A stretch of 64,000 bases of DNA from Phycisphaerae bacterium. Its GTDB lineage: Bacteria; Planctomycetota; Phycisphaerae; Sedimentisphaerales; Anaerobacaceae. Under the pieces are notes generated by a model that searched no databases, had not been told where the DNA came from, and worked only from the letters and a program-made list of their open reading frames with translations. The stretch covers positions 1 to 64,000 of the forward strand of contig JAQTLP010000006.1 of NCBI GenBank assembly GCA_028714855.1. The letters run 5' to 3'. Made by a program: the position numbers and the translations under genes. Shown piece after piece: positions 1-64,000 of this stretch. The number at the start of each line of letters is the position of its first letter. Position 1 is the first letter of the stretch.

Positions 1-32
1 CCGTACAATCGCTTCCATAATTCGCCTTCCAT
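1..32 (-). CDS. 5' end of an unidentified gene (runs off the window)
   Basis: Only about ten codons lie in the window, reading MEGELWKRLY on the minus strand. An ATG at 32 follows a good ribosome binding site (AAAGGAGATG, 41-50 region) at normal spacing, which is why I call a gene start. A second ATG at 37 lies in another frame and is too close to the Shine-Dalgarno sequence. Too little is present to assign a family. Confidence 0.4.
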   Translation of the reverse strand, partial: MEGELWKRLY

Positions 33-178
33 AACATCTCCTTTCAAAGGAATTCTATTCAGGAGTATTATGAAGGCGAATTTCTTAGGGCGCAAGGACT
101 TATATCACTTGGCGCAAAAAGTTGTTCACGTGGGGTCAACTTTGAGGCTGTATATCTTGTTGATATTTAGTCCCGCTA

Positions 179-2332
179 TTACCTCTTTTGACTGCTTCGT
201 GCGATTTCTACATCCCTCGCGACTTCGTCTCGGACCAGGGCCCAGTGAAATAGGTTATCATTGTTCGCGTTAAACAAATTGCGGTTGTAGTGCGTCAGCC
301 GCATATCACGGTAAATTGGACGCGTGATTTTGATCACCTCATCCCAATATTTTAGCCCCTCTTGCAAGTGTCCGATGGCATTCTGTTTATTCGCTTCGTC
401 ACCGGTCAATCGATAGGTGTGCAGCGAGATTGCGCCCTTCAGTTTCTCCGCCAGATGTAAGCCGAGATTTGCCCAGATTTTCACGTCCGCCGCTTCATAC
501 ATAAGCGTTGCATTCCCGGATGTATTGATGTCCTTCACCAGGCGCAGTGCCTCCCGATTGTCGCGCTCGAGCATCTCTGCCAAAATAGGCGGCGTGATGC
601 GACCATCTTCGAATGAGCCCCCGTTAAGGACTGTCTCCACATACTCCTTCACAGAAACATATTCTGACGCCATCGTCGGCTGACTAATGAGCTGGTCCAC
701 CGAGATGTATTTCGTGTAGTCGCCCTGTAGCGCCAGAAATCCCTCACTGTAAAGTGTGAAATCCCACTTAGAATCGTAGAGGCAGGCCAGCCGCAATTGG
801 GTAGACGAGGCAAGCGAATAGGCCTGTAGAAGATTGTCACCCTTCGCCCCGTAGCGCCGGTTGAACTCGGCCTGGAATACCGCGTCAGCCGTCTCCGGAT
901 TATAGAGCAATCGGCCCCACAGTTTATAGAACAGCCATTGCCGCTGAAATGCCCATTTCCAGTTGACCGGTTCCTTGACCGCGGTAAAATAATCCAGCGC
1001 AGGGATGTAGGTTTCCGACCCCACGAAATACCCGCCGACGTAATCTGCCCCGCCGTTAAGTGCGATGTGTTTGCGGATGAAATCGGGCACACCCCAGCGA
1101 AGCGCAAAGAAATCCTCGTTGCGCGCCTGCCAGACTATCTTGTAGTTCTTTGGCTCGGGCACGAAATAGGTGTCCCCAAGTTTCCCTCCGTGAACCTTTT
1201 CCAGCTTTGGGGTTGAATGTGCGTGAGACCAGTTGAATTTTATCTCGACCCAGATTGGGCCGTCGAAACGATTTTCTAATCGCTCCATTGCTTCGCGCGT
1301 AACCTCCTCGACGTTCTTGCTCACTCCCGGCTCCGACGAGGTCCCCGAGGAGAACGGCACGCGATGAATCAGCTTCACAGGTCGATTGGCCTCAAGCATC
1401 CCGGCTATGATTACATCGTCAATCCATTGCTGACGCTCCAGCGGCGTCATCCCCGCCATCCCCTCGCCGTGGGACACGCCGATGCCGTCCAAGTCCGGGT
1501 ATTCCTCAAGCACTTGCTTAACGCTCTCGCGCAGATACCGGCGAACTATCTCCGACGTATCACCGGGCACGTAATAGTGCGGGTAAAAATTCTCCTTCGC
1601 CACATTGTGCGCCTTGGCAAACTTCTCGCTCACGAAGATGTTCCAGTGAACAATGTATGTGTCCAGCCCCCGTTCTTTCGCCATCCGGAAAACCTCTCGA
1701 TAAAGCCGCTGCCACTCTGCGAACTCTTTTCTCGACCACGGGCTCGCCTCTGGAAAATTCTTCGGCCGAATCATATATGTGTACGGATGCAGATTCCACA
1801 AACTGATGACGTTGAACCGGTTCTCCACCATCATGTCCAGAAATGCCTCCCAATACTTCAGGTCGCGCGCCGTCTTATAATGCTGGTCCAGCGCCGAACT
1901 CGGCCGGTATGTGTCCCATGGCAGGTTGTATTTAATCCCGCGAAACGCCAGCTTCGGCTTTTCTTCCACCGCCTTGACCTCCTCCAGTGCCGTCCCGTTC
2001 CGCACCATCTCCGCCAGTGCCAGTGCCCCGTATATCATCCCGCGGTTATCCCCGCCGTAGATAGTGATAACCTTCCCCTCTGGAATAATAGAAAATGCCT
2101 CCGCCTGCAGCTTGCCCGGTTGCACCGCCAGATTGATTAGGTAGTTGTCCTTGGTCCGCTTAGACTTCACTTTGTAACCTTGTCCTGCCAGTGCTTCGCC
2201 CAATTTTCGTGCGGCATACGATGCCTGCGGAACCTTTTTTTCGTAGACGATAGTAACGGCTTTAGCCCATACCGTCCCGGCTGCCAGCCAGCAGACTATT
2301 ATCACCAAAAGAAAAATCTTCTTCATTCTCAA
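179..2332 (-). CDS. Secreted glycoside-hydrolase-like protein (GH20b/GH67-type N-terminal domain)
   Basis: A 717-residue exported protein. Residues 1-23 form a signal peptide (MRMKKIFLL, hydrophobic core, cleavage near VWA-KA). Residues 24-120 resemble the small alpha/beta domain that precedes the catalytic barrel in GH20, GH67 and GH115 enzymes (a segment like IYGGDNRGMIYGALALAE is typical). Next comes a barrel-like region with FNVISLWNLHPY at about 155-170 and DGIGVSHGEGM at about 285. The family suggests hydrolysis of plant or algal polysaccharide side chains, but the exact substrate and catalytic acids cannot be fixed by eye. The start ATG at 2332 has GAGGG seven bases upstream; a second ATG (2326) is a weaker choice. 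It stands alone. Class confidence is fair; activity is unknown. Confidence 0.7.
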   Translation of the reverse strand: MRMKKIFLLVIIVCWLAAGTVWAKAVTIVYEKKVPQASYAARKLGEALAGQGYKVKSKRTKDNYLINLAVQPGKLQAEAFSIIPEGKVITIYGGDNRGMIYGALALAEMVRNGTALEEVKAVEEKPKLAFRGIKYNLPWDTYRPSSALDQHYKTARDLKYWEAFLDMMVENRFNVISLWNLHPYTYMIRPKNFPEASPWSRKEFAEWQRLYREVFRMAKERGLDTYIVHWNIFVSEKFAKAHNVAKENFYPHYYVPGDTSEIVRRYLRESVKQVLEEYPDLDGIGVSHGEGMAGMTPLERQQWIDDVIIAGMLEANRPVKLIHRVPFSSGTSSEPGVSKNVEEVTREAMERLENRFDGPIWVEIKFNWSHAHSTPKLEKVHGGKLGDTYFVPEPKNYKIVWQARNEDFFALRWGVPDFIRKHIALNGGADYVGGYFVGSETYIPALDYFTAVKEPVNWKWAFQRQWLFYKLWGRLLYNPETADAVFQAEFNRRYGAKGDNLLQAYSLASSTQLRLACLYDSKWDFTLYSEGFLALQGDYTKYISVDQLISQPTMASEYVSVKEYVETVLNGGSFEDGRITPPILAEMLERDNREALRLVKDINTSGNATLMYEAADVKIWANLGLHLAEKLKGAISLHTYRLTGDEANKQNAIGHLQEGLKYWDEVIKITRPIYRDMRLTHYNRNLFNANNDNLFHWALVRDEVARDVEIARSSQKR

Positions 2333-2404
2333 ACCCTCAAATTATTGCCGACTCAATGACTAAACCGCTCACTGGCATATAACATCACCGCCCCAAAATC
2401 AAGA

Positions 2405-2435
2405 AAATATTTAGCCCTGCCTGTCCCCGAGAAGT
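2405..2435. repeat. TTTAGCC-type intergenic element (degenerate copy)
   Basis: AAATATTTAGCCCTGCC lies between the glycoside hydrolase and the GIY-YIG gene. It shares its flank with the hairpin elements at 38717-38860 and 55352, but here the second stem arm is not recognisable. Confidence 0.35.
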
Positions 2436-2437
2436 TA

Positions 2438-2740
2438 CTACTTTGGTTTCGCAACAGGGAATCCAGTATTTATAACTTCACTGAATAAATCATGCCATTC
2501 TTGGTTCTGCTTCTCAATAAGTATCATTTCCCACTGTCGCCGCCACTTCTTCAATTGCTTTTCCCGTTTGACCGCTTCCTCCAAACTTTTGTGCTTTTCA
2601 TAATACACAAGTTTTAGCACATCATATTTCGCTGTGAACTCATTGGCTCGCCGTCCCTTATGTCTTATGATCCGCTTCGCTATGTCCTTTGTCATCCCAA
2701 CATATAGCGTCCCATTCCTCTTACTCGCCAGTATATACAC
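2438..2740 (-). CDS. GIY-YIG endonuclease-domain protein (YhbQ/UvrC-like small family)
   Basis: A 100-residue single-domain protein. The two strands of the GIY-YIG fold are visible as VYILASK and TLYVGMT, followed by the conserved Arg in KRIIRHK and the EEAVKREKQLKKW helix typical of this small family. Family members are predicted structure-specific nucleases, but most are uncharacterised. The only usable start is GTG at 2740, inside the conserved first strand. Directly upstream the frame reads stop-Glu-Tyr-Tyr-Val, so the usual few N-terminal residues before YYVYIL have no start codon. Either GTG is used, giving a slightly short protein, or the original start was lost. It is monocistronic among repeat-rich spacers. 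Confidence 0.75.
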   Translation of the reverse strand: MYILASKRNGTLYVGMTKDIAKRIIRHKGRRANEFTAKYDVLKLVYYEKHKSLEEAVKREKQLKKWRRQWEMILIEKQNQEWHDLFSEVINTGFPVAKPK

Positions 2741-2784
2741 ATAATATTCTCACGTCTTTGCCATATTTGGATTTTACACCCAAA

Positions 2785-2803
2785 CCGCTGGCCTCGCCAG
2801 CGG
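2785..2803. repeat. Perfect intergenic hairpin
   Basis: CCGCTGGC / GCCAGCGG, eight base pairs with a CTC loop. It is followed at 2813-2833 by a second GC-rich hairpin (CCCCCGGC-TTC-GCCGGCGGGG, one bulge). Neither has a T-run, so they look like REP-like elements rather than terminators. Confidence 0.6.
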
Positions 2804-3050
2804 CGTATATAGCCCCCGGCTTCGCCGGCGGGGTGCAGGAGTGAGTATTGCTTTTGTCATTCCGCACTTGCCTGTCCCAGTATTCCGTTGGCTGGGGATG
2901 CGGAATCCACAAGTTTGTGCTCTGAAATTTCAAATCTCAAATCTTCTTCTCACCTTCCCACCTTTCAAACCTTCCCCGTTTTCCACTGCTCTACTATTCA
3001 ACTGTTCTACTTTCTCGCGAAGCACCCCCCCAACCTCGAAAACACCGAAG

Positions 3051-3078
3051 CAATTGGCGAAAGACTTGTCGCCAATTG
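3051..3078. repeat. Perfect 10-bp-stem hairpin
   Basis: CAATTGGCGA and TCGCCAATTG are exact inverted copies separated by the eight-base loop AAGACTTG. No T-tract follows on either strand. It lies in the spacer downstream of the methyltransferase gene. Confidence 0.65.
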
Positions 3079-3278
3079 TAAGTGCCTCGCCAGAATGCGG
3101 TTGGTGACACTCCTTTGGCCGCAGCTTAATGCGAGAGAGTTATAGTTTTTAAACCTTGCACTTGCTAAACCCCCGCCAAAAAATCCATGTTAGTCAGGCA
3201 ATTTATGCCTGAACTTTTCTATGAACTACAAACTAAAAATTCTCTGTGAACTCTGTGTTTTCTGTGGCTAATTAAAAA

Positions 3279-4091
3279 TCAATCAAATGCGCAGGGGGGT
3301 AAAAAATTGCCTACCATTTTCTGCGCATTTTCTCTCACTTTTGCTACGCAAACAAGTGAGAACACGACCCGTTTCTCTAAAGAAACAAACATTTCCACAC
3401 AATGTTCATCAAGAAAATCAGCCGCCTTTTGAAGTATTCCGTCACCAAAATTGCCAAAACTCAGAACACCGTGCGCGGCGAAAAAAGTCTCGAAAGACCT
3501 TATGGGAATCATCTGTTTGAGTTCATTGAATGTGAAATAGTGCCATCCATTCCTGCCTGCCGAACCCAGTTTTCTGAGTATCAAGTAGATGATCTTTAGG
3601 GAGTGGGCTTTATCGATTATCAAGAGATGTCCGTTGGGATTCAGGATCGACAAGCAATTGCTGACCGCCTTGCGGAACTCAGCATGGCTGTGTTGGCGGT
3701 TGACTCCTCCCAGAACGTCCTTCAACATGACCAAATCGAATCTGGTCTTTTGGTCCAATGCAAAAATGCCTGCTTGCCCGACGAGGAGTCTTTCCCTCAT
3801 AAGTCCATACTGCTGGGCCAGCAGCGACAATGCCTTATCGAGTTTGGAAAGTTCGCCATTGGAGTAACATGTCACCATTGATTTTGCGCCACGAGCAACT
3901 AAAAAAAGACTCAATGTTGACCGGGCAGTGGCGCCTAGTTCGAGCACGTTCAGATTGTCGAAGCGAAGAGATTTTGATATGACGGCTAATCCCTCGAGAA
4001 ACACCTGTCGGTGTGGTCGGATATGCCAAGCGACACAGTCGTTCAGTAATTTATACTCCACAGCAGATAACTGGCTTATTAGCGTATTCAT
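3279..4091 (-). CDS. Class I SAM-dependent methyltransferase
   Basis: A 270-residue protein. VLELGATARSTL at residues 49-60 fits motif I, where the SAM-binding glycine loop follows an acidic strand end. FDLVMLKDVLGGV fits motif IV, and LSILNPNGHLLIID (around 150) is the strand-5 post-motif typical of class I enzymes. The substrate is not identifiable; related proteins act on small molecules, lipids or glycans. The C-terminal residues (MVGNFLPPCAFD) are encoded by a dispersed repeat shared with 4464 and 56249, so the native end may have been altered. The gene lies between two direct copies of that repeat. There is no operon partner. Confidence 0.7.
   Translation of the reverse strand: MNTLISQLSAVEYKLLNDCVAWHIRPHRQVFLEGLAVISKSLRFDNLNVLELGATARSTLSLFLVARGAKSMVTCYSNGELSKLDKALSLLAQQYGLMRERLLVGQAGIFALDQKTRFDLVMLKDVLGGVNRQHSHAEFRKAVSNCLSILNPNGHLLIIDKAHSLKIIYLILRKLGSAGRNGWHYFTFNELKQMIPIRSFETFFAAHGVLSFGNFGDGILQKAADFLDEHCVEMFVSLEKRVVFSLVCVAKVRENAQKMVGNFLPPCAFD
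3281..3344 (+). repeat. GCGCAGGGGGGT repeat, copy A (partial)
   Basis: Begins AATCAAATGCGCAGGGGGGT, then AAAAATTGCCTACCATTTT and TCTCTCACTTTTG. It matches the left part of copies B (4464) and C (56249). It overlaps the last codons and stop of the methyltransferase gene on the opposite strand. Confidence 0.75.
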
Positions 4092-4658
4092 ACTAACAAT
4101 TCAAAAAGTCCTTATTTTCACGGCGCAGACTTTATGCACCCTCAGCGCTTAATAAATTCGCAAAAAACTGAAATGATAATCCGCACCTTTCCAACACTGC
4201 CTCCTGTTTTCAGAAGAGATTGGAAAATACTCTCGCTTTCGTATTATCTGGATTATATGTTCTTGCCCCTCGTTGTCAAGAAAATTCTTGAGAAACATCG
4301 TGTAATCCGCAATTAAATTTTCTTCCTGTCCCCTCCCCCACTCTTTCTCCCTGTTACTTGTCCTTAGCCTGTCGAAGGAATTTAGGTAACCTTTGGCTGA
4401 ACTTCTCTACGAACTATGAACTAAGAACTCAAAACTGCGAGACTTGTTCGCTTCGAACAATTCGCGCAGGGGGGTAAAAAATTGCCTGCCATTTTCAACC
4501 ATTTTTCGCGCATTTTCTCTCACTTTTGCGCGCATTTTTAGCGCTTTTTAGCAATTTCTACCACTTTACACCCACCCAAAAACGCAAACTTGCGCGTTTG
4601 ATGCTATCCTATGTCCCCTAAATCCCCCATCTTAATATCTCGGCTGGACAAAAAATAA
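4092..4658. other. Spacer between methyltransferase and tRNA-Ala
   Basis: No supported gene. It holds a CCTGTCGAAGG word near 4371, a GAACTATGAACTAAGAACT word near 4405, a short TTCG-CTTCGAA inverted repeat near 4450, and repeat copy B from 4464 on. Confidence 0.55.
4464..4641 (+). repeat. GCGCAGGGGGGT repeat, copy B
   Basis: A copy of about 178 bases, closely matching copy C at 56249-56436. Shared blocks include GCGCAGGGGGGTAA, CTCACTTTTGCGCGCATTTT, AGCGCTTTTTAGCAATTTCT and CTTGCGCGTTTGATGCTA. The left end (GGGGGGTAAAAAATTGC) and an inner segment (GCAATTTCTACC...TTTACACCC) are imperfect inverted copies, so it could fold. It lies just beyond the 3' end of tRNA-Ala. Confidence 0.8.
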
Positions 4659-4729
4659 TGGAGACGGAGGGAATCGAACCCTCATTCCTGCAATGCGATT
4701 GCAGTGTGTTCCCGTTACACCACGTCCCC
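4659..4729 (-). tRNA. tRNA-Ala (anticodon CGC)
   Basis: A cloverleaf was folded by hand. The acceptor is GGGGACG/CGTCTCC with the G3-U70 wobble diagnostic of alanine tRNA and discriminator A. The D-arm is GTGT/ACAC, the anticodon arm CTGCA-ATCGCAT-TGCAG, and the T-arm GAGGG-TTCGATT-CCCTC. The anticodon CGC reads GCG. CCA is not encoded. It begins 22 bases downstream of the nitroreductase stop on the same strand and may be co-transcribed with it. Confidence 0.9.
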
Positions 4730-4751
4730 TAACTCTTTACAAATCAACATC

Positions 4752-5264
4752 TTAAAACTGCCACTTATCATAGCAGACAATATTTTCTATCGGCTCCCGG
4801 CTTGGGGTTTTCGCCTGGTCAGCCGGGTAGCCAACCGCCATAAGTTCAATTACAGCAATATCTTGTGGTATTCCCAATGCCTTTCTGACCGTTTCCGGCT
4901 CGAACGACCCTATCCAGCACGTTGCCAACTGTAACTGCGTTGCCTGCAAGGAGATATGTTCCATCGCGATTGCCACATCGATAGGCGACACCGCCTGCCC
5001 GCATTTCATAACATAGTTGCTGTTGCTGCACGCAGCTATCATAACTCCTGCTTTTCCAAAAACTTCCGGATGATTAGTGCTTGCAGCTACCTGCTGTTTT
5101 TTATCCTTTTCGCTAACCACCACGAAGCGCCAATCCTGCAGATTCTTTGCCGATGGCGCAAGTCTCGCCGCCTCAAAGAGTTGCTCGAGCTTTTCCTTTT
5201 CTATTGGCTTATCTAAATACGCCCTGCAGGAATATCGTTTACGAATAACTTCAAGCACAGCCAT
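4752..5264 (-). CDS. Nitroreductase family protein (FMN-dependent)
   Basis: A 170-residue protein, a usual length for short nitroreductases. The N-terminal RKRYSCRAYLDKPIEKE (residues 8-24) is the FMN-phosphate binding signature (RRSxRxY), followed by LAPSAKNLQDWRFVVV, which matches the APSxxNxQPWxF motif. The C-terminal AVGYPA is the usual late family motif. Members reduce nitro groups, quinones or enones with NAD(P)H as homodimers. The physiological substrate here is unknown. GAGGC precedes the ATG at 5264. tRNA-Ala follows immediately. Confidence 0.88.
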   Translation of the reverse strand: MAVLEVIRKRYSCRAYLDKPIEKEKLEQLFEAARLAPSAKNLQDWRFVVVSEKDKKQQVAASTNHPEVFGKAGVMIAACSNSNYVMKCGQAVSPIDVAIAMEHISLQATQLQLATCWIGSFEPETVRKALGIPQDIAVIELMAVGYPADQAKTPSREPIENIVCYDKWQF

Positions 5265-5329
5265 AAAGCGCCTCTATAAAATTCATCAATAGTCTCACTC
5301 GTTTACATAAATATAAAGCTTCCAAAACA

Positions 5330-5358
5330 TTGACGCAAGGACTAAAAACCTGTATCTT
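5330..5358 (+). promoter_or_regulatory. Sigma-70-type promoter of tRNA-Val
   Basis: TTGACG (5330-5335), a 17-base spacer, then TATCTT (5353-5358). It ends eleven bases before the mature tRNA 5' end. Confidence 0.65.
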
Positions 5359-5368
5359 TATAGTCTAA

Positions 5369-5442
5369 GGGCGATTAGCTCAGTTGGCTAGAGCACGTGC
5401 TTTACACGCACGGGGTCACAGGTTCGAGTCCTGTATCGCCCA
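5369..5442 (+). tRNA. tRNA-Val (anticodon TAC)
   Basis: Acceptor GGGCGAT/ATCGCCC, D-arm GCTC/GAGC, anticodon arm CGTGC-TTTACAC-GCACG, T-arm ACAGG-TTCGAGT-CCTGT, discriminator A. Anticodon TAC reads GTA. CCA is not encoded. The 3' end lies three bases from the stop codon of the convergent tatC. Confidence 0.95.
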
Positions 5443-5445
5443 GTT

Positions 5446-6204
5446 TTACCTTTTTCTGCGATTCGCAAAGTAACTAAGCAGTATTCCCAATTCAAACAGC
5501 AGATACATCGGAATCGACAGGGCAAACAAGGAAACAAGGTCTGAACCGGGCGTAGCGGCTGCAGCCACGATAACAACACCCAGTACCACGTATTTTCTTG
5601 ATTTACGCAGGGTCTCAATTGAAACCAGCCCGGTTTTATTCAAGAAGAAAATAGCTACCGGCGTCTGAAACGCAAGGCCGAAGACCAGCATCATTGTAGC
5701 CACGAATGACACATAGTTCTTGAAGGTGAAATTGGAAGCAACCCCCAAAACACTCATATTGAAACGCACAAGAAAACGCAGAGTTAACGGCGCTATGATA
5801 AAGACAAAAAACAAAGCGCCAGCAACGAACAAAATCGTTGAAAAAGGCACTGCGAGATAGATATACCGTTTTTCATGCGGGTAAAGTCCTGCGGAAATGA
5901 ACAGCCACAACTGATAAAAAACCCAGGGCGATGCTATCACCACTGCTGCAATCATCGATATTTCCATATAGCTGGTGAATCCGTCGGTCGGAGCGATGCT
6001 CTGGAGGCGTGCTTCCTGCCCCATCACTTTGATGTAGGGCTGTTCAATAAACGATATTATCCACTTGCCGAAGGCCAGGCACACAATAAGGGTTGCCACC
6101 AGACCTAATATCACAAGGATAAGCCGAGCACGCAATTCCTCAAGGTGGTCGCCGAGACTCATAGAGTTCTCGAGGTGGTCTTCTTTCTTTCTGGTCTTGC
6201 TCAT
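5446..6204 (-). CDS. tatC: Sec-independent protein translocase TatC
   Basis: A 252-residue integral membrane protein with six hydrophobic segments. The family signature is clear: MSLGDHLEELRARL at the start of the first helix, SPWVFYQLWLFISAGLYPHEK after helix 2, and FGLAFQTPVAIFFL in helix 4. TatC recognises twin-arginine signal peptides and builds the translocon with TatA for folded proteins. It follows tatA by 24 bases, and both share the promoter at 6527-6556. Likely local clients are the RR-signal proteins at 9556, 10562 and 12328. The charged N-terminal extension (SKTRKKEDHLEN) is ordinary. Confidence 0.95.
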   Translation of the reverse strand: MSKTRKKEDHLENSMSLGDHLEELRARLILVILGLVATLIVCLAFGKWIISFIEQPYIKVMGQEARLQSIAPTDGFTSYMEISMIAAVVIASPWVFYQLWLFISAGLYPHEKRYIYLAVPFSTILFVAGALFFVFIIAPLTLRFLVRFNMSVLGVASNFTFKNYVSFVATMMLVFGLAFQTPVAIFFLNKTGLVSIETLRKSRKYVVLGVVIVAAAATPGSDLVSLFALSIPMYLLFELGILLSYFANRRKR

Positions 6205-6228
6205 TTTGGCAGGTTTGTTTGCCGTGAG

Positions 6229-6501
6229 TTAAACGTTGAGGTCGGAGTCGTCTGTGCCTCCGGCCTTTTTGGTTTCGTTAACTACGTCGTCTTTGATTTT
6301 TTTAACGTCGTTTTCCAGCTCATCCTTGGCTTGTTCACCTTCCTTGATGCCTTTTTTAAACTCGGTCAAGCTCTTGCCTATGCTTCGGGCGACTTCCGGA
6401 AGCCGTTTGCCGAATATAATCAAAGCAACAACGAGGATAACCAGCCACTCCCAACCCTGCGGCATCCACGCCGCCAGTATATATCGTAAATTTTCAGCCA
6501 T
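6229..6501 (-). CDS. tatA: Sec-independent translocase subunit TatA/TatB
   Basis: A 90-residue protein with the canonical TatA/B layout: a short N-terminal transmembrane helix (about residues 18-32, WLVILVVALIIFG), the FGKRLPEVARSIGKSL hinge and amphipathic helix, then a charged Lys/Glu-rich tail. TatA oligomers form or weaken the membrane path for folded Tat cargo. The ATG at 6501 has an AAGGAG ribosome binding site. It is the first gene of a tatA-tatC operon. Its 12-residue N-terminal stretch before the helix is longer than in E. coli TatA. TatA and TatB cannot be told apart firmly by eye; one such protein may serve both roles. Confidence 0.9.
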   Translation of the reverse strand: MAENLRYILAAWMPQGWEWLVILVVALIIFGKRLPEVARSIGKSLTEFKKGIKEGEQAKDELENDVKKIKDDVVNETKKAGGTDDSDLNV

Positions 6502-6526
6502 TTCGGTCTCCTTTTATATTCGAAGC

Positions 6527-6556
6527 ATTATAACGCCATCCAAACAGTCCTGTCAA
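6527..6556 (-). promoter_or_regulatory. Near-consensus sigma-70 promoter of tatA-tatC
   Basis: On the minus strand TTGACA (6551-6556), an 18-base spacer, and TATAAT (6527-6532), 26 bases before the tatA start. Both boxes are perfect consensus hexamers. Confidence 0.75.
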
Positions 6557-6686
6557 TTGACAAAAAATTGGCTTTGTTTGGGTTTGTTTTGAGTAGTTCA
6601 TAGTTCGTTGTTCGTGGTTGTTAGTTGTTACTGTTATTAAAGTTATATTCATTTTAGTGGTTTCGGAAATTGGGTTCGTTTTGCAT
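6556..6686 (-). repeat. MQNEPNF/NKPKQSQF element, copy 1 (decayed)
   Basis: On the minus strand the DNA from 6686 translates as MQNEPNFRN and then hits a stop. Near 6590-6560 it reads TQNKPKQSQFFVN. Both ends match the element at 40904-41036 in the opposite orientation (MQNEPNFQN..., KPKQTQSKP). The conservation is at DNA level, e.g. ATGCAAAACGAACCCAATTT. The middle contains GAACTA words. Part of it overlaps the tatA promoter region. Confidence 0.65.
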
Positions 6687-7287
6687 AATTAATCATTTTT
6701 GATTGATTTTTCCGCTATAAATAGAAAATCTCCGTTGTCGCAGTTCCGGCCACAGAGAAAAAAAGAGAAGTAAATTATAAACAGTATTAATTGGTTATTG
6801 GTAACCGCTCATTGGTAATTCCTTTCAAGAGAGACCGCCTCTCTATAATTGGAGGAACATGCGCGAATGATGCGAAAATTTTAGCCGTCGCTCGTGGCTC
6901 GGCCCTCGTAACTCGATATGAGAAAAGGAGTAAAAATTTTTCTGATTTTTCTGTTTTTGATGTGCAGGTAGCTGCGCTTTTGATTGAAAGTTGGGGCCAC
7001 AGAGTTCACAGAGGACAGAATGGTTTTAAAGTTAAAAATTGTGCTGGAAATTTTGTTGTAAAACAGAGACCCCGATGAGATAGGTGTGGCATCTCACGGG
7101 GCAAGCTGCTGCGCGAAAGTTTCGCCCCGCCATAGGCGGGTAAGTTGCTATTTATTATTTTCTATTTTCTATTTTAACAGGAACGAATATAAATTTTCCT
7201 TGAGGCGGACAAGTTTTTCAGCAGCCACGATAGCCCTGATTTAATAGGTGACTGTCCTTAATTAAAATATAAATGGCGGGAAGAATA
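6687..7287. other. Gene-free, repeat-rich spacer
   Basis: About 600 bases with no convincing gene. A 95-codon ORF at 6791 has no RBS and reads through word repeats such as CACAGAGTTCACAGAGGACAG (7000-7020), so I do not call it. Two hairpins are listed separately at 7070 and 7126. Confidence 0.6.
7070..7101. repeat. Intergenic hairpin, 11-bp stem with one bulge
   Basis: CCCCGATGAGAT pairs with ATCTCACGGGG around a nine-base loop. It is followed at 7126-7140 by the perfect hairpin CCCGCC-ATA-GGCGGG. No T-run follows. Confidence 0.6.
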
Positions 7288-8166
7288 TTATAAAATAATC
7301 GGTGGGGATAGCCCATGCTTATTAGATATGTCAGCGGCAATTTTTTCCAAGCATAAATCGCCTTCGTGGATTCCGAGTGTTGCGCAATTTATTCCCCATC
7401 GGTCCAGTTTTTTCAGGAGGTCTGATTTCATTTGTGGGCTAATTATAAAACGTCCGCATTTTCGAACACCCAGACGGTGGATCTCCTTATCGTGATGAAC
7501 ATCGTATTGCCCGGACATGATTATCCACGCCTTCTGTTTAATCGGACGCTCCAACAAACACAGATAGTGGAACCTGATTAGTATCTCTTTATCCTCACCG
7601 TTGGTGAAATCCTTTTCAAAATCATCCGTTACGAATTCATACTTTCCGTAGAAAGGCATCCATTGAGTTGCAATGGCATACGAGAAAACATTGTAATCCA
7701 TCCACCAGACAACGCCAGGCTCTTCGGGATTGTGCCGGCAGGCAAAGAAAAGAGCAATGAAGGGGTCAGAGGTCCAATCGACGCATCGTGTTGGCAGGCC
7801 GTAGTGCCGACCAACAAAGACCGTTCCGGTATTACGAAACTTTCTCCATTTCGAATTAGCTACATCAAGGAAACGACGCGCTTCTGGAGGAAAGTGCGGA
7901 TGCGGATCTGCCTCTTTCCTGAAGGATTCGAGCAAGCTTGTTTCTACCTCTGTTCGTTTTTCTGCGGGAATTTTGTTTTCACAGCGGAAGTCAAAGCTGG
8001 AGCGTATACATTTCCAATCCTGAGGCACGCCGTGGCACTCAACCTTTCCCGAGATTGACAATTTAATGAATCGTTCCCAGCAGTCATCCGCATTAGTTGG
8101 CTCGACTGCCCGCCAAGCATCATCGACTTTGTATTGATACTGTTGCTTGATATTAGTTTTTGACAT
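7288..8166 (-). CDS. FRG-domain protein (putative phage-defence or regulatory protein)
   Basis: A 292-residue protein. The FRG signature sits mid-protein: GRHYGLPTRCVDWTSDPFIALFFAC, which is the family's QHYGLPTRLLDWT.SPLVALFFA motif. The upstream part is charged and probably a docking segment. FRG domains are found in defence-linked proteins of bacteria; the biochemical activity is not established. I choose the ATG at 8166 because GGAG lies at normal distance upstream. The reading frame stays open to 8214, but the extra residues are hydrophobic and atypical. The gene stands alone between repeat-rich spacers, which fits a mobile accessory gene. Confidence 0.8.
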   Translation of the reverse strand: MSKTNIKQQYQYKVDDAWRAVEPTNADDCWERFIKLSISGKVECHGVPQDWKCIRSSFDFRCENKIPAEKRTEVETSLLESFRKEADPHPHFPPEARRFLDVANSKWRKFRNTGTVFVGRHYGLPTRCVDWTSDPFIALFFACRHNPEEPGVVWWMDYNVFSYAIATQWMPFYGKYEFVTDDFEKDFTNGEDKEILIRFHYLCLLERPIKQKAWIIMSGQYDVHHDKEIHRLGVRKCGRFIISPQMKSDLLKKLDRWGINCATLGIHEGDLCLEKIAADISNKHGLSPPIIL

Positions 8167-8238
8167 ACGGACATCAACTCCAAAAACGATTACAATACTA
8201 AAGAATATGGACAAGAACTCAACATTACATCACTTTTA

Positions 8239-8325
8239 TTACGCCAGTTTGTAGGCGATTTGTTCGTCGAGGATGTCTTTGACGGTAAGGGGGGATTGGA
8301 TTTGTTTTTCTTCTCCATAGGCCAT
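8239..8325 (-). pseudogene. Possible 28-codon gene remnant
   Basis: A short minus-strand frame ending LTVKDILDEQIAYKLA has coding-like amino acids, but no clear RBS and no recognisable family. It sits 73 bases upstream of the FRG gene start on the same strand. It may be the tail of a lost gene. Low confidence. Confidence 0.2.
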
Positions 8326-8394
8326 TAGTGTAAACCCTGCCGGATAATTTGCAAGAGGCAATAAAGATAAAGCATTCCTCGCGCCTGCACCCCA

Positions 8395-8431
8395 CGGCAA
8401 TAAACCCTGCCATCAAGATGGCAGGGCTAAC
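8395..8431 (-). repeat. 37-bp hairpin repeat, copy 1
   Basis: This is the exact reverse complement of 55352-55388. The core CCCTGCCAT-CAAG-ATGGCAGGG forms a nine-pair stem; the flanks read TTAGCC on one side and GGCAATAAA on the other. Confidence 0.8.
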
Positions 8432-8493
8432 AGATTGGGCGGAATTTACCGCTCCATAACTGTCGCGGCTCTGTGGTGGGTGGGGCTAAATAA

Positions 8494-8522
8494 TTGACAA
8501 TGGGCGGTTGAGAGTATAGTCT
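8494..8522 (+). promoter_or_regulatory. Sigma-70-type promoter of the DUF6599-DUF362 operon
   Basis: TTGACA (8494-8499), a 17-base spacer, and TAGTCT (8517-8522), 24 bases before the chosen start. Confidence 0.6.
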
Positions 8523-8546
8523 ATTGCGGGTTAAATGGAGTTTTTT

Positions 8547-9563
8547 ATGGGTTCAGTTCCCAAGCGAGCGAAACGACTTGAATCGGTTATAGGCATCTGC
8601 CTGTTAGTGATTCTTGCTCTTACCGGCGTTGGCATATTCATAAGGCAATCCAATTATGATATAAGCCGATACGGGATGGACGCCGCTGCCGTATCAAAAA
8701 CAGAAATTCAAAATTCCAAAGCTGAAACTGGTTTTGAATTAAGCACTTTAGCCCCCGCCGGTTTTGAAACGCTTTCGAAAGCTGAAAGTTATAACGCCGA
8801 CAGTCTCTATGAGAAGATTGACGGCAAGGCACCGTTATATCTTGAAGCAGGCTTTAAGGAACTGACCACCCAGCGATTTGTAAGTAAAAGCGACCCGAAT
8901 TTATGGATGGAGCTTTACATCTATGATATGGGCAATATCCGAAACGGCTTTTGCGTTTACAGCGTGCAGAAAAGAGCCGAGGCGGAGGCATCTGAGTCCA
9001 TGCCGTTAGCATACGGAACCAGCAATTCTATGTATCTCGTGCACGGCAAATATTATGTGGAAATAATCGGTTCGGCCGAATCAGATAAAATGGTCAGGGC
9101 AATAATGAAACTGGCACAGAATACCCAGGCGAATTTAGCCATTGAACCCGGTGGAGGCATAACTGAATTTGCATTTTTCCCGCAGGAGAATTTGGTTCCG
9201 GGCAGTTTTAAGCTTTACCTGGTAAGCGCCTTCGGCTTTGAGAAATTAACCGACATTTTTACCGCAAGATACAAAGTCGGAGAAGAAAACGTTACCGCCT
9301 TTATAGGTAAACGGGCAGATTTGAAAGAAGCTGAGGCAATCGCAGAAAGCTATCGCAGCTTTTTGATTGAAAATGGAGCGGTAGCAAAAAACACAGACAA
9401 TAAAACGCTCGCAGGTAAGATTCTGGACTCCTACGGCACGACCGAAATCGTTTTTACGGTCGGGCCTTTTGTGTCAGGTATTCACGAGGCAGAAGACCAG
9501 CAAGCGGCGGAAAAAACAGCGGAGATATTGATTAACAAACTTAAATCACTAAACAATGAATGA
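8547..9563 (+). CDS. Membrane-anchored DUF6599-like protein
   Basis: A 338-residue protein with one N-terminal membrane segment (VIGICLLVILALTGVGIFI, about residues 14-32) and a long exported domain. The pattern YNADSLYEKIDGKAPLYLEAGFKEL followed by LYIYDMGN and YVEIIGSA fits DUF6599, a family I associate mainly with planctomycetes and related phyla and whose role is unknown. ATG 8547 is preferred over 8535, because GGAG at 8537-8540 then has correct spacing. It overlaps the DUF362 gene by eight bases and heads the operon 8547-13569, suggesting a periplasmic partner of the Fe-S proteins downstream. Confidence 0.7.
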   Translation: MGSVPKRAKRLESVIGICLLVILALTGVGIFIRQSNYDISRYGMDAAAVSKTEIQNSKAETGFELSTLAPAGFETLSKAESYNADSLYEKIDGKAPLYLEAGFKELTTQRFVSKSDPNLWMELYIYDMGNIRNGFCVYSVQKRAEAEASESMPLAYGTSNSMYLVHGKYYVEIIGSAESDKMVRAIMKLAQNTQANLAIEPGGGITEFAFFPQENLVPGSFKLYLVSAFGFEKLTDIFTARYKVGEENVTAFIGKRADLKEAEAIAESYRSFLIENGAVAKNTDNKTLAGKILDSYGTTEIVFTVGPFVSGIHEAEDQQAAEKTAEILINKLKSLNNE

Positions 9564-10554
9564 GCAAAATGATAAAAAATTAAGCCGGCGGCAATTACTG
9601 GCGAGGGCAGGCAAGGCGGGGATTTCAATTGCCGCTGCAGGGGCTATCGCGAGACTGCTTTTTGATGCCGAGGGGCCGAAAGCCAATGTCGAAGGCGAAA
9701 AAAAAGTGACATTAAAGAATTTCTCGGTGCAGCAGCGTCCGGGACAAACAATAAGCGTTGTTAAGGGTGAGGACAGGACAGCAACAGTCGATAAGGCGAT
9801 AGAATTGCTCGGCGGGATAGAAAGATTTGTAAAAGCCGGCGAGACGGTCGTAATAAAACCCAATGTCGCATTTGCAACGCCTGCGATGTTATGCGCCACG
9901 ACTAATCCGGAACTTGTGGCTGAGGTGGTGCGGCTGTGTTACAGCAGGGGCAAGGCAAAAAAAGTCATCGTTACAGATAATCCGATTAACGACCCCGCGA
10001 GCTGTTTTACATTAAGCGGCATAGGCAAGGCGGCAAGCGATGCGGGGGCGGAAGTAGTATTGCCGAAAGCGAACCTCTTCAGAGATACGACACTGCCGGG
10101 TGGCGAGCTTATTAAAGATTGCCCCATCTTCTTCGAGCCATTCGCAAAAGCTGACAAGGTGATTGGTATTGCCCCGGTTAAAAACCATCACAGGGCGGGC
10201 GCTTCAATGACCATGAAAAACTGGTATGGTCTTCTGGGCGGACGGCGGAATATCTTTCATCAGGATATTAACACCATTATTGCTGAGCTGGCTATGATGG
10301 TAAGGCCGAGCTTGGTTATACTCGATGGGACAGAAGTTATGATGACGAACGGCCCAACTGGAGGGTCGACTTCGGATTTAAAACGCACAAATACTTTAAT
10401 CGCAAGCACCGACTGCGTGGCGGCTGATTCATACGGCTGTACCCTGCTGGATATGAAGGTCTCGGATTTGTCCTACCTTGCGAAGGCTGAAAAAGCAGGC
10501 GCCGGGACATCCGATTACGAATCGTTAAAGCCATTAAGAACAGAGGTAACTTGA
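9556..10554 (+). CDS. DUF362 domain protein with Tat signal
   Basis: A 332-residue protein starting with a twin-arginine motif (LSRRQLLARAGKAGISIAAAG, residues 9-29), so it is probably exported folded. The rest matches DUF362: VIKPNVAFA near 95, ATTNPELVAEVVRLC near 115, and APVKNHHRAGASMTMKNWYGLLGGRR near 212. DUF362 proteins often pair with ferredoxins and are thought to act in Fe-S or redox processes, but the reaction is unknown. It overlaps the upstream gene and sits eight bases before the polyferredoxin gene. Unlike many relatives it has no fused ferredoxin domain; that function is in the next gene. Confidence 0.85.
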   Translation: MNEQNDKKLSRRQLLARAGKAGISIAAAGAIARLLFDAEGPKANVEGEKKVTLKNFSVQQRPGQTISVVKGEDRTATVDKAIELLGGIERFVKAGETVVIKPNVAFATPAMLCATTNPELVAEVVRLCYSRGKAKKVIVTDNPINDPASCFTLSGIGKAASDAGAEVVLPKANLFRDTTLPGGELIKDCPIFFEPFAKADKVIGIAPVKNHHRAGASMTMKNWYGLLGGRRNIFHQDINTIIAELAMMVRPSLVILDGTEVMMTNGPTGGSTSDLKRTNTLIASTDCVAADSYGCTLLDMKVSDLSYLAKAEKAGAGTSDYESLKPLRTEVT

Positions 10555-10561
10555 AAATAAT

Positions 10562-12307
10562 ATGAGAATCACGACAGTTCGACGAATACATCAGTTGTTC
10601 ATTTTTGTCCTGTTTGTGTGGTTTTGCATCGTCACCACAGTCGGGGAGGAGTTCTGGCAAATCCGGAATTGGCCTGTTAACTGGATTTTGCAGCTGGACC
10701 CGCTCGTTGCTCTCGGCACGATACTCTCGACAGGCAAATTTTACTGGCCTTTACATTGTGCGCTGGGGACAGTCGTCATAACGATAATCTTCGGGCGGTT
10801 TTTCTGCGGCTGGATATGCCCGTTCGGCGCGATTCATCAATTCGTCGGCTACATAGGCAACCGAAAAAAATCTGCACCACAAAAAATTCAGCTTAATAAA
10901 TACCGAAAAGCACAGGGCATAAAATACTTAGTACTTGCATTCTTTCTTTCTGCGGCGGCGTTTCCATCGATTGCAGCCAGCCTGCAAACAGGCCTGCTCG
11001 ACCCCATCCCGCTGGTGACGCGCAGCTTTCAACTTGTGCTGCTTCCCATTTTTGACAGGGGGACGTATTTGACCTCGGTCAATGTTCGCTATTACGAATA
11101 TGGCTGGCTGATATTTGCGGTATTTGCCGCGGCAGTCCTGCTGAATCTTGTTATACCGAGATTTTACTGCCGGTTTATCTGCCCGCTTGGCGCTTTTTTA
11201 GGAATTATAAACCGATTTTCGATTTGGCGCATCGGCAAGACCAGAAGCGAGTGCATCAATTGCAAGATGTGTGAAAAGGCCTGTGAGGGCGGCTGCGAGC
11301 CCGCGGGTAACATAAGAATAAGTGAATGCGTGCTTTGTTTTAATTGCCGGGATGACTGCAACCACGATCTCATTGCTTATCAGACCGTGCCGTCACTTGC
11401 GGGCGAAATCACGAATCCGGATATTTCGCGAAGAGGATTTATGATTTCGCTGGCGAGCGGCGTTTTGGCGATACCGGCGATTCGACTCAGCGGCAAATTA
11501 GCCGGCAACTGGTATAATAAAGTTATCCGGCCGCCGGGAGCGTTGGCTGAGGAAGAATTTCTGAAGAGATGCATCAAATGCGGACAGTGTATGCGGATAT
11601 GTCCTACGAATGTTATTCAGCCCGGCGGAATCGAAGGCGGGCTGGAAAATCTCTGGACGCCAGTGCTGAACAATAAAATCGGCTCAAGCGGCTGTCAGTT
11701 GAACTGCGTCGCCTGCGGGCAGGTCTGCCCAACGTCAGCCATCAGGCCGATTAGCCTTTCAGAGAAACTCGGAACCGGCGAATTTGCCGAGGCCGGGCCA
11801 ATCAAATTGGGAACGGCATTTTTCGACCGCGACAGGTGCCTGCCATGGGCGATGGATAAACCCTGCATAGTATGCGAGGAGAACTGTCCGGTCAGCCCAA
11901 AGGCAATTTATACGCGGGAATACTTCAACACGGTTAGAGACGGTATCTTAACGGTAAAAAAGGTATCAGGTAATACGATAGAAACTGTCGAGAACAACCT
12001 TCCGCTTGACAGGTTTGCCACGGGCGATTATTATTGCGTTACCGAAGGCAATGAACGCAGGAAAATCGCGGCAAACACAGAAAATTTAATTAAAATTTCT
12101 CCGGAAAGGCATTTTGAAAAAATACCCTCTGAAGGCAGTAAAATCGAGGTTAAAGTGCGGCTGCAAAGGCCTTATGTTGATATTGAAAAATGCATCGGCT
12201 GCGGAGTCTGCGAACACGAATGCCCTGTTAGCGGTAGAAAAGCTATAAGGGTTTCCGCAGAAGGTGAAACAAGGAGCACGGATAGAAAACTGTTACTTAA
12301 ACGCTGA
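10562..12307 (+). CDS. Membrane polyferredoxin, NapH-NapG-like fusion
   Basis: A 581-residue protein. Residues 1-220 have membrane helices with two cytoplasmic-face motifs, FCGWICPFGAIHQ (81-93) and FYCRFICPLGAF (201-212), as in NapH/YccM proteins. Two ferredoxin-like clusters follow (CxxCxxC from 231 and 257). At 290-293 an internal RRGF plus hydrophobic stretch resembles a Tat signal or anchor. A NapG-like part then carries CIKCGQCMRICP (337-348), NCVACGQVCP, CIVCEENCP and a final CIGCGVCEHECP. It reads like NapH joined to NapG and would pass electrons from the quinone pool to an exported redox partner. No NapA-type reductase is nearby; the DUF362 and aldo/keto reductase products are the candidate partners. 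Confidence 0.88.
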   Translation: MRITTVRRIHQLFIFVLFVWFCIVTTVGEEFWQIRNWPVNWILQLDPLVALGTILSTGKFYWPLHCALGTVVITIIFGRFFCGWICPFGAIHQFVGYIGNRKKSAPQKIQLNKYRKAQGIKYLVLAFFLSAAAFPSIAASLQTGLLDPIPLVTRSFQLVLLPIFDRGTYLTSVNVRYYEYGWLIFAVFAAAVLLNLVIPRFYCRFICPLGAFLGIINRFSIWRIGKTRSECINCKMCEKACEGGCEPAGNIRISECVLCFNCRDDCNHDLIAYQTVPSLAGEITNPDISRRGFMISLASGVLAIPAIRLSGKLAGNWYNKVIRPPGALAEEEFLKRCIKCGQCMRICPTNVIQPGGIEGGLENLWTPVLNNKIGSSGCQLNCVACGQVCPTSAIRPISLSEKLGTGEFAEAGPIKLGTAFFDRDRCLPWAMDKPCIVCEENCPVSPKAIYTREYFNTVRDGILTVKKVSGNTIETVENNLPLDRFATGDYYCVTEGNERRKIAANTENLIKISPERHFEKIPSEGSKIEVKVRLQRPYVDIEKCIGCGVCEHECPVSGRKAIRVSAEGETRSTDRKLLLKR

Positions 12308-12327
12308 AATTACCGGAGTGAAATAAA

Positions 12328-13569
12328 ATGAAAGAAAAACACGATAAAATCAACAGAAGAAATTTCTTAAAAACAATAGGAGCTGCGGGGCTGGGCTCTG
12401 TTTTCGCTTCATCTCAGTTAAAAGCCGACCCGAATGAGCCGAACGCTGCGCAGAAAGCGGAAGGAGCAAAATTTCCCGAGCTTCCGCGGCGAAAACTCGG
12501 TAAAACCGGTATCGAAATCCCGATTCTGTCCAACGGGTTGATGTTCGACATAACCGAAAACCAGCTTATCTTAAGGGCCAATCTTCAGCACAACGTCACC
12601 TATTGGGACACCGCCAGCGGTTACTTCAACGGAACCAGCGAAATCGGCATAGGAACGTTTCTCGGCAAAAATCCGGAGGTTCGAAAGAAACTGTTCATCG
12701 TCACCAAAGCATCAAGAGCTTACACTCCGGAAGATGTCGAAGCGCGCCTTCAAGAATCTCTGAAAAGGATGAATACCGATTACATTGATTTGTATTACGG
12801 CGTTCACGGCTGCGACAACCCGGATTCTCAGCTCACCGCAGAGCTGCAGAAATGGGCGGAGGGCGCAAAGAAGCGCAAGCTCATACGCTACTTCGGATTC
12901 AGCACACATAAAAATATGGAAAAATGCCTGATGGCCGCGTCCAAGCTCAAATGGATTGACGCGATAATGACAACCTGCAATGTCTCAGTAATGCAGAACC
13001 AGCAAATGCAGGAAGCCATCCAGGCCTGCAGCGACGCCGGCGTCGGCCTTATCGCGATGAAGGTACTGCTCGGCGTCCAGAAGAAACAAGCCGAGGCAGA
13101 AGATAGAATGGTTACTCATTTTCTCGATAAAGGCTACACGCGCGAGCAGGCCCTGATAAAAGCCGTCCTCGAAGATAAACGCATCACCGCAGCCTGCTTA
13201 AGGATGGAAAATGTTACCTTGCTTCGTTCAAACGTCGCTGCTGTCCTCGACAAAACCAGTCTTACGCAGGCAGATACGGACGTCTTAAAGAAATACGCCG
13301 CAGAATCCTGCGGCGGTTATTGCGCCGGCTGTGCGGATATCTGCGACGCGGCCCTGCCGAACCTGCCATATACCAGTGATATTATGCGGTATTTGATGTA
13401 CTACAACAGCTATGGCAATCGCCAAGAAGCAAGAGAGTTGTTTGCTCAAATTCCCAGCAATGTAAGAAACGAACTGCTCAATACCGATTACAGCCTCGCG
13501 GAAGCCCGCTGCCCGCAGCGTTTGCCCATAGGCAAACTGGTTGCCGAAGCGGTCGGCAAATTGGCCTAA
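12328..13569 (+). CDS. Tat-exported aldo/keto reductase with Cys cluster
   Basis: A 413-residue protein. The N terminus NRRNFLKTIGAAGLGSVFASS is a twin-arginine signal. The body is an aldo/keto reductase: LPRRKLGKTGIEIPILSNG opens the barrel, TYWDTASGYFNGTSEIGIG holds the catalytic Asp-Tyr region, and YIDLYYGVHGCDN contains the usual mid-barrel motif. Near the C terminus CGGYCAGCADIC gives four closely spaced cysteines, as in AKR-type proteins with a C-terminal Fe-S binding segment. It lies 20 bases after the polyferredoxin gene, so a periplasmic redox reaction fed by that protein is a reasonable inference. The substrate is unknown. Confidence 0.85.
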   Translation: MKEKHDKINRRNFLKTIGAAGLGSVFASSQLKADPNEPNAAQKAEGAKFPELPRRKLGKTGIEIPILSNGLMFDITENQLILRANLQHNVTYWDTASGYFNGTSEIGIGTFLGKNPEVRKKLFIVTKASRAYTPEDVEARLQESLKRMNTDYIDLYYGVHGCDNPDSQLTAELQKWAEGAKKRKLIRYFGFSTHKNMEKCLMAASKLKWIDAIMTTCNVSVMQNQQMQEAIQACSDAGVGLIAMKVLLGVQKKQAEAEDRMVTHFLDKGYTREQALIKAVLEDKRITAACLRMENVTLLRSNVAAVLDKTSLTQADTDVLKKYAAESCGGYCAGCADICDAALPNLPYTSDIMRYLMYYNSYGNRQEARELFAQIPSNVRNELLNTDYSLAEARCPQRLPIGKLVAEAVGKLA

Positions 13570-13717
13570 CCGGTATTTCAAAGATAGCATATTAGATGGC
13601 TTCGGCTGACAGGTTTTGCCCAAAAACCTGTATTTGAATTGTCTAAAAATCTTGCGGATTTATCAAGCGTAACTGCTTTATCAACAAGGAGTTACATCTG
13701 CCAGGGGGTGATTTTTC

Positions 13718-13747
13718 TTGATTTCCCCCCTGCTTTTAGGGTATAAT
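13718..13747 (+). promoter_or_regulatory. Strong sigma-70-type promoter of a small transcription unit
   Basis: TTGATT (13718-13723), an 18-base spacer, and a perfect TATAAT (13742-13747). It is followed within 60 bases by a 31-codon ORF and then by a terminator at 13918-13947. Confidence 0.6.
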
Positions 13748-13797
13748 AAACACATAATAAAATAGTTTTTGATGGTTCTATTTTTTTGGGGTGGGGG

Positions 13798-13893
13798 ATG
13801 AAAAAATTTTATTATGAAATCTGGTTGCCGTTCACATTCACAAAAAGGCGAATCCTAATTCTCGCAATTGCAAGTTATATTGCTATGTGTTAG
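13798..13893 (+). CDS. Candidate 31-residue membrane-active peptide
   Basis: A small ORF encodes MKKFYYEIWLPF, then a basic TKRR, then a hydrophobic end (ILILAIASYIAM) and a final Cys. Purine-rich GGGGTGGGGG immediately precedes the ATG, which is close for a ribosome binding site. A promoter upstream and an intrinsic terminator downstream bound a transcript of about 195 bases. A small RNA without translation is the main alternative. No family is recognised. Confidence 0.35.
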   Translation: MKKFYYEIWLPFTFTKRRILILAIASYIAMC

Positions 13894-13917
13894 AAATCGC
13901 CGGACTTCTTTAGTTTC

Positions 13918-13947
13918 TTAAACCGCTCAGCTTTGGGCGGTTTTTTT
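13918..13947 (+). terminator. Rho-independent terminator
   Basis: AAACCGC and GCGGTTT form a stem around a TCAGCTTTGG loop, followed by TTTT. It closes the small unit beginning at 13754 and separates it from hldD. Confidence 0.8.
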
Positions 13948-13970
13948 ATGCGCTTCAAATCCATTAAACA

Positions 13971-13999
13971 TTGACACGCTCGAAACGCCGAATTAAGCT
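13971..13999 (+). promoter_or_regulatory. Putative promoter of hldD
   Basis: A perfect TTGACA at 13971-13976, a 17-base spacer and a weak TAAGCT at 13994-13999, 35 bases before the hldD start. Confidence 0.45.
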
Positions 14000-14034
14000 T
14001 ACGGACCTAAGAGACTTCTGTAAGGAATTTGTAA

Positions 14035-15009
14035 ATGATAATAGTTACCGGCGGAGCAGGCTTTATCGGCTCAGCACTAATTGCTGCCTTGAACAAACGG
14101 GGTATTACCGATATTTTAGCGGTTGACGAGCGAGGTAAAGATAAGTGTAAAAATCTCGTGGATTTATCCTTCGCCGACTATACCGAGAAAACCGACTTTC
14201 TTAAAAAAGTCTCCGAGAAAAAACCGGGTTCTGGCATCGAAGCGGTTTTCCATATGGGCGCCTGTTCAGATACAACCGAAACAGACGCTGAATACCTTAA
14301 AAAAAATAACTACGAATACTCCACGCTGCTGGCCAAGTGGGCAACTGACGCTAATATCCGCTTTATCTATGCCTCGAGCGCAGCCACCTACGGCGACGGT
14401 TCAAAAGGCTTTTCTGACGACGAAGGAAAAATCGAGCAGCTCCAGCCTTTGAATCTTTACGGTAATTCCAAGCAGCTTTTCGATCTGTGGGCGAGGGAAA
14501 ACGGCCTGTTGAAAAAAATCGTCGGCTTAAAATACTTCAATGTCTTCGGCCCGAACGAATACCACAAGGGCAATATGCGAAGCTTTATCCTAAAGGCGTT
14601 CGAGCAGATAAACGCAACCGGCAAAGTCCGCCTCTTCAAATCCAAAAACAGCGATTACGCCGATGGCGAATACAAACGGGATTTTCTTTACATAAATGAC
14701 GCTGTTGATATGACGCTATTTTTCTACGACAACCCGAAGATAAACGGCTTATTCAACATCGGCGCCGGCAAGGCCCGCACGTGGAACGACCTTGTAAAAG
14801 CAGTTTTCGCCGCAATGGATAAAAGCGTGAACATCGAATATATCGAAATGCCCGATTCAATTCGCAATCAGTATCAATACTTCACGCAGGCCGACATGAC
14901 CAAACTCCGCAAAGCCGGCTATAAAAAACAAATCGCTTCCCTCGAAGACGCAATAAAAGACTATGTTCAAAACTATCTGCAGAAAGGTGAATATCTGGAG
15001 GGCAAATAA
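14035..15009 (+). CDS. hldD: ADP-L-glycero-D-manno-heptose-6-epimerase
   Basis: A 324-residue extended short-chain dehydrogenase of the usual HldD length. MIIVTGGAGFIGSALIAAL is the NAD(P)-binding Rossmann start. FHMGACSDTTETD is the characteristic HldD segment, SSAATYGDG follows, and NLYGNSKQLFD supplies the catalytic Tyr and Lys. FNVFGPNEYHKGNMRS confirms the subfamily. The enzyme inverts C6 of ADP-D-glycero-manno-heptose for LPS inner core synthesis in the cytoplasm, so the organism probably makes heptose-containing LPS. It is followed two bases later by an AT-rich accessory-looking gene. No other heptose genes (hldE, gmhA) are in the window. Confidence 0.92.
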   Translation: MIIVTGGAGFIGSALIAALNKRGITDILAVDERGKDKCKNLVDLSFADYTEKTDFLKKVSEKKPGSGIEAVFHMGACSDTTETDAEYLKKNNYEYSTLLAKWATDANIRFIYASSAATYGDGSKGFSDDEGKIEQLQPLNLYGNSKQLFDLWARENGLLKKIVGLKYFNVFGPNEYHKGNMRSFILKAFEQINATGKVRLFKSKNSDYADGEYKRDFLYINDAVDMTLFFYDNPKINGLFNIGAGKARTWNDLVKAVFAAMDKSVNIEYIEMPDSIRNQYQYFTQADMTKLRKAGYKKQIASLEDAIKDYVQNYLQKGEYLEGK

Positions 15010-15011
15010 GG

Positions 15012-16049
15012 ATGGCGACGAAAAAGAATGTAAAGAACCAAACGAAGCTAAAAGAGCTAACATGTTTTATCATAATGCCCTTTTCTGATATTAAGTTCAA
15101 AGCTTCTGGAAATAAAAACAAAACTCTTTCGGAAAAGAAATTGTCTAACATCTACAAGCACCTCTTCAAAAGGGCGGTTGAAAGCTACGATCACAACAAC
15201 GTGCATTTTACTGCCAATAGATACACAAGCCAAAGGGGTAACTTTGTTAAAGGTATTATAAGTCATTTAGATACCGCTGACTTGGTTATGGCCGATTTAA
15301 CTGGACTGAATCACAACGTATTTTATGAGCTGGGTATTAGACATACGCTTAAGTGTGGTACTTTGATGCTTACACAAAACAAGAAAGAATTAGCCGCTGA
15401 CCTATCCAATTATATTGCAATGGAATATACATATCCCGAAGTGTCTTGCGAATTCAATAAATATTATCTGGAGTTTGAAAAAGAACTTCATATTGCGATT
15501 GACGAGGTACTTGATAACCCTGATAGATCAGACAATCCTGTCCGAGACTTTATTGGCGATCGCAATATATTCCACAATGAACAGAGAATCAAAGAGGTTA
15601 AAACCAATATGGAATTCATGAGGATGCTTCAACTTGAATATTGGAGCAATGTCTCGGCTCTTTTGCGATGCTTTGAAAAATGGAGAAGAGAAGGAAGCAC
15701 AATATTCCAACCTGTTCATATAACCGCGAAACCTTTTTTGCAAAGGTTGATGCTGTTAGGTGAAGATATAGAGGTCATAGAATTTGTAAAAAACCTTAGT
15801 CATGACATTGAAGTTATGGAAAATAACAAAGTGTGTTTAAGAGATTATATAACTGGAAAAACCACATACAAGCCCCAGTTTAGTTTTCGAGATTATCAAC
15901 AGAAATACCATCATGTTTTAGATTTGCAGAAATACTATACAGGTAAAAGAGATTTACTAACCCTCCACCAATCACCTGAGCCTATTTGCAAAAGCTTTAA
16001 TTACTTCATTGGGAAATGGGAAAAAGAGTTGGGAGAATTAATCAAGTAG
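15012..16049 (+). CDS. Nucleoside 2-deoxyribosyltransferase/TIR-like domain protein
   Basis: A 345-residue protein. CFIIMPFSDIKF near residue 18, then TADLVMADLTGLNHNVFYELGIRHTL around 94-120, match the family that shares a fold with nucleoside 2-deoxyribosyltransferases and TIR NADases. The Glu of NVFYELG is the expected catalytic residue. Similar domains serve as effectors in several antiviral systems, though many stand-alone members are unstudied. The C-terminal 200 residues are helical, charged and unrecognised. The gene is visibly richer in A+T than hldD and tyrS and lies only two bases after hldD, which fits insertion into a housekeeping neighbourhood. A defence role is inference. Confidence 0.65.
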   Translation: MATKKNVKNQTKLKELTCFIIMPFSDIKFKASGNKNKTLSEKKLSNIYKHLFKRAVESYDHNNVHFTANRYTSQRGNFVKGIISHLDTADLVMADLTGLNHNVFYELGIRHTLKCGTLMLTQNKKELAADLSNYIAMEYTYPEVSCEFNKYYLEFEKELHIAIDEVLDNPDRSDNPVRDFIGDRNIFHNEQRIKEVKTNMEFMRMLQLEYWSNVSALLRCFEKWRREGSTIFQPVHITAKPFLQRLMLLGEDIEVIEFVKNLSHDIEVMENNKVCLRDYITGKTTYKPQFSFRDYQQKYHHVLDLQKYYTGKRDLLTLHQSPEPICKSFNYFIGKWEKELGELIK

Positions 16050-16145
16050 ACTTTGTTAGATACTTATGCCGATTACGCCATATCAGACCGAACAGGCTAT
16101 CGTGACGCATAATTCCAACACGGAAAAAACGAAGGGCAGGTAAAA

Positions 16146-16724
16146 ATGAAGAAACTTTTGGGTTATTTCCTTAAGGGACTTTTGGTATTTTTGCCGGTAA
16201 CAGCAACTGCATTTGTATTCGTCTGGGCATTTACGAGCATAGACGCTCTATTGCGAAATATACTGAGAATTAAAATTCCGGGAGCGGGACTGGCTGCAAC
16301 TATCGTATTGATAACAATAATAGGTGTTCTAACTTCCAATGTTATCGGCCGAAAACTCTTTGAATGGCTGGACAAAGTTTTGAAAAAAGTTCCGATTGTC
16401 AGGCTGTTGTACAACTCAATCAAAGACCTTGTGGAGGCATTTGCAGGCGACAAGAAAAAATTCGACAAACCTGTGCTTGCGACCATCGCAAATACAAACA
16501 TGAAGGTGGTTGGCTTTGTTACAAAGGAAGAGCTGGCTAATCTTGGCCTGAACGATTATGCGGCAGTTTACCTTCCTCAGTCTTACAACTGGGCCGGCAA
16601 CGTCGTTCTGCTGCCTAAGCAGGCAATCCAGCCGTTGAATATCGATAGCGCGGAAGTAATGGCCTTTATTGTCTCCGGCGGCGTGTCAGGACAAGGCCAG
16701 GACAGCAAACCAGCAACACATTAA
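16146..16724 (+). CDS. DUF502 family membrane protein
   Basis: A 192-residue protein with two N-terminal membrane helices (about residues 8-28 and 47-65) and a soluble C-terminal part. FLKGLLVFLPVTATAFVFVW, KKVPIVRLLYNSIKDLVEAF and VYLPQSYNWAGNVVLLPKQ match DUF502, a conserved bacterial inner-membrane family of unknown function. GGCAGGT precedes the start. The next gene begins four bases after the stop, so the two are probably co-transcribed. Confidence 0.88.
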   Translation: MKKLLGYFLKGLLVFLPVTATAFVFVWAFTSIDALLRNILRIKIPGAGLAATIVLITIIGVLTSNVIGRKLFEWLDKVLKKVPIVRLLYNSIKDLVEAFAGDKKKFDKPVLATIANTNMKVVGFVTKEELANLGLNDYAAVYLPQSYNWAGNVVLLPKQAIQPLNIDSAEVMAFIVSGGVSGQGQDSKPATH

Positions 16725-16728
16725 TTCT

Positions 16729-17244
16729 ATGCCTTTTACGCCATATCATTTTGGGCCGAGTGTTTTTGTCGGGCTTACTCTTAGAAAGTGGCTCGACGTC
16801 CCTGTATTTGTCCTCGCGAATGTTATCGTTGACCTCGAAGTACTGCTCGCAAGATATCTTGGTCATGGTTGGACGGTACACGAATATTTTCATACCCTTC
16901 TGATTGGTGCGGCAGTCGGAGTATTCTGGGGCATTGCGGCGTATCCATTGCGGCATTTCTTTGAAAAAATGATGCGAATACTTCTAATCCCCTACCGGAC
17001 TGGTTTCTGGAAAATGGTCGTCTCCGGCGTTCTTGGCGTCTGGCTTCACGCTGTTATCGACGCCATTTATCACTGGGATGTGCGAATATTCTGGCCGAGC
17101 AAGGCAAAACCATTGTGGCGGCTGTTAAGCCAGGAACAGGTAGAAATAGTGTGCATTGGCTTTCTTATTGCCGCTGCTGTTATCTATGCCTTTACGGCAG
17201 TCTCATATCTTAAGAAAAAAAAGCAAATGCAGAACTCAGTATAA
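16729..17244 (+). CDS. YdjM-like (DUF457-type) membrane protein
   Basis: A 171-residue protein with several hydrophobic segments. MPFTPYHFGPSVFVGL and the His-rich GWTVHEYFHTLLIG, plus WLHAVIDAIYHWDV, resemble the LexA-regulated YdjM/DUF457 family of predicted membrane-bound metal-dependent hydrolases. The histidines and aspartates at membrane edges are the likely metal ligands. Activity is unproven in the family. The start at 16729 is chosen because it follows the DUF502 stop by four bases; an upstream ATG at 16669 would overlap that gene and adds a polar tail unlike the family. Confidence 0.65.
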   Translation: MPFTPYHFGPSVFVGLTLRKWLDVPVFVLANVIVDLEVLLARYLGHGWTVHEYFHTLLIGAAVGVFWGIAAYPLRHFFEKMMRILLIPYRTGFWKMVVSGVLGVWLHAVIDAIYHWDVRIFWPSKAKPLWRLLSQEQVEIVCIGFLIAAAVIYAFTAVSYLKKKKQMQNSV

Positions 17245-17350
17245 CTTACAGGCAATCCTTGCTTCTTTTTGGTTTTTGCTTTATAATCCTGCCGTTTAGA
17301 AATTCTCAATTTATGGCGTAAGCCATCCCTTACGGGATAAAGAAAAATCT

Positions 17351-18559
17351 ATGGCAAAGACAATTGCAGAACAGATTAAGCTTCTAAAACGGGGCACGGT
17401 CGAAATTTTCAGCGAGGACGAGCTGACCAAAAAGCTCACCGATGCCGTCAAAACAGGCAGGCAGCTTCGTATCAAGCTCGGCCTGGACCCGACCAGCCCC
17501 GATATACACCTTGGCCATACGGTAGTACTACGAAAAATGCGCCAGTTCCAAGACCTCGGGCATAAAGCGGTCCTGATAATCGGTGACTATACCGCACGAA
17601 TCGGCGACCCAACCGGACAAAACGCAACAAGGCCGATGCTGTCACCCGAGCAGATTGAAGAAAACGCGAGAACCTATCTCGCACAGGCAGGAAAAATACT
17701 CGACACTTCAAAAGATAAACTCGAAGTAAGACATAACAGCGAATGGCTCGAAACAATGACGCTGATGGAGCTTATACAGCTTGCTGCGAAAAAGACCGTT
17801 GCACAGATGCTTCAAAGGGACAGTTTCAAGCTGCGGCTGCAGAACGACATAGACGTTTATACCCACGAATTTATTTATCCTTTGATGCAGGGATATGACT
17901 CCGTGGCGGTAAAAAGCGACGTCGAATTAGGCGGCACAGACCAGACATTCAATAACCTTGTCGGGCGTGACATTCAGCGGGCGTACGGACAGCAGCCGCA
18001 GATTGTAATTACTGTGCCGATTCTTGTCGGTCTGGACGGCAAAGAAAAAATGAGCAAATCGAAAGGCAACTACATCGGCGTAACCGACCAGCCTAACGAT
18101 ATGTTCGGCAAGGTTATGAGCATCTCCGACGAGATGATGGAAAATTATTTTACGCTTTTAACCGATTTGCCGGCCGAAAAGATAACCGAACTTGTCAAGG
18201 CGGATAAAACACACCCGAAAGAAGCAAAAGTCCTCCTGGCTAAAACAATCATGGTTCAGCTTTATGACGAAAAAACCGCTGACGCCGCCGCTGCCGAATT
18301 TGACAAGGTCTTCGCTCAGGGCCAACTGCCCGATGACATCCCGGAAGTCAAAATGCCAGCGGAGCCGATTATGGCAAGCAAACTGCTGGTTACATGCAAG
18401 CTTGTGCCATCCGGCAGTGAAGCAAAAAGGATGATAAAACAAGGGGCGGTTGAGATTGACAAAAAGAAAGTCGACGACCCCAATACTATGATTACGCCCG
18501 CCGATGGAATGATTATCCAAGTCGGCAAACGAAAATTCGCCAAACTAAAAATAAATTAG
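17351..18559 (+). CDS. tyrS: Tyrosyl-tRNA synthetase (TyrZ-type)
   Basis: A 402-residue class I aminoacyl-tRNA synthetase. The ATP-binding HIGH-like motif is HLGH near residue 53 ([18 protein letters not shown]). [13 protein letters not shown] follows, and [12 protein letters not shown] near 234 is the KMSKS loop. A C-terminal S4 RNA-binding domain ([24 protein letters not shown]) occupies about the last 65 residues. Length and motif spelling fit the TyrZ subgroup. It charges tRNA-Tyr in the cytoplasm. The gene is single, with no T-box visible upstream. Confidence 0.96.
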
Positions 18560-18596
18560 AGCACGACCGCCAGAAGTCCAATCCTGGTTAGTTTTA

Positions 18597-19361
18597 TCAA
18601 TCTGACTCTACGCCCTCTCCTCTGACCGCAGTTCCGGCCATATTCTGCGCATTAGCCTGGTCAACAAAGGTAACTCCATCAGTAAATATTCCGACCGCCG
18701 GTGGAGCAAACTGCAGAGTGACTTGCACTCGACCGAGCGGCGGGACAGTTATCGGCCCGGCAGGCTGCACTACCGAGAACCCCTGCGAACCTTTTGACCA
18801 AACGGCGTTTACCTGCATTTGTTGATTCGTCATATTGACCAGATTAAACCTCCGCTGACTAGCAGCACCCCGGGGGAAAATAACGGAACCAAAATCAAGA
18901 GCATCGCCTGCATTTATATGCCCCCCACCTATGATTAGCCCCCCCACAGCGATTTGATAAACTCCGACCCCCGAAAGCTCGAGAGCTTGCGGTCTTCCCT
19001 CTCCGCTTATAAGCTGCGGCATGGCCTCACCGGTAACCGTACCAGCCCGTACAGGCGTGAACGTAAAAGTATAATACGGTGAACAATTGCCGTTCTGTAC
19101 TATAAAGCTTTGGAACGGCCTGCCGAGATTCATATCAAAAGGCTCACCTAATGGGGACAAAGGTATGCCCACCACCTCTAAAGCATTTTTGCTGTGATTT
19201 CTCCAGCAGACCTGCGGCGTCTCTGCTGTAGTGCCGACATACACATTACCAAAATCGTGCCGGGTTATCGGCTCCGGGCACAAGTCGCATCCGGAAACCA
19301 CCAACAGACAAAACACAACAACAGCTAACAATCTCCATTCCATACCAGGTTTCTTTTTCAT
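18597..19361 (-). CDS. Lipoprotein with choice-of-anchor/ASH-like beta domains
   Basis: A 254-residue exported protein. LLAVVVFCLLVVSGCDL (residues 11-27) is a lipoprotein signal with lipobox VSGC. The mature part has two copies of an immunoglobulin-like motif: HDFGNVYVGTTAETPQVCWRNHSKNALEV and LDFGSVIFPRGAASQRRFNLVNMTNQQMQV. This is the choice-of-anchor D/ASH pattern (FGxVxVG...NxxxxxLxV). Such domains are structural cell-surface modules. It faces tyrS convergently and has no enzymatic signature. Confidence 0.8.
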   Translation of the reverse strand: MKKKPGMEWRLLAVVVFCLLVVSGCDLCPEPITRHDFGNVYVGTTAETPQVCWRNHSKNALEVVGIPLSPLGEPFDMNLGRPFQSFIVQNGNCSPYYTFTFTPVRAGTVTGEAMPQLISGEGRPQALELSGVGVYQIAVGGLIIGGGHINAGDALDFGSVIFPRGAASQRRFNLVNMTNQQMQVNAVWSKGSQGFSVVQPAGPITVPPLGRVQVTLQFAPPAVGIFTDGVTFVDQANAQNMAGTAVRGEGVESD

Positions 19362-19393
19362 TTTGATTCTCCCTTAAAACTTGTCATTTTCAC

Positions 19394-19987
19394 TTACTCC
19401 CTATCATTTGGAAGTCTTTCCCGCCACTGCCGTATTATAACCAGCCACCTACCGACATTTTCTCTGGTAATACCTTCGGATTTCAATTTGGCCCATTCCT
19501 GACCATGCTTTTCTGTTGCCCACTTTTCGAAGGTCTCCTGAAACTCACCCATAATTTCCATGCTTTTCTGTGTGGGCTTGGCAATCTCTTTTTTTATCAA
19601 TCCGTTCTCAAAGATTATTTGGTCGTATTCATAATCTAACGCATCTATTCCCGCGGCTTTCAGCCAGTCATTTTGCTCTCTAACCTTATAAGTCGCTGTA
19701 TTACCCTTTACTTTGGTATCTGTGAACGTTAGACGGCCGTTAAGTATGAAGTGCTCTTCAATCGGCTTACGCAAATTCTCTTTACCTTCTATTACCATCG
19801 GCGTTCCCACTATCTCAAATCTGACATCATCTGCATAGAAAGACAGCGATTTTTCAACATCGCCGCTGTTGGCAGCTTTTTGGAACTCTTTGACCCGGCC
19901 GGCCAGGCTCGGAGCACAAGACGTTGTGAGCAATAATGGCAATGCTGCACAAAACATAATAAGTATCTTATTGCCGAATTTGCACAT
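19394..19987 (-). CDS. SnoaL/NTF2-like lipoprotein
   Basis: A 197-residue protein. ILIMFCAALPLLLTTSCAPS is a lipoprotein signal (lipobox TTSC). FQKAANSGDVEKSLSFYADDVRFEIVGTPMVIEGKENLRKPIEEHF has the typical SnoaL/NTF2-like start, a cone-shaped fold used as enzyme or binding module. The C-terminal 60 residues are charged and unassigned. The ATG at 19987 has a perfect AGGAGG site; the frame extends further upstream without support. It precedes the ASH-domain lipoprotein by 32 bases on the same strand, so the two may form an operon. Confidence 0.7.
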   Translation of the reverse strand: MCKFGNKILIMFCAALPLLLTTSCAPSLAGRVKEFQKAANSGDVEKSLSFYADDVRFEIVGTPMVIEGKENLRKPIEEHFILNGRLTFTDTKVKGNTATYKVREQNDWLKAAGIDALDYEYDQIIFENGLIKKEIAKPTQKSMEIMGEFQETFEKWATEKHGQEWAKLKSEGITRENVGRWLVIIRQWRERLPNDRE

Positions 19988-20103
19988 TTTATTACCTCCT
20001 GTTTTTGTCTTAGATTCTAACCCTGTTGCCGGCTGTGTCAAGACAGGATTTTCTGCATCAAAAAATCCGTGCAATTTGTGGAATCTGCGGTTAGAATAAA
20101 ATT

Positions 20104-20685
20104 ATGAAACTGCCGGAACTTAAAAATGGCGAAAAGTATGTCGGCCTATATGTTTTCGACTTTGGCGACCATTGCGGCGTTGGCTTTACCGCTGAAGAAG
20201 TCGCCGAGCTTTTCGAAAGTGAAAAGCATAAAAACTGCAAGGCCTACAAAATACACAAAGCATATCCCGACGGCAAACTTGAGCTAAAAGGTATGCGGGC
20301 AGAGATTTTCCAGCTCGAGGCAGGGATGTTCTTCTACTCAGGCGACCTCAAAACCGCCAAGCGGGATTTCAAAGGGCTGGTTAATTTAGCTGTCAAAACC
20401 GCTCCGCCCTGCCGAGCCAAGGTGCATCTGGCTGAATACTCCGAGGAAAAACTTGTCACCGCTCTGATTTATCCTGCTGAGTATGACGAGGAAATAAGCG
20501 TTTGGCTTTTAGATGGCGACTATAAAACAGCCGGTGCTGCTGAAGGCGGCCTCGAAGCGGTGCAACGATATTACGATTACGAGCCGCAGATTTTAGACAA
20601 GCACCAGTTATTCGGCAAATCCGACTTTCAAAGCCGCACCGGCCAAGAGCTGTTAGCCGCTGTAAAACTGGCAGTGCAGCGGTAA
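20104..20685 (+). CDS. Hypothetical soluble protein
   Basis: A 193-residue protein of no family I recognise. It has no signal peptide or membrane segment. The start KLPELKNGEKYVGLYVFDFGDHCGVGFTAEEVAELFES and the later WLLDGDYKTAGAAEGGLEAVQRYYDYEP suggest a compact alpha/beta protein. Coding character is good, with a stop just before the tRNA-Pro promoter. It is transcribed divergently from the lipoprotein at 19394-19987, with about 115 bases between them. Confidence 0.6.
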   Translation: MKLPELKNGEKYVGLYVFDFGDHCGVGFTAEEVAELFESEKHKNCKAYKIHKAYPDGKLELKGMRAEIFQLEAGMFFYSGDLKTAKRDFKGLVNLAVKTAPPCRAKVHLAEYSEEKLVTALIYPAEYDEEISVWLLDGDYKTAGAAEGGLEAVQRYYDYEPQILDKHQLFGKSDFQSRTGQELLAAVKLAVQR

Positions 20686-20714
20686 AGACCGAACGATATT
20701 TTTCATTTATATAT

Positions 20715-20742
20715 TTGAAAATCTCTCCATTTATGCTAAAAT
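20715..20742 (+). promoter_or_regulatory. Extended -10 promoter of tRNA-Pro
   Basis: TTGAAA (20715-20720), a 16-base spacer ending TGC, and TAAAAT (20737-20742), giving a TGn extended -10. It ends 13 bases before the mature tRNA. Confidence 0.6.
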
Positions 20743-20755
20743 ATCGTTGTTTATA

Positions 20756-20830
20756 CGGGGCGTGGCGCAGTTTGGCTAGCGCACTTGCATGGGGTGCAAG
20801 GGGTCGCAGGTTCGAGTCCTGTCGCCCCGA
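20756..20830 (+). tRNA. tRNA-Pro (anticodon GGG)
   Basis: Acceptor CGGGGCG/CGCCCCG, D-arm GCGC/GCGC, anticodon arm CTTGC-ATGGGGT-GCAAG, T-arm GCAGG-TTCGAGT-CCTGT, discriminator A. GGG reads CCC. CCA is not encoded. Confidence 0.95.
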
Positions 20831-20843
20831 TTTTTATAGGATG

Positions 20844-21941
20844 TCATCTTTGCGGATTCTTAATCCACATCAGTTTGTTTTCAAAATCCAGCACCATCAC
20901 GGTATCTTGAAAACACTGTACCCCCAGTAATCCCCGGCAGCCCTTCACAAGCGGGCTATCGTTTGGGAAAACCGAAATCTCCAAATTCTTAACCACTCTC
21001 TCTCCCATCTCAAATTCTCTAATAATGCCCCGCTCACAGGGCAGCAACCCGATGTACGGGTATAAGTCTCTGCCGTTCTTGAGGTTGACGTTGCGGATTT
21101 TCTCGCTCATCTTTTCCCACAACTCTTCCCGGACCGCCAGTCCCCTTCCGCTGCCGGTATCGAGCTGCAGTTCAATCTCCTCTCCACACATGGGAATACT
21201 CACAAAAAGAAAAGCATTACCGCGAAAATCTTCTTCAATTGAAAGCGGGTATCGCTCCCACAGCCTCGTCTCCCCGGGTTCAAAGGGTTCGTTATATGAA
21301 AACTCCGCTTCTTTTCCAACGTTATCAAACAAAACATATTTGAATTCCTGCAGCACAGGCAGTCCTACGATGATAGTATCATCTTTAATATCGTCATGGG
21401 CAATCGACAATCCAAACAATTCAGGCTTTGCATGCCGCTCCAGATATAAGCAAGGCCAATCAACTAACGCCATGTTCCCTATCTGTAATTCAGGAAGATA
21501 ACAGAGTCCCAAATCGAAACCATTCAAACCTGCTTTGCCGGTTTGCATCGGATAAATTGGCAGCTTATTGTCTAAGACATGGGTATCTTTAACAAAAATA
21601 GATTGCGACGCCCCTGTATCCAACACGACCGGATACATCCTCCCGCCCTCTCCCACTCGACCTTCAACCACCATAAAACCTCTCGTGGAATACAACCTGT
21701 GGTATTTGACCCTGCAAGGCCTGGCTTGCTCTATCTGACTGTCTATTTCCCAAAAATAATCCAAGCCCCCGTCGTTCCTGGACATAACTTTTATTGAATA
21801 TGGCCCATTATTCGGGTCTATCAAGCTTATACCGGGTCTATTTGTTAGACTCTCGGTATTGAAACCTGTGGTGCGGATAGAACATCCCGCCGTTGTTCCC
21901 AAACCCAAGGCCAGTAATATAATCAACACTCTTTTTCGCAC
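20844..21941 (-). CDS. Retropepsin-like aspartyl protease family lipoprotein
   Basis: A 365-residue exported protein. The GTG start at 21941 gives MRKRVLIILLALGLGTTAGC, a lipoprotein signal with lipobox TAGC. AAGGAGAG lies upstream at normal spacing, so the longer frame to 22031 is not used. Two pepsin-like half motifs are visible: VVLDTGASQSIFV (about residue 110) and LQLDTGSGRGLAV (about 260). Each has the catalytic Asp-Thr-Gly, so the protein may fold as a complete two-lobe aspartyl protease. Its substrate is unknown. The gene has its own promoter at 22055-22083. The 3' end lies 13 bases from the convergent tRNA-Pro. Confidence 0.8.
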   Translation of the reverse strand: MRKRVLIILLALGLGTTAGCSIRTTGFNTESLTNRPGISLIDPNNGPYSIKVMSRNDGGLDYFWEIDSQIEQARPCRVKYHRLYSTRGFMVVEGRVGEGGRMYPVVLDTGASQSIFVKDTHVLDNKLPIYPMQTGKAGLNGFDLGLCYLPELQIGNMALVDWPCLYLERHAKPELFGLSIAHDDIKDDTIIVGLPVLQEFKYVLFDNVGKEAEFSYNEPFEPGETRLWERYPLSIEEDFRGNAFLFVSIPMCGEEIELQLDTGSGRGLAVREELWEKMSEKIRNVNLKNGRDLYPYIGLLPCERGIIREFEMGERVVKNLEISVFPNDSPLVKGCRGLLGVQCFQDTVMVLDFENKLMWIKNPQR

Positions 21942-22054
21942 TGAAACTACTCTCCTTATGGTGGATCTGGTGTGTATCAATGCTGTGCCAGATCCTACAA
22001 AGTTAGCATTAAATACAAAGGCTGAAGGCAAAAACCCCTACCTCAATTTCGCTT

Positions 22055-22083
22055 ATTGTAGCATTTTACACCTCTTCTGTCAA
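22055..22083 (-). promoter_or_regulatory. Sigma-70 promoter of the aspartyl-protease lipoprotein
   Basis: On the minus strand TTGACA (22078-22083), a 17-base spacer, and TACAAT (22055-22060). The predicted leader is about 105 bases. A palindrome, TCAAG-A-CTTGA, overlaps the -35 box at 22080-22090. Confidence 0.65.
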
Positions 22084-22172
22084 GACTTGATTATAGACCT
22101 ATATTATCCTTAGACAGTTGAATTATTCCGGCATTCTTGTTATGTTAATGCTTTTATTCTATGGAGGATAAA

Positions 22173-23297
22173 TTGAAAATCGTAGTTGCAATGGATTCGT
22201 TTAAGTCAAGCATAAGCGCGCTTTCTGCCTGCAAGATTATCAGAGACACGCTGTTATCTATTAATCCTGAACTTACTATTGCCAGTATCCCAATGGCTGA
22301 CGGCGGAGAAGGAACGGCAGAAGCACTGATGGCCGCACGCAGAGGAAAGTGGATTAACGTCCAAACTATGGGTCCGCTGCCGGAGATGAAAGTCAAAGCA
22401 GGGTTCGCTCTTTTCCTCGATACAAAGGTCGCTTTAGTGGAAATGGCAAAGGCAAGCGGCCTGGAATTATTGAGTCCGAAACAGTTCGACCCCATCAACA
22501 CAACCACGTTCGGAACAGGACAGCTTATTCAGGCGGCGACGAACTATGGAGCCGTCAAGATTCTGCTGGCGGTCGGCGGAAGCGCAACCGTAGATGGCGG
22601 AGTCGGTGCAGCACAAGCGCTCGGATGGAAGTTTCTGAATTCAAAAGGCAAACCGATTGGCTTTGGCGGCGGACAATTGGAACGCATTGCGAAGATAATC
22701 AAGCCTGGGAAAATAAATTTGCCCGAAATCAAAGTCCTCTGCGACGTTGATAACCCACTCGTGGGCAAAGATGGGGCAGCCAGGGTATTTGCCCCGCAAA
22801 AAGGCGCTACCCCCGAAATGGTCGAACAGCTCGAAGCGGGATTAAATCACCTTGCAAAGATAGTTAAAAAGAAATTAGGAACAGAAATAGACAAAATTCC
22901 CGGAAGCGGCGCTGCCGGAGGGTTATCAGCCGGTGCATTTGCATTTATGGGCGCAAAGTTAGTCAGCGGCGTGGAGACGGTTATACGGGAGAGCGGGTTA
23001 GAAAAAGAAATCAGCGATGCGGACTGGGTCATTACAGGCGAGGGACGATTCGACTCACAATCGCTGCGGGGCAAAGTCGTATCCGGCGTAACAAAAGCCG
23101 CAAAACTAAGCCATAAAAAGGTTTGCATCATCGCTGGAAGGGTTGAGTTACCTAAAAGTAAGTGGCGGGATTTTGGAATTACAGATGCGATTACTCTTTC
23201 AGATAAGACGATGAACCTGACTTATGCAATTGCCCATACCAAAAATTTGTTAGCTGATGCGGCGAAGAAGTTTGCGCAAGCGAACCTTAAAAATTAG
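22173..23297 (+). CDS. glxK: Glycerate kinase (GlxK/GarK family)
   Basis: A 374-residue protein of normal family length. LKIVVAMDSFKSSISALSACKIIRDTL is the conserved start, SIPMADGGEGTAEALMAAR the substrate loop, and VGGSATVDGGVGAAQALGWKF the signature glycine-rich segment. GSGAAGGLSAGAFAF and VITGEGRFDSQSLRGKV complete the pattern. It phosphorylates D-glycerate, in this family usually to 2-phosphoglycerate. I prefer the TTG at 22173, because GGAGG at 22163 is then correctly spaced; an ATG at 22161 overlaps that site. It probably works with the tartronate-semialdehyde reductase at 27505, though a reverse-strand gene lies between them. Confidence 0.92.
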   Translation: MKIVVAMDSFKSSISALSACKIIRDTLLSINPELTIASIPMADGGEGTAEALMAARRGKWINVQTMGPLPEMKVKAGFALFLDTKVALVEMAKASGLELLSPKQFDPINTTTFGTGQLIQAATNYGAVKILLAVGGSATVDGGVGAAQALGWKFLNSKGKPIGFGGGQLERIAKIIKPGKINLPEIKVLCDVDNPLVGKDGAARVFAPQKGATPEMVEQLEAGLNHLAKIVKKKLGTEIDKIPGSGAAGGLSAGAFAFMGAKLVSGVETVIRESGLEKEISDADWVITGEGRFDSQSLRGKVVSGVTKAAKLSHKKVCIIAGRVELPKSKWRDFGITDAITLSDKTMNLTYAIAHTKNLLADAAKKFAQANLKN

Positions 23298-23308
23298 ACA
23301 TCAGAAAC

Positions 23309-23345
23309 AAAAAGAGCTGTGAGCATTTTACTCACAGCCCATTAT
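23309..23345 (-). terminator. Intrinsic terminator between convergent genes
   Basis: GGGCTGTGAG and CTCACAGCTC form a stem around TAAAATG on the minus strand, followed by TTTTTG. It ends the PEP-CTERM gene and may also stop glycerate kinase transcripts. Confidence 0.8.
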
Positions 23346-23365
23346 TGAACAATACAAAAATCAGC

Positions 23366-24256
23366 TTATGCCCCGCGTTTTCTCAACAGACTCAAAGCAC
23401 CGAAACCGAGCAGACAAATCGTCGCCGGCTCAGGAGCGGTGACAACAAGACAATCCGTATAAGCGCTGTCACGGTCCTGAACGGAGAAAACAGCTATATT
23501 TCCCGCGGCGGGTGTAGAACCTGTAAAGCCTTCCGGGGCCACCCGGTCGAGCAATGATGTATTCAGTAATAACTCCCAGCTGCCGACATGTCCCGCTTCT
23601 TCATCATACTGCCAGATTACTCTTGCGACACGTTTGTCCGGATAGATGTATCCGCCCACATCAACTCTGCGGATATGGTCATCCTTGTCGAGCAGCATAA
23701 GCTCGCCCGAATTTCCAATCCATGTCGTATCAGTTACCTGTTCTGACAGCGGAGTTGTCGCGTGAAACCATCCTGAAGTTCTGAAATGCACGGTGCCTAC
23801 GCCGCCGTTGCTGGTGCTGCTGCCGCCGTTTCCTGCGCCTGGTGCAGTGGTGCTGGTTGTCCAGGCAGCACTGTCAGTGCCAAGCTTGACCTGAAGTTTC
23901 GGGCCGTATTCCTGCGATAATTGAGAATTAACGTTGTTACCGGTAAAGGCAGACCAGCCGGCCTCGTCAGCGGTGATAGAGACGAATTGGCCGCCGGCGC
24001 CGATGACAGTGTCACCTGCCTGCCACGAATAGTCACCGTCATCGATGACAAGCGAAGAACCGGCTGTGACAGCAAACACGGATGAGTAAGCATTATAGCT
24101 GTAATTCGCGCTGCCGTTTGAATACAACCCATTTGCCAGCGAGTTTCCGCCGAACGTCCAGCCGTCAGATGTGGGGTCGCCGGACACTGTAGCAAAACTG
24201 TTTGCCGCCGTAATTGAAAGGCAGGCAATTATACAAACAATTAGCAATCTTCTCAT
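23366..24256 (-). CDS. PEP-CTERM sorting-domain protein
   Basis: A 296-residue secreted protein. MRRLLIVCIIACLSITAANSFA is a signal peptide. The mature region is Gly/Ser/Asn-rich and beta-predicted, without a known catalytic motif. The C-terminal APEPATICLLGFGALSLLRKRGA is a textbook PEP-CTERM signal: PEP motif, hydrophobic stretch, basic end. Such proteins are processed by exosortase and usually placed on the cell surface or in extracellular matrix. No exosortase gene is in this window. GGAGGAG precedes the ATG. It has its own terminator and no operon partner. Confidence 0.9.
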   Translation of the reverse strand: MRRLLIVCIIACLSITAANSFATVSGDPTSDGWTFGGNSLANGLYSNGSANYSYNAYSSVFAVTAGSSLVIDDGDYSWQAGDTVIGAGGQFVSITADEAGWSAFTGNNVNSQLSQEYGPKLQVKLGTDSAAWTTSTTAPGAGNGGSSTSNGGVGTVHFRTSGWFHATTPLSEQVTDTTWIGNSGELMLLDKDDHIRRVDVGGYIYPDKRVARVIWQYDEEAGHVGSWELLLNTSLLDRVAPEGFTGSTPAAGNIAVFSVQDRDSAYTDCLVVTAPEPATICLLGFGALSLLRKRGA

Positions 24257-24652
24257 ACTATCTCCTCCTCAAAATCTACCGAGCCTTATTTACAGAGAAC
24301 CTGAGTGAATGGACAACGAAAAGCACGTGCGCAAACCGTATCAGATATGCTTCTCTCCATCACTCCAACCTCTTCGTGCAGGCCAAACCAACAGCCTACC
24401 AAGCCACTCAATTTTACCCCGTCCGCCCCATAATATCAAGCAAAAAGTTATGGCCATTGAGAATCTCTGGAACTTATGCTTCAAAGCCTCGTTTTTAGCC
24501 CAAAACCCCGGCAATATTCGCAAAAACACGGTTTCAACCGGGGTATAGGGCGATGCAAGGGGCTAAAAAGTTTCATTGCACATCACAATTTAGTTTGGTA
24601 TTATCGCAAATCTTCGATAGGAAGGTTTGACAGGTTTAAGAGAAGGGCAAAT
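24257..24652. other. Spacer upstream of the transketolase operon
   Basis: About 395 bases between divergent genes. Apart from the promoter at 24576-24604 I see no gene; the frame open across it from 24476 lacks an RBS. The last 42 bases are the predicted leader of the operon. Confidence 0.5.
24576..24604 (+). promoter_or_regulatory. Sigma-70-type promoter of the transketolase-GntP operon
   Basis: TTGCAC (24576-24581), a 17-base spacer, and TATTAT (24599-24604), about 49 bases before the start codon. Confidence 0.6.
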
Positions 24653-25480
24653 ATGGCAATTTCCGCTAAAGAGATAAAAGAACTGGAAAAGGCAGCGAAG
24701 AGGCTGCGCTATGATATCGTGATGATGATTGGGACGGGTAAGCCCGGCCATTTGGGCGGATCGTGCTCAATCGCTGATATTGTCGCTGTGTTTTATTTTC
24801 ACAAGATGCGTCATAACCCGAAGGAGCCGAAATTTCCGGACAGGGACAGGTTCGTACTGAGTAAAGGTCACGCAGCTCTGGCACAATACGCAGCACTGGC
24901 CGAGTGCGGATATTTCCCGAAAAAAGAGTTAAGCACTCTGAAAGAACTCGGCACTATAGTGCAGGGACACCCTGAAATGCGAAGGATGCCGGGCATCGAG
25001 GCATACACAGGATCATTGGGGCAGGGACTGAGCGTCGCATGCGGAATGGCGATGGCAGGAAAGATTGATAAGAAAAATTACAAGGTTTACTGTATAGTCG
25101 GAGACGGAGAAATAGCAGAAGGCCAGATATGGGAGGCGTCGATGACGGCGGCCTTTTATAAGCTGGACAACCTCGTTGCCATTTTCGACAAAAACCTTGT
25201 CCAAGCAACGGGGCCTATCGTCGAGCGATACGATACGAATCCGCACGTGGAAAAATGGAAGGCGTTCGGCTGGGAGGTTTTTGAAATCGACGGACACGAT
25301 ATCAAGCAAATAGCCGATGCGCTGGACGACGCAGACAAAGTCAAGGACAAGCCCGTTATGATTGTCGCACGGACGATAAAGAGCAAGGGAGTGCCTTTTG
25401 CCGAGGGCAAGGCAGAGTTCCATCACGGGATAATGACGGAAGAACAGCACAAAACAGCGAGACAACTATTCGAGGAGTAA
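24653..25480 (+). CDS. Transketolase, N-terminal subunit
   Basis: A 275-residue protein equal to the ThDP-pyrophosphate half of transketolase. SKGHAALAQYAALAECGYFP holds the conserved His of the active site, GSLGQGLSVACGMAMA follows, and VYCIVGDGEIAEGQIWEASMTA is the GDG...N-type ThDP/Mg2+ motif. The chosen ATG has GAAGGG upstream; the open frame to 24476 is not needed. It works as a heteromer with the next gene, moving two-carbon ketol units. Split transketolases serve the pentose phosphate route or specialised paths such as apulose-4-phosphate cleavage. The operon context with a GntP permease argues for a catabolic role. Confidence 0.93.
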   Translation: MAISAKEIKELEKAAKRLRYDIVMMIGTGKPGHLGGSCSIADIVAVFYFHKMRHNPKEPKFPDRDRFVLSKGHAALAQYAALAECGYFPKKELSTLKELGTIVQGHPEMRRMPGIEAYTGSLGQGLSVACGMAMAGKIDKKNYKVYCIVGDGEIAEGQIWEASMTAAFYKLDNLVAIFDKNLVQATGPIVERYDTNPHVEKWKAFGWEVFEIDGHDIKQIADALDDADKVKDKPVMIVARTIKSKGVPFAEGKAEFHHGIMTEEQHKTARQLFEE

Positions 25481-25490
25481 GGATAAATTA

Positions 25491-26417
25491 ATGGGTATGC
25501 AAAACTGCAGAACGGTATACGGCGAAACCTTAGTTGAGTTAGGCAAAGAGAACGAGCGAATCGTGGTATTGGAAGCAGACCTTGGCAAGACCACGATGAC
25601 GAAGTTTTTCGAGAAGGAATTTCCCGGGCGGTTCTTTGAGATGGGTATCGGCGAACAGAATATGATTTCCACCGCGGCCGGCCTAGCGCTATCGGGAAAA
25701 ATCGCATTTGCGAATTCCTTCGCAGTATTCGCCACCGGGCGGCCTTACGACCAGATTCGCGTCAGCTGTATCGGCGAGTTAAACGTTAAGATAGTCGGCT
25801 CAAGCTGCGGGCTTTCGGATTTCGGAGACGGGGCTACACATCAGGGCATCGAGGACGTCGCCATTATGCGGGCATTACCGAACATGACGGTATTGTCCCC
25901 TGCCGACGGCATAGAAACAAGAAAGATGACAAGAGCGGCGGCCGAGCATGAAGGCCCGGTGTATATGCGCATCCTTCGCAACGACGTGCCGGACGTTACC
26001 GATGAAAAGCAGGAATTTAAAATCGGCAAACCCTCCATGATACGGGAAGGTTCGGACATTACTGTCTTCGCTCACGGCTATATGATTTATAAGGCGCTCA
26101 AGGCCGCTGAAACATTGGAAAAAGAGGGCGTGTCCCTACGGATAGTAAATGTCAGCACTTTGAAGCCGATTGACGAGAAAGAGATTAAGAAATTAGCAAG
26201 CGGAGTAAAAGGGGTCGTAACGGTCGAGGAGCACACGATAATCGGCGGACTTGCCAGCGCAATTGCTTTTATACTTAGAGGAACGGCCACACCGATAGAG
26301 GCGGTCGCCGTGCAGGATTGTTTCGGCCAGTCGGCATTGAATTATGAGCAGCTGCTGGAACATTACGGCCTGACTGATACGGCAATTGTCAAGGCGGTCA
26401 AAAAAGTTTTAGGATAA
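25491..26417 (+). CDS. Transketolase, C-terminal subunit
   Basis: A 308-residue protein equal to the pyrimidine-binding and C-terminal domains of transketolase. ADLGKTTMTKFFEKEFPGRFFEMGIGEQNMISTAAGLALSGK contains the conserved catalytic Glu (GIGEQNM) that activates ThDP. FGDGATHQGIEDVAIMRALPNMTVLSPADG is the family signature, and VVTVEEHTIIGGLASAIA ends the domain. It starts ten bases after the N-terminal subunit gene and is followed five bases later by a dehydrogenase gene, so all are clearly one operon. Confidence 0.93.
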   Translation: MGMQNCRTVYGETLVELGKENERIVVLEADLGKTTMTKFFEKEFPGRFFEMGIGEQNMISTAAGLALSGKIAFANSFAVFATGRPYDQIRVSCIGELNVKIVGSSCGLSDFGDGATHQGIEDVAIMRALPNMTVLSPADGIETRKMTRAAAEHEGPVYMRILRNDVPDVTDEKQEFKIGKPSMIREGSDITVFAHGYMIYKALKAAETLEKEGVSLRIVNVSTLKPIDEKEIKKLASGVKGVVTVEEHTIIGGLASAIAFILRGTATPIEAVAVQDCFGQSALNYEQLLEHYGLTDTAIVKAVKKVLG

Positions 26418-26422
26418 CTCTT

Positions 26423-27472
26423 ATGAAAACGATGAAGGCCGTAGTCAAATATGAAAACAAACCCAATGCGACGGAACTGCGGGAAGTGCCTATACCTGAA
26501 ATCGGTGAGAGCGACGTATTAGTGGAAGTGGCATACGTCGGCGTCTGCGGCACAGACCCGCATATGCACAAAGGCACGGTGGTATTCAATTTTAACTGCC
26601 CTTTTATTCTCGGACACGAATTCGCAGGCAAGATAGTCAAGACCGGCAAGCAAATAACAAAGTTCAAGGTCGGCGACAGGGTCACCTCTGAAACGCACGC
26701 GGACTACTGCGGGCATTGCGCACTTTGCCGAAGCAACAATTATCATCTCTGCAGGGGACGAAAAGGATTCGGTTTTCACTTAGACGGGGCGTTTACGAAA
26801 TATGTCAAGGTACCGGGCAGGATTCTGCACAGGGTGCCTGAGAGCGTTTCGCTGAAGGCGGCGTCGGTAACAGAGCCATTTTGCGTGGCGTATAAATCCG
26901 TTATATGCAACAGCACAGTGAACCCAGGCGATACGGTGGTCGTGATTGGACCGGGGCCGATAGGCCTGCTGTGTATGAAGATGGCACAGCTTTGTGGGGC
27001 GAGTGAAATCGTCGCCATCGGTGCAGAGGGCGACGACGAACGGCTGGAATTATCGAAGGAATTCGGCGCTAGCATAGCCATTAACGGCAGCAAGGAAGAC
27101 GCCCTGCCGAAGATAATGTCTTTGGGCGACGGCTACGGCGCAGATTTAATCGTGGACACTGCGGGTCCTGCCGAGACGCTGAAATTATCAATGAACGCTG
27201 TGCGTCCGAACGGCCAGATTACCAAAATCGGCTGGGGACCGAAGCCGGTGAACTTCAGCTTAGACCCGCTGATTGCCAAATCTGTCACCCTTAAGGGGCA
27301 TTTCAGCCACACCTGGGACGTATGGGAAAAATGCCTTACGCTTATGAGCAAGGGACAGGTTGACTTGGAGCAGTTAGTGACACACGAACTGCCGATTGAC
27401 AAATGGGAAGAGGCGTTCGAGCTGGTAGAAAGTAAAAAGGCGATGAAGGTGGTTTTGACGCCGATTGATTAA
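26423..27472 (+). CDS. Zinc-dependent medium-chain dehydrogenase (sorbitol/threonine DH-like)
   Basis: A 349-residue MDR enzyme. GVCGTDPHMHKG supplies the catalytic Cys, GHEFAGKI the catalytic His-Glu, and CGHCALCRSNNYHLC the four structural-zinc cysteines. The coenzyme site VVIGPGPIGLLCMKMA and VAIGAEGDDERLELSKEFGA suggest NAD(P) binding; the residue after the second strand is not a clear Asp, so cofactor choice is open. It oxidises a secondary alcohol, probably on a sugar or sugar acid. It lies between split transketolase and a GarR-type reductase in one operon, so it likely prepares or uses the transported substrate. Confidence 0.88.
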   Translation: MKTMKAVVKYENKPNATELREVPIPEIGESDVLVEVAYVGVCGTDPHMHKGTVVFNFNCPFILGHEFAGKIVKTGKQITKFKVGDRVTSETHADYCGHCALCRSNNYHLCRGRKGFGFHLDGAFTKYVKVPGRILHRVPESVSLKAASVTEPFCVAYKSVICNSTVNPGDTVVVIGPGPIGLLCMKMAQLCGASEIVAIGAEGDDERLELSKEFGASIAINGSKEDALPKIMSLGDGYGADLIVDTAGPAETLKLSMNAVRPNGQITKIGWGPKPVNFSLDPLIAKSVTLKGHFSHTWDVWEKCLTLMSKGQVDLEQLVTHELPIDKWEEAFELVESKKAMKVVLTPID

Positions 27473-27504
27473 GGTATTGTTGTTAATTTTTCAGGACAAG
27501 AAAA

Positions 27505-28392
27505 ATGAAGAAAATAGGATTTATCGGATTGGGGATAATGGGTAAGCCCATGGCAATGAACCTGATTAAGACAGGTTACGGCCTAACAGTTTACGATATC
27601 AGGCGAGAGACGGTAAAAGAAGTCGTAGCGGCCGGGGCCAAAGAAGGCAAATCAAGCAAAGATGTCGCCGCACAAAGCGAAGTCGTAATTACGATGCTGC
27701 CCAATTCGCCTGATGTAAAGGAGGCCGTGCTCGGGAAAAACGGCGTTTTAGAGGGCGCGCAGGCAGGGATGATTTTGGTTGATATGAGTTCTATCGCCCC
27801 CTTGGTTGCAAAAGAGGTCGCAGCAGAGGTCCAGAAAAAAGGCTTTGAGATGCTCGATGCGCCGGTCAGCGGCGGCGAGCCGAAGGCTAAAGATGGGACG
27901 CTTTCAATTATGGTCGGCGGCAAGAAAGAAGTCTTTGAGCAGATTGAGGCAATCTTAAAGTGTATGGGCTCATCGGCAGTCCTTGTCGGGGACATCGGCA
28001 GCGGAAATATGACAAAGCTTGCGAACCAGATAATCGTGGCGCTGAATATCGCAGCGATGTCCGAGGCAATGGTGCTGGCGACAAAGGCAGGCGTGGATCC
28101 GGAAAAAGTCTTTCAGGCCATTCGTGGAGGACTGGCCGGTAGCACCGTCCTCAATGCAAAAATGCCGTTGGTTCTGGACGGCAATTTCAAGCCGGGTTTC
28201 AGGATTGAGCTGCATATCAAGGATTTGGCAAATGCCCTGGACACCGCTCATTCGGTCGGTGTGCCTGTGCCTTTGACCGGCGGCGTAATGGAGATTATGC
28301 AGGCGCTTAAGGTCGACGGAAAAGCAGGCGATGACCACGGCGGAATTATCCAGTTCTACGAGAAATTAGCCAAAGCGGAGGTCAGGCACTAA
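27505..28392 (+). CDS. garR: Tartronate semialdehyde reductase-like beta-hydroxyacid dehydrogenase
   Basis: A 295-residue member of the 3-hydroxyisobutyrate/tartronate semialdehyde reductase family. KIGFIGLGIMGKPMAMNLIKTGY is the Rossmann start (GLGxMGxxM). LDAPVSGGEPKAKDGTLSIMVGG is the substrate motif with the Ser-Gly-Gly, GSGNMTKLANQIIVALNIAAMSE has the catalytic Lys, and FKPGFRIELHIKDLANAL the late signature. Reaction: tartronate semialdehyde plus NAD(P)H to D-glycerate, which the glycerate kinase at 22173 could then use. Other beta-hydroxyacids are possible substrates. Confidence 0.88.
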   Translation: MKKIGFIGLGIMGKPMAMNLIKTGYGLTVYDIRRETVKEVVAAGAKEGKSSKDVAAQSEVVITMLPNSPDVKEAVLGKNGVLEGAQAGMILVDMSSIAPLVAKEVAAEVQKKGFEMLDAPVSGGEPKAKDGTLSIMVGGKKEVFEQIEAILKCMGSSAVLVGDIGSGNMTKLANQIIVALNIAAMSEAMVLATKAGVDPEKVFQAIRGGLAGSTVLNAKMPLVLDGNFKPGFRIELHIKDLANALDTAHSVGVPVPLTGGVMEIMQALKVDGKAGDDHGGIIQFYEKLAKAEVRH

Positions 28393-28414
28393 AAATAATG
28401 AAAGGATTCTGTTT

Positions 28415-29752
28415 ATGCTCCTGATTCTTCTTCTTGTCGTCAGTGTACTTTTTATTATCATCTCGACGGTCAAATTCCAGCTTCACCCGTTTCTTGCCCT
28501 TATATTTGCCGCTATAGGCTTCGGTCTGTTTGCCCAGATGCCGCTTGCGGAAATTGTCAAATCAATCAACGGCGGATTCGGCGACACTCTTAATAAAATT
28601 GGAATCGTAATCATCGCAGGAGTCATCATCGGAACATTCCTTGAGCGTTCGGGCGGGGCCTTTGCGATAGCCGAAAGAATCCTGAAAATTGTCGGCCAAA
28701 AACATGTCCCTCTGGCGATGGCTATTATCGGCTACATTGTCTCCATACCGGTTTTTTCGGATTCAGGCTTTGTTATTCTCTCTCCGCTGAATAAAGCGCT
28801 CGCCAAGAGAGCCAAAATATCCTTGGCAGGAGCGGCAATAGCTTTGGCGGTAGGCCTTACAGCTACGCATTGCTTAGTGCCGCCGACACCGGGGCCGATA
28901 GCCGCAGCAGGCATACTCGGTGCCGACCTCGGACTGGTTATTTTATTCGGCCTGATTATAAGCGCGTTTGCAGTTGCGGTAGGATGGCTGTTCGCCACCA
29001 AATTCGCATCGAAAACTTATATCGACCCCAATCCGGAACTGTCGGAAGCAGATATAGAAGACCAGCTCAAAGAAGCGCCGTCTGCGTTTAAGGCATTTAC
29101 TCCGATTATATTACCGATGTTCCTAATCGTAGTGAAATCTATTTCTGATTTTCCGACGCACCCATTCGGGGATGGCAATTTTAGAAATATTGTGAGCTTT
29201 ATTGGAGAACCGGTCATAGCACTAATGATTGGGACACTTCTGGCTTTCCGGCTTCCGAGAAAACTTGACAAGCAGATGTTGTCCACTACCGGCTGGGTGG
29301 GACAATCTCTAATGGGTTCAGCCATTATAATTATGATTACCGGGGCAGGCGGGGCATTTGGAACGGTTCTGCGGAATTCTCCGATTGCCGATGTGCTCAG
29401 TAGCTCTCTATCACACGCCAACCTGGGCATTTGGCTGCCGTTTATTATCGCCGCAGCCCTAAAAACCGCCCAAGGGTCATCTACAGTTGCACTGATTACA
29501 ACGGCATCTTTGATGACGCCGTTGATGTCGCCTTTAGGTTTTGAGTCTGCAATTGCCAAAGCACTGGTGGTAGCATCCATATCAGCTGGGGCAATGGTTG
29601 TTTCTCATGCAAACGACAGCTTTTTCTGGGTAGTTACGCAAATGTCAAGGATGGATGTCAAAACCGGTTACAAACTCCATACTGTTGCCACTTTGATTAT
29701 AGGAGTAACTTCAGGTCTGGTCGTTTGGGTCCTAAGCCTGATTCTACTGTAA
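28415..29752 (+). CDS. GntP-family gluconate/sugar-acid permease
   Basis: A 445-residue polytopic protein with about 12 hydrophobic segments. LHPFLALIFAAIGFGL near the start, TFLERSGGAFAIAERIL, and ATHCLVPPTPGPIAAAGILGADLG (about 148-172) are hallmark GntP segments. HANDSFFWVVTQMS near the C terminus is also conserved. The family imports gluconate, hydroxy- and deoxy-sugar acids or short hydroxyacids by proton symport. It is the last gene of the operon, which therefore most likely handles an imported sugar acid. The stop is 26 bases before the convergent tRNA-Arg. Confidence 0.92.
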   Translation: MLLILLLVVSVLFIIISTVKFQLHPFLALIFAAIGFGLFAQMPLAEIVKSINGGFGDTLNKIGIVIIAGVIIGTFLERSGGAFAIAERILKIVGQKHVPLAMAIIGYIVSIPVFSDSGFVILSPLNKALAKRAKISLAGAAIALAVGLTATHCLVPPTPGPIAAAGILGADLGLVILFGLIISAFAVAVGWLFATKFASKTYIDPNPELSEADIEDQLKEAPSAFKAFTPIILPMFLIVVKSISDFPTHPFGDGNFRNIVSFIGEPVIALMIGTLLAFRLPRKLDKQMLSTTGWVGQSLMGSAIIIMITGAGGAFGTVLRNSPIADVLSSSLSHANLGIWLPFIIAAALKTAQGSSTVALITTASLMTPLMSPLGFESAIAKALVVASISAGAMVVSHANDSFFWVVTQMSRMDVKTGYKLHTVATLIIGVTSGLVVWVLSLILL

Positions 29753-29777
29753 TGGGCTGAAGAGCTGCTTAAAAAAC

Positions 29778-29851
29778 CGCGCCCGGCAGGACTCGGACCT
29801 GCAACCTATGGGTTCGAAGCCCATCACTCTATCCAATTGAGCTACGGGCGC
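29778..29851 (-). tRNA. tRNA-Arg (anticodon TCG)
   Basis: Acceptor GCGCCCG/CGGGCGC, D-arm GCTC/GAGT, anticodon arm ATGGG-CTTCGAA-CCCAT, T-arm GCAGG-TCCGAGT-CCTGC, discriminator G. TCG reads CGA. CCA is not encoded. Confidence 0.94.
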
Positions 29852-29871
29852 AACAACATGCGACTTGCTAT

Positions 29872-29900
29872 AAAATAACAGCTTCGCAAAAAACTGTCAA
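29872..29900 (-). promoter_or_regulatory. Sigma-70 promoter of tRNA-Arg
   Basis: On the minus strand TTGACA (29895-29900), a 17-base spacer, and TATTTT (29872-29877), 21 bases before the mature tRNA. Confidence 0.65.
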
Positions 29901-29948
29901 TTGAGAATAAAAAACCAGGGCAGGCTAATATTGTTTTTCAGGAAAAGT

Positions 29949-31076
29949 TTATACGACAGCTGCCGTTTCTACCGCTGCTTTATGTTTTTGCAGAGTAAAG
30001 AAAAATGTAGTTCCTTTACCGGGCGTTGACTCCACCCAAACCCTGCCGTTACTTTTCTCGACGGCTTTTTTAACGATGGCAAGGCCGACGCCGATGCCTT
30101 CCTGCTGTTCTCCCTGGGGAAGTGTCTGAAAGATTTTAAAAATCTTGTTGAAATACTTCCCTTCTATTCCGATGCCATTGTCGGCGATACTGAACTTCCA
30201 AAAGTCTTCTTCCTCTACGCAGTCCACAGTAATCCGGCCGTTGGACTTGTCCATATATTTAACGGCGTTGCTCAACAAATTTTGAAATATCTGGGCAAGG
30301 TATACTTTCTTATAAACAAAAGTAGGAAGTTTATCAGAAACGATGATTTGAATATTTTCCGGCGTGGCAATTTTTCTAATTATCTCTTTAACCAGTCTGT
30401 TCGAGTCTATTTCCTCGTCCTCATATATTCCCCATCCAATCTTTGAATAAGTGCTAATGCTTGTAATCTGATTGTACATTAGTTGCACCCTATTCATAAG
30501 CAATTCGATTTGTTTCTTGCCCTCTTCATCGAGTTTGTCTGCATAGTCAGTCACTATCCATTCAGCCAAAATGCCAATCCCCCGCAGCGGCCTCCTAAGG
30601 TCATGAGCAATTACGTGAGTGAAATCCACAAGCTCACGGTTTGCTATAGTCAATTGTTCTACAGTTGCCTTTAAGTCTTTATTTAAGATAGCCAGGACTT
30701 CACTCACAGCTTTAGCACGTTCGCCGGCTTGTGCCAGCCTTTTTTCTGTTTGCTCATGTTCGTAAATCTCTTGCAGAAGTTCTGAGTTAATTTCTTTTAG
30801 ATCACTGGTACGCTCGGCAACCAGATTCTCAAGATGATGCTGATGCTCTTCTAACTCTTTTTCAGTCTGCTCACGTTTTTTTACTTCTGCCTGGAGATTA
30901 TCATTGAGTTTCTCAAGCTCTACCATCAATTCAACGGCATTGGCATTAGCTGTAGCAAGACTGTCGGCCTGCAGTCGAAGCTGCTCATTCTCCCGGCGCA
31001 GCCGTTCGTTTTCAGCTTTTATCGCCGTTAAGCCCGGGTTATCGCTTTGACCTGACTTGTTTGGTTTTTCAGACAT
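29949..31076 (-). CDS. Coiled-coil sensor histidine kinase
   Basis: A 375-residue cytoplasmic-looking kinase with no membrane helix. Residues 18-150 are strongly heptad-patterned coiled coil. The phosphoacceptor is His158 in DFTHVIAHDLRRPL, the H-box of phytochrome-like HisKA kinases. The ATPase has LLSNAVKYMDKSNGRI (N-box), ADNGIGIEGKYFNKIF (G1) and EGIGVGLAIVKKAVEKSNGRVWVESTPGKGTTFFFTL (G2 region). No PAS or other sensory domain is seen, so the signal probably comes through partners. It is the last gene of a TusA-DsrE-DsrE unit on the same strand, hinting at sulfur or redox sensing. No response regulator is adjacent. Confidence 0.85.
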   Translation of the reverse strand: MSEKPNKSGQSDNPGLTAIKAENERLRRENEQLRLQADSLATANANAVELMVELEKLNDNLQAEVKKREQTEKELEEHQHHLENLVAERTSDLKEINSELLQEIYEHEQTEKRLAQAGERAKAVSEVLAILNKDLKATVEQLTIANRELVDFTHVIAHDLRRPLRGIGILAEWIVTDYADKLDEEGKKQIELLMNRVQLMYNQITSISTYSKIGWGIYEDEEIDSNRLVKEIIRKIATPENIQIIVSDKLPTFVYKKVYLAQIFQNLLSNAVKYMDKSNGRITVDCVEEEDFWKFSIADNGIGIEGKYFNKIFKIFQTLPQGEQQEGIGVGLAIVKKAVEKSNGRVWVESTPGKGTTFFFTLQKHKAAVETAAVV

Positions 31077-31107
31077 CCTAATCCGCTTTTTATATGCTTT
31101 TCATTAA

Positions 31108-31473
31108 CTAAAATACGATCGTTTTCACTGAATTTTTGGAAGCATCTATCGCAAATTCCGTAAGGCCGCTGTAGCAAATCTCAGATAAAATTTTGTGATT
31201 TATTTCATCCTCAGAAAAACAGTGCTCCGCGCATGCCGAGCATAGACAGATATTACTATCATTCTCAATAATAATGCCCATATATTCCGAGACCGAACTA
31301 AATCCGGTCAATTTTTCCTGAGCACGGGGTTCGTCTTTTTTAACCCAGCCGGCCGCCTCGCCCGCCAAAACAGTCAGGACCTTTATGCCTGAAATGGCAG
31401 CCGCGGCTGCAAAGGCAAACCCCACTACTGCCCGCGAGAAACTTTCCGGCCCTGAAACTATTAACACCTGCAA
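31108..31473 (-). CDS. DsrE-like sulfur-relay family protein
   Basis: A 121-residue protein. QVLIVSGPESFSRAVVGFAFAAAAAISGIKVLTVLAGEAAGWV has the DsrE fold start (strand, then a helix with RA...FA, then a strand). Three cysteines occur close together at CLCSACAEHC. The TTG at 31473 is the only start in frame near the conserved region and has AAGGA ten bases upstream; the frame is open further but lacks a start codon. It lies between another DsrE-type protein and a histidine kinase. A persulfide-carrying role is an inference from the fold and from the TusA gene in the same unit. Confidence 0.6.
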   Translation of the reverse strand: MQVLIVSGPESFSRAVVGFAFAAAAAISGIKVLTVLAGEAAGWVKKDEPRAQEKLTGFSSVSEYMGIIIENDSNICLCSACAEHCFSEDEINHKILSEICYSGLTEFAIDASKNSVKTIVF

Positions 31474-31513
31474 GTCATAATTGTCCTTGTTCTTACTGAT
31501 TGTGATTTCCTCT

Positions 31514-32131
31514 TCATATAAAAAGCGTTATTTTGGAGTCCCCGGCATCAGCCAGATATGTAGCCACTCCGCCATGGTCTATGTCATCAATAAGCTCATC
31601 TTCGCTGATTCCCATCATCTCCATCGACATCTCGCATGCAATCATTCGTATACCCATATCCTTCGCCAGTGCAATCAGGCCCGGAAGCGTCTCTATGTTT
31701 TTCTTTTTCATTATGTATTTAAAGAAAGCCGGTCCCATGCCGAGCATATTCATCTTTGAGGTACCCAAATGACTTGGCCCGGAAGGGAGCATAACGCCCA
31801 TAAGCTTTTCCGTGATAGACTTGCCTTTAAAAATTGTTTTCTTCTTCAGCGCCGCCAGGCCCCAGAAAGTAAAGTATATCGAAACTTCCATCCCCATTGC
31901 TGCAGCACCGGTCGCTATGATAAACGCGGCAAGCAGCTTATCCATCTCACCGCTGAACGCCACAATAGTAACGCGATTACTTGTCTGTTTTTCGCCGTGC
32001 TGACAGCTTCTTAATGCCTGTTCTATTTGCGAGTGCAAGCCGTCAAATTTCTCCGACACTTTAGCATCAACGGTTTCGTTAATATAACTGAGCAGTGACT
32101 GACTTACTTCTTTTGTATCGCGGTTATTCAT
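31514..32131 (-). CDS. DsrE/DsrF/DrsH-like family protein
   Basis: A 205-residue protein. An N-terminal helical segment (to about 55) precedes the DsrE domain: VTIVAFSGEMDKLLAAFIIATGAAAMGMEVSIYFTFWGLAALKK, then MLGMGPAFFKYIMKKKNIETLPGLIALAKDMGIRMIACEMSMEMMGI with the conserved Cys of this YrkE-type group. Members accept or pass persulfide sulfur with TusA. ATG 32131 has AAGG upstream; an ATG at 32146 overlaps the tusA-like stop. The spacing to the TusA-like gene is 11 bases, so it is one operon. Confidence 0.85.
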   Translation of the reverse strand: MNNRDTKEVSQSLLSYINETVDAKVSEKFDGLHSQIEQALRSCQHGEKQTSNRVTIVAFSGEMDKLLAAFIIATGAAAMGMEVSIYFTFWGLAALKKKTIFKGKSITEKLMGVMLPSGPSHLGTSKMNMLGMGPAFFKYIMKKKNIETLPGLIALAKDMGIRMIACEMSMEMMGISEDELIDDIDHGGVATYLADAGDSKITLFI

Positions 32132-32142
32132 AATGTGCCTTT

Positions 32143-32367
32143 TCAATTACATCTTTCAATCACCACCTGCTTTGTCGGGCCGTCTGTAAATTGCACTATC
32201 TTATGCCCCATTTTTTGGGTCCAGGCCTCTATGTCAGCTTTGAATGCAAAATCCGTTGCTTCTACGTATAATGTCTGTCCTATATTTATTTCCTTCATCG
32301 CCTTGCTGACCTTTACAATCGGCATAGGGCATCTGAGGTTTTTGCAGTCGAGCTGCTTATCCGCCAT
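32143..32367 (-). CDS. TusA-like sulfurtransferase
   Basis: A 74-residue protein. LDCKNLRCPMPIVKVSKAMKEI carries the TusA signature CPxP (here CPMPI), with the Cys that holds persulfide. The length and alpha/beta pattern are typical. It gives sulfur to, or takes it from, DsrE-type partners; the next gene encodes one. ATG 32367 has AAGGGA upstream; the longer frame to 32382 is unsupported. It is the first gene of the TusA-DsrE-DsrE-kinase unit. Confidence 0.9.
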   Translation of the reverse strand: MADKQLDCKNLRCPMPIVKVSKAMKEINIGQTLYVEATDFAFKADIEAWTQKMGHKIVQFTDGPTKQVVIERCN

Positions 32368-32589
32368 ATATATTCCCTTCACGCTTATATCAGGTTTATT
32401 CGGTGATTTTACCGTCCTACTTTTACGCAGTATTCCCGCTGATTACCTCTATCGATACCCGCGATAAAACAGTCGATTTGGAACACATAGACCGATACAG
32501 CAGCTTTATTATCGGTCGTAGTTTTGCCTTGATTTGTGGGGTTTGGAGTTGACCAGTTTTAAACTCGCTGTGATGAAAACAAGAAAGAC

Positions 32590-33423
32590 CTACCGAGTAA
32601 ACGAGCGGAACTGCTGCATAAGCTGTTTCGTATATCTGCCGGGCCTGCCGTCTCCGATTGTCTCGCCGTCAAATTTCACTACGGGAATAATATCTCTAGT
32701 GGTTACTGCGATAAAAAGTTCGTCCGCATCTTTTGACTGTTGCGGCGTCAGCGATTTTTCAACTACTTCCAATCCGATATTTTCTGCAGCTTTGATTACG
32801 AATTTGCGCGTGACCGAAGGCAGGATATTGGCCGTAAGCGGAGCAGTTTGCAACGACTGTCCGAAAACTGCAAAAAACGCCGAGCCGGCCCCTTCGGTTA
32901 CCAATCCCGCGTCATCGACAAAAACAGCCTCGGCACAGCCTTTTTCCTCCGCATCCTGACGGGCAAGAACATTTGCCAGCAGGTTCAGCGATTTTATGTC
33001 GCATCTTTTCCATCGCCAGTCAGGATGGGTCGACACAGCGATACCTTTGCTCTTTTCTTCTGTGTCGTCGGGCTGTGCTATAATAGTCAGAAAAAAGTTG
33101 GGCTTAAGGTCAGCCGTCCAGGTATGGCTGCGAGGCACAGAACCGCGGGTAATATGAAAATATATCCTGGCATCGGAAATACCTGCTGCCTCAAAAGCCT
33201 TTTCTATTCGGGAGCGAATTTGGTCGATGTCAACATTGACTATCCTGATTTCAGACAGGCTTCTGGTGAGTCTTTGCAGGTGCTCTTCCAGTGCAAAGAT
33301 TTTGCCGTTGTAGCTTCGCAGGACTTCGTAAACCCCGTCGCCGAAGTATGTTCCGCGGTCGTTGTAAATCGGCTCAAGCTCGGCCAGCGGCACGATTTTA
33401 TCGTCTATCATAGCCAACTGCAT
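32590..33423 (-). CDS. Class IV aminotransferase (D-amino acid or branched-chain type)
   Basis: A 277-residue PLP enzyme of fold type IV. GTYFGDGVYEVLRSYNGKIFALEEHLQRL is the conserved start, KSLNLLANVLARQDAEEKGCAEAVFVD contains the PLP-binding Lys (SLN region), and GLVTEGAGSAFFAV is the cofactor Glu motif. The sequence looks closest to D-alanine transaminases, but branched-chain aminotransferases and aminodeoxychorismate lyases share these motifs. ATG 33423 has GGAGC five bases upstream. It is a single gene, divergent from rplU. Confidence 0.85.
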   Translation of the reverse strand: MQLAMIDDKIVPLAELEPIYNDRGTYFGDGVYEVLRSYNGKIFALEEHLQRLTRSLSEIRIVNVDIDQIRSRIEKAFEAAGISDARIYFHITRGSVPRSHTWTADLKPNFFLTIIAQPDDTEEKSKGIAVSTHPDWRWKRCDIKSLNLLANVLARQDAEEKGCAEAVFVDDAGLVTEGAGSAFFAVFGQSLQTAPLTANILPSVTRKFVIKAAENIGLEVVEKSLTPQQSKDADELFIAVTTRDIIPVVKFDGETIGDGRPGRYTKQLMQQFRSFTR

Positions 33424-33483
33424 AAATAGCTCCAAAAGTCGCAGTTATCTTTTCACTGGATACAAAAATATCCGATAATTTGC

Positions 33484-33512
33484 TTTACAACAAAGAAAAG
33501 AGCACATAGAAT
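33484..33512 (+). promoter_or_regulatory. Promoter of rplU
   Basis: TTTACA (33484-33489), a 17-base spacer, TAGAAT (33507-33512), 48 bases before the rplU start. Confidence 0.5.
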
Positions 33513-33559
33513 ACCTCAACTATTCGAATTTTTAAAGATAAACTTCAGGAGTTTTTGGA

Positions 33560-33889
33560 ATGTATGCAGTGATTGAACAAGGTGGAAAGCAGTATAAGCT
33601 CGCCGATGGCGACTGCGTAAATATCGAATTGACCGACGTCTCGCCTGATGCCGAGACAATCGAGCTGAATAAAGTTTTGCTTGTAAGTGACGGCAAAAAA
33701 GTCAAAATCGGCACACCCCTGGTAAAAGGCGCAAAGGTTATTGCCTCATTTAAGACCTCCGCAGAAGACGCCGTCGTTAAAGACAAGAAGCTCCATCCGA
33801 TGTACTTCACCAGGCGCAAAAACACAAGAAGGCGTATCGGCCACCGCCAAAAGTTCCTGCAGGTAAAAATCGACAAGATAGAGGCCTAA
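33560..33889 (+). CDS. rplU: 50S ribosomal protein L21
   Basis: A 109-residue protein. MYAVIEQGGKQYKLADGDCVNIE is the standard L21 start and KKLHPMYFTRRKNTRRRIGHRQKFLQVKIDKI the conserved basic end. It binds 23S rRNA in the large subunit. In most bacteria rpmA (L27), and often obg, follow directly. Here the next gene is on the other strand and unrelated, so rplU is detached. CAGGAG precedes the ATG. An imperfect hairpin (CTAAGC...GCTTAG, 33885-33907) lies at its end. Confidence 0.96.
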   Translation: MYAVIEQGGKQYKLADGDCVNIELTDVSPDAETIELNKVLLVSDGKKVKIGTPLVKGAKVIASFKTSAEDAVVKDKKLHPMYFTRRKNTRRRIGHRQKFLQVKIDKIEA

Positions 33890-33922
33890 GCTGACAACCG
33901 GCTTAGCCTTCGTGAAAGCGGA

Positions 33923-34564
33923 TTAGTTCTTATTTCCCATTGATATTAATTTATCAGCATACTCCCGCCATTTAGCGGGGCCGTTTTGAACAAAATACTC
34001 GAACGACTTATCATCAACCAGTTCGCCTAACAGTACCTTACGCTCTGCCTCGCCCGGCACATCTTCAATAATGCATTTGCGCAGGTTTTCCAGCTCAGCC
34101 AGAAATTCGCCGTGTTGGATGGTTATGGTCTGCTCTAATTTCTTCCGCAAATGACCGGCGTAGGCAGGGCAATGTCCTTCGGTGCCGATGGCTATTTGCA
34201 GGTCGCCGCGCTTCACGACAGCAGGGCTAGTAAAATCGCTGAGCTGCGGCGCATCGACGACATTACATAAAATCTCCAGCTCCTGACAATCTTTATAGAT
34301 TTGCTCGTTGAGCCGCTCATCGTTCGTTGCAGCTATAACCAGCACTGCTTCTGCGATATAATTTTTGGAATATCTGGATTTTATCAATTCGGCGTTGGCG
34401 TCCTGACAAAGAACAGCCAGTGCATCATCTACGTCTTTGGATACCACCACCAGTCTCGCCCCTGCCGCCAGCAGCATCTGGGCCTTTCGTGCCGCTACAA
34501 CCCCGCCCCCTACTATGACTGCACGACGACCGCCAAGCTCGAGAAATATGGGATATTTAGCCAT
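33923..34564 (-). CDS. Precorrin-2 dehydrogenase / siroheme synthase N-terminal domain
   Basis: A 213-residue protein of the CysG-N/SirC/Met8p family. MAKYPIFLELGGRRAVIVGGGVVAARKAQMLLAAGARLVVVS is the diagnostic NAD-binding start. LVIAATNDERLNEQIYKDCQ and LCNVVDAPQLSDFTSPAVVKRGDLQIAIGTEGHCPAYAGHLRKKLE complete the family pattern, including the segment for substrate and chelation. It oxidises precorrin-2 to sirohydrochlorin and may insert iron. I use the ATG at 34564, where homology begins. It supplies siroheme precursors, fitting the siroheme decarboxylase and AhbD-like genes 2-4 kb downstream. Confidence 0.9.
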   Translation of the reverse strand: MAKYPIFLELGGRRAVIVGGGVVAARKAQMLLAAGARLVVVSKDVDDALAVLCQDANAELIKSRYSKNYIAEAVLVIAATNDERLNEQIYKDCQELEILCNVVDAPQLSDFTSPAVVKRGDLQIAIGTEGHCPAYAGHLRKKLEQTITIQHGEFLAELENLRKCIIEDVPGEAERKVLLGELVDDKSFEYFVQNGPAKWREYADKLISMGNKN

Positions 34565-34687
34565 GATAGTAGTATTGTATCCGCCATCTCCGCAATTCAA
34601 AGAAAATTCTAAGCTTTTCAATTCGCAAAAAACGCTGATATATTGTACACTTTCTGTGTTCTATCTGGCAGGAAAAATAAAAAAGAT

Positions 34688-35218
34688 ATGAGCCAAATAA
34701 AAAAATTACAGCCGCCTCTGACCGATTCCGCCGTGCGTTCGCTGAAAGCAGGCGATGAGGTCCTCATCTCCGGGGTAATCTATACCGCTCGCGATATGGC
34801 CCATAAAAGATTGTGCGAAGCGATAGACGCCGGAAAGAAACTCCCCCTTCAGCTCGAAGGCTCGGTTATTTATTTTGTCGGCCCTACGCCCGCCCGCCCC
34901 GGTAGGGTAATCGGCTCCGCCGGCCCAACTACCTCATCAAGAATGGATTCTTTCAGTCCAACTCTTATTGCCAAAGGTCTAAAAGCGATGATTGGAAAAG
35001 GTTATCGCGGCGCCGAGGTTAGAAATGCATTGAAAAAATACGGCGCCGTCCATCTTTCTGCTGTCGGCGGAGCTGGAGCATTGCTTAGCAAACACATTAT
35101 TTCCGCAGAGGTAATCGCTTACGAAGATTTGGGGACCGAAGCCGTCAGAAAACTGCAGGTCGTCGATTTTCCCGCTATTGTTGCTTACGACTCTCACGGG
35201 AACACTATTTATAAGTGA
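34688..35218 (+). CDS. Class I fumarase-type hydro-lyase, beta subunit
   Basis: A 176-residue protein matching the C-terminal (beta) half of Fe-S class I fumarase/tartrate dehydratase. TDSAVRSLKAGDEVLISGVIYTARDMAHKRL is the start signature, YFVGPTPARPGRVIGSAGPTTSSRMD the substrate loop, and YGAVHLSAVGGAGALLSKHI follows. It needs an alpha subunit carrying the 4Fe-4S cysteines, which is not adjacent. It therefore either pairs with a subunit encoded elsewhere or is a remnant. The ATG is preceded by an A-rich stretch with weak RBS. Confidence 0.88.
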   Translation: MSQIKKLQPPLTDSAVRSLKAGDEVLISGVIYTARDMAHKRLCEAIDAGKKLPLQLEGSVIYFVGPTPARPGRVIGSAGPTTSSRMDSFSPTLIAKGLKAMIGKGYRGAEVRNALKKYGAVHLSAVGGAGALLSKHIISAEVIAYEDLGTEAVRKLQVVDFPAIVAYDSHGNTIYK

Positions 35219-35246
35219 TTCGGCGTTCGTCCGCCTGGGGCAGGTT

Positions 35247-35357
35247 CTATATTTGTGGCAGGCCCATCCTTTTGGCTTGTTTGGCAAGACGTTTCTCTTT
35301 TAGTGTTCTCTGAGGTTTCTTTTTGTTTTCTTTTTTTGTATCATGACTTTTAGCCAT
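35247..35357 (-). CDS. 36-residue basic protein (MAKSHDTKKE type)
   Basis: A very small gene. It encodes MAKSHDTKKENKKKPQRT followed by LKEKRLAKQAKRMGLPQI. AAGGA lies six bases before the ATG. I have a memory of similar tiny Lys-rich proteins with an N-terminal MAKSHD(T/S)KK in Bacteroidetes and other phyla, usually unannotated. About half of the residues are Lys or Arg, so nucleic-acid or ribosome binding is plausible but unshown. It is convergent with the fumarase beta gene and 179 bases from the divergent YchF-like gene. Confidence 0.65.
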   Translation of the reverse strand: MAKSHDTKKENKKKPQRTLKEKRLAKQAKRMGLPQI

Positions 35358-35536
35358 ACGTTATCCTTTCCAAGTTACGCCGTACTCTATTTTACACTTC
35401 TGCCGCTTAATTTTACAGATTCCGGAAAAACTGGCAAGATAAAAACCGTTTTTCCGCCGCTGGTGTTAATGCTTGTTTTCCGTCCGCAACTTCTCTATAA
35501 TCGTCGCTAAAATTATAAAACGCAGGAGATATTCCC

Positions 35537-36580
35537 TTGAAAGTCGCATTAATCGGCTTATTGCAGTCAGGCAAGAGCACCATTCTGGCTGGTCTCAGCG
35601 GCAAAGCAATCCCGCCGGTCGGCTCGACCAAAATCGAAGAGGCCATTGTGCCGGTTCCCGACGCCAGAATTGACTGGCTCAGCAAACTCTATAAGCCGGA
35701 AAAAACAATATATGGAACAATAGACTGTCTCGACGTCCCCGGCCTTAGTTTTGCCGATGAGCACGGCCGGGCCGCCGCAAGACGCCTCATCGACCAGGTC
35801 AGGACTGTCGATATGCTCGCGCTTGTCATAGGCGCATTTGAAAACTCCGCTGACCCCGCCAAAGACCTGACCGACCTCAACACCGAATTGCTCCTTGCCG
35901 ATTTGGCCCTTGTAACTACGCGAATTGAAAATCTCGAAAAACAGCTTAATAAATCCACCAAGGTCCAGCCCAATTACAAAGCTGAACTTGAATTGCAGAA
36001 AAAGCTCCAGGCCGCCATTGAGCAGGAAAAACCCATCCGTTCCGCAATCGCAAACGACGCCGAGCTTGAAATGATAAAACCCCTCGGCTTCCTGACCTTA
36101 AAGCCGATGGTCGTCGCCGTAAACGTCGGCGAAGATCGGCAGGATAAAAAATTCGATTTCGCCGGCCGAATCGACCCGTCCGCGATGGTCACCGTCTGCG
36201 CAAAACTCGAATACGAATTGTCGCAGCTTGATGCCGACAGCAGGACGCAATTTATGGCCGATTTGGGCATAACCGAATCGGCGGCCGCAAAACTCGCCCG
36301 CGCCTGCTATCGCGCACTGGGACTGATTAGCTTTATCACCGTCGGCTCAGATGAGGTCCGCGCCTGGCCGATAAAACAGGGTACATCTGCCCTCGATGCC
36401 GCCGGCAAAGTCCACTCCGATATCAAACGCGGCTTCATACGCGCGGAAACCTTCGGCTTCGAGGATATAAAACAGCTCGGCAGTGAAAAGGCCGTCAAGG
36501 CCGCAGGCAAAACCCGAATCGAAGGAAAAACCTACATCGTTCAGGATGGCGACATTATCAATTTCAGATTTAATGTCTAA
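35537..36580 (+). CDS. YchF/Obg-like GTP-binding protein (divergent)
   Basis: A 347-residue P-loop protein. The Walker A is GLLQSGKST (residues 7-15) instead of the usual GxPNVGKST. The G3 region reads DVPGLSFADEHGR. A central coiled coil (about 105-155) and a C-terminal TGS-like segment (QGTSALDAAGKVHSDIKRGFIRAETFGFEDI, then GKTYIVQDGDIINFRFNV) match YchF. NVGE at about 197 may serve as the G4 base-recognition motif; YchF prefers ATP because of a changed NKxD. The start is TTG, with AGGAGA upstream. It looks like a diverged second YchF rather than the housekeeping copy. Confidence 0.8.
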   Translation: MKVALIGLLQSGKSTILAGLSGKAIPPVGSTKIEEAIVPVPDARIDWLSKLYKPEKTIYGTIDCLDVPGLSFADEHGRAAARRLIDQVRTVDMLALVIGAFENSADPAKDLTDLNTELLLADLALVTTRIENLEKQLNKSTKVQPNYKAELELQKKLQAAIEQEKPIRSAIANDAELEMIKPLGFLTLKPMVVAVNVGEDRQDKKFDFAGRIDPSAMVTVCAKLEYELSQLDADSRTQFMADLGITESAAAKLARACYRALGLISFITVGSDEVRAWPIKQGTSALDAAGKVHSDIKRGFIRAETFGFEDIKQLGSEKAVKAAGKTRIEGKTYIVQDGDIINFRFNV

Positions 36581-37620
36581 TTGAATCGATGTTTAATAGG
36601 CTCCTTTTTCAGCTCCGTTGCGGTCGGCAGCAATTCAAATGAATCTATTCTTTCCGCCTCGGTAAATTTGTTTACCAAATGCTGAATCTCACCCATACTC
36701 TTGCCGTGCATCATCGCATACAAATTATAAGGCCAATTTTCAACCGGTTTCCTCTCGTAGCAGTGGCTCACCATCCCGAAACGTGCCAACGCCTCGCCCG
36801 CTTCGATGATTTTGTTTTGCGCGACCTTGCTGCAAAATAGGACATTCGCGACAAATCCCAATTTGCGATGGTCAACTGCCGCCGCTATGCGCTTAATGAC
36901 CCCCTTATCAATCAGCCCCTGTATCACCTGCAAAACCTTCTCAATTTCCAACTCTTTACTGCACAAAAAATCAAATGGTTCCGAAATCACTTCCAGGTCG
37001 TTTTCTAACTTCCGCAGTATCTGTTTCTCCGTTTCATTTAACTCCGCCTTTTCATCTTTTGGAATCTGTTCCGCCTTCAGTCCACCTCGACTCGCCGTCT
37101 TCGGTGAGGCGGGCGAGACCTCGCCTTTAGGCGGGCCGGCATTGCTGAATTGCCCTTCGCCCTCGGCATCAAAGCGAACATCAAGCTTAAAAACACGCTC
37201 AACAGGCAGGCTGTAAAAATCAATTCCGAATCGGCCTGAAAGATTTAATACCGTAACCTCGATTTCTTTAGGCGACTCGGCCTGTAATGTGAACCATAAA
37301 TTGTAATGGTGCTTTCTCAAATAATTATGGGAAACATTTTCCAGATTGTTAACCGCTTCAGCAGCCTCTCGCAGATTTTCCTCCGGGATATGCGCCGCGA
37401 CCAAAGTGCTCGCCAGCCCAAGCGCCCTGCTGTTTATTATCGCGCAAATCCGCCGAATGACTCCCGATTCCTTAAGCCCCCTGATTTCCCGCAAAATTGT
37501 TTCTTCATCACTATCCAAATATCTTGCCAAATCGTCATACGGCTTGCTACATATCGGCAGCCCGTCCTGAAACACGTTGCACAATTGTTTCTGTAATTTC
37601 GTTAATTGCATGCTTGTCAT
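36577..37620 (-). CDS. ahbAB: Fused siroheme decarboxylase (AhbA-AhbB / NirD-L type)
   Basis: A 347-residue protein made of two Lrp/AsnC-like halves. The first (about 5-150) has LTKLQKQLCNVFQDGLPICSKPYDDLA and KESGVIRRICAIINSRALG, the winged-helix part, then an RAM-like domain with VSHNYLRKHHYNLWFTL. The second (about 190-345) repeats this: LNETEKQILRKLENDLEVISEPFDFL, KGVIKRIAAAVDHRKLGF, VSHCYERKPVENWPYNLYAMMHGKS. The His/Tyr-rich VSHxYxR segments mark AhbA/AhbB, which remove two acetate carboxylates from siroheme. Usually these are two proteins. The roughly 35-residue Pro/Gly/Ser linker is encoded by palindromic GC-rich DNA. It lies in the ahb region, overlapping the YchF-like gene tail by four bases. 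Confidence 0.88.
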   Translation of the reverse strand: MTSMQLTKLQKQLCNVFQDGLPICSKPYDDLARYLDSDEETILREIRGLKESGVIRRICAIINSRALGLASTLVAAHIPEENLREAAEAVNNLENVSHNYLRKHHYNLWFTLQAESPKEIEVTVLNLSGRFGIDFYSLPVERVFKLDVRFDAEGEGQFSNAGPPKGEVSPASPKTASRGGLKAEQIPKDEKAELNETEKQILRKLENDLEVISEPFDFLCSKELEIEKVLQVIQGLIDKGVIKRIAAAVDHRKLGFVANVLFCSKVAQNKIIEAGEALARFGMVSHCYERKPVENWPYNLYAMMHGKSMGEIQHLVNKFTEAERIDSFELLPTATELKKEPIKHRFN

Positions 37621-37658
37621 TTTTTATCTAATCGGCGTTAATTCGTGTCCATTCGTGG

Positions 37659-38678
37659 TTATTTTTTGTAATTACAAGCCGGGTCCTCGCCCATATAATC
37701 TCCGCTGGCCGCATATGCCCTCGCCCTGCACCCCCCGCAGATGCCTGCGTATTCGCATTTCCCACAGATTCCCTTGTAATTCGATACGTTGCGAATCTCT
37801 TTCAGGAATTCCGATTCCTCCCAAATCTTTTTGAAATCGAAATTGTTCTCGACCAGATTGCCCGCCGGCACATCAAGGAAGCCGCAGGTCTGCACGTCGC
37901 CGCGATAGCTTATAAACCCGAACCCCGCCCCGCCCATACAGCCGGGCACATCCTCCGTCAATCCTTTGGTTTCTGCCTGCCTGCATACCCGCGCAAATTG
38001 CGGCCCGCACGTGACCCTAACTTTAATTTCTGATTTAAGCTTTATCCGCAGCAGCTCATTCAGCAATACTTCATACTCCACAGGGTCGAGAATCTCATCG
38101 GCGATTCTCTCCCCTCTGCCGGTCGGAACAAGAATAAACGGATTGAAGCAATATGCGCCTATATTCTTTGCCAATTTTGCTATGCCGATGACCTCGTCAG
38201 CATTAATTCTGCTGATTGTGGTATTAATCTGAAAACGAACACGCGCCTCGCGGGCTATTTTAGCGGCGTTAATCGTCGAATCGAAAGCGCCTTTAGTGTC
38301 CCTGAATCTATCGTGGGTATCCGCGCTGGCGCCGTCAATAGAAAAAGACAAGGCCATTACCCCCGCCTTTTTCAATTTTGCTATTGTCTTCTCGTCAATC
38401 AGATAACCGCACGTGGCCATTACTACTCGCAGTCCCGTCTTACGTGCATATCGGATAAGCTCATAAATATCAGCCCGTTCCATCGGCTCCCCGCCGGTGA
38501 ATATCAGAATGCATTTACTATACTTGGCTATTGCTTTGATGATTTTTTTGCACTCGCTTGTAGTCAGGTCTTTTTCATCGGCCTCGCCGGCGTTTGCCCG
38601 GCAGTGAAGACAGCTATACCGGCATCGACGGGTAACTTCAAAGGCTATTAATCGCGGCTTGACTGCTTTCTTGCTCAT
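37659..38678 (-). CDS. ahbD: Radical SAM/SPASM protein, AhbD-like heme synthase
   Basis: A 339-residue protein. FEVTRRCRYSCLHCRANAG holds the radical SAM CxxxCxxC, IFTGGEPM the GGEP SAM motif. The C-terminal part has CGPQFARVC, CMGGAGFGFISYRGDVQTCGFL and CGKCEYAGICGGCRARAYAASGDYMGEDPAC, the SPASM-type auxiliary cluster of AhbD. AhbD converts two propionates of iron-coproporphyrin III to vinyls, giving heme b; related AhbC removes acetates from didecarboxysiroheme. I favour AhbD from the CGGCRARAYAxxGDY segment. It begins the minus-strand ahbD-ahbAB pair, 38 bases before ahbAB. Confidence 0.82.
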   Translation of the reverse strand: MSKKAVKPRLIAFEVTRRCRYSCLHCRANAGEADEKDLTTSECKKIIKAIAKYSKCILIFTGGEPMERADIYELIRYARKTGLRVVMATCGYLIDEKTIAKLKKAGVMALSFSIDGASADTHDRFRDTKGAFDSTINAAKIAREARVRFQINTTISRINADEVIGIAKLAKNIGAYCFNPFILVPTGRGERIADEILDPVEYEVLLNELLRIKLKSEIKVRVTCGPQFARVCRQAETKGLTEDVPGCMGGAGFGFISYRGDVQTCGFLDVPAGNLVENNFDFKKIWEESEFLKEIRNVSNYKGICGKCEYAGICGGCRARAYAASGDYMGEDPACNYKK

Positions 38679-38716
38679 AATCGCATAAATGTAATGGAAT
38701 CAGTAGCCGTATTCAA

Positions 38717-38860
38717 TGAATATTTAGCCCGCCGTTTCACGGCGGGTTGGTCATTGCGAGCGCAGCGCGGCAATCTCAAAAATATTTAGCCCCCGAAGTC
38801 TTGTACTTCGGGGGTCCCTTTTCTCAATCCTAAAGCTCCCAACTTTATGTTGGGAGTTTA
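38717..38860. repeat. Cluster of three hairpins with TTTAGCC flanks
   Basis: CCCGCCGT-TTC-ACGGCGGG (38728-38746), CCCCCGAAGT-CTTGT-ACTTCGGGGG (38790-38814) and CTCCCAAC-TTTAT-GTTGGGAG (38836-38856) are all perfect stems. The first two are each preceded by AATATTTAGC. They fill the spacer between the HtrA-like protease gene and ahbD. Confidence 0.8.
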
Positions 38861-39005
38861 TTTCCCTGGGGTTGCCCACGTGAGGAACGCTTAAAATTCA
38901 ATTCCAAATCATAAATCGAAAATCGTAAATCCCCTTTCTTCCCTAATTTTTGCCGTTGTAACAATGGCGATTTGAGGTGAGTCCTTTTATTGCCACAAAA
39001 AAATG

Positions 39006-40454
39006 TTATTTCTCTACGATGTAATAAGAAATATTCTTTGGGTTGCAATTCCATTGGTCGCCATTCTTAAATTTTATTCTTGTTATGGATATTTTTACCT
39101 TCCCGACTGTCTCTCGAAAATGGAGTGTTATAGCCTGGGTTGTTTTTTCGAATGATTTGATTGTGTCTTGTCCGATGGCCGATATGCGGTTCGATTTGTC
39201 CAGACCCGATACAGGTTCATCGAATTTATTAAAACATAAAATCTCTACGGCGTATGCTTCTATATCAATAGTGCCGGTATTTAAAAGTTGCACATTCAAA
39301 ACTGGTTCATCAATGGAATTATCCGTAATAATAGCTCCATTGATTTGAAGAGGACATTGCCCTGGTTGACATGCAATCTCGCGGGCCGCTACCGGTATTA
39401 GGAAGGCCTTTTGTCTCTTCCACTCTGCCTTTCCTGCTTGTAACTGAACTAGCCTAAAATAATCAACCAAAACTCGATTACCAGCACCTACCTCATTTAG
39501 TACTACAGCGAGTTCATTTGTGTTGTGTACTGGTTGACCGTTTATTTTGAATAAAAAGTCTAATTTTTTTAGTCCTGCTTTTTCGGCCGGACCATTTTCG
39601 ATTATTTGGCTGATAATAATACCCTGTACTCGTGGTGGTAGGGCAATTCCTTCTTCGATGAATACTCTACGAATCTCTTTATCAACGGTTGCAATTTCGA
39701 CTCCCAAAATAACGCTATTTTGGTCTGGTACCCATGATTCCTTTAATCCTTTATTATAAGAAAATTGAGCATCATTTGAATCAGCAATCGTCGTATTATA
39801 TGATTCACGTAAGGTGGTCTTGGAAGTTTCTTTGAGGGTAATGACTTTATCACTGGGAATTGCAAAGTTAAGATTCTGACCTTCTTTTAAGACAAGAGTT
39901 GCAATGCCTATTACCTCACCTTTGCTATTTATAACCGGACTTCCGCTCGAACCACGTGAAATGGGAGCGGTTATTTGAAGTATTTTACCAAAGACGGGAA
40001 TGTCTCGAACTCCTGATACGATGCCGGTTGATACGGTTGATTCAAGACCCAAAGGATTGCCTATGACAACGATGTCTTCACCTTCAGAAGGTACATTCAC
40101 GTTAAGGTTTAAGAATGTTACATTAGCATCCGATAGATTCACGACAAGTTTGACAATATCAGCTTCGGTGTCTTTGGCAACAATACCATCCACTGGATAT
40201 TCTTCACCTGTTGATGTTTTAATTGTAGCCGAATAAGCGCCTTTGATTACATGATAGTTTGTGATAAGCTTGCCTTTATTATCTATGAAAAATCCGCTTC
40301 CTTGACCAATTGGCTTGTTATCTTTGTCGAAGGTTTCTATAAGAACAACACTTGGCCTTGTCTTTTTAACTAAATCTACGAGTTTTTCGTCGGCGTTTGC
40401 AATAGTAGAACCTGCTATCACTGCACAGATTAATATCAGATTTAGTTTTCTCAT
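39006..40454 (-). CDS. HtrA/DegP-like trypsin-fold serine protease
   Basis: A 482-residue exported protein. Residues 1-21 are a signal peptide (MRKLNLILICAVIAGSTIANA). The protease domain carries the full triad: His in LITNYHVIKGA, Asp in AKDTEADIVKLVV, Ser in ISRGSSGSPVINSKGE. A PDZ domain follows around 250-335 (GIIISQIIENGPAEKAGLKKLDFLFKINGQPVHNTNELAVVL). The last 100 residues are a beta-rich domain I do not recognise. It probably degrades or refolds damaged envelope proteins. AGGGAG lies before the ATG. It is a single gene. Confidence 0.92.
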   Translation of the reverse strand: MRKLNLILICAVIAGSTIANADEKLVDLVKKTRPSVVLIETFDKDNKPIGQGSGFFIDNKGKLITNYHVIKGAYSATIKTSTGEEYPVDGIVAKDTEADIVKLVVNLSDANVTFLNLNVNVPSEGEDIVVIGNPLGLESTVSTGIVSGVRDIPVFGKILQITAPISRGSSGSPVINSKGEVIGIATLVLKEGQNLNFAIPSDKVITLKETSKTTLRESYNTTIADSNDAQFSYNKGLKESWVPDQNSVILGVEIATVDKEIRRVFIEEGIALPPRVQGIIISQIIENGPAEKAGLKKLDFLFKINGQPVHNTNELAVVLNEVGAGNRVLVDYFRLVQLQAGKAEWKRQKAFLIPVAAREIACQPGQCPLQINGAIITDNSIDEPVLNVQLLNTGTIDIEAYAVEILCFNKFDEPVSGLDKSNRISAIGQDTIKSFEKTTQAITLHFRETVGKVKISITRIKFKNGDQWNCNPKNISYYIVEK

Positions 40455-40903
40455 TCTCCCTGTCTTTCAAACAAAATTCTTACAGAACTGACATGGAAAA
40501 TAATACTTTATTCAATCTTGGCAAACAAGGAAAAATGTGGCAAAAAACCGTGTAAATCCGTGTTCATCCGTGGTTTACAGAAATTTTTCAATCAAAAACG
40601 TTGGTACCCTGCGACAAATCCTGAAATTTTGTAATTTTTTTTATTCCTTTTCCCACATCGACTTACGAGATTTATCCGCCTCAGGCTGAATCGAGTTTTC
40701 GCATCAATCGCGCAAGTTCGTCCAATTGTAGAAGGGACATATTCTGCCCCTCTTGTGTTTAGTATTCAGAGTTCAGGATTTGTGTTTATGACTTAGATTT
40801 AGAATTTTTCGCTTGTCTCTGTCGTCAGTCGTCTTTCGTCCGCATTCGGCGGAAGCGCTTGTTTTCTGCGCTAAGCGGAAAAATCAATCAAAACAACAAA
40901 AAT
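40455..40903. other. Repeat-word spacer upstream of the protease gene
   Basis: No gene is supported. It contains GTGTAAATCCGTGTTCATCC (40551-40570) and the start of GCGGAA-rich text near 40845-40880. The protease promoter probably lies within 40470-40540, but the hexamers are ambiguous. Confidence 0.5.
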
Positions 40904-41036
40904 ATGCAAAACGAACCCAATTTTCAAAACCCCCAAAATGAATATAACCCATTATACTGCAAGATATTATATGAGAAATTCAGACTTTTCGATAATGGAA
41001 AAACAAAGCCAAAACAAACCCAATCAAAGCCAATTT
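40904..41036 (+). repeat. MQNEPNF/KPKQTQ element, copy 2
   Basis: Plus-strand text beginning ATGCAAAACGAACCCAATTT translates as MQNEPNFQNPQNEYNP and later KPKQTQSKPIYG. The same beginning and end occur inverted at 6556-6686, where the frame is broken. The element abuts the 3' end of pyrD. There is no RBS, so I class it as a repeat with coding-like text. Confidence 0.65.
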
Positions 41037-42063
41037 ATGGTGTGCCTGTCGAACCAGTCGAAGGGGTTGAATCAGAAGGCGGAGGCGAAGGTTGTGCTGG
41101 CAGCGGAGGTGAAGGTGGATTGATTATCTCCCGGCCAAGTGAGCCGGTCAGGTCTTTTATATTTGTTATATTATGGCCGGCACAATATTTCTTTATGCCA
41201 TCGATGATTTTAACCGTGCAGTTCGGCTCGACGAAATTGGCCGTGCCGACCGCGACCGCCGAGGCGCCGGCGATAATAAATTCGACGGCATCGGAGGCAG
41301 TTCTTATTCCGCCTAAACCTAAAATCGGTATGCCGCGTTCTTTAGCGACCTCGTTATATACCTTATTAACCAGATACACCGCGATTGGCTTTATCACCGG
41401 CCCAGATATTCCGCCTGTCTTATTAGCCAGGACAGGCTTGCGGGTTTCAATATCGATAACCATCGCCGTAAAAGTATTTATCAAGCTAAGCGCATCAGCG
41501 CCTGCTTCAACTGCCGCGCGGGCTATCACGCTTATATCCGTAACACAGGGCGAGAGCTTGACCATCAAGACTTTGTCCCCAGCCGCCTTTTTAGCCGCGG
41601 AAGTAATCTCCGCAACTAAAGCAGGGTCAGTGCCGAAACTTAATCCGCCTTTAGCGACATTGGGACAACTGATATTCAACTCGAACCCCGCTATCGCCTG
41701 CTCGGCAGCCAGCCGCTGCACAACCGCCACATACTCATCAATCGTTTCGCCAGCCACATTAACAAAAACCGGCACCGTGAGCTTGGCGATAAGAGGCAAT
41801 TTCTCCTGGATGAATGCGTCCAGCCCGATATTAGCGAGGCCTATCGCGTTAAGCATCCCGGAATCAGTTTCAGCAACCCGGGGCGGAACGTTGCCTTGCC
41901 GGGGCTTCGCGGTAATACTCTTTGTTATAAAACCGCCAAGCAGATTTATGTTGGTAAAATCAGCCAATTCATCCGCATACCCGCACGTCCCCGACGCCGT
42001 GAACACGGGATTAGCCAGTTTTAACTTTCCAAATTCAACCGATATATCTATAGTCTCTGTCAT
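41035..42063 (-). CDS. pyrD: Dihydroorotate dehydrogenase, class 1B catalytic subunit
   Basis: A 342-residue FMN enzyme. KLANPVFTASGTCGYADEL, NIGLDAFIQEKLP, FELNISCPNVAKGG (with the active-site Cys of class 1B), VMVKLSPCVTDISVIARAA and LGLGGIRTASDAVEFIIAGASAVAVGTANF are all family motifs. With PyrK it oxidises dihydroorotate to orotate using NAD, in pyrimidine synthesis. The normal protein should end near LGREII. Here about 27 Pro/Ser/Thr-rich residues (NPPSPPLPAQPSPPPSDSTP...) continue into repeat DNA, suggesting loss of the original stop. It overlaps pyrK by four bases. Confidence 0.94.
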   Translation of the reverse strand: MTETIDISVEFGKLKLANPVFTASGTCGYADELADFTNINLLGGFITKSITAKPRQGNVPPRVAETDSGMLNAIGLANIGLDAFIQEKLPLIAKLTVPVFVNVAGETIDEYVAVVQRLAAEQAIAGFELNISCPNVAKGGLSFGTDPALVAEITSAAKKAAGDKVLMVKLSPCVTDISVIARAAVEAGADALSLINTFTAMVIDIETRKPVLANKTGGISGPVIKPIAVYLVNKVYNEVAKERGIPILGLGGIRTASDAVEFIIAGASAVAVGTANFVEPNCTVKIIDGIKKYCAGHNITNIKDLTGSLGREIINPPSPPLPAQPSPPPSDSTPSTGSTGTP

Positions 42064-43028
42064 AATTCGAATGCCACCTCTCTGCTATCAAAAACAGGTC
42101 CATCTTTACAGCATAACTTATAAATGGTTTCACTTGAACCATTAACTTTGCATTTAACCGCGCAGCTCTGGCAGAGGCCGAAGCCGCAGGCCATCATCCG
42201 CTCCATACTTATCTGGCAATCGATTTTTTTATCTTCCGCAATTTTGGCCATCCGCGCAAGCATCACCTCCGGACCGCAGCTATAAATAATAGTGTCCTTC
42301 ACCGCCAAGCTGCTCCGCCCAAGCCACTTTGTAAAGCAATCCGTTACAAACCCCTCGTATCCCGCCGAGCCGTCATCCGTCGCAAGCTGCGATTCTACAC
42401 CGACTCTGGCAAATTCGTGCAGAGCGAAACCCAATTGCTGTGAAATCTCATCCGTCGGCCTCTCGAAGGGCAGTTCGGTTTTCGACTTTGCGCCGGCAAA
42501 GGCGATTATTCCCATTTTAGGGTAATCAGCCGCAAGCGTCTTTGCCAGATGAATTAAAGGCCCCGCCCCCATTCCGCCGCTTACGAGCAAGGCCGTCTTT
42601 TTATCCGCCGGTGACTGGAAACCGTTTCCCAAAGGCCCGATTACGCTGACGGATTTGCCCGGTGATAACGACGTCATCCGCAAAGTAGCCGGCCCCAGCG
42701 CGCAATAAAGAATTTCAACTCTGATTTTATCTTTACGGCTGCTGACGTCGCAAAAACTAAACGGCCTCCGCAGCAATATCTTTCGCTCGGACGCGTCCCG
42801 CAAATCTTCCGCTATTGCATCCGTCGGCGGCAGAGGGATACCAGCAAGGTCCAGCTCGGCGAATTGCCCGGGCCTGGCTTTGGCAAAAGCCGCCGCTCCA
42901 TCCCCATAAAATTCCAATCCAAGCCGATAGAACTTCCCCTTGATGTGCTTATTGGCAAACACCGCCGCATCAAACATACCCTTATCAGGCCCGGAACTTT
43001 CATTTGTCATAATCGTCAATGCTTTCAA
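42060..43028 (-). CDS. pyrK: Dihydroorotate dehydrogenase electron transfer subunit
   Basis: A 322-residue FAD/2Fe-2S protein of the ferredoxin reductase superfamily. RPFSFCDV binds FAD, VIGPLGNGF and ALLVSGGMGAGPLIHLAKTLA form the NAD region, and MERMMACGFGLCQSCAVKC supplies cysteines for the 2Fe-2S cluster. It passes electrons from PyrD to NAD. It is longer than the usual roughly 260 residues, with extra sequence in the N-terminal third. It overlaps both neighbours by ATGA-type four-base overlaps, in the order GT4, radical SAM, pyrK, pyrD. Confidence 0.93.
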   Translation of the reverse strand: MKALTIMTNESSGPDKGMFDAAVFANKHIKGKFYRLGLEFYGDGAAAFAKARPGQFAELDLAGIPLPPTDAIAEDLRDASERKILLRRPFSFCDVSSRKDKIRVEILYCALGPATLRMTSLSPGKSVSVIGPLGNGFQSPADKKTALLVSGGMGAGPLIHLAKTLAADYPKMGIIAFAGAKSKTELPFERPTDEISQQLGFALHEFARVGVESQLATDDGSAGYEGFVTDCFTKWLGRSSLAVKDTIIYSCGPEVMLARMAKIAEDKKIDCQISMERMMACGFGLCQSCAVKCKVNGSSETIYKLCCKDGPVFDSREVAFEL

Positions 43029-44164
43029 AAAACCACATAATTGCTCGCTTTTCCAAGCCTTACCCCAACTTTGCCTAATTCTTCAATCCGGCTTAGACGG
43101 CATTGCCGTCGCCGTTCCAAGATTGTCTTTACTGTAACCGGTCCAAGTCCCGGCACTCTCAAAAGCTCCCACTTCGACGCACGGTTAACATTCACCGGAA
43201 ACGTCTCAGGATGCCTTTGCGCCCACGCTTCTTTGGGGTCGCAGGAGAGAGATAAATTACCGTCGTTGTTAAAAACAATGTCCGACTCCTTAAACCCGTA
43301 TTTACGCATCAGGAAATCCACCTGGTAAAGCCGATGCTCCCGCACAAACATATCCTCCGGCTCTTCGAGCCTGGCCTTTTCACCCGGTATAGACTCATTT
43401 CCCAGGCCTTTCTGATAGGCGCTGAAATACACCCTGTGCATTTTCAACCTGTCATACAGTCCCCACATATATTTCACAATTTCCGTATCCGATTCTCCCG
43501 CAGCACCAACGATAAACTGCGTCGTCTGCTTGACCCTTTCATACTTTGCCCCGCGCCCGGTCAATCTGCTTATCAGTTTTATTGGATTGATAATATCCCG
43601 GATATAATTTTTCTTATTCGACAGTTTCGCCAGGTTCATTTCTCCCGGCGTCTCGATATTCAGCGATACGGCACTTGCCAGCGAAACCGCGTCCTCAATC
43701 GCCGCATCACTCGCCCCGGGTATGACCTTCAGATGGATATACCCGCGGAAACGATGTTTCTCACGCAGGAGTCTGGCCACAAGGTTAAGCCTTTCCATCG
43801 TAGTGTCAGCCGACCCAAACACACCGGAGCTTAAAAATAGCCCGAAAACTTTTCTTCTATCGTAATAATCCAGAAACACCTTTGCCGTTTCTTCCGCTCC
43901 GAGGCTGCACCGCCGGATGTTTTCCTTTTCTCTCAACGGACAGTATTTGCAGTCATTAGTGCAGAGGTTCGAAATCAGCGTCTTAAACAGCACACTTTTA
44001 CCCCCGTTTGGAAGCGTTATGGGGTATATCCATTTCCCCTCGCCGCTCCGCCTCCTGTGCTCTTCTTTAGTGCTGCCGCATGCGCACGCCAAATCATACT
44101 GCGCATCGGTGCTGAGTATTTCCAGTTTCTCGCGAGTCCCAGGCTTGCCGACAATCCCTACCAT
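43025..44164 (-). CDS. Radical SAM protein with helix-hairpin-helix end (putative DNA modification/repair)
   Basis: A 379-residue protein. ISNLCTNDCKYCPLR is the radical SAM CxxxCxxC. FGLFLSSGVFGSADTTMERL and GYIHLKVIPGASDAAIEDA follow as in the family described as putative DNA modification/repair radical SAM proteins. The C terminus NVNRASKWELLRVPGLGPVTVKTILERRR is a helix-hairpin-helix, usually a DNA-binding element. In many genomes a uracil-DNA-glycosylase-like protein is its neighbour; none is present here. Instead it shares an operon with pyrimidine genes, which may only be co-transcription. Confidence 0.85.
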   Translation of the reverse strand: MVGIVGKPGTREKLEILSTDAQYDLACACGSTKEEHRRRSGEGKWIYPITLPNGGKSVLFKTLISNLCTNDCKYCPLREKENIRRCSLGAEETAKVFLDYYDRRKVFGLFLSSGVFGSADTTMERLNLVARLLREKHRFRGYIHLKVIPGASDAAIEDAVSLASAVSLNIETPGEMNLAKLSNKKNYIRDIINPIKLISRLTGRGAKYERVKQTTQFIVGAAGESDTEIVKYMWGLYDRLKMHRVYFSAYQKGLGNESIPGEKARLEEPEDMFVREHRLYQVDFLMRKYGFKESDIVFNNDGNLSLSCDPKEAWAQRHPETFPVNVNRASKWELLRVPGLGPVTVKTILERRRQCRLSRIEELGKVGVRLGKASNYVVF

Positions 44165-44182
44165 AAAACTATCCGCCTGCTG

Positions 44183-45559
44183 CTAATGTTCTTTCTTCTC
44201 TAATACCGACGGCTTTTCCCTTTTGAATTTTATCCCTCTGCCGGTTATTATCTCCTTGTCCTCTCTGACAAACTCGATATGCTGAAGCAATGCCCAGCCC
44301 GTATTTTGCCACCTCATCTGGTAACCTCTCTGGTGCGCCTGCTTTTCCATTGAAAGGCGTTTATCTTTATTGAAGACCAGATAATCAAGAGCCTGGGCTA
44401 TCTGCTCGACCGACGGCTCGCCGGGGTCAACCAAAATACCCCGCGTATGCCGTCCCAGGACAAGGCCCGCAGGACAATCCCTGTTTGAAAGTATCAGTTC
44501 CAGTGCGTATCTGAATTTTGTTGCTACAGCAACCCTGCCTGAACCGAGCGTGTCCGCCAGAACACCGCTCGATATTTGCTGCATATCCAGGTACGGCAGC
44601 ACCATAGCATTCGTTGCCCCGTAAAGTCTCAGCAAAGTCTTCTCATCCAGAAACGTGTCGAGAAAGACAACATCGTATGTCTCGAAGTCTGCGTTTCTAA
44701 GCTCTTTGACCTTACACCAGTTCAGCTTAGTTTCTTCCAGAGCCTTGTCTATCACATCCTGATGCCTTCGGTACGCTTCACCGCCTCCTGCCTTTACAAA
44801 TTCAGGGTGGTATTCCCCGCCGATTAGATACACGATATGCTTCCTCTGCTCCTCCGTGCATGATTCCTGCAAAAACCTGCCGTAGCCCCGAATGCTGTAT
44901 TCTAATCCTTTGTCGGGCGACAGAAGTCCTAATGTCGTAATTAAAAAGCGGTCTTTCAGCCCGAACATCTCCTTTATCGCCAACCGGTCATAATACGATG
45001 GATGCTGCATCCTGACACCGTGGTCAATATGTTTAATTTTTGAACGGTCGATTGAGTATGTAGGCGACTCAAGAATCCTTATCGCGCTTTCCGTCGTAAC
45101 GATTAATCCGTCGCTGTATTTGGCAAGTTCCCGTATAACCATTTTTTGGTGGTCGTTCGGTGCATCAAGAACGCTGTGCAGATACACCAGCGTCGTCAGC
45201 CCTTTGGAACTGAATGCCTTTGCCATATCGATAAAATTAGTCCCTTCGCCGGGATTTCCGTTCGCGGACGGGTCAAGACCATACTCGTGTTGTAATATTA
45301 TAATAGTAGGATTTGTGCTCTCGACTGTCCTGGACAGAATGTCCTTTATGGCATGGTTCCACGAGCCAGGATTGTTCTGGTCAATAACCAGGTCCACCGG
45401 AATATCATAAGGCAGGCCTTCGTTATCGATTGCACTGACCCTTATATGGCCGACTTCACCCGTGAAATGCTCCAAGGCATTGGCCAAATCCCGGGAAAAC
45501 GTACCTATCCCGCACCTGCGTGGCGGATATGTGCTCACTATTCGTATATTATACGGCAT
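44183..45559 (-). CDS. Glycosyltransferase, family 4 type
   Basis: A 458-residue GT-B fold protein. IRIVSTYPPRRCGIGTFSRDLANAL is the N-terminal acceptor-side glycine loop. LITTLGLLSPDKGLEYSIRGYGRFL starts the donor domain. The later VLPYLDMQQISSGVLADTLGSGRVAVAT replaces the more typical E-x7-E, with Q/S/D residues, so donor binding may differ. RGILVDPGEPSVEQIAQALDYLVFNKDKRLSM is the usual end. Donor and acceptor sugars are unknown. It is the first gene of the operon that continues with the radical SAM gene 18 bases later. Confidence 0.83.
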   Translation of the reverse strand: MPYNIRIVSTYPPRRCGIGTFSRDLANALEHFTGEVGHIRVSAIDNEGLPYDIPVDLVIDQNNPGSWNHAIKDILSRTVESTNPTIIILQHEYGLDPSANGNPGEGTNFIDMAKAFSSKGLTTLVYLHSVLDAPNDHQKMVIRELAKYSDGLIVTTESAIRILESPTYSIDRSKIKHIDHGVRMQHPSYYDRLAIKEMFGLKDRFLITTLGLLSPDKGLEYSIRGYGRFLQESCTEEQRKHIVYLIGGEYHPEFVKAGGGEAYRRHQDVIDKALEETKLNWCKVKELRNADFETYDVVFLDTFLDEKTLLRLYGATNAMVLPYLDMQQISSGVLADTLGSGRVAVATKFRYALELILSNRDCPAGLVLGRHTRGILVDPGEPSVEQIAQALDYLVFNKDKRLSMEKQAHQRGYQMRWQNTGWALLQHIEFVREDKEIITGRGIKFKREKPSVLEKKEH

Positions 45560-45751
45560 AGCAATTTACCCCTTCCGTTTCCTTTGTAGCGCACATAGAC
45601 TATAATCTTTTGCACAAAAAGAGCAAGAAAATACCTGAAATAGCGCCCTGCAGGTATTTCGCAACGGTGTTCCTGCAAAAAAGTCTTATAAATACACTCA
45701 CAAGGCATCCAAATCCGGCTCCGGATGTCGATTTCTTTTAGCAAAAGCAGA

Positions 45752-45780
45752 TTCAACTTTGTATTCATTTCGGGTATAAT
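45752..45780 (+). promoter_or_regulatory. Promoter of the SorE-like/aldolase/E2 operon
   Basis: TTCAAC (45752-45757), a 17-base spacer, and a perfect TATAAT (45775-45780). Confidence 0.5.
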
Positions 45781-45834
45781 CCGGCTTTCAGTTTCGAAAA
45801 AAGCATGGTATTTGAGAGTGCGACTCTATTGACT

Positions 45835-47517
45835 ATGAAAACACAAAACTCAGCCTATCTGCCGCCGACACAGCACGCCGTGCAACTAATTGGTAAAGAC
45901 AAACTGGTCTTTAATAAACGCAAAGAGGTTTTCACACCCGGCAGAGGCCAGATTCTTTGCAGGGTTGAGGCGGTCGGCCTGTGTTTTTCCGACCTTAAAT
46001 TGCTCAAGCAATTTTCCTCGCACGTCCGCAAGAGCAAAATAATCTCCGGCATTGATTCCGCCGTACTTAGAGAAATTCCCAGTTATGTCCCCAATGAGGC
46101 GCCCGCTGTGCCGGGTCACGAAACAGTGGTGAGAATAGCAGCAGTTGGTCCGGGCGTGAAAAATTTTAAATGCGGTCAGCGATATCTGGTTCAGACCGAT
46201 TACCGCTGGCTGCGCACCGCCGGCTCAAACGCCGCCTTCGGCTACAACTTCGAAGGCGCTCTCCAGGAATATGTGCTGATGGACCAGAGAATTATCACTT
46301 CCCCAAAGGGCGAATCGATGTTACTACCGGTTTCAGAAGAGCTTTCCGCCTCAGCGATAGCTTTGGTGGAGCCATGGGCCTGTGTCGAAGACGCCTACGC
46401 CGCCCCGGAACGGCGAAAATTAAAATCGGACGGCCGGATGCTGGTTGTTGCCGGCGTCGGCGTTGCTGAAGATATTTTTACCGGCTTGTTTAATCACTAT
46501 GGACGTCCGGCGCAAATAACCTGGCTCTCGAAGTTCCCGGCGCAGGCGGGGCTGAATGTTATAAAAACCAACGCAAAAAAAATATCGCAGCTTCCCGATA
46601 CCGCCTATGATGATGTAATTTATTTCGGGTCTGAGCCGGAAGCAGTCGAAGCTTTATTTGCAAAAGTCGCTCCTTATGGCCTTTTCAATATTGTTCTTTG
46701 CGGCGGCAGCCTTCGCAGAGACATTGTCACTATGGTCGGCCGAGTCCATTACAGTAACATTCGAATAATCGGCACCACCGGCTCGGACCCCGCTGAATCT
46801 ATGAAGCATATCCCGGCCGCCGCCGAAATCCGCCCGGACGACAAAATCAATTGTATCGGTGCAGGCGGGCCTATGGGAACAATGCACGTCATTCGAAATA
46901 TCTGTCAGCAAGTCAAAGACGTTAGCGTTTTTGCCGCCGATACAGATGAAGACAGGCTGGCCGCCCTTTCTGAAATAGTTGCGCCTCTTGCCGAAAAGAA
47001 CAACGTCACGTATAAACCTTACAATCCGGCAAAGGTCAAAGTCGAAGATGCTTTTGATTATACAGTATTGATGGCGCCTCTCCCCGAACTGCTGGCCGAT
47101 TCGGTTAAAAACGCCGCTAAGGGGGGCATTATAAACATATTCGCAGGTCTGCCTGCGACGGTTACTGCAAAAATCAATCTCGACGTTTACATAGAAAAGC
47201 AATTGTATTTTGTCGGCACCAGCGGCTCCGTTCTCGAAGATATGAAACGAATGCTGGCCAAAGCCGAATCCGGCCGGCTCGACACCAATGTCTCCGTCGG
47301 AGCTGTTTGCGGACTCGATGGCGCGATTGATGGAATTCGAGCGGTTGAAAACAGGTCGATAACTGGTAAAATTATCGTATACCCGGCCTGCAAAGGTTTA
47401 GCTCTTACGCCGCTGGCAAAGTTAAAAGAAAAAATGCCGCAGGTCGCTGAGTGTCTCAATAATGGATTGTGGACAAAGCAGGCAGAAGAAAAATTGCTGG
47501 AAAGTTTCACGGTTTGA
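45835..47517 (+). CDS. SorE-like (L-sorbose-1-phosphate reductase-type) medium-chain dehydrogenase
   Basis: A 560-residue protein, much longer than a standard 350-410-residue MDR enzyme. The N-terminal 200 residues are an MDR catalytic domain: VEAVGLCFSDLKLL has the zinc Cys and VPGHETVVRIAAVG the His-Glu. KCGQRYLVQTDYRWLRTAGS and GYNFEGALQEYVLMDQRII are close in pattern to SorE. Two Rossmann-like stretches follow (MLVVAGVGVAEDIFTGLF near 205 and KINCIGAGGPMGTMHVIRNIC near 340). No structural-zinc CxxCxxC is present. It probably acts on a sugar or sugar phosphate. The class II aldolase gene overlaps its stop. The start is uncertain: an ATG at 45805 is in frame, and neither has a strong RBS. 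Confidence 0.72.
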   Translation: MKTQNSAYLPPTQHAVQLIGKDKLVFNKRKEVFTPGRGQILCRVEAVGLCFSDLKLLKQFSSHVRKSKIISGIDSAVLREIPSYVPNEAPAVPGHETVVRIAAVGPGVKNFKCGQRYLVQTDYRWLRTAGSNAAFGYNFEGALQEYVLMDQRIITSPKGESMLLPVSEELSASAIALVEPWACVEDAYAAPERRKLKSDGRMLVVAGVGVAEDIFTGLFNHYGRPAQITWLSKFPAQAGLNVIKTNAKKISQLPDTAYDDVIYFGSEPEAVEALFAKVAPYGLFNIVLCGGSLRRDIVTMVGRVHYSNIRIIGTTGSDPAESMKHIPAAAEIRPDDKINCIGAGGPMGTMHVIRNICQQVKDVSVFAADTDEDRLAALSEIVAPLAEKNNVTYKPYNPAKVKVEDAFDYTVLMAPLPELLADSVKNAAKGGIINIFAGLPATVTAKINLDVYIEKQLYFVGTSGSVLEDMKRMLAKAESGRLDTNVSVGAVCGLDGAIDGIRAVENRSITGKIIVYPACKGLALTPLAKLKEKMPQVAECLNNGLWTKQAEEKLLESFTV

Positions 47518-48695
47518 CTTCGATAAATAAAGCATTAGCGGATTTGATAAGTATATCAAACATCACTGGCAAAGATTCTGCCCTTATTCAGGGCGGAGGC
47601 GGCAACACGTCCGTAAAAACGGCGGACGGCAGGTTCATGTATATCAAGGCCAGCGGTACTGATTTGAAGGATATGAATAAACACGCCGGCTGGTGCAAGC
47701 TGCGGCCGGCTCCGGTCCTCGCTATTATAAAGGATAAATCAATAGCCAAACTCGGCATCCAGGCAAGGGAAACTAAAATCGTCAAACGCCTGCTGCTCGC
47801 CTGCGACGGCAAGGCCTCCGCCGGCTCCCGTCCGTCAGTCGAAGCGCACCTGCACGCTATGCTCGGCAAGTGCGTGATTCATTTGCATCCCGTTGCGGTC
47901 TTGTCTTTCGCCTGTGCCAAAAACGGCCGGGCCGAGCTCGAAAAACTGTTTAAAAATGAAAAGTTTCCTCCCCTTTGGGTCCCTTATGCACACCCCGGCT
48001 TTACACTCGCAAATAAATTTGCGAAATTGAACGCTGATTATCAGAATCGATTCGGCGTAAAACCTTCCGTCCTTTTTCTGCAGAAGCATGGACTTATTAT
48101 TTCCGCCGATAGCCCCAACGCCGCTCTGCGACTGCTGCGCAGAGTCATAAATCGATGTGCCGGCAAATTAAAATACCCCAAAGCCACGAGGACAAAACCG
48201 CCAAATCAGCAAATCATTGCTGAAATAAAATCGTGTATTCACGATGCGCTCTATAATGCGACCGGCTGCTGCGCTGCGATAAGTTATTTTTACGACGACG
48301 AAATCGCGGCGTTTTGGCACAAAAAAAATGCACGGAAGCGGCTTTCTCCGCCGGCCTTGACGCCTGATGAATTGCTTTACGCCAACGGCCCGGCAATGTG
48401 GATAGAGGATTGTAATCCGAAAAGAATCGCACGCAGATTGAACCGGTTAATCAAAAAAGGTAAAAATCCCCCTGCTGCTTTTCTGGTTAAAGGCGCCGGA
48501 CTGTTCGTTGCTGCAATAGATAAAATCGCTCCTGCCGTCAGGGACATTGTTAAAAACTCCTTCGTTATCCGCACCAATGCGTCCCGTTTCGGCGGCATTC
48601 TCGCTTTGAATAAACCTGAGCAGGACTTTATTAACCGCTGGGAGGCCGATGCTTTCCGAAAAAAACTGGCAAATGATGCCTCTCCTGTTGTATAA
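47514..48695 (+). CDS. Class II aldolase/adducin domain protein
   Basis: A 393-residue protein. LISISNITGKDSALIQGGGGNTSVKTADGRFMYIKASGTDL is the family start. SVEAHLHAMLGKCVIHLHPVAVLSFACAKN contains the metal-binding His-x-His (HLHP) and upstream Glu, as in fuculose/rhamnulose-1-phosphate aldolases and in the N-terminal domain of YuxG-type proteins. The C-terminal half is unlike simple aldolases and I do not recognise it. I choose the TTG at 47514, overlapping the preceding stop (TTGA), which suggests translational coupling; an ATG at 47469 would overlap by 49 bases. It would cleave a ketose phosphate made by the preceding SorE-like enzyme. Confidence 0.75.
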   Translation: MTSINKALADLISISNITGKDSALIQGGGGNTSVKTADGRFMYIKASGTDLKDMNKHAGWCKLRPAPVLAIIKDKSIAKLGIQARETKIVKRLLLACDGKASAGSRPSVEAHLHAMLGKCVIHLHPVAVLSFACAKNGRAELEKLFKNEKFPPLWVPYAHPGFTLANKFAKLNADYQNRFGVKPSVLFLQKHGLIISADSPNAALRLLRRVINRCAGKLKYPKATRTKPPNQQIIAEIKSCIHDALYNATGCCAAISYFYDDEIAAFWHKKNARKRLSPPALTPDELLYANGPAMWIEDCNPKRIARRLNRLIKKGKNPPAAFLVKGAGLFVAAIDKIAPAVRDIVKNSFVIRTNASRFGGILALNKPEQDFINRWEADAFRKKLANDASPVV

Positions 48696-48721
48696 CTAAT
48701 ACGTAATACGAGGTTTGATAA

Positions 48722-49759
48722 ATGGCAAAGGAAATCAGACTACCACAATTCGGCCAAACGATGGAAGAAGGGACGATTGTTGACTGCCCCGTCAAAATCG
48801 GCGACGAGGTCAGGAAAGGCGATTGTGTTTTCGAGATAGAAATCGACAAAACGACCCTCGAGATGGAATCACCCGCCGACGGCTTTGTAAAATATATTCT
48901 TGTCGAAGTCGGCCGGACTGTCCCTGTCGGTGAGCCGCTAATTGTGCTCGGCGGTAAAGATGAGAAGGTCCCCCATAGTTTTCTTGATTCACTCAAAACC
49001 GCCGTTGCCGCAAAACCAGCCACGCAGCCCGTCTACGCCCCCGCTGCAACTGCTGGAACACCCGACATTAAGGCAGAAGTCAAAGTCGGAAAAATAATAC
49101 CCCTGACAAAGAAGCAAAAATTAATCGCCGATAGAATGCTCAAATCGAAAAGAGAGCTCCCCTGCTTCTATCTGACCGCAAGGGCCGATGTTACCGCCAT
49201 GGTCGAGCTGCGGGACCAATTAAACAAATCCGCCGACATGAAAATTACCTATAATGATTTTATTATAAAAGCCGTTGCAACGGGGCTGCAGAAATTTCCG
49301 CTTATGACAGGCCAATTGGCCGGCAATGCCATAAATCTCCCCCCTTCCATTAATATTGGGCTGGCCGTTTCGACCCCGGATGGCCTCGTCGTCCCTGTTA
49401 TAAAAGACGTTCAGAAAAAGAATATAATGCAAATCGCCGCGGACTCAGCCGCCCTTATCGAAAAGGCCCGCAACGAAAAATTACTGCTCACCGACCTCGA
49501 AGGCGCATGCATTACCATCAGCAATCTCGGTGCTTTTGGAATATACTCCTTTATTCCGATAGTCATCCCCGGCCAGTGCAGCATCCTCGGCATCGGCCAA
49601 ACAACCAACGTCTGCGTCCCGGATAATGGTAATGTTTCGATACGAAAGTTAATGAATATGACGCTTTCGGTGGACCACAAAATTGCAAACGGCGCTTATG
49701 CCGCTCAGTTCCTCGACTTCACAAGAAAACTGCTCGAAGATACTTCTACCTTTGCATAA
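48722..49759 (+). CDS. E2-like 2-oxoacid dehydrogenase acyltransferase lacking a peripheral-subunit-binding domain
   Basis: A 345-residue protein. Residues 1-78 are a lipoyl domain with the lipoylated Lys in IEIDKTTLEMESPADGFV. An Ala/Pro linker follows (about 95-115) and leads directly into the catalytic domain (KIIPLTKKQKLIADRMLKSKRELPCFYL on). The usual binding domain for E1/E3 is absent. The active-site motif DHxxxDG reads DHKIANG: His319 is kept, but the catalytic Asp is Asn323. Trimer-core segments such as NIGLAVSTPDGLVVPVIKDV and ITISNLGAFGIYSF are intact. No E1 or E3 gene is adjacent. It may transfer acyl groups weakly, or act as a lipoyl carrier with a scaffold role. It follows the aldolase gene by 26 bases. 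Confidence 0.85.
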   Translation: MAKEIRLPQFGQTMEEGTIVDCPVKIGDEVRKGDCVFEIEIDKTTLEMESPADGFVKYILVEVGRTVPVGEPLIVLGGKDEKVPHSFLDSLKTAVAAKPATQPVYAPAATAGTPDIKAEVKVGKIIPLTKKQKLIADRMLKSKRELPCFYLTARADVTAMVELRDQLNKSADMKITYNDFIIKAVATGLQKFPLMTGQLAGNAINLPPSINIGLAVSTPDGLVVPVIKDVQKKNIMQIAADSAALIEKARNEKLLLTDLEGACITISNLGAFGIYSFIPIVIPGQCSILGIGQTTNVCVPDNGNVSIRKLMNMTLSVDHKIANGAYAAQFLDFTRKLLEDTSTFA

Positions 49760-49785
49760 TCAATTGACCGCCCGGCGTACTTAAC

Positions 49786-50166
49786 TTACGAGGTCGCCGC
49801 ACTGCATAGAAGCTCTTTTATTCGAGCCAGCAATTCTGCTATATTAACGGGTTTTGCAAAAGTGATATTGTTGCTAATTGTGTGGTCTCCCCGGAATTCC
49901 TCCGTTTTTGTCAGCAGTGCCGTTAAGAATATCACGGGAATACTTCTGGTTAATGGATGCTCCTTCAGTTTCTCCGCCACCTCCCCGCCATCCATTCCCG
50001 GCATTACCACATCAAGTATAACAAGATCAGGATGGTGCGATTTTGCTAAACTTACAGCGTTCCTGCCTTTAGTGGTGGTGATAACGGAGTAGCCCTCAGC
50101 TATTAATCTTTTCTCAAGTACTAACAACATATCTTTTTCATCATCGACAACCAATATCTTCTTCAT
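49786..50166 (-). CDS. Single-domain response regulator (CheY-like)
   Basis: A 126-residue receiver domain only. KKILVVDDEKDMLLVLEKRL has the acidic pocket (two Asp), LVILDVVMPGMDG the phosphoacceptor Asp (about 53), VIFLTALLTKTEEF the Thr switch, and FAKPVN the conserved Lys. It acts by protein contact, having no output domain. AAGGAG lies before the ATG. It is the last gene of the operon that starts with the PAS kinase at 55086 and includes a GspE-type ATPase just upstream. Confidence 0.92.
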   Translation of the reverse strand: MKKILVVDDEKDMLLVLEKRLIAEGYSVITTTKGRNAVSLAKSHHPDLVILDVVMPGMDGGEVAEKLKEHPLTRSIPVIFLTALLTKTEEFRGDHTISNNITFAKPVNIAELLARIKELLCSAATS

Positions 50167-50192
50167 AACTTTGCTCCTTGAGCGAAAATCCC

Positions 50193-51794
50193 TTAAACAT
50201 TCATGCCTTTTGTGTGTACCGCGCCAAGCACTTCTTCGACGGTAGTAAGGCCCTGTAACACTTTACTGATTCCATCCTCAAATAATCCGCCGTAACCTTT
50301 TCTGAGAGCCAGGGCTCTCATTTCTGACTCATCTGCACGGCCAAGCAGCTCCATCCTCATATCATCATCTATGGGTAAAAACTCGAATATCGGTAATCTG
50401 CCAAGAAAGCCTGTCCCCTCACATGTTTTGCAGCCTCTGCCTCGACAAAATACGGCGCTGCTGGTTTGTTCAGGTGTAATCTTTAATTGTTTTATAACTT
50501 CTTCAGGAAGCTCTATCTGAATTTTGCAATGCTCACAAATTTTCCTTATAAGTCGTTGAGCAATGATTAGATTCAGTGAGGAAGACAGCAAATACGGCTC
50601 TGCACCCATAAATATCAATCTTGTTATCGCGGCCGGTGCGTCGTTTGTATGAAACGTGCTTAAAACCAGGTGCCCCGTTAAAGATGCTTGTATAGCAATA
50701 TCAACTGTTTCTTTGTCTCTAATTTCGCCTATCAGGATAATATCGGGGTCTTGTCTCAGGATGGCACGCAGGCTCGATGCAAAATCAAGCCCGATTTCCG
50801 GCTTCACCTGGACTTGGTTAATCTCGGGCATGCTGTACTCAATGGGGTCTTCGACAGTAGTAATATTCTTCTTCGGATTTTTGAGGTAATTCAATGCCGA
50901 ATATAATGTGGTGCTTTTGCCGCTGCCGGTAGGCCCTGTAACAATTATAATGCCGTGCGGCTGGGACAATGCGCCCTTAAATTCTTCAAGAAGTTTAGAT
51001 TCAAATCCGAGTTGATTTATATCGAGCTTTACCGCCGTCGGGTCCAGCAGTCTCATAACGACTTTTTCCCCGTATTTTGCAGGGATTGTTGCGACCCTTA
51101 TATCTATCTCTCTATCCTTCACTTTCACCTTAAATCTCCCGTCCTGCGGCAGCCTGCGCTCGGCAATATTCATGTTGGATAAAACTTTTATCCTGACAAC
51201 CACCGCCGCTTGCATCTCCTCCGGAGGCACTGCCGTTTTCCGAAGCGCACCATCGATTCGCATGCGAATAATCATTGAATTTGCCTGAGGTTCGATATGT
51301 ATATCGCTTGCCCGATTTTTGACCGCTCGTTTTAACATTAAATCAACAAACTGAATAACGGGCGATTTCATCGCCTCTGCTTCGATTCTAACAGCTTCTA
51401 TGGCATCGCATTTTCTTTCTTCGGGTTTTGTCAAACTATGCAATTGCTGCTCTTCCATATCAATGTCATGATAAATCGCTTCTATGGCATTAAGAATTTC
51501 CTCCTTGGAACTGACGGCAATTGTAATTTCGCGGTTAAGCTTTATTCTAACCGTATCACACGCAACCAAATCGAGAGGATTTGCCATAGCTACTACAACG
51601 CGGTTTTCCTTCTCTCGGACCGCAACAAGACAGAACCGTTTTGCTATATATTCAGGCAGCATTCTGGCTATTCTCATGTCTATGTTGTCAGTGATATTAA
51701 GGTGTACCCTCTCTACTGACGAGATGTAGTCGGCTAAATTCTGCATCATCTCATCCGGTTCGAACAGTAAAACCTGGCTTTCTTCCCTATACAT
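50193..51794 (-). CDS. GspE/PilB-type secretion or pilus assembly ATPase
   Basis: A 533-residue ATPase. The N-terminal part (about 45-115, RMLPEYIAKRFCLVAVREKENRVVVAMANPLDL) is the second half of the T2SSE_N domain. SPVIQFVDLMLKRAVKNRASDIHIEP opens the ATPase, with Walker A GPTGSGKST, Asp box TTVEDPIEY, Walker B DIILIGEIRDKETVD and His box LVLSTFHTNDAPAAITRL. CEHCKI and CRGRGCKTC give the four-Cys zinc site. It powers type II secretion or type IV pilus assembly. No other secretin, pseudopilin or inner-membrane gene is nearby; instead it lies between response regulator genes. The first MshEN-like repeat expected at the N terminus is missing. Confidence 0.92.
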   Translation of the reverse strand: MYREESQVLLFEPDEMMQNLADYISSVERVHLNITDNIDMRIARMLPEYIAKRFCLVAVREKENRVVVAMANPLDLVACDTVRIKLNREITIAVSSKEEILNAIEAIYHDIDMEEQQLHSLTKPEERKCDAIEAVRIEAEAMKSPVIQFVDLMLKRAVKNRASDIHIEPQANSMIIRMRIDGALRKTAVPPEEMQAAVVVRIKVLSNMNIAERRLPQDGRFKVKVKDREIDIRVATIPAKYGEKVVMRLLDPTAVKLDINQLGFESKLLEEFKGALSQPHGIIIVTGPTGSGKSTTLYSALNYLKNPKKNITTVEDPIEYSMPEINQVQVKPEIGLDFASSLRAILRQDPDIILIGEIRDKETVDIAIQASLTGHLVLSTFHTNDAPAAITRLIFMGAEPYLLSSSLNLIIAQRLIRKICEHCKIQIELPEEVIKQLKITPEQTSSAVFCRGRGCKTCEGTGFLGRLPIFEFLPIDDDMRMELLGRADESEMRALALRKGYGGLFEDGISKVLQGLTTVEEVLGAVHTKGMNV

Positions 51795-51808
51795 GGCTCA
51801 ACAATTCT

Positions 51809-52597
51809 TCAGTATTCTTTCTGAGCGGCGAACACCTTTTCAATAGCATCTAAAAGCTCATCTTTATCGATAGGTTTCTGCAGGAAGGCCTTTGCTCCGG
51901 CTTCAAGTGCACGCTTCCTGACGGCTGGATCATCTTGACTAGTGGCGATTATTACAGGTATGAAAGCTGTTTGAGCAATCGCGGACAGCCGCTGCATAAC
52001 ATAAAAGCCGTCTCCCGCGGGTAAACCAATATCGAGAATAATCAGGTCTGGTGTTTCTTCCTTCGCAACGGTAATTGCCGACAGGCCGTCCATTGCGAAA
52101 GCCAAATCATAGCCGCTCGCCTTTAATCGCGAATCTAACACGTGCAAAAAATCTTTTTCATCATCGACAAGCAGTATCTTTATGTCCTTTGAAGGTTGTT
52201 TCTCGTCCTTTAAGGATGTTTTCTTTTCCTGTACAAGCTCTTCAATGGCGATTCGCAATTCCTGGATGTCATATGGCTTGGCGAACATCATTTGACCGTT
52301 TATTAAGTGCCCTTTTTTCGCCTCTTCCGCCTTTGAAAAAAAGCCGCTTAAAAATATTATTGGGATGTCTCTGGTTTGCTCTTCATCCTTGAGTATCGCA
52401 GTTACTTCTCCCGCGTGGATATCCGGCAATAGCATATCAAGTATAATAATGTCAGGGTGCTGCGATTTTGCTAAAGCTATCGCGTTCGTGCCGTTAGCCG
52501 CAGTAATAACAGAATACCCTTCAGATGTTAATCTTTTACCAAGCATCTGCAGGGCGTCTTCGTCGTCGTCGACAATAAGAATAAGCGATTTCCTCGT
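51809..52597 (-). CDS. Double-receiver response regulator with apparent ACG start
   Basis: Two CheY-like domains in one 262-residue protein. The second domain (from about 135) is intact: KILLVDDEKDFLHVLDSRL, LIILDIGLPAGDG, ATSQDDP, LQKPID. The first needs the upstream residues KSLILIVDDDEDALQ to have its acidic pocket. These are in frame, but between the preceding stop and the first ATG (52546) there is no ATG, GTG or TTG. An ACG at 52597 sits five bases after a strong AAGGTG site, exactly where a start is expected. Starting at 52546 would remove the first strand and acidic residues. So ACG, or ATT at 52600, may be used, or the start was lost by mutation or sequencing error. Confidence 0.75.
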   Translation of the reverse strand, partial: TRKSLILIVDDDEDALQMLGKRLTSEGYSVITAANGTNAIALAKSQHPDIIILDMLLPDIHAGEVTAILKDEEQTRDIPIIFLSGFFSKAEEAKKGHLINGQMMFAKPYDIQELRIAIEELVQEKKTSLKDEKQPSKDIKILLVDDEKDFLHVLDSRLKASGYDLAFAMDGLSAITVAKEETPDLIILDIGLPAGDGFYVMQRLSAIAQTAFIPVIIATSQDDPAVRKRALEAGAKAFLQKPIDKDELLDAIEKVFAAQKEY

Positions 52598-52676
52598 AAT
52601 ATCACCTTTCCGGTTAAATCCTTGTTAATTTTTAGTTCTTACACTGGTATTTCAGCTTGTTTATTTTGCCCCCATC

Positions 52677-53039
52677 TTATGCCAGAACCTCTTTTACCAG
52701 GCCGACCAGCTCTTCAGGTTCAAACGGTTTGGTAAGATAAGCGTCCGCTCCGCACCCCCATGCTTTTTCGTCAAGAGCCCTGGTGCTGGCAGAGATTAAA
52801 ATTACAGGGATATGCTTTAACTCGTCGTCCTTCCTCAATATCCTGGCAACATCGTCGCCGTTAATCACCGGAAGATATACATCAAGAATTATCAAATCGG
52901 GTATAATTTGGCGCGCCATATCCAATACCCCCTGCCCGTCTGCACAGCCGAATACCTCATAACCTGTCTTCTTTAATCTAAGTAATGTAACTTTCAGCAG
53001 GTCGTTCTCGTCGTCAACAACCAGTATCTTTTTATACAT
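52677..53039 (-). CDS. Single-domain response regulator (CheY-like)
   Basis: A 120-residue receiver. MYKKILVVDDENDLLKVTLLRL has the acidic pocket, DLIILDVYLPVINGDD the phosphoacceptor Asp, LISASTRALDEKAW the switch Ser/Thr, and LTKPFEPEEL the Lys. ATG 53039 has AAGGAG upstream; the open frame to 53102 is not needed. It lies 70 bases downstream of the PAS kinase gene, its likely phosphate donor. Confidence 0.92.
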   Translation of the reverse strand: MYKKILVVDDENDLLKVTLLRLKKTGYEVFGCADGQGVLDMARQIIPDLIILDVYLPVINGDDVARILRKDDELKHIPVILISASTRALDEKAWGCGADAYLTKPFEPEELVGLVKEVLA

Positions 53040-53109
53040 AGAATTCTCCTTTTTATGAAATAGCCAATCCTGTTCGCTTAATATTTTTACGGCATACGAC
53101 AAACAAAAA

Positions 53110-55086
53110 TCATTCCTGCTTTTCTTGCTTTTCCAATACCTTTTTTAAATCGCCTTCGCTGATTTTTCCTTCTTCGACAAGAATCTCTCCGATTTTCTTT
53201 TTCTCCTCAATCTTCATGGGAATACTAAAATGAAATGCCGACCCTTTACCGGGTTCTGACTCTGCCCAGATTCTGCCTTTGTGCGCGAGAATTATCTCTT
53301 TAGAAATCGCCAGCCCCAGGCCCGTACCGCCTCCTTTTTTGTCTCTCGTGCTGTCTAATTGCTCGAAGGCCTGAAAAAGCTTTTGTATATCTTCGGCTTT
53401 AATACCAATGCCGGTATCCTGCACGATTACATGCACCGCATTATCTTCCTGCTTCGTGCTGATAGTAATGCTTCCCTTTTCAGTATATTTTATGGCATTA
53501 CTCACCAAATTAGTAAGCACCTGAATAATCTTGTCTTTGTCAAACTCTGTCCTGGGTATGCCGTTGTCTGCGACTACCACCAAATCCAGGCCCTTTTCTT
53601 TTGCCGCAAGACTCATGGTTTTATTGACTTCCAGCACCGCTTCATTAATATCGTTTTCCCGGGTATCAAACCCCATTTTCCCCGAATCTATTTTCTGAAA
53701 ATCCAAAACATTATTTATCAGGCGTCCCAGTCTGTCGGTGTTCCTTTTCGCGGTAGCCAGAAGGTCCCTCTGCTCATCATTAACACCCCCTGCCAAGCCC
53801 TCTAAAACAAGATTTATGCCCTCTTTGATAACGCCGAGTGGGCTTCGCAGTTCATGTGAAGCCATAGAGATAAACTTCGATTTCATCTCTACATTGTCTT
53901 TTAGCTCTTTTTCCAGTTGCTTGCGCTCGGTGATGTCCCGGATGTTGCACTGTATCACCTTATGGTGGTCCACTGTATAGATGTTGCTGACGAACTCCAC
54001 CTCAATCTGCTGCCCGCCAGCCGTCTCCAGAGGCAAATCCTCGTAACGGACGTATTTCTTCTGCTGCAATTCCGCGAATTTGTCTTTGTTGGAGGCGATA
54101 TCCTTAAAAAGACCTATCTCCCAGATTGCCTTTCCCACAAACTGTTCGTGCGAGAAGCCCAGCATCTCGACCAGGAACGGATTCACATCTACTATCGTCC
54201 CCGTCTCGGCATTGAGTATCAAAATTCCGTCTTGCGCCGTCTCAAAGAGCCGGCGATACCGGACCTCCGAGGTTTTCATCGCCTCTTCCGCCTGCTTGCG
54301 CTCGGTAACATCATCATAAACAGCAACTATTTCCCCGCATGGTAATTTGTAAATATAGTTTTCTTTCCAGCCGGAAATCCTCTCATCCTTGTATAAGCCG
54401 ACTGGAAAATGCTCCGCATTTCCTGTGATATATACTCGTTTAAATACCTCGAATATCCCAAACTCTTTTACGCTCGGGAAAACCTCCGTTACCCTTCTTC
54501 CTATGATCTCTTCCTTATTGACTTTTTCAATGTTCAAAAGAGCCTGGTTGCAGTCTTTAAAAATAAAATCGTCTCCGTCGTTTTCCGGCTCGTATACCGC
54601 GACGGCGCTGCTCATATGTTCGAACAGTTCTCTGAATCTCACTTCGCTGTCTTTAAGTAAGTCTTCCGCACGCTTGCGTTCGGTGATATCCTGAACAGTG
54701 CCGACAATGACTGTAAGATTGCCTTCGGCATCATACCTGCCCTGGAAAGTTGAGTAGTAATATCCGATACTTTTATCCGGATAAAGAAACCGTTGTTCGT
54801 AAGTGCCGATTTCACGACTTTTCGTCGCCTTTTCAATCAATTCCTTGTCGCGATTGTGGTCCTCTGGCCATGGGGATAATTTCATAATCGAATCGATTTG
54901 GGGAGTGAATTCTTTCGGGTCGAGATGAAAAATTCGGAATACTTCTTCCGACCATTGCACATTACCTGTTTTGATATCCCATACCCAATAGCCCAAATAC
55001 GCCATTTTCTGGGCCTCTCTTAACCTTTCCTCGCTTTCACGCAGCATCTCCTCCACTTGTTTGTCGGTGATTTCGCGCATAACCAT
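53110..55086 (-). CDS. Triple-PAS sensor histidine kinase with MshEN-like C-terminal motif
   Basis: A 658-residue soluble kinase. Three PAS domains occupy about 20-135, 143-262 and 268-390; each ends in a D(I/V)TERK(R/Q) linker. HisKA has the H-box FISMASHELRSPLG (about 400). The ATPase has LVSNAIKYTEKGSITI, VQDTGIGIKAEDIQKLFQAFEQLDS, KGGGTGLGLAISKEII and a final GSAFHFSIPM. After the kinase, about 630-654 reads KIGEILVEEGKISEGDLKK plus VLEKQ, matching the 24-residue MshEN pattern (RLGxxLxxxG...L..xL..xQ) usual at the N terminus of GspE ATPases. In MshE such motifs bind c-di-GMP. It heads the signalling operon that contains a GspE ATPase. Confidence 0.9.
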   Translation of the reverse strand: MVMREITDKQVEEMLRESEERLREAQKMAYLGYWVWDIKTGNVQWSEEVFRIFHLDPKEFTPQIDSIMKLSPWPEDHNRDKELIEKATKSREIGTYEQRFLYPDKSIGYYYSTFQGRYDAEGNLTVIVGTVQDITERKRAEDLLKDSEVRFRELFEHMSSAVAVYEPENDGDDFIFKDCNQALLNIEKVNKEEIIGRRVTEVFPSVKEFGIFEVFKRVYITGNAEHFPVGLYKDERISGWKENYIYKLPCGEIVAVYDDVTERKQAEEAMKTSEVRYRRLFETAQDGILILNAETGTIVDVNPFLVEMLGFSHEQFVGKAIWEIGLFKDIASNKDKFAELQQKKYVRYEDLPLETAGGQQIEVEFVSNIYTVDHHKVIQCNIRDITERKQLEKELKDNVEMKSKFISMASHELRSPLGVIKEGINLVLEGLAGGVNDEQRDLLATAKRNTDRLGRLINNVLDFQKIDSGKMGFDTRENDINEAVLEVNKTMSLAAKEKGLDLVVVADNGIPRTEFDKDKIIQVLTNLVSNAIKYTEKGSITISTKQEDNAVHVIVQDTGIGIKAEDIQKLFQAFEQLDSTRDKKGGGTGLGLAISKEIILAHKGRIWAESEPGKGSAFHFSIPMKIEEKKKIGEILVEEGKISEGDLKKVLEKQEKQE

Positions 55087-55351
55087 ATTGACCCCCTTGT
55101 TCTATCTAAATGACAGGAAAACAGGCGCAAGTCTTAATATCGCGTATAGCCACAGACCCCCTGTTCTACCCCCATAACATACTGCGAGCCGTTTTCGCTT
55201 TGCGGCTCTTTTCGATTTAGTCGGCTATTATTTTATGCACCTTTAGCCGGTTTTTACCTGATATTGTGTGTTTTAGCCCTTAAAACCCCTGTTTCGACCC
55301 TCGTAGCGCAGCAAAGACCCAAGAAAGTCGTTATCTGGAATCTATGGTTTG

Positions 55352-55388
55352 GTTAGCCCTGCCATCTTGATGGCAGGGTTTATTGCCG
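55352..55388 (+). repeat. 37-bp hairpin repeat, copy 2
   Basis: Exact inverted copy of 8395-8431, with core CCCTGCCATC-TT-GATGGCAGGG. Confidence 0.8.
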
Positions 55389-55556
55389 GTTGCCCTGAAA
55401 TCTCAAATTTTAAATCTTAAATCCTTTCACACCTTTCAAACCAATTCCTCCCAAAATCCAAAATCATAAATCGTAAATCATAAATGAATCTTCCTGACCT
55501 CGAAAACCCACAAACTCCAAAATCCGCGTCAAAAAAATCTATGCGTCTATCCTCAC

Positions 55557-55770
55557 TATATGGCATTGCCACCTACTGAAATCCCGGCATCTTAAAATCC
55601 TCAACGACTGTCCGCGCTATATGGCATTGCCACATAGTGAAAATATATGGCTTTCAAAACCCCACCAATGGTATCGGCGCTATATGGCATTGACACATAG
55701 TGAAAATATATGGCTTTCAAAACCCCCACCAATGGTATCGGCGCTATATGGCATTACCACCTACTGAAAA
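55557..55770 (+). repeat. Tandem array of a 61-64 bp unit, four copies
   Basis: TATATGGCATT begins at 55557, 55618, 55681 and 55745, so spacing is 61, 63 and 64. Copies two and three are nearly identical over the whole unit (including ATATATGGCTTTCAAAACCC and CCAATGGTATCGGCGC). Copies one and four share only the core. The core CACTATATGGC-ATT-GCCACATAGTG is itself an imperfect hairpin. Confidence 0.85.
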
Positions 55771-55929
55771 AAACCGCCCCCGGCGGTTCCTTCAACTAAC
55801 GACTAAACCGCCTTGTGCTCTCACACCTTACATACTAATAATTATTGATGATTTACCTTGCTCATCTTATTATCTTATCTTATACTTTTATGCCTCGAAA
55901 CAAAGCGGAAATTTCAAGAAAGGCCGACG

Positions 55930-56148
55930 ATGAAAAAGTTTAAAATAATTGCGATTGCGGTTGTATTACTGTTGGTCCTGATAGTCACTTTACAAAACAC
56001 TCAGTCTGTGGAGACCAAGATCCTTTTTGCCAAGACTACTATGCCGATAGCATTTTTGTTAATGCTCACTTTTTTATTTGGCTTTATTGCTGGCCTGCTC
56101 ACTACGCTGCGCTTAGGCTCTAAGATCCACGAAGATCCCTCTGCGTAA
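55930..56148 (+). CDS. LapA-domain (DUF1049) small membrane protein
   Basis: A 72-residue protein with two membrane helices. IIAIAVVLLLVLIVTLQNTQSVETKILFAKTTMPIAFLLMLTFLFGFIAGLL matches LapA/DUF1049, where LQNTQxVxxxxLF between the helices is the hallmark. E. coli LapA takes part in LPS assembly regulation with LapB; most homologues are unstudied. AGGCCGACG precedes the ATG at 55930. The upstream frame to 55858 has no RBS. Confidence 0.85.
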   Translation: MKKFKIIAIAVVLLLVLIVTLQNTQSVETKILFAKTTMPIAFLLMLTFLFGFIAGLLTTLRLGSKIHEDPSA

Positions 56149-56248
56149 CCATCGCGATCAGCATCCAAAAATCTGTGTCAATCCGTGTCCATCTGTGGTC
56201 AATTTTCTGCGCGTTTTTTGTGCCTTTTTGTGGCCGACAAAAAATTTC

Positions 56249-56436
56249 AATCAAATGCGCAGGGGGGTAAGAAATTGCCTACCATTTTCAACCATTTCCC
56301 GCGCATTTTGTCTCACTTTTGCGCGCATTTTCAGCGCTTTTTAGCAATTTCTACCATTTTACACCCGCCTAAAAACGTAAACTTGCGCGTTTGATGCTAC
56401 CCCACACTGCCTAAATGTCCCCTTTTAACATCTCAA
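56249..56436 (+). repeat. GCGCAGGGGGGT repeat, copy C
   Basis: A near-complete copy of the repeat seen at 4464-4641 and in part at 3281. Just upstream (56171-56200) lies a CCGTGTCAATC-like word. It ends on the stop codon region of the gene at 56433. Confidence 0.8.
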
Positions 56437-56666
56437 CTCCAGTCGTGAGGGTCCTTCTCTTTTCGTTCATGCGGCTTTAATTTATACTCCGCCATCTTTT
56501 TTGCATAATCTTCGAACGACTTTTTCACCTTTTCCAAGTGTTCCGTCTTCCTATTCGGCTGTTTTTTCTCTTCCTGCAGCACTCTATACCACCATATTCC
56601 ATATCCTATCCACCCCACTATTAATATTGCTACCACTCCAATAAGTATTTTATATGTAATATCCAT
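56433..56666 (-). CDS. Small single-helix membrane protein
   Basis: A 77-residue protein with an N-terminal helix (about residues 6-28, ILIGVVAILIVGWIGYGIWWY) and a highly charged tail (KTEHLEKVKKSFEDYAKKMAEYKLKPHERKEKD). No family is recognised. RBS support is weak, with AATTGAGGT upstream of the ATG. Its stop falls at the edge of repeat copy C. Confidence 0.55.
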   Translation of the reverse strand: MDITYKILIGVVAILIVGWIGYGIWWYRVLQEEKKQPNRKTEHLEKVKKSFEDYAKKMAEYKLKPHERKEKDPHDWS

Positions 56667-56819
56667 TTTTTACCTCAATTAGCCTGTTTTCCCGTTCCAC
56701 ATTAAACCATCTGCCCTTTAAAATAATCAATCTTTTCCGCCCAGTCAAATCAAATTTCTGCCACCTCCTCGCCCCAAAAACCCACTTTTTTGAATTATCC
56801 AAAAATATTCAAAAAACGC

Positions 56820-56848
56820 TTGACCAAACCAAACATTTGTTTTATACT
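56820..56848 (+). promoter_or_regulatory. Sigma-70 promoter of the TetR-RND efflux operon
   Basis: TTGACC (56820-56825), a 17-base spacer, and TATACT (56843-56848), 32 bases before the regulator gene. Confidence 0.75.
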
Positions 56849-56856
56849 TTAGTTTG

Positions 56857-56868
56857 AAACGACCGTTT
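56857..56868. promoter_or_regulatory. Candidate TetR operator
   Basis: A perfect palindrome AAACG-AC-CGTTT covers the predicted transcription start, just downstream of the -10 box. A second, looser palindrome (AAACATTTGTTT, 56831-56842) fills the spacer. Both positions suit autorepression by the TetR protein. Confidence 0.5.
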
Positions 56869-56880
56869 AAGGAGAATCTC

Positions 56881-57561
56881 ATGGCAGACCAAAATGCCAG
56901 TTTTCAGACTGAAAATGAGGTTGTGACAAAGGATATACGAGACCGGCTACTCGATGCAGCTGAGAAATTGTTCAGTGAACACGGCTTCGCTGATACCAGT
57001 GTCCGTGATATAACCGCTGAGGCCAACTGCAATGTCGCTGCGGTCAATTACCATTTCGGCAGCAAAGAAAAATTGTATGCCGATGTCTGGCGTCGTAATC
57101 TACTTTTGCTGCGAAACAACCAGCTCGCAGGCATCGAAAAAGTAATGTCAAATAACCAGAGTTCTCCCAGTCTGGAAGACCTGTTGAAGTCCTTCGCAGA
57201 AACATTCATCGGCCCATTAGTGAACAAAACCGGAAGTAGCCGACTCCTCAAACTTATGATGCGGGAAATGCTGGATAGACACCTGCCGCCGAATATGTTC
57301 GCCGATGAGGTGATTAAACCCACTTTGGGCGCCATGCAGAAAGCTCTGCTTAAAACCTGCCCCGGCCTGGATGAATCACGAGTAGCTCTGATAGTATTTT
57401 CAATTGTCGGGCAACTGATACACGCAGTAAGGATAAGAACTATGTTTGGCCAAAGTAACGGAAGCAACCTGCCGATTTTTGATTTTGCTGAAATGATTGA
57501 TCATATTATCAAATTTTCGGCGGCCGGGATTCGGGCTTGTGCAGGCGAAAAAACTATATGA
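56881..57561 (+). CDS. TetR/AcrR family transcriptional regulator
   Basis: A 226-residue protein. DIRDRLLDAAEKLFSEHGFADTSVRDITAEANCNVAAVNYHFGSKEKLYADVWRR (about 18-72) is a textbook TetR helix-turn-helix domain. The C-terminal part resembles the ligand domain of CerR-type (DUF1956) regulators, e.g. SRLLKLMMREMLDRHLPPNMF and VFSIVGQLIHAVRIRTMFG. ATG 56881 has AAGGAG upstream. The next gene overlaps its stop (ATGA), so it controls and belongs to the efflux operon, most likely as a drug-responsive repressor. Confidence 0.92.
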   Translation: MADQNASFQTENEVVTKDIRDRLLDAAEKLFSEHGFADTSVRDITAEANCNVAAVNYHFGSKEKLYADVWRRNLLLLRNNQLAGIEKVMSNNQSSPSLEDLLKSFAETFIGPLVNKTGSSRLLKLMMREMLDRHLPPNMFADEVIKPTLGAMQKALLKTCPGLDESRVALIVFSIVGQLIHAVRIRTMFGQSNGSNLPIFDFAEMIDHIIKFSAAGIRACAGEKTI

Positions 57562-59078
57562 GAAAACAAGCAGAAAACATGAAAAACGAACAACTAAAAC
57601 ACGTTTTGCCTGTGCTGTGTATGCTGCTTTTAATTCAATTGGCCGGCTGCACCAGCAGCGAAGAGTTTTACCAGGAGGCAGGTTTATCCAGAGATAGTGC
57701 TTATCGCCAGTGGAAAAGCCAAAGGGAAGTCCAGGAGCAATCTCAAACGCGGATAAACGGCCAGCTAAGCCTGCAGGACTGCCTGAAGCTTACCATCGTA
57801 AACAACAAAGCACTACAGCGTGTTGCTCAAGAAAAGGAATTTGCCCGCGGGAATGAGCTGAAGTCGTATTCAGCAATTTTGCCTTCGGCAAATCTCACCG
57901 GTGATTATACACGGCTTGATGAAGTTCAATCCATTGCCGGCTTTACGATTGGCGATGTAGATAACTATTCAGCCGGCCTTATGGTCACCCAGCCGGTCTT
58001 TGCCGGCGGCTCAATAATCGCCAATATAAACGCCGGAAAATTGTTTTCGCTGCTTACCGACCAGACGGTTCGTGCCACGACGCAGGACGTAATTTACGAA
58101 GCAGAACAATCCTATTACGATGTTCTACTTAATCAGCATCTATACCAAATAAGCGCTGACGCAGTCCGTTCTTCCCAGGCACATCTGGATGATGTGGAGT
58201 TTAAACGCTCCGGCGGCGTCGCCTCGGATTTTGACGTTCTGCGCGCCCAGGTGGAGTTGTCCAATTTCCAAGCCGAGCTGATAAAGAACAAAAATGCCAT
58301 TAACGTATCAAAGGCACAACTGCTGAAGGTGATGGGCATTTCACAGGACAGCAATTTTATTCTATTGGATGAGCTAATTTATGTTCCTCTAAAGATCACT
58401 ATGGAACAAGCAGTTGAAACGGCATATCACAACCGTCCTGATTTATATAAACGACAGTTCGACATAAAGTATCAGAAGGAATTGCTTAATATTGCCCGGA
58501 GCCGATACTGGCCGACTATCAGCGGCTTTTACGACAATAGCTGGGCAAAACCCGACCCGCACAACAGCACGATGATTGAGTGGGGCAGCGCCTGGCAGGC
58601 TGGCGTTATGGCTACGCTGCCTGTATTCGACGGTTTTTCTCGCGAAGGCGACATCATACAACAGAAGGCCCGGTTTAAACAATCCCAGATAGATTTAATT
58701 GACGCGGAAGAGACTACTTTATTCGAACTGACCAAAGGACTGTTGAGTATCGAGGACGCAGAGGAATTCGTTCAATCACAACAGTTAAACCTTACCAGGG
58801 CAGAAGAAGGAAGCAGACTTGCGCAAGTCGGTTATCGAGAGGGCATAAATACGCAAGTGGAGGTAATTGATGCCGAGTCGGCTTTGACCGAGGCAAAATC
58901 GTTTTATTACCAAGCTATATATTCTCATATAATTGCCAAACTTTACCTGCAAAAGGCAATGGGGATACTGACGACTTTCGAGGCCGGGCGGGCCGAAAAC
59001 CAGGTCAACCCTTCAGAAACCTTAAGTAAAGAAACATCAACAACTTTTATTGATGAAAAGCAAGAGCAGACAAGATGA
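57558..59078 (+). CDS. TolC-like outer membrane efflux lipoprotein
   Basis: A 506-residue protein. VLPVLCMLLLIQLAGCTSS is a lipoprotein signal (lipobox LAGC). Two outer membrane efflux (OEP) repeats follow: LSLQDCLKLTIVNNKALQRVAQEKEFARG with VTQPVFAGGSIIANINAG, then AVETAYHNRPDLYKRQFDIKYQKELLNIARSRYWPTISGFYDNSW. The long heptad helices are visible. It forms the outer membrane channel of the RND pump. The start at 57558 overlaps the TetR stop; an ATG at 57579 is also possible. It overlaps the adaptor gene by four bases. Confidence 0.9.
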   Translation: MRKQAENMKNEQLKHVLPVLCMLLLIQLAGCTSSEEFYQEAGLSRDSAYRQWKSQREVQEQSQTRINGQLSLQDCLKLTIVNNKALQRVAQEKEFARGNELKSYSAILPSANLTGDYTRLDEVQSIAGFTIGDVDNYSAGLMVTQPVFAGGSIIANINAGKLFSLLTDQTVRATTQDVIYEAEQSYYDVLLNQHLYQISADAVRSSQAHLDDVEFKRSGGVASDFDVLRAQVELSNFQAELIKNKNAINVSKAQLLKVMGISQDSNFILLDELIYVPLKITMEQAVETAYHNRPDLYKRQFDIKYQKELLNIARSRYWPTISGFYDNSWAKPDPHNSTMIEWGSAWQAGVMATLPVFDGFSREGDIIQQKARFKQSQIDLIDAEETTLFELTKGLLSIEDAEEFVQSQQLNLTRAEEGSRLAQVGYREGINTQVEVIDAESALTEAKSFYYQAIYSHIIAKLYLQKAMGILTTFEAGRAENQVNPSETLSKETSTTFIDEKQEQTR

Positions 59079-60220
59079 AAATAGATAAAAAAGTTACATA
59101 TCGGATAGCAGCGTTTTTACTGGTCCTTTTCATCCTTTGGTTCGCCTTTATGCGAAAAGCTCCTGAAAAGCCAGAGAAAAAGACAGTTCCGGTCGAGATT
59201 GAGACAGTAAGCACCGGTTCGATAGAAGAGACGATGGAGCTGACCGGTTGGATAAAGGCCAACCAGCTCGTCGATATCGCCTCTAAGGTTCCGGGCAGAG
59301 TTGAGTCTTTGAGCGTTATTTCGAATGAAGGTGCTCAGGTTAACCTTGAAGAAGGGGTGGAGGTGCAAAAGGGCCAGCAGCTTGCTTCCATTGACCACGA
59401 TGTTTATTTAGTGGAAGTCGCCGCCGCTGGGGCCAACCTGAAAGCTGCAGAGGTTGAAATTGCCGACGCCGAGCGTGAAAAGAAACGTATGGTCGCCCTC
59501 TACGAGGGCGGTTCTGCCACTGAGCAAAGTAAGGACAAGGCCGAAACCTCTGCCGCGATGGCAGCCGCAAGATTAAGCTCGGCCAGGGCCAATCTTGAGC
59601 TTGCAGAAATAAACCTGCGGGAATCGGCGATAACCTCGCCTATCGACGGAATAGTTACCGCCAAATACATTGACGTCGGTAATTTAATCAAAGCCGGCGA
59701 CCGCATTGTTACCGTAGCTGATATGAAAACAGTAAAACTTATTGTCGCTGCTGCCGAAAGATACGGTGAGCAAGTCCTTGTCGGCATGCCCGTGAGAATA
59801 AAAGTTGACGCGCTGCCCGAAAAAGTATTTACGGCTAAGGTGTATTCAGTTTATCCGGTTCTTGATGAACAGACGCACACTATGCAGATTGAAATACGTA
59901 TGGACAACGGTGAATTGCTGTTAAAACCCGGTATGTTTGCAAGAGTTATTTTAATTACAGAGCGCAAAGACGATGTGGTTGTTATTTCAAGGGATGTTGT
60001 TCTCGGCGGCAGGATAGATGAACCTTATGTATACGTTGTGGAGGACGGTACGGCACACAAGCGTTTTGTCAAGATTGGAATAAAGCAGGCGGATAGCTGC
60101 GAAATAACCGATGGATTAAAGACCTCCGAGATGCTTGTGGTTAATGGTATGAATTACCTGACGGATGGAATGAAGGTCGAAGTTGTGCGATTGGAAGAAA
60201 TTGGTGTAGATAAAAAGTAA
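59075..60220 (+). CDS. RND efflux periplasmic adaptor (MFP/HlyD family)
   Basis: A 381-residue protein. An N-terminal membrane anchor (about 8-24, IAAFLLVLFILWFAFM) replaces a lipobox. ASKVPGRVESLSV and GQQLASIDHDVYLVEVAAA form the barrel-sandwich (lipoyl-like) half, a helical hairpin follows (about 110-170), then ITSPIDGIVTAKYIDVGNLIKAGDRIVTVADM and a beta-barrel with GMPVRIKVDALPEKVFTAKV. The end LLKPGMFARVILI is typical. It links the inner membrane pump to the TolC-like channel. Confidence 0.93.
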   Translation: MKIDKKVTYRIAAFLLVLFILWFAFMRKAPEKPEKKTVPVEIETVSTGSIEETMELTGWIKANQLVDIASKVPGRVESLSVISNEGAQVNLEEGVEVQKGQQLASIDHDVYLVEVAAAGANLKAAEVEIADAEREKKRMVALYEGGSATEQSKDKAETSAAMAAARLSSARANLELAEINLRESAITSPIDGIVTAKYIDVGNLIKAGDRIVTVADMKTVKLIVAAAERYGEQVLVGMPVRIKVDALPEKVFTAKVYSVYPVLDEQTHTMQIEIRMDNGELLLKPGMFARVILITERKDDVVVISRDVVLGGRIDEPYVYVVEDGTAHKRFVKIGIKQADSCEITDGLKTSEMLVVNGMNYLTDGMKVEVVRLEEIGVDKK

Positions 60221-60236
60221 AAGGGTAACCGGTAGT

Positions 60237-63200
60237 ATGAAACTTGCTCAATTATCCGTAGACAGACCTGTAACCACTGCGATGATATTTATAGCGATGG
60301 TGGTTTTGGGATTGGTTTCATTGTCGATGCTGGGATTGGATTTGATGCCGGAAATGGAGATACCTGCCGTTTCGGTTATAACCGCCTATGAAGGAGCAGG
60401 ACCTGAAGAGGTGGAAACACTGATAACTGAACCGATGGAGGATACGCTTAGTACCATCTCCGGTGTTGATGAAGTGATTTCAGTGTCCAAAGAAGGAATA
60501 TCAGCAGTAACATTAAAGTTTGCTTGGGGCGAAAAAATAGATGAAAGCACCAATGACGTGCGCGAGAAGATTGACCTGATTAGGGACAGGCTGCCGGAGG
60601 AAGCTGACAATCCTGTTATTTTTAAGTTTGACCTTGCAATGGCACCAATTGCAATTATTGCAATTACCGCTGGTGACAGCTATCCTAATTTGCAGAATAT
60701 AGTCGACGATGAGATAGTTGACCCGCTTAAACGCGTCGAAGGAGTTGCTTCGGTAACGCCTCGTGGGGGATTGGAGCGGCAGATTCGCGTTGATATAGAC
60801 CGCGATAAGCTGGCCGCTTTGAATTTGTCGGTCGCACAGGTAAATGCAGCTCTCGCCGCTCAAAATATCAGCACACCCGGCGGCAACATAAAGACCGGTT
60901 ACAAGGACTATCTTTTGCGTACCCCTGAGGAATTTTCCAGTCCTCAGGAGGTCGCTGAAGTGATTATTGCCCAACGCAACGGTATACCTGTAAAGCTCAA
61001 AGATGTTGCCGATGTGAGAGATTTTTTTAAAGAGCGGACCTATGAGGTACGGATGAACAGCAAAAGGGCAATGGCTGTTTTTGTCCAGAAGCAAAGCGGA
61101 GAAAACACAGTTGCAGTTGCCCGGGCAGTGAGAGAAAAACTCGAGGAAATAAAAAAGAATTTGCCGCCTGATGTTGAACCTAAGATGGTAATGGATAACT
61201 CCGAGTTCATATTAGCTTCGGTGGGCAATTTACGTAATACGGTTTTATGGGCCGTATTTTTTGTTTTTATAGTGCTTCTTTTTTTCCTGCGAAACCTTCG
61301 AGCCAGCATTATTGTTGCACTTGCGATTCCAACTTCGCTTATCTTTACGTTCTTCCTAATGTACCTGGCTGGCTACACGATTAATGACACTTCGCTTGCC
61401 AGTCTGGCTATTGCTGTTGGTCTCGTTGTTGATAATGCAATAGTTGTTGTTGACAATATCAGTCGTCATCGTGCCAAAGGTCAAAGACCGAAGGAAGGCG
61501 CTATTTTGGGGGCGAATGAAGTGGGTGTGCCTGTCATTGCCTCAACACTAACGACCATATCCATTTTTGCACCAATTATATTCGTCGGCGGGATAACAGC
61601 AATTGTATTCGGTCAGTTTGCGGCTATTGTGACGATGGCGTTGGTGGTTTCACTGTTTACAGCCCTTATGCTTGTGCCGATGGCATGTTCGAAAATTTTG
61701 ACAGTGCGCGATGCAAATTCACCAAAATCTATTTTGGATTCGTTTTATAACCTGGGCGAAAAAACCTTAAATAATATAGAAGAACTGTACGTCAAGTTCC
61801 TGAAGTGGTCGCTGTACAATCGCAAAATAATCTTCATTTCCTGTATCGTTTTGTTTATATCGAGCATTGGGCTTGTTAGCTTTATCGGTACAGAATTCTT
61901 CCCTGAGCAGGATCAGAATCGTTTAATGGCAAATTATGAATTACCTATCGGTACAAGGTATGAACGTACCGGTGCTGTAGCCCGGCAGTTACAAAAAATA
62001 GTGGAAAACAGTGTCCCTGAGAGGCGTGACAGCTTTATCCGCTGGGGTGTTTATGGCAGTGCCAGCGGCGGACAATTTGCTACGGAGGAAGAAAGCTATA
62101 AAGGCATCCTGTTTATCAGCTTGAAACCTAAAAGGCAGCGGGATGTTTCCCCTTCTGATATTATAGAACGGCTTCGCAAAATCACGGCTGATATGCCTGG
62201 GGTTACTATTCGCTATAGTGCCGAGGACCCGGTTGAAGCAATGGTATTCGGCAGCGGCGGGAAATTGGCCGTCGAACTTTACGGCCATGACATGGATTTG
62301 GCTCGTAAGTATGCGGATTCTGTTAAAGCGGCAATAGAGTCCATTGATGGCATCAAGGATGTTGAAATCAGCAGAAAAGAGGAAAAACCGGAGATTAAGG
62401 TTATCGTTGACCGCGAAAAAGCATCGAAACTTGGTCTCGATGTGAGGACTATCGGTAAAACGATAGAAACGTTTTTTGCAGGCGATACCGCAACGAAATA
62501 TCGCGAGGGCGGAGATGAATATGATATAGAAGTCAGGCTGCAGGAACAGGACCGTAACAGAATTGAAGATTTACGGGATGTGTTTATCAGTTTGCCAACA
62601 GGTGCTCAGGTCAGTCTGGCTAATATCGCCAAAATCGAGCAAGGAGTAGGGCCGACGAAGATAGAACGAAAGGACCAGGCGCGGTATATTACGGTTTCCG
62701 GCGAAATAATCAGCGGCAAGGACCTCGGTTCGGCGGTAAAGGAAGTTGAAAAAGCCCTTGATAGTATCCCTGCACCACCTGGTTTTAGTTATAAATTTGC
62801 CGGTGCTGAGAAAGAAAGGGCGGAAGCATTCCGGCTGTTGTTGATAGCTGTTGGTTTGGGAATGGTGTTGGTATATATGGTGATGGCTTCGCAGTTTGAG
62901 TCTCTGCGTGACCCATTTATTATCTTTCTGTCCATCCCATTTGGTATTGTAGGTGTGATTATTGCATTGGCGCTGACGGGACAAAGAATGAGCGTTATAA
63001 GTTTTCTGGCCTTGATTATGATGGTTGGCATTGTAGTAAATGACGGTATTGTACTTGTCAGCTTTATAAGCATACTTCGCCGAAGGGGCCTTAGTGTTTA
63101 CTCGGCGATCATTGAAGGGGGCCGCAGTAGAATGCGACCTGTAATATGCACTACCGCTACTACGATTCTGGCGATGATACCTCTGGCTCTTTCAAGAAAT

Positions 63201-63344
63201 GAGGGCTCTGAGATTTGGGTGCCGTTTGCGATAACGGTAATTGGTGGGTTGGTTGTTGGGACCGTAATTACGTTGGTTATGATGCCTACTTTATATAGCG
63301 TGTTTGAGGGTTTCAAGATTACTGATGCAAAAGGCCAATTATGA
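60237..63344 (+). CDS. RND family efflux permease (HAE1/AcrB-like)
   Basis: A 1035-residue inner membrane transporter of the usual length. SVDRPVTTAMIFIAMVVLGLVSLSMLGLDLMPEMEIPAVSV is the conserved first helix and loop. Two large periplasmic loops follow helix 1 and helix 7. Helix 4 has AIAVGLVVDNAIVVVDNISRHR, with one of the two AcrB proton-relay Asp residues kept and the second replaced by Asn, as in many HAE1 members. GGRSRMRPVICTTATTILAMIPLAL near the end is diagnostic. It exports drugs or other amphiphiles by proton antiport. It follows the adaptor by 16 bases. Confidence 0.95.
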   Translation: MKLAQLSVDRPVTTAMIFIAMVVLGLVSLSMLGLDLMPEMEIPAVSVITAYEGAGPEEVETLITEPMEDTLSTISGVDEVISVSKEGISAVTLKFAWGEKIDESTNDVREKIDLIRDRLPEEADNPVIFKFDLAMAPIAIIAITAGDSYPNLQNIVDDEIVDPLKRVEGVASVTPRGGLERQIRVDIDRDKLAALNLSVAQVNAALAAQNISTPGGNIKTGYKDYLLRTPEEFSSPQEVAEVIIAQRNGIPVKLKDVADVRDFFKERTYEVRMNSKRAMAVFVQKQSGENTVAVARAVREKLEEIKKNLPPDVEPKMVMDNSEFILASVGNLRNTVLWAVFFVFIVLLFFLRNLRASIIVALAIPTSLIFTFFLMYLAGYTINDTSLASLAIAVGLVVDNAIVVVDNISRHRAKGQRPKEGAILGANEVGVPVIASTLTTISIFAPIIFVGGITAIVFGQFAAIVTMALVVSLFTALMLVPMACSKILTVRDANSPKSILDSFYNLGEKTLNNIEELYVKFLKWSLYNRKIIFISCIVLFISSIGLVSFIGTEFFPEQDQNRLMANYELPIGTRYERTGAVARQLQKIVENSVPERRDSFIRWGVYGSASGGQFATEEESYKGILFISLKPKRQRDVSPSDIIERLRKITADMPGVTIRYSAEDPVEAMVFGSGGKLAVELYGHDMDLARKYADSVKAAIESIDGIKDVEISRKEEKPEIKVIVDREKASKLGLDVRTIGKTIETFFAGDTATKYREGGDEYDIEVRLQEQDRNRIEDLRDVFISLPTGAQVSLANIAKIEQGVGPTKIERKDQARYITVSGEIISGKDLGSAVKEVEKALDSIPAPPGFSYKFAGAEKERAEAFRLLLIAVGLGMVLVYMVMASQFESLRDPFIIFLSIPFGIVGVIIALALTGQRMSVISFLALIMMVGIVVNDGIVLVSFISILRRRGLSVYSAIIEGGRSRMRPVICTTATTILAMIPLALSRNEGSEIWVPFAITVIGGLVVGTVITLVMMPTLYSVFEGFKITDAKGQL

Positions 63345-63631
63345 AAGCTGTTTTGATTATACACAACGTCGCGATTAATGAGCAGGTAAATGAGATGCTG
63401 GTTTCTATTGAGATTAATTGCTACACCAAATTCACCAACACCTTGGGCAAAGGTATGCTCAGTGAACCGCATTTGAATACCGACGTTTGGCCTGGGGAGA
63501 ACTACGGCACTTTTGTTGTTACCGACCAGGCCAAAAGCAAAGAAATAATGGATAAAGTCCGACAAATGCGGGAGAAACTGGGTTCTGAAGGTCTGAAGGC
63601 ATTTATGTGGGATATCGACGATGCTACATAA
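63341..63631 (+). CDS. PG0541-type transporter-associated small protein
   Basis: A 96-residue cytoplasmic protein. MKAVLIIHNVAINEQVNEMLVSIEINCYTKFTNTLGKGMLSEPHLNTDVWPGENYGTFVV fits the PG0541 family, which is found after RND permease genes and has a PII/ferredoxin-like fold. KQ-type nucleotide motifs are not evident. It overlaps the permease stop by four bases, so it is translationally coupled. A regulatory role on the pump is an inference from position and fold. Confidence 0.85.
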   Translation: MKAVLIIHNVAINEQVNEMLVSIEINCYTKFTNTLGKGMLSEPHLNTDVWPGENYGTFVVTDQAKSKEIMDKVRQMREKLGSEGLKAFMWDIDDAT

Positions 63632-63779
63632 TGGCAGTTTAATTAAGACGTTATGGTCTGTAAGTAGCTTTGAATACGAAACTTAACAAACAGCAAAAAA
63701 ATCTTCTTGTTTTCGAAAAATTTTCTGGCCAAATCATTCCTAAAAGCAGATAATAACCTTGGTTTACATTTGGTGCAGT

Positions 63780-64000
63780 ATGGAAACTACTATAAACTAT
63801 AAACCGAATGTTGAAGTTGTTTCCGATGCTGAGGGACTTGCACGTAGAAGCGTTGCACTTTTCGTTGGCGATGCGGAAAAAGCGATAAAAGCAAAAGGCG
63901 TCTTTTACGTCGCGATATCAGGGGGGCATACACCTTGGCGTTTCTTTGAACTGCTCAGCGAAGTACCCAAAGCAAAAGCTCTGCCCTGGGACAAAATACA
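63780..64000 (+). CDS. pgl: 6-Phosphogluconolactonase (5' part; runs off the window)
   Basis: The first 73 codons are present. METTINYKPNVEVVSDAEGL is followed by KAKGVFYVAISGGHTPWRFFELLSE, where SGG(H)TP is the sugar-phosphate loop of the Pgl/glucosamine-6-phosphate isomerase superfamily, and ALPWDKI matches the later conserved WxxI. Reaction: 6-phosphogluconolactone to 6-phosphogluconate in the oxidative pentose phosphate pathway. The RBS is weak (GGTG). It is separated from the efflux operon by 148 bases. Confidence 0.85.
   Translation, partial: METTINYKPNVEVVSDAEGLARRSVALFVGDAEKAIKAKGVFYVAISGGHTPWRFFELLSEVPKAKALPWDKI

Follow-up and report, generated by a model that had tools for sequence, protein, structure and literature searches.

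Comparison with described systems

E2 proteins form the core of a three-enzyme machine, and the E2 of pyruvate dehydrogenase combines PF00364, PF02817 and PF00198. An E2 encoded in the 64 000-nucleotide stretch of Phycisphaerae DNA analysed here (the window) shares with that protein the lipoyl lysine, a CAT-like domain and the catalytic His, but it is without PF02817 and is encoded in a genome with no detected E1 and no E3 over cut-off. It is the last of three intact open reading frames on the forward strand, in the order dehydrogenase, aldolase, E2 (Table 1). The aldolase resembles the RhaE half of the L-rhamnose pathway of the RhaEW type, which comprises RhaA, RhaB and the bifunctional RhaEW (Rodionova et al. 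2013, PMC3870299), and in relatives RhaA and a rhamnulokinase adjoin the aldolase. The window differs from that pathway in the absence of the RhaW half and in the presence of the extra 560-aa zinc dehydrogenase, and no rhamnulokinase was detected in its genome. The dehydrogenase shares the medium-chain zinc fold and motifs with SorE (L-sorbose-1-phosphate reductase) and other zinc polyol dehydrogenases, but is ∼130 residues longer and has little sequence similarity to the solved members. In the open-licence literature no description was found of rhamnose-type breakdown linked to a pyruvate-dehydrogenase-type complex in Phycisphaerae, and searches there on orphan E2s without a binding domain, stand-alone E2s and lipoylation without partners gave nothing on the window's system.

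Table 1. Features of the three-gene locus, with positions in the window
Feature	Position	Strand	Details
Zinc-type medium-chain dehydrogenase, 560 aa	45835..47517	+	Pfam ADH_N, 1.9e-11
Class II aldolase, RhaE-like, without RhaW dehydrogenase half, 393 aa (most likely extent)	47514..48695	+	Aldolase_II, 2.2e-15; TTG start overlaps the preceding TGA stop
E2 acyltransferase without peripheral-subunit-binding domain, 345 aa	48722..49759	+	PF00364 and PF00198, no PF02817
E2 lipoyl domain	48728..48949	+	PF00364 (Biotin_lipoyl), residues 3-76, 2.9e-20; acceptor Lys43 at 48848-48850; motif EIDKTTLE
E2 acyltransferase catalytic domain	49094..49747	+	PF00198 (2-oxoacid_dh), residues 125-342, 6.5e-72; His319 at 49676-49678, Asn323 at 49688-49690; motif DHKIANG

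Gene calls, aldolase and dehydrogenase

A sequence-only reading of the window had described three tightly spaced genes with a TTGA overlap, and this layout was confirmed, with 26 bases separating the aldolase stop from the E2 start. The aldolase frame as listed opens at a GTG at 47469 (408 aa). Aldolases of relatives begin MDKALADL or MNKALADL, while translation from the TTG at 47514 gives MTSINKALADL; the N-termini of the relatives fit this start, so the overlap is correct and the aldolase most likely has the extent given in Table 1. Its best NCBIfam matches were to the N-terminal parts of rhamnulose-1-phosphate aldolase/dehydrogenase models, below the full-length cut-offs, and a Pfam search of the 408-aa frame gave no adh_short match representing a C-terminal RhaW short-chain dehydrogenase.

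The predicted model of the dehydrogenase (pLDDT 90.6) aligned with 4c4o at a VIA-align Z of 28.1 (3.1 Å over 321 residues), consistent with a medium-chain dehydrogenase fold, and residues C50, H95 and E96 were invariant in 38 relatives. NCBIfam matches were weak and mixed, with no SorE-specific model among them; the earlier label of a SorE-like enzyme is supported in part, as far as the zinc medium-chain fold. The accompanying proposal that the dehydrogenase and aldolase point to the breakdown of a ketose phosphate was supported.

The locus in relatives and within the genus

The dehydrogenase family was present in 122 of 148 relatives, and the dehydrogenase/aldolase loci of relatives often adjoined genes for a fused E1 of the pyruvate-dehydrogenase type and for an ordinary E2. 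Among 80 named genome loci, PHP-like genes were found in 66, rhamnulokinase in 50, RhaA in 45, a transporter in 38, the aldolase in 37 and E1 in 16. The genes of G051 lie on one strand in the order RhaK-PHP-dehydrogenase-DUF2961-RhaA-transporter-aldolase-E1-E2, a longer run ending aldolase–E1–E2 as against dehydrogenase–aldolase–E2 in the window. The trio had been thought to match no known pathway; relatives place the same genes in a locus of the L-rhamnose type that frequently has a pyruvate-dehydrogenase-type complex beside it, and the recurrence of this locus supports the view that the genes belong together. The linkage to an ordinary complex of this type agrees in part with what had been foreseen for the case of chance neighbours, but linkage this frequent is not that of chance neighbours, and a chance neighbourhood was rejected because the locus recurs across relatives.

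Within the genus, G001 retained the E2 at 69% and the aldolase at 75% identity (NG86 dN/dS ∼0.18 and ∼0.15 respectively), and the dehydrogenase was 81% identical to that of G002 (NG86 dN/dS ∼0.17). Values of ∼0.15–0.2 for all three genes indicate purifying selection on the pairs tested, the ratios being rough since dS was near 1 for two of the pairs. G001 has the aldolase and the E2 without the dehydrogenase, and the trio is therefore not fixed as a unit within the genus.

The E2 and its partner enzymes

The lipoyl domain and the residues Lys43, His319 and Asn323 were present as first described, and the absence of an E1/E3-binding domain proved true: Pfam gave no match to E3_binding (PF02817) in the window E2, whereas the same library did detect this domain in the E2 of a relative, and the linker measured 42 residues compared with 96-120 in the binding-domain-bearing E2s of the clade. 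The start of the linker, DEKVPHSFLDSLK, matches that of complex E2s, for example DEKVPRSFVDSLK. Asn323 had been considered an oddity in place of the catalytic Asp. The same residue was found in every one of the 15 E2s of the clade that carry the binding domain, as well as in wild-type Azotobacter vinelandii E2p (1EAA), and its reading as a sign of lost or altered catalysis was therefore rejected.

The genomes compared were assemblies, of which that containing the window (G000) and a second from the genus were each 98% complete and G002 89%. Neither E1, nor E3 over cut-off, nor GcvH was found in the two 98%-complete assemblies. The window's own genome yielded only transketolase-type matches of 25–28% to E1, with equally only weak matches of this type in all of G000–G002; the best TIGR01350 match for E3 was partial, at 147.6 bits against a cut-off of 408.8; and GcvH was present in 15 of 20 genomes searched but in none of G000–G002. 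Rhamnulokinase reached 33.9 bits at best in the own-genome search (cut-off 527.95), and RhaA was absent among the clustered reading frames surrounding the trio. A further E2-like gene of the window's genome (G000:C1:198323) lacks the lipoyl domain and has DRRVTDE where the catalytic motif is expected, and so is no substitute E2. The claim that the E2 is without E1 and E3 partners was thereby upheld genome-wide, as far as searched. It is very improbable that both enzymes are real and missing from the assemblies, with the E2 working in an ordinary complex; the genomes are assembled fragments and G002 is less complete, but both enzymes are missing from the two 98%-complete genomes, whose E2s have no binding domain with which to hold them.

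A fused LipB-LipA was retained in the two 98%-complete assemblies (a 502-aa frame, LipA 366.6 bits), and the sole other PF00364 protein in the genome was a biotin carrier (AMKM) adjoining biotin carboxylase. From these sequences the window E2 appears to be the only lipoate-carrying protein of the cell. We consider it unlikely that the three genes are functionless relics in decay, the E2 and aldolase merely not having been lost yet. The missing kinase, E1 and E3 and the loss of the dehydrogenase in G001 would fit such decay, but the three frames are intact with low dN/dS in the genus, the catalytic residues are retained, and LipB-LipA has been kept with no other client found.

Mycobacterial DlaT/SucB with AhpD provide a precedent for an E2 as a dithiol redox carrier. 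The lipoyl lysine of the window E2 would allow this role in place of acyl transfer, of which an acyltransferase site is by itself no proof, but with no E3 over cut-off to reduce the arm, no peroxidase gene adjoining and a conserved catalytic His/Asn site, we regard it as quite improbable.

Relationship to other E2s of the order

E2s without the binding domain (lone E2s) were counted from the search listing in 35 of 149 genomes. They were spread across the order, about half of them in genomes without E1, usually distant from rhamnose genes and often adjoining a ParA-type gene; in most other genomes the lone E2 sits away from any aldolase. One genome, G040, carries a lone and a complex E2 together. 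These observations raise the possibility, which we think rather doubtful, that the window E2 belongs to an older lone lineage which moved beside the aldolase and functions as other lone E2s do, unrelated to rhamnose. The free tree, in which the window, G001 and f1 lone E2s grouped at 95/84, agrees with such an origin, but the same group includes the complex E2 of G040. A clade in which the window and G001 E2s join the remaining complex E2s was not rejected (p-AU 0.26), complex E2s were the nearest to the window E2 by path after G001, and its position after the aldolase and the start of its linker agree with a complex E2. The tree did not support one clean division of lone from binding-domain-bearing E2s, as its starred branches force at least two changes.

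Proposed origin and activity

We give about even chances to the explanation that the trio is the remainder of a rhamnose/pyruvate-dehydrogenase-type locus and the E2 a free-standing lipoylated acyltransferase. The ancestral locus would have been larger and would have served the breakdown of a 6-deoxyhexose (L-rhamnose-type), with the complex linked to it as in relatives. We infer from the comparisons that the E2 descends from this locus, and that the window lineage may have lost rhamnulokinase, E1, E3 and the subunit-binding domain of the E2, while the dehydrogenase, aldolase and E2 would have been retained in their original order under purifying selection. The fused LipB-LipA presumably makes the lipoyl arm of the E2, and the His319/Asn323 site would move acyl groups between this arm and CoA with no part played by E1 or E3. 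The substrates are likewise predictions: the aldolase most likely cleaves a ketose 1-phosphate, releasing DHAP together with an aldehyde (L-lactaldehyde, for example), and either the sugar or this aldehyde would be the substrate of the zinc dehydrogenase.

Lipoyl-dependent transfer of a fragment made by the aldolase, as put forward originally, is possible but has no direct support, because G001 has no dehydrogenase and lone E2s elsewhere are mostly apart from aldolases. A specific form of aldehyde oxidation would begin with a hemithioacetal between the aldolase's aldehyde and dihydrolipoyl-E2; the zinc dehydrogenase would oxidise it to an acyl-lipoyl thioester, from which the E2 would transfer the acyl group to CoA. 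NAD+ would perform the oxidation, so that E1, E3 and the binding domain would be unneeded. The G001 gene content is evidence against this route, which we hold to be hardly probable at all.

On the preferred explanation, in which the E2 stands free, the lineage appears to have shed both partners and the docking domain, keeping an E2 and a lipoate-making protein with that E2 as its sole visible client. If lipoylation is true, this would be a clean system for what a lipoyl acyltransferase does alone, and it is not one odd assembly, since the lone form recurs in other genomes of the order without E1. A secondary point is that, in fermentative planctomycetes, a pyruvate-dehydrogenase-type complex is linked with rhamnose-type breakdown.

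The three genes and their products

The open reading frames of the dehydrogenase, aldolase and E2 are all intact (see table). The true start of the aldolase is most likely the TTG rather than the GTG codon, because the N-terminus from there agrees with relatives, and the TTGA overlap with the dehydrogenase described in the sequence-only reading follows from this start. E3_binding was not found by Pfam in the window's E2, while the same library detects it in a relative's E2; the enzyme does lack the E1/E3-binding domain, as had been proposed.

Genes of the trio and the LipB-LipA fusion gene of the same genome
Gene	Length	Location	Strand	Remarks
Dehydrogenase	560 aa	45835-47517	+	Intact ORF; ADH_N (Pfam)
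Class II aldolase		ORF listed from GTG 47469; likely start TTG 47514	+	Intact; Aldolase_II (Pfam)
E2	345 aa	48722-49759	+	Intact; Biotin_lipoyl and 2-oxoacid_dh (Pfam)
LipB-LipA fusion	502 aa	L151:8486-9994 (G000:C4)		Adjoins biotin-ligase-like gene

The aldolase and E2 genes are also adjacent, in the same neighbourhood, in G001, an assembly of the same genus that lacks the dehydrogenase; in G002, also of this genus, the contig breaks off within the dehydrogenase. Against G001, NG86 dN/dS was ∼0.18 for the E2 and ∼0.15 for the aldolase, with dS near 1 for both, and against G002 it was ∼0.17 for the dehydrogenase.

Sequence searches gave weak matches between the dehydrogenase and known zinc dehydrogenases. 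The structure predicted from 38 sequences (mean pLDDT 90.6) folds as a medium-chain zinc dehydrogenase with ∼130 additional residues; C50, H95 and E96 are unchanged across these 38 sequences, and the GAGGPMG nucleotide-binding stretch is mostly invariant (n = 38). The fold agrees with the earlier label 'SorE-like', while the SorE name itself was established by no test.

Relationship to rhamnose-type loci

Relatives within the order usually carry the dehydrogenase (122 of 148). Its neighbours were counted at 80 named genome loci, many on short contigs, mostly from Phycisphaerae and Sedimentisphaerales with some from Verrucomicrobia, Lentisphaerae and others; these were a PHP-like protein (66), rhamnulokinase (50), RhaA (45), a transporter (38), the aldolase (37) and E1 (16). 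The relative G051 carries on one strand, in order, RhaK, PHP-like protein, dehydrogenase, DUF2961, RhaA, transporter, aldolase, fused E1 and E2, whereas the window retains the order of the trio but is missing the other genes; the best rhamnulokinase match in its genome was far under cut-off. A second group of loci combines E1, DeoR, E2, E3, dehydrogenase, kinase and aldolase. Sedimentisphaerales are described as strictly fermentative, with rhamnose degradation often predicted (2024 survey, PMC11266412). The rhamnose loci also hold two sorts of ∼430-aa protein (L034:7629-8930 and L049:6207-7493), one with a weak PHP match and the other without a Pfam or NCBIfam match.

Among curated models, the aldolase best matched those for bifunctional rhamnulose-1-phosphate aldolase/dehydrogenase, over their N-terminal part. 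RhaEW converts L-rhamnulose-1-P to DHAP and L-lactate (PMC3870299), but the window's aldolase is without the RhaW half; some relatives have the full-length protein (∼650 aa) or the dehydrogenase half as its own gene.

An E2 with no E1 or E3 partner found

In the window's genome (G000, completeness 98.3%), searches with relatives' E1 as query returned only transketolase-type matches at 25-28%, and in G001 and G002 weak matches only. A low-scoring transketolase-like match at window 25419-26243, beside a 326-aa frame, crosses two stop codons and is probably a match overrunning a gene end. Neither E3 (at the curated cut-off) nor GcvH was found in G000, G001 or G002. Lipoyl synthase gave a strong match in G000, as part of the LipB-LipA fusion. 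The Biotin_lipoyl proteins found in G000 and G001 were just the E2 and a biotin carrier adjoining biotin carboxylase; the E2 is thus the sole lipoate client that could be found in these two genomes.

Asn323 had been considered an oddity in place of the catalytic Asp. However, DHxxxNG was read in all 15 binding-domain-bearing E2s of the clade, including the E1-linked E2s of G051 and G110, and wild-type Azotobacter vinelandii E2p (1EAA) has DHRVING; 1DPC is the Asp form and 1DPB has Cys in place of the His. Asn323 is therefore compatible with a working enzyme.

An E2 without E1 and E3 cannot perform oxidative decarboxylation by the usual route. The retained LipB-LipA, together with a conserved lysine in the lipoyl domain and the acyltransferase site, points to a predicted activity in which acyl groups would be exchanged between CoA and the E2 lipoyl arm. 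Dithiol redox work would be a less likely role than such exchange. The fragment transfer suggested earlier, recast as hemithioacetal oxidation, would account for dispensable E1 and E3, but the lack of the dehydrogenase in G001 speaks against it and it appears very improbable.

Lone E2s in relatives

E2s aligning end to end with that of the window were present in 35 of 149 genomes, by reading of the search listing, and the binding-domain segment was absent from all 21 examined. E1 was not found in 15 of the 35 (best E > 1e-20), most of the remainder carrying E1. The E1-less genomes tested outside the window's genus have GcvH and E3 above cut-off, therefore the E2 as sole client was seen in this genus only.

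In a tree built on the lipoyl and catalytic domains, the E2s of the window and G001 form a pair (100/98). This pair lies in a six-member group (95/84) that combines lone E2s with a single complex E2, one bearing the binding domain. After G001, the closest rows by path to the window's E2 are complex E2s, and grouping the E2s of the window and G001 in one clade with the complex E2s of the f1 relatives was not rejected (p-AU 0.26). The free tree leans towards the window's E2 being a paralogue; gene order and the linker start favour its descent in place from a complex E2.

Lone E2s neighbour a ParA gene (f1), a methyltransferase-like gene (f2, a second group of relatives) or nothing in common. In f1 (L116-L124, L155) the ParA-type ATPase gene typically follows the lone E2 or lies near it, and the C-terminal domain of the ATPase resembles AMPK_CBM by eye; in f2 (L126, L128, L130) the lone E2 adjoins a ∼283-aa gene reading as methyltransferase. 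The window's genome also encodes a 237-aa E2 catalytic-domain protein without a lipoyl domain (G000:C1:198323-198994; L053:9321-10034, minus strand), with DRRVTDE where the catalytic DHxxxNG stands, and comparable short E2s (∼230-270 aa) occur widely across the order.
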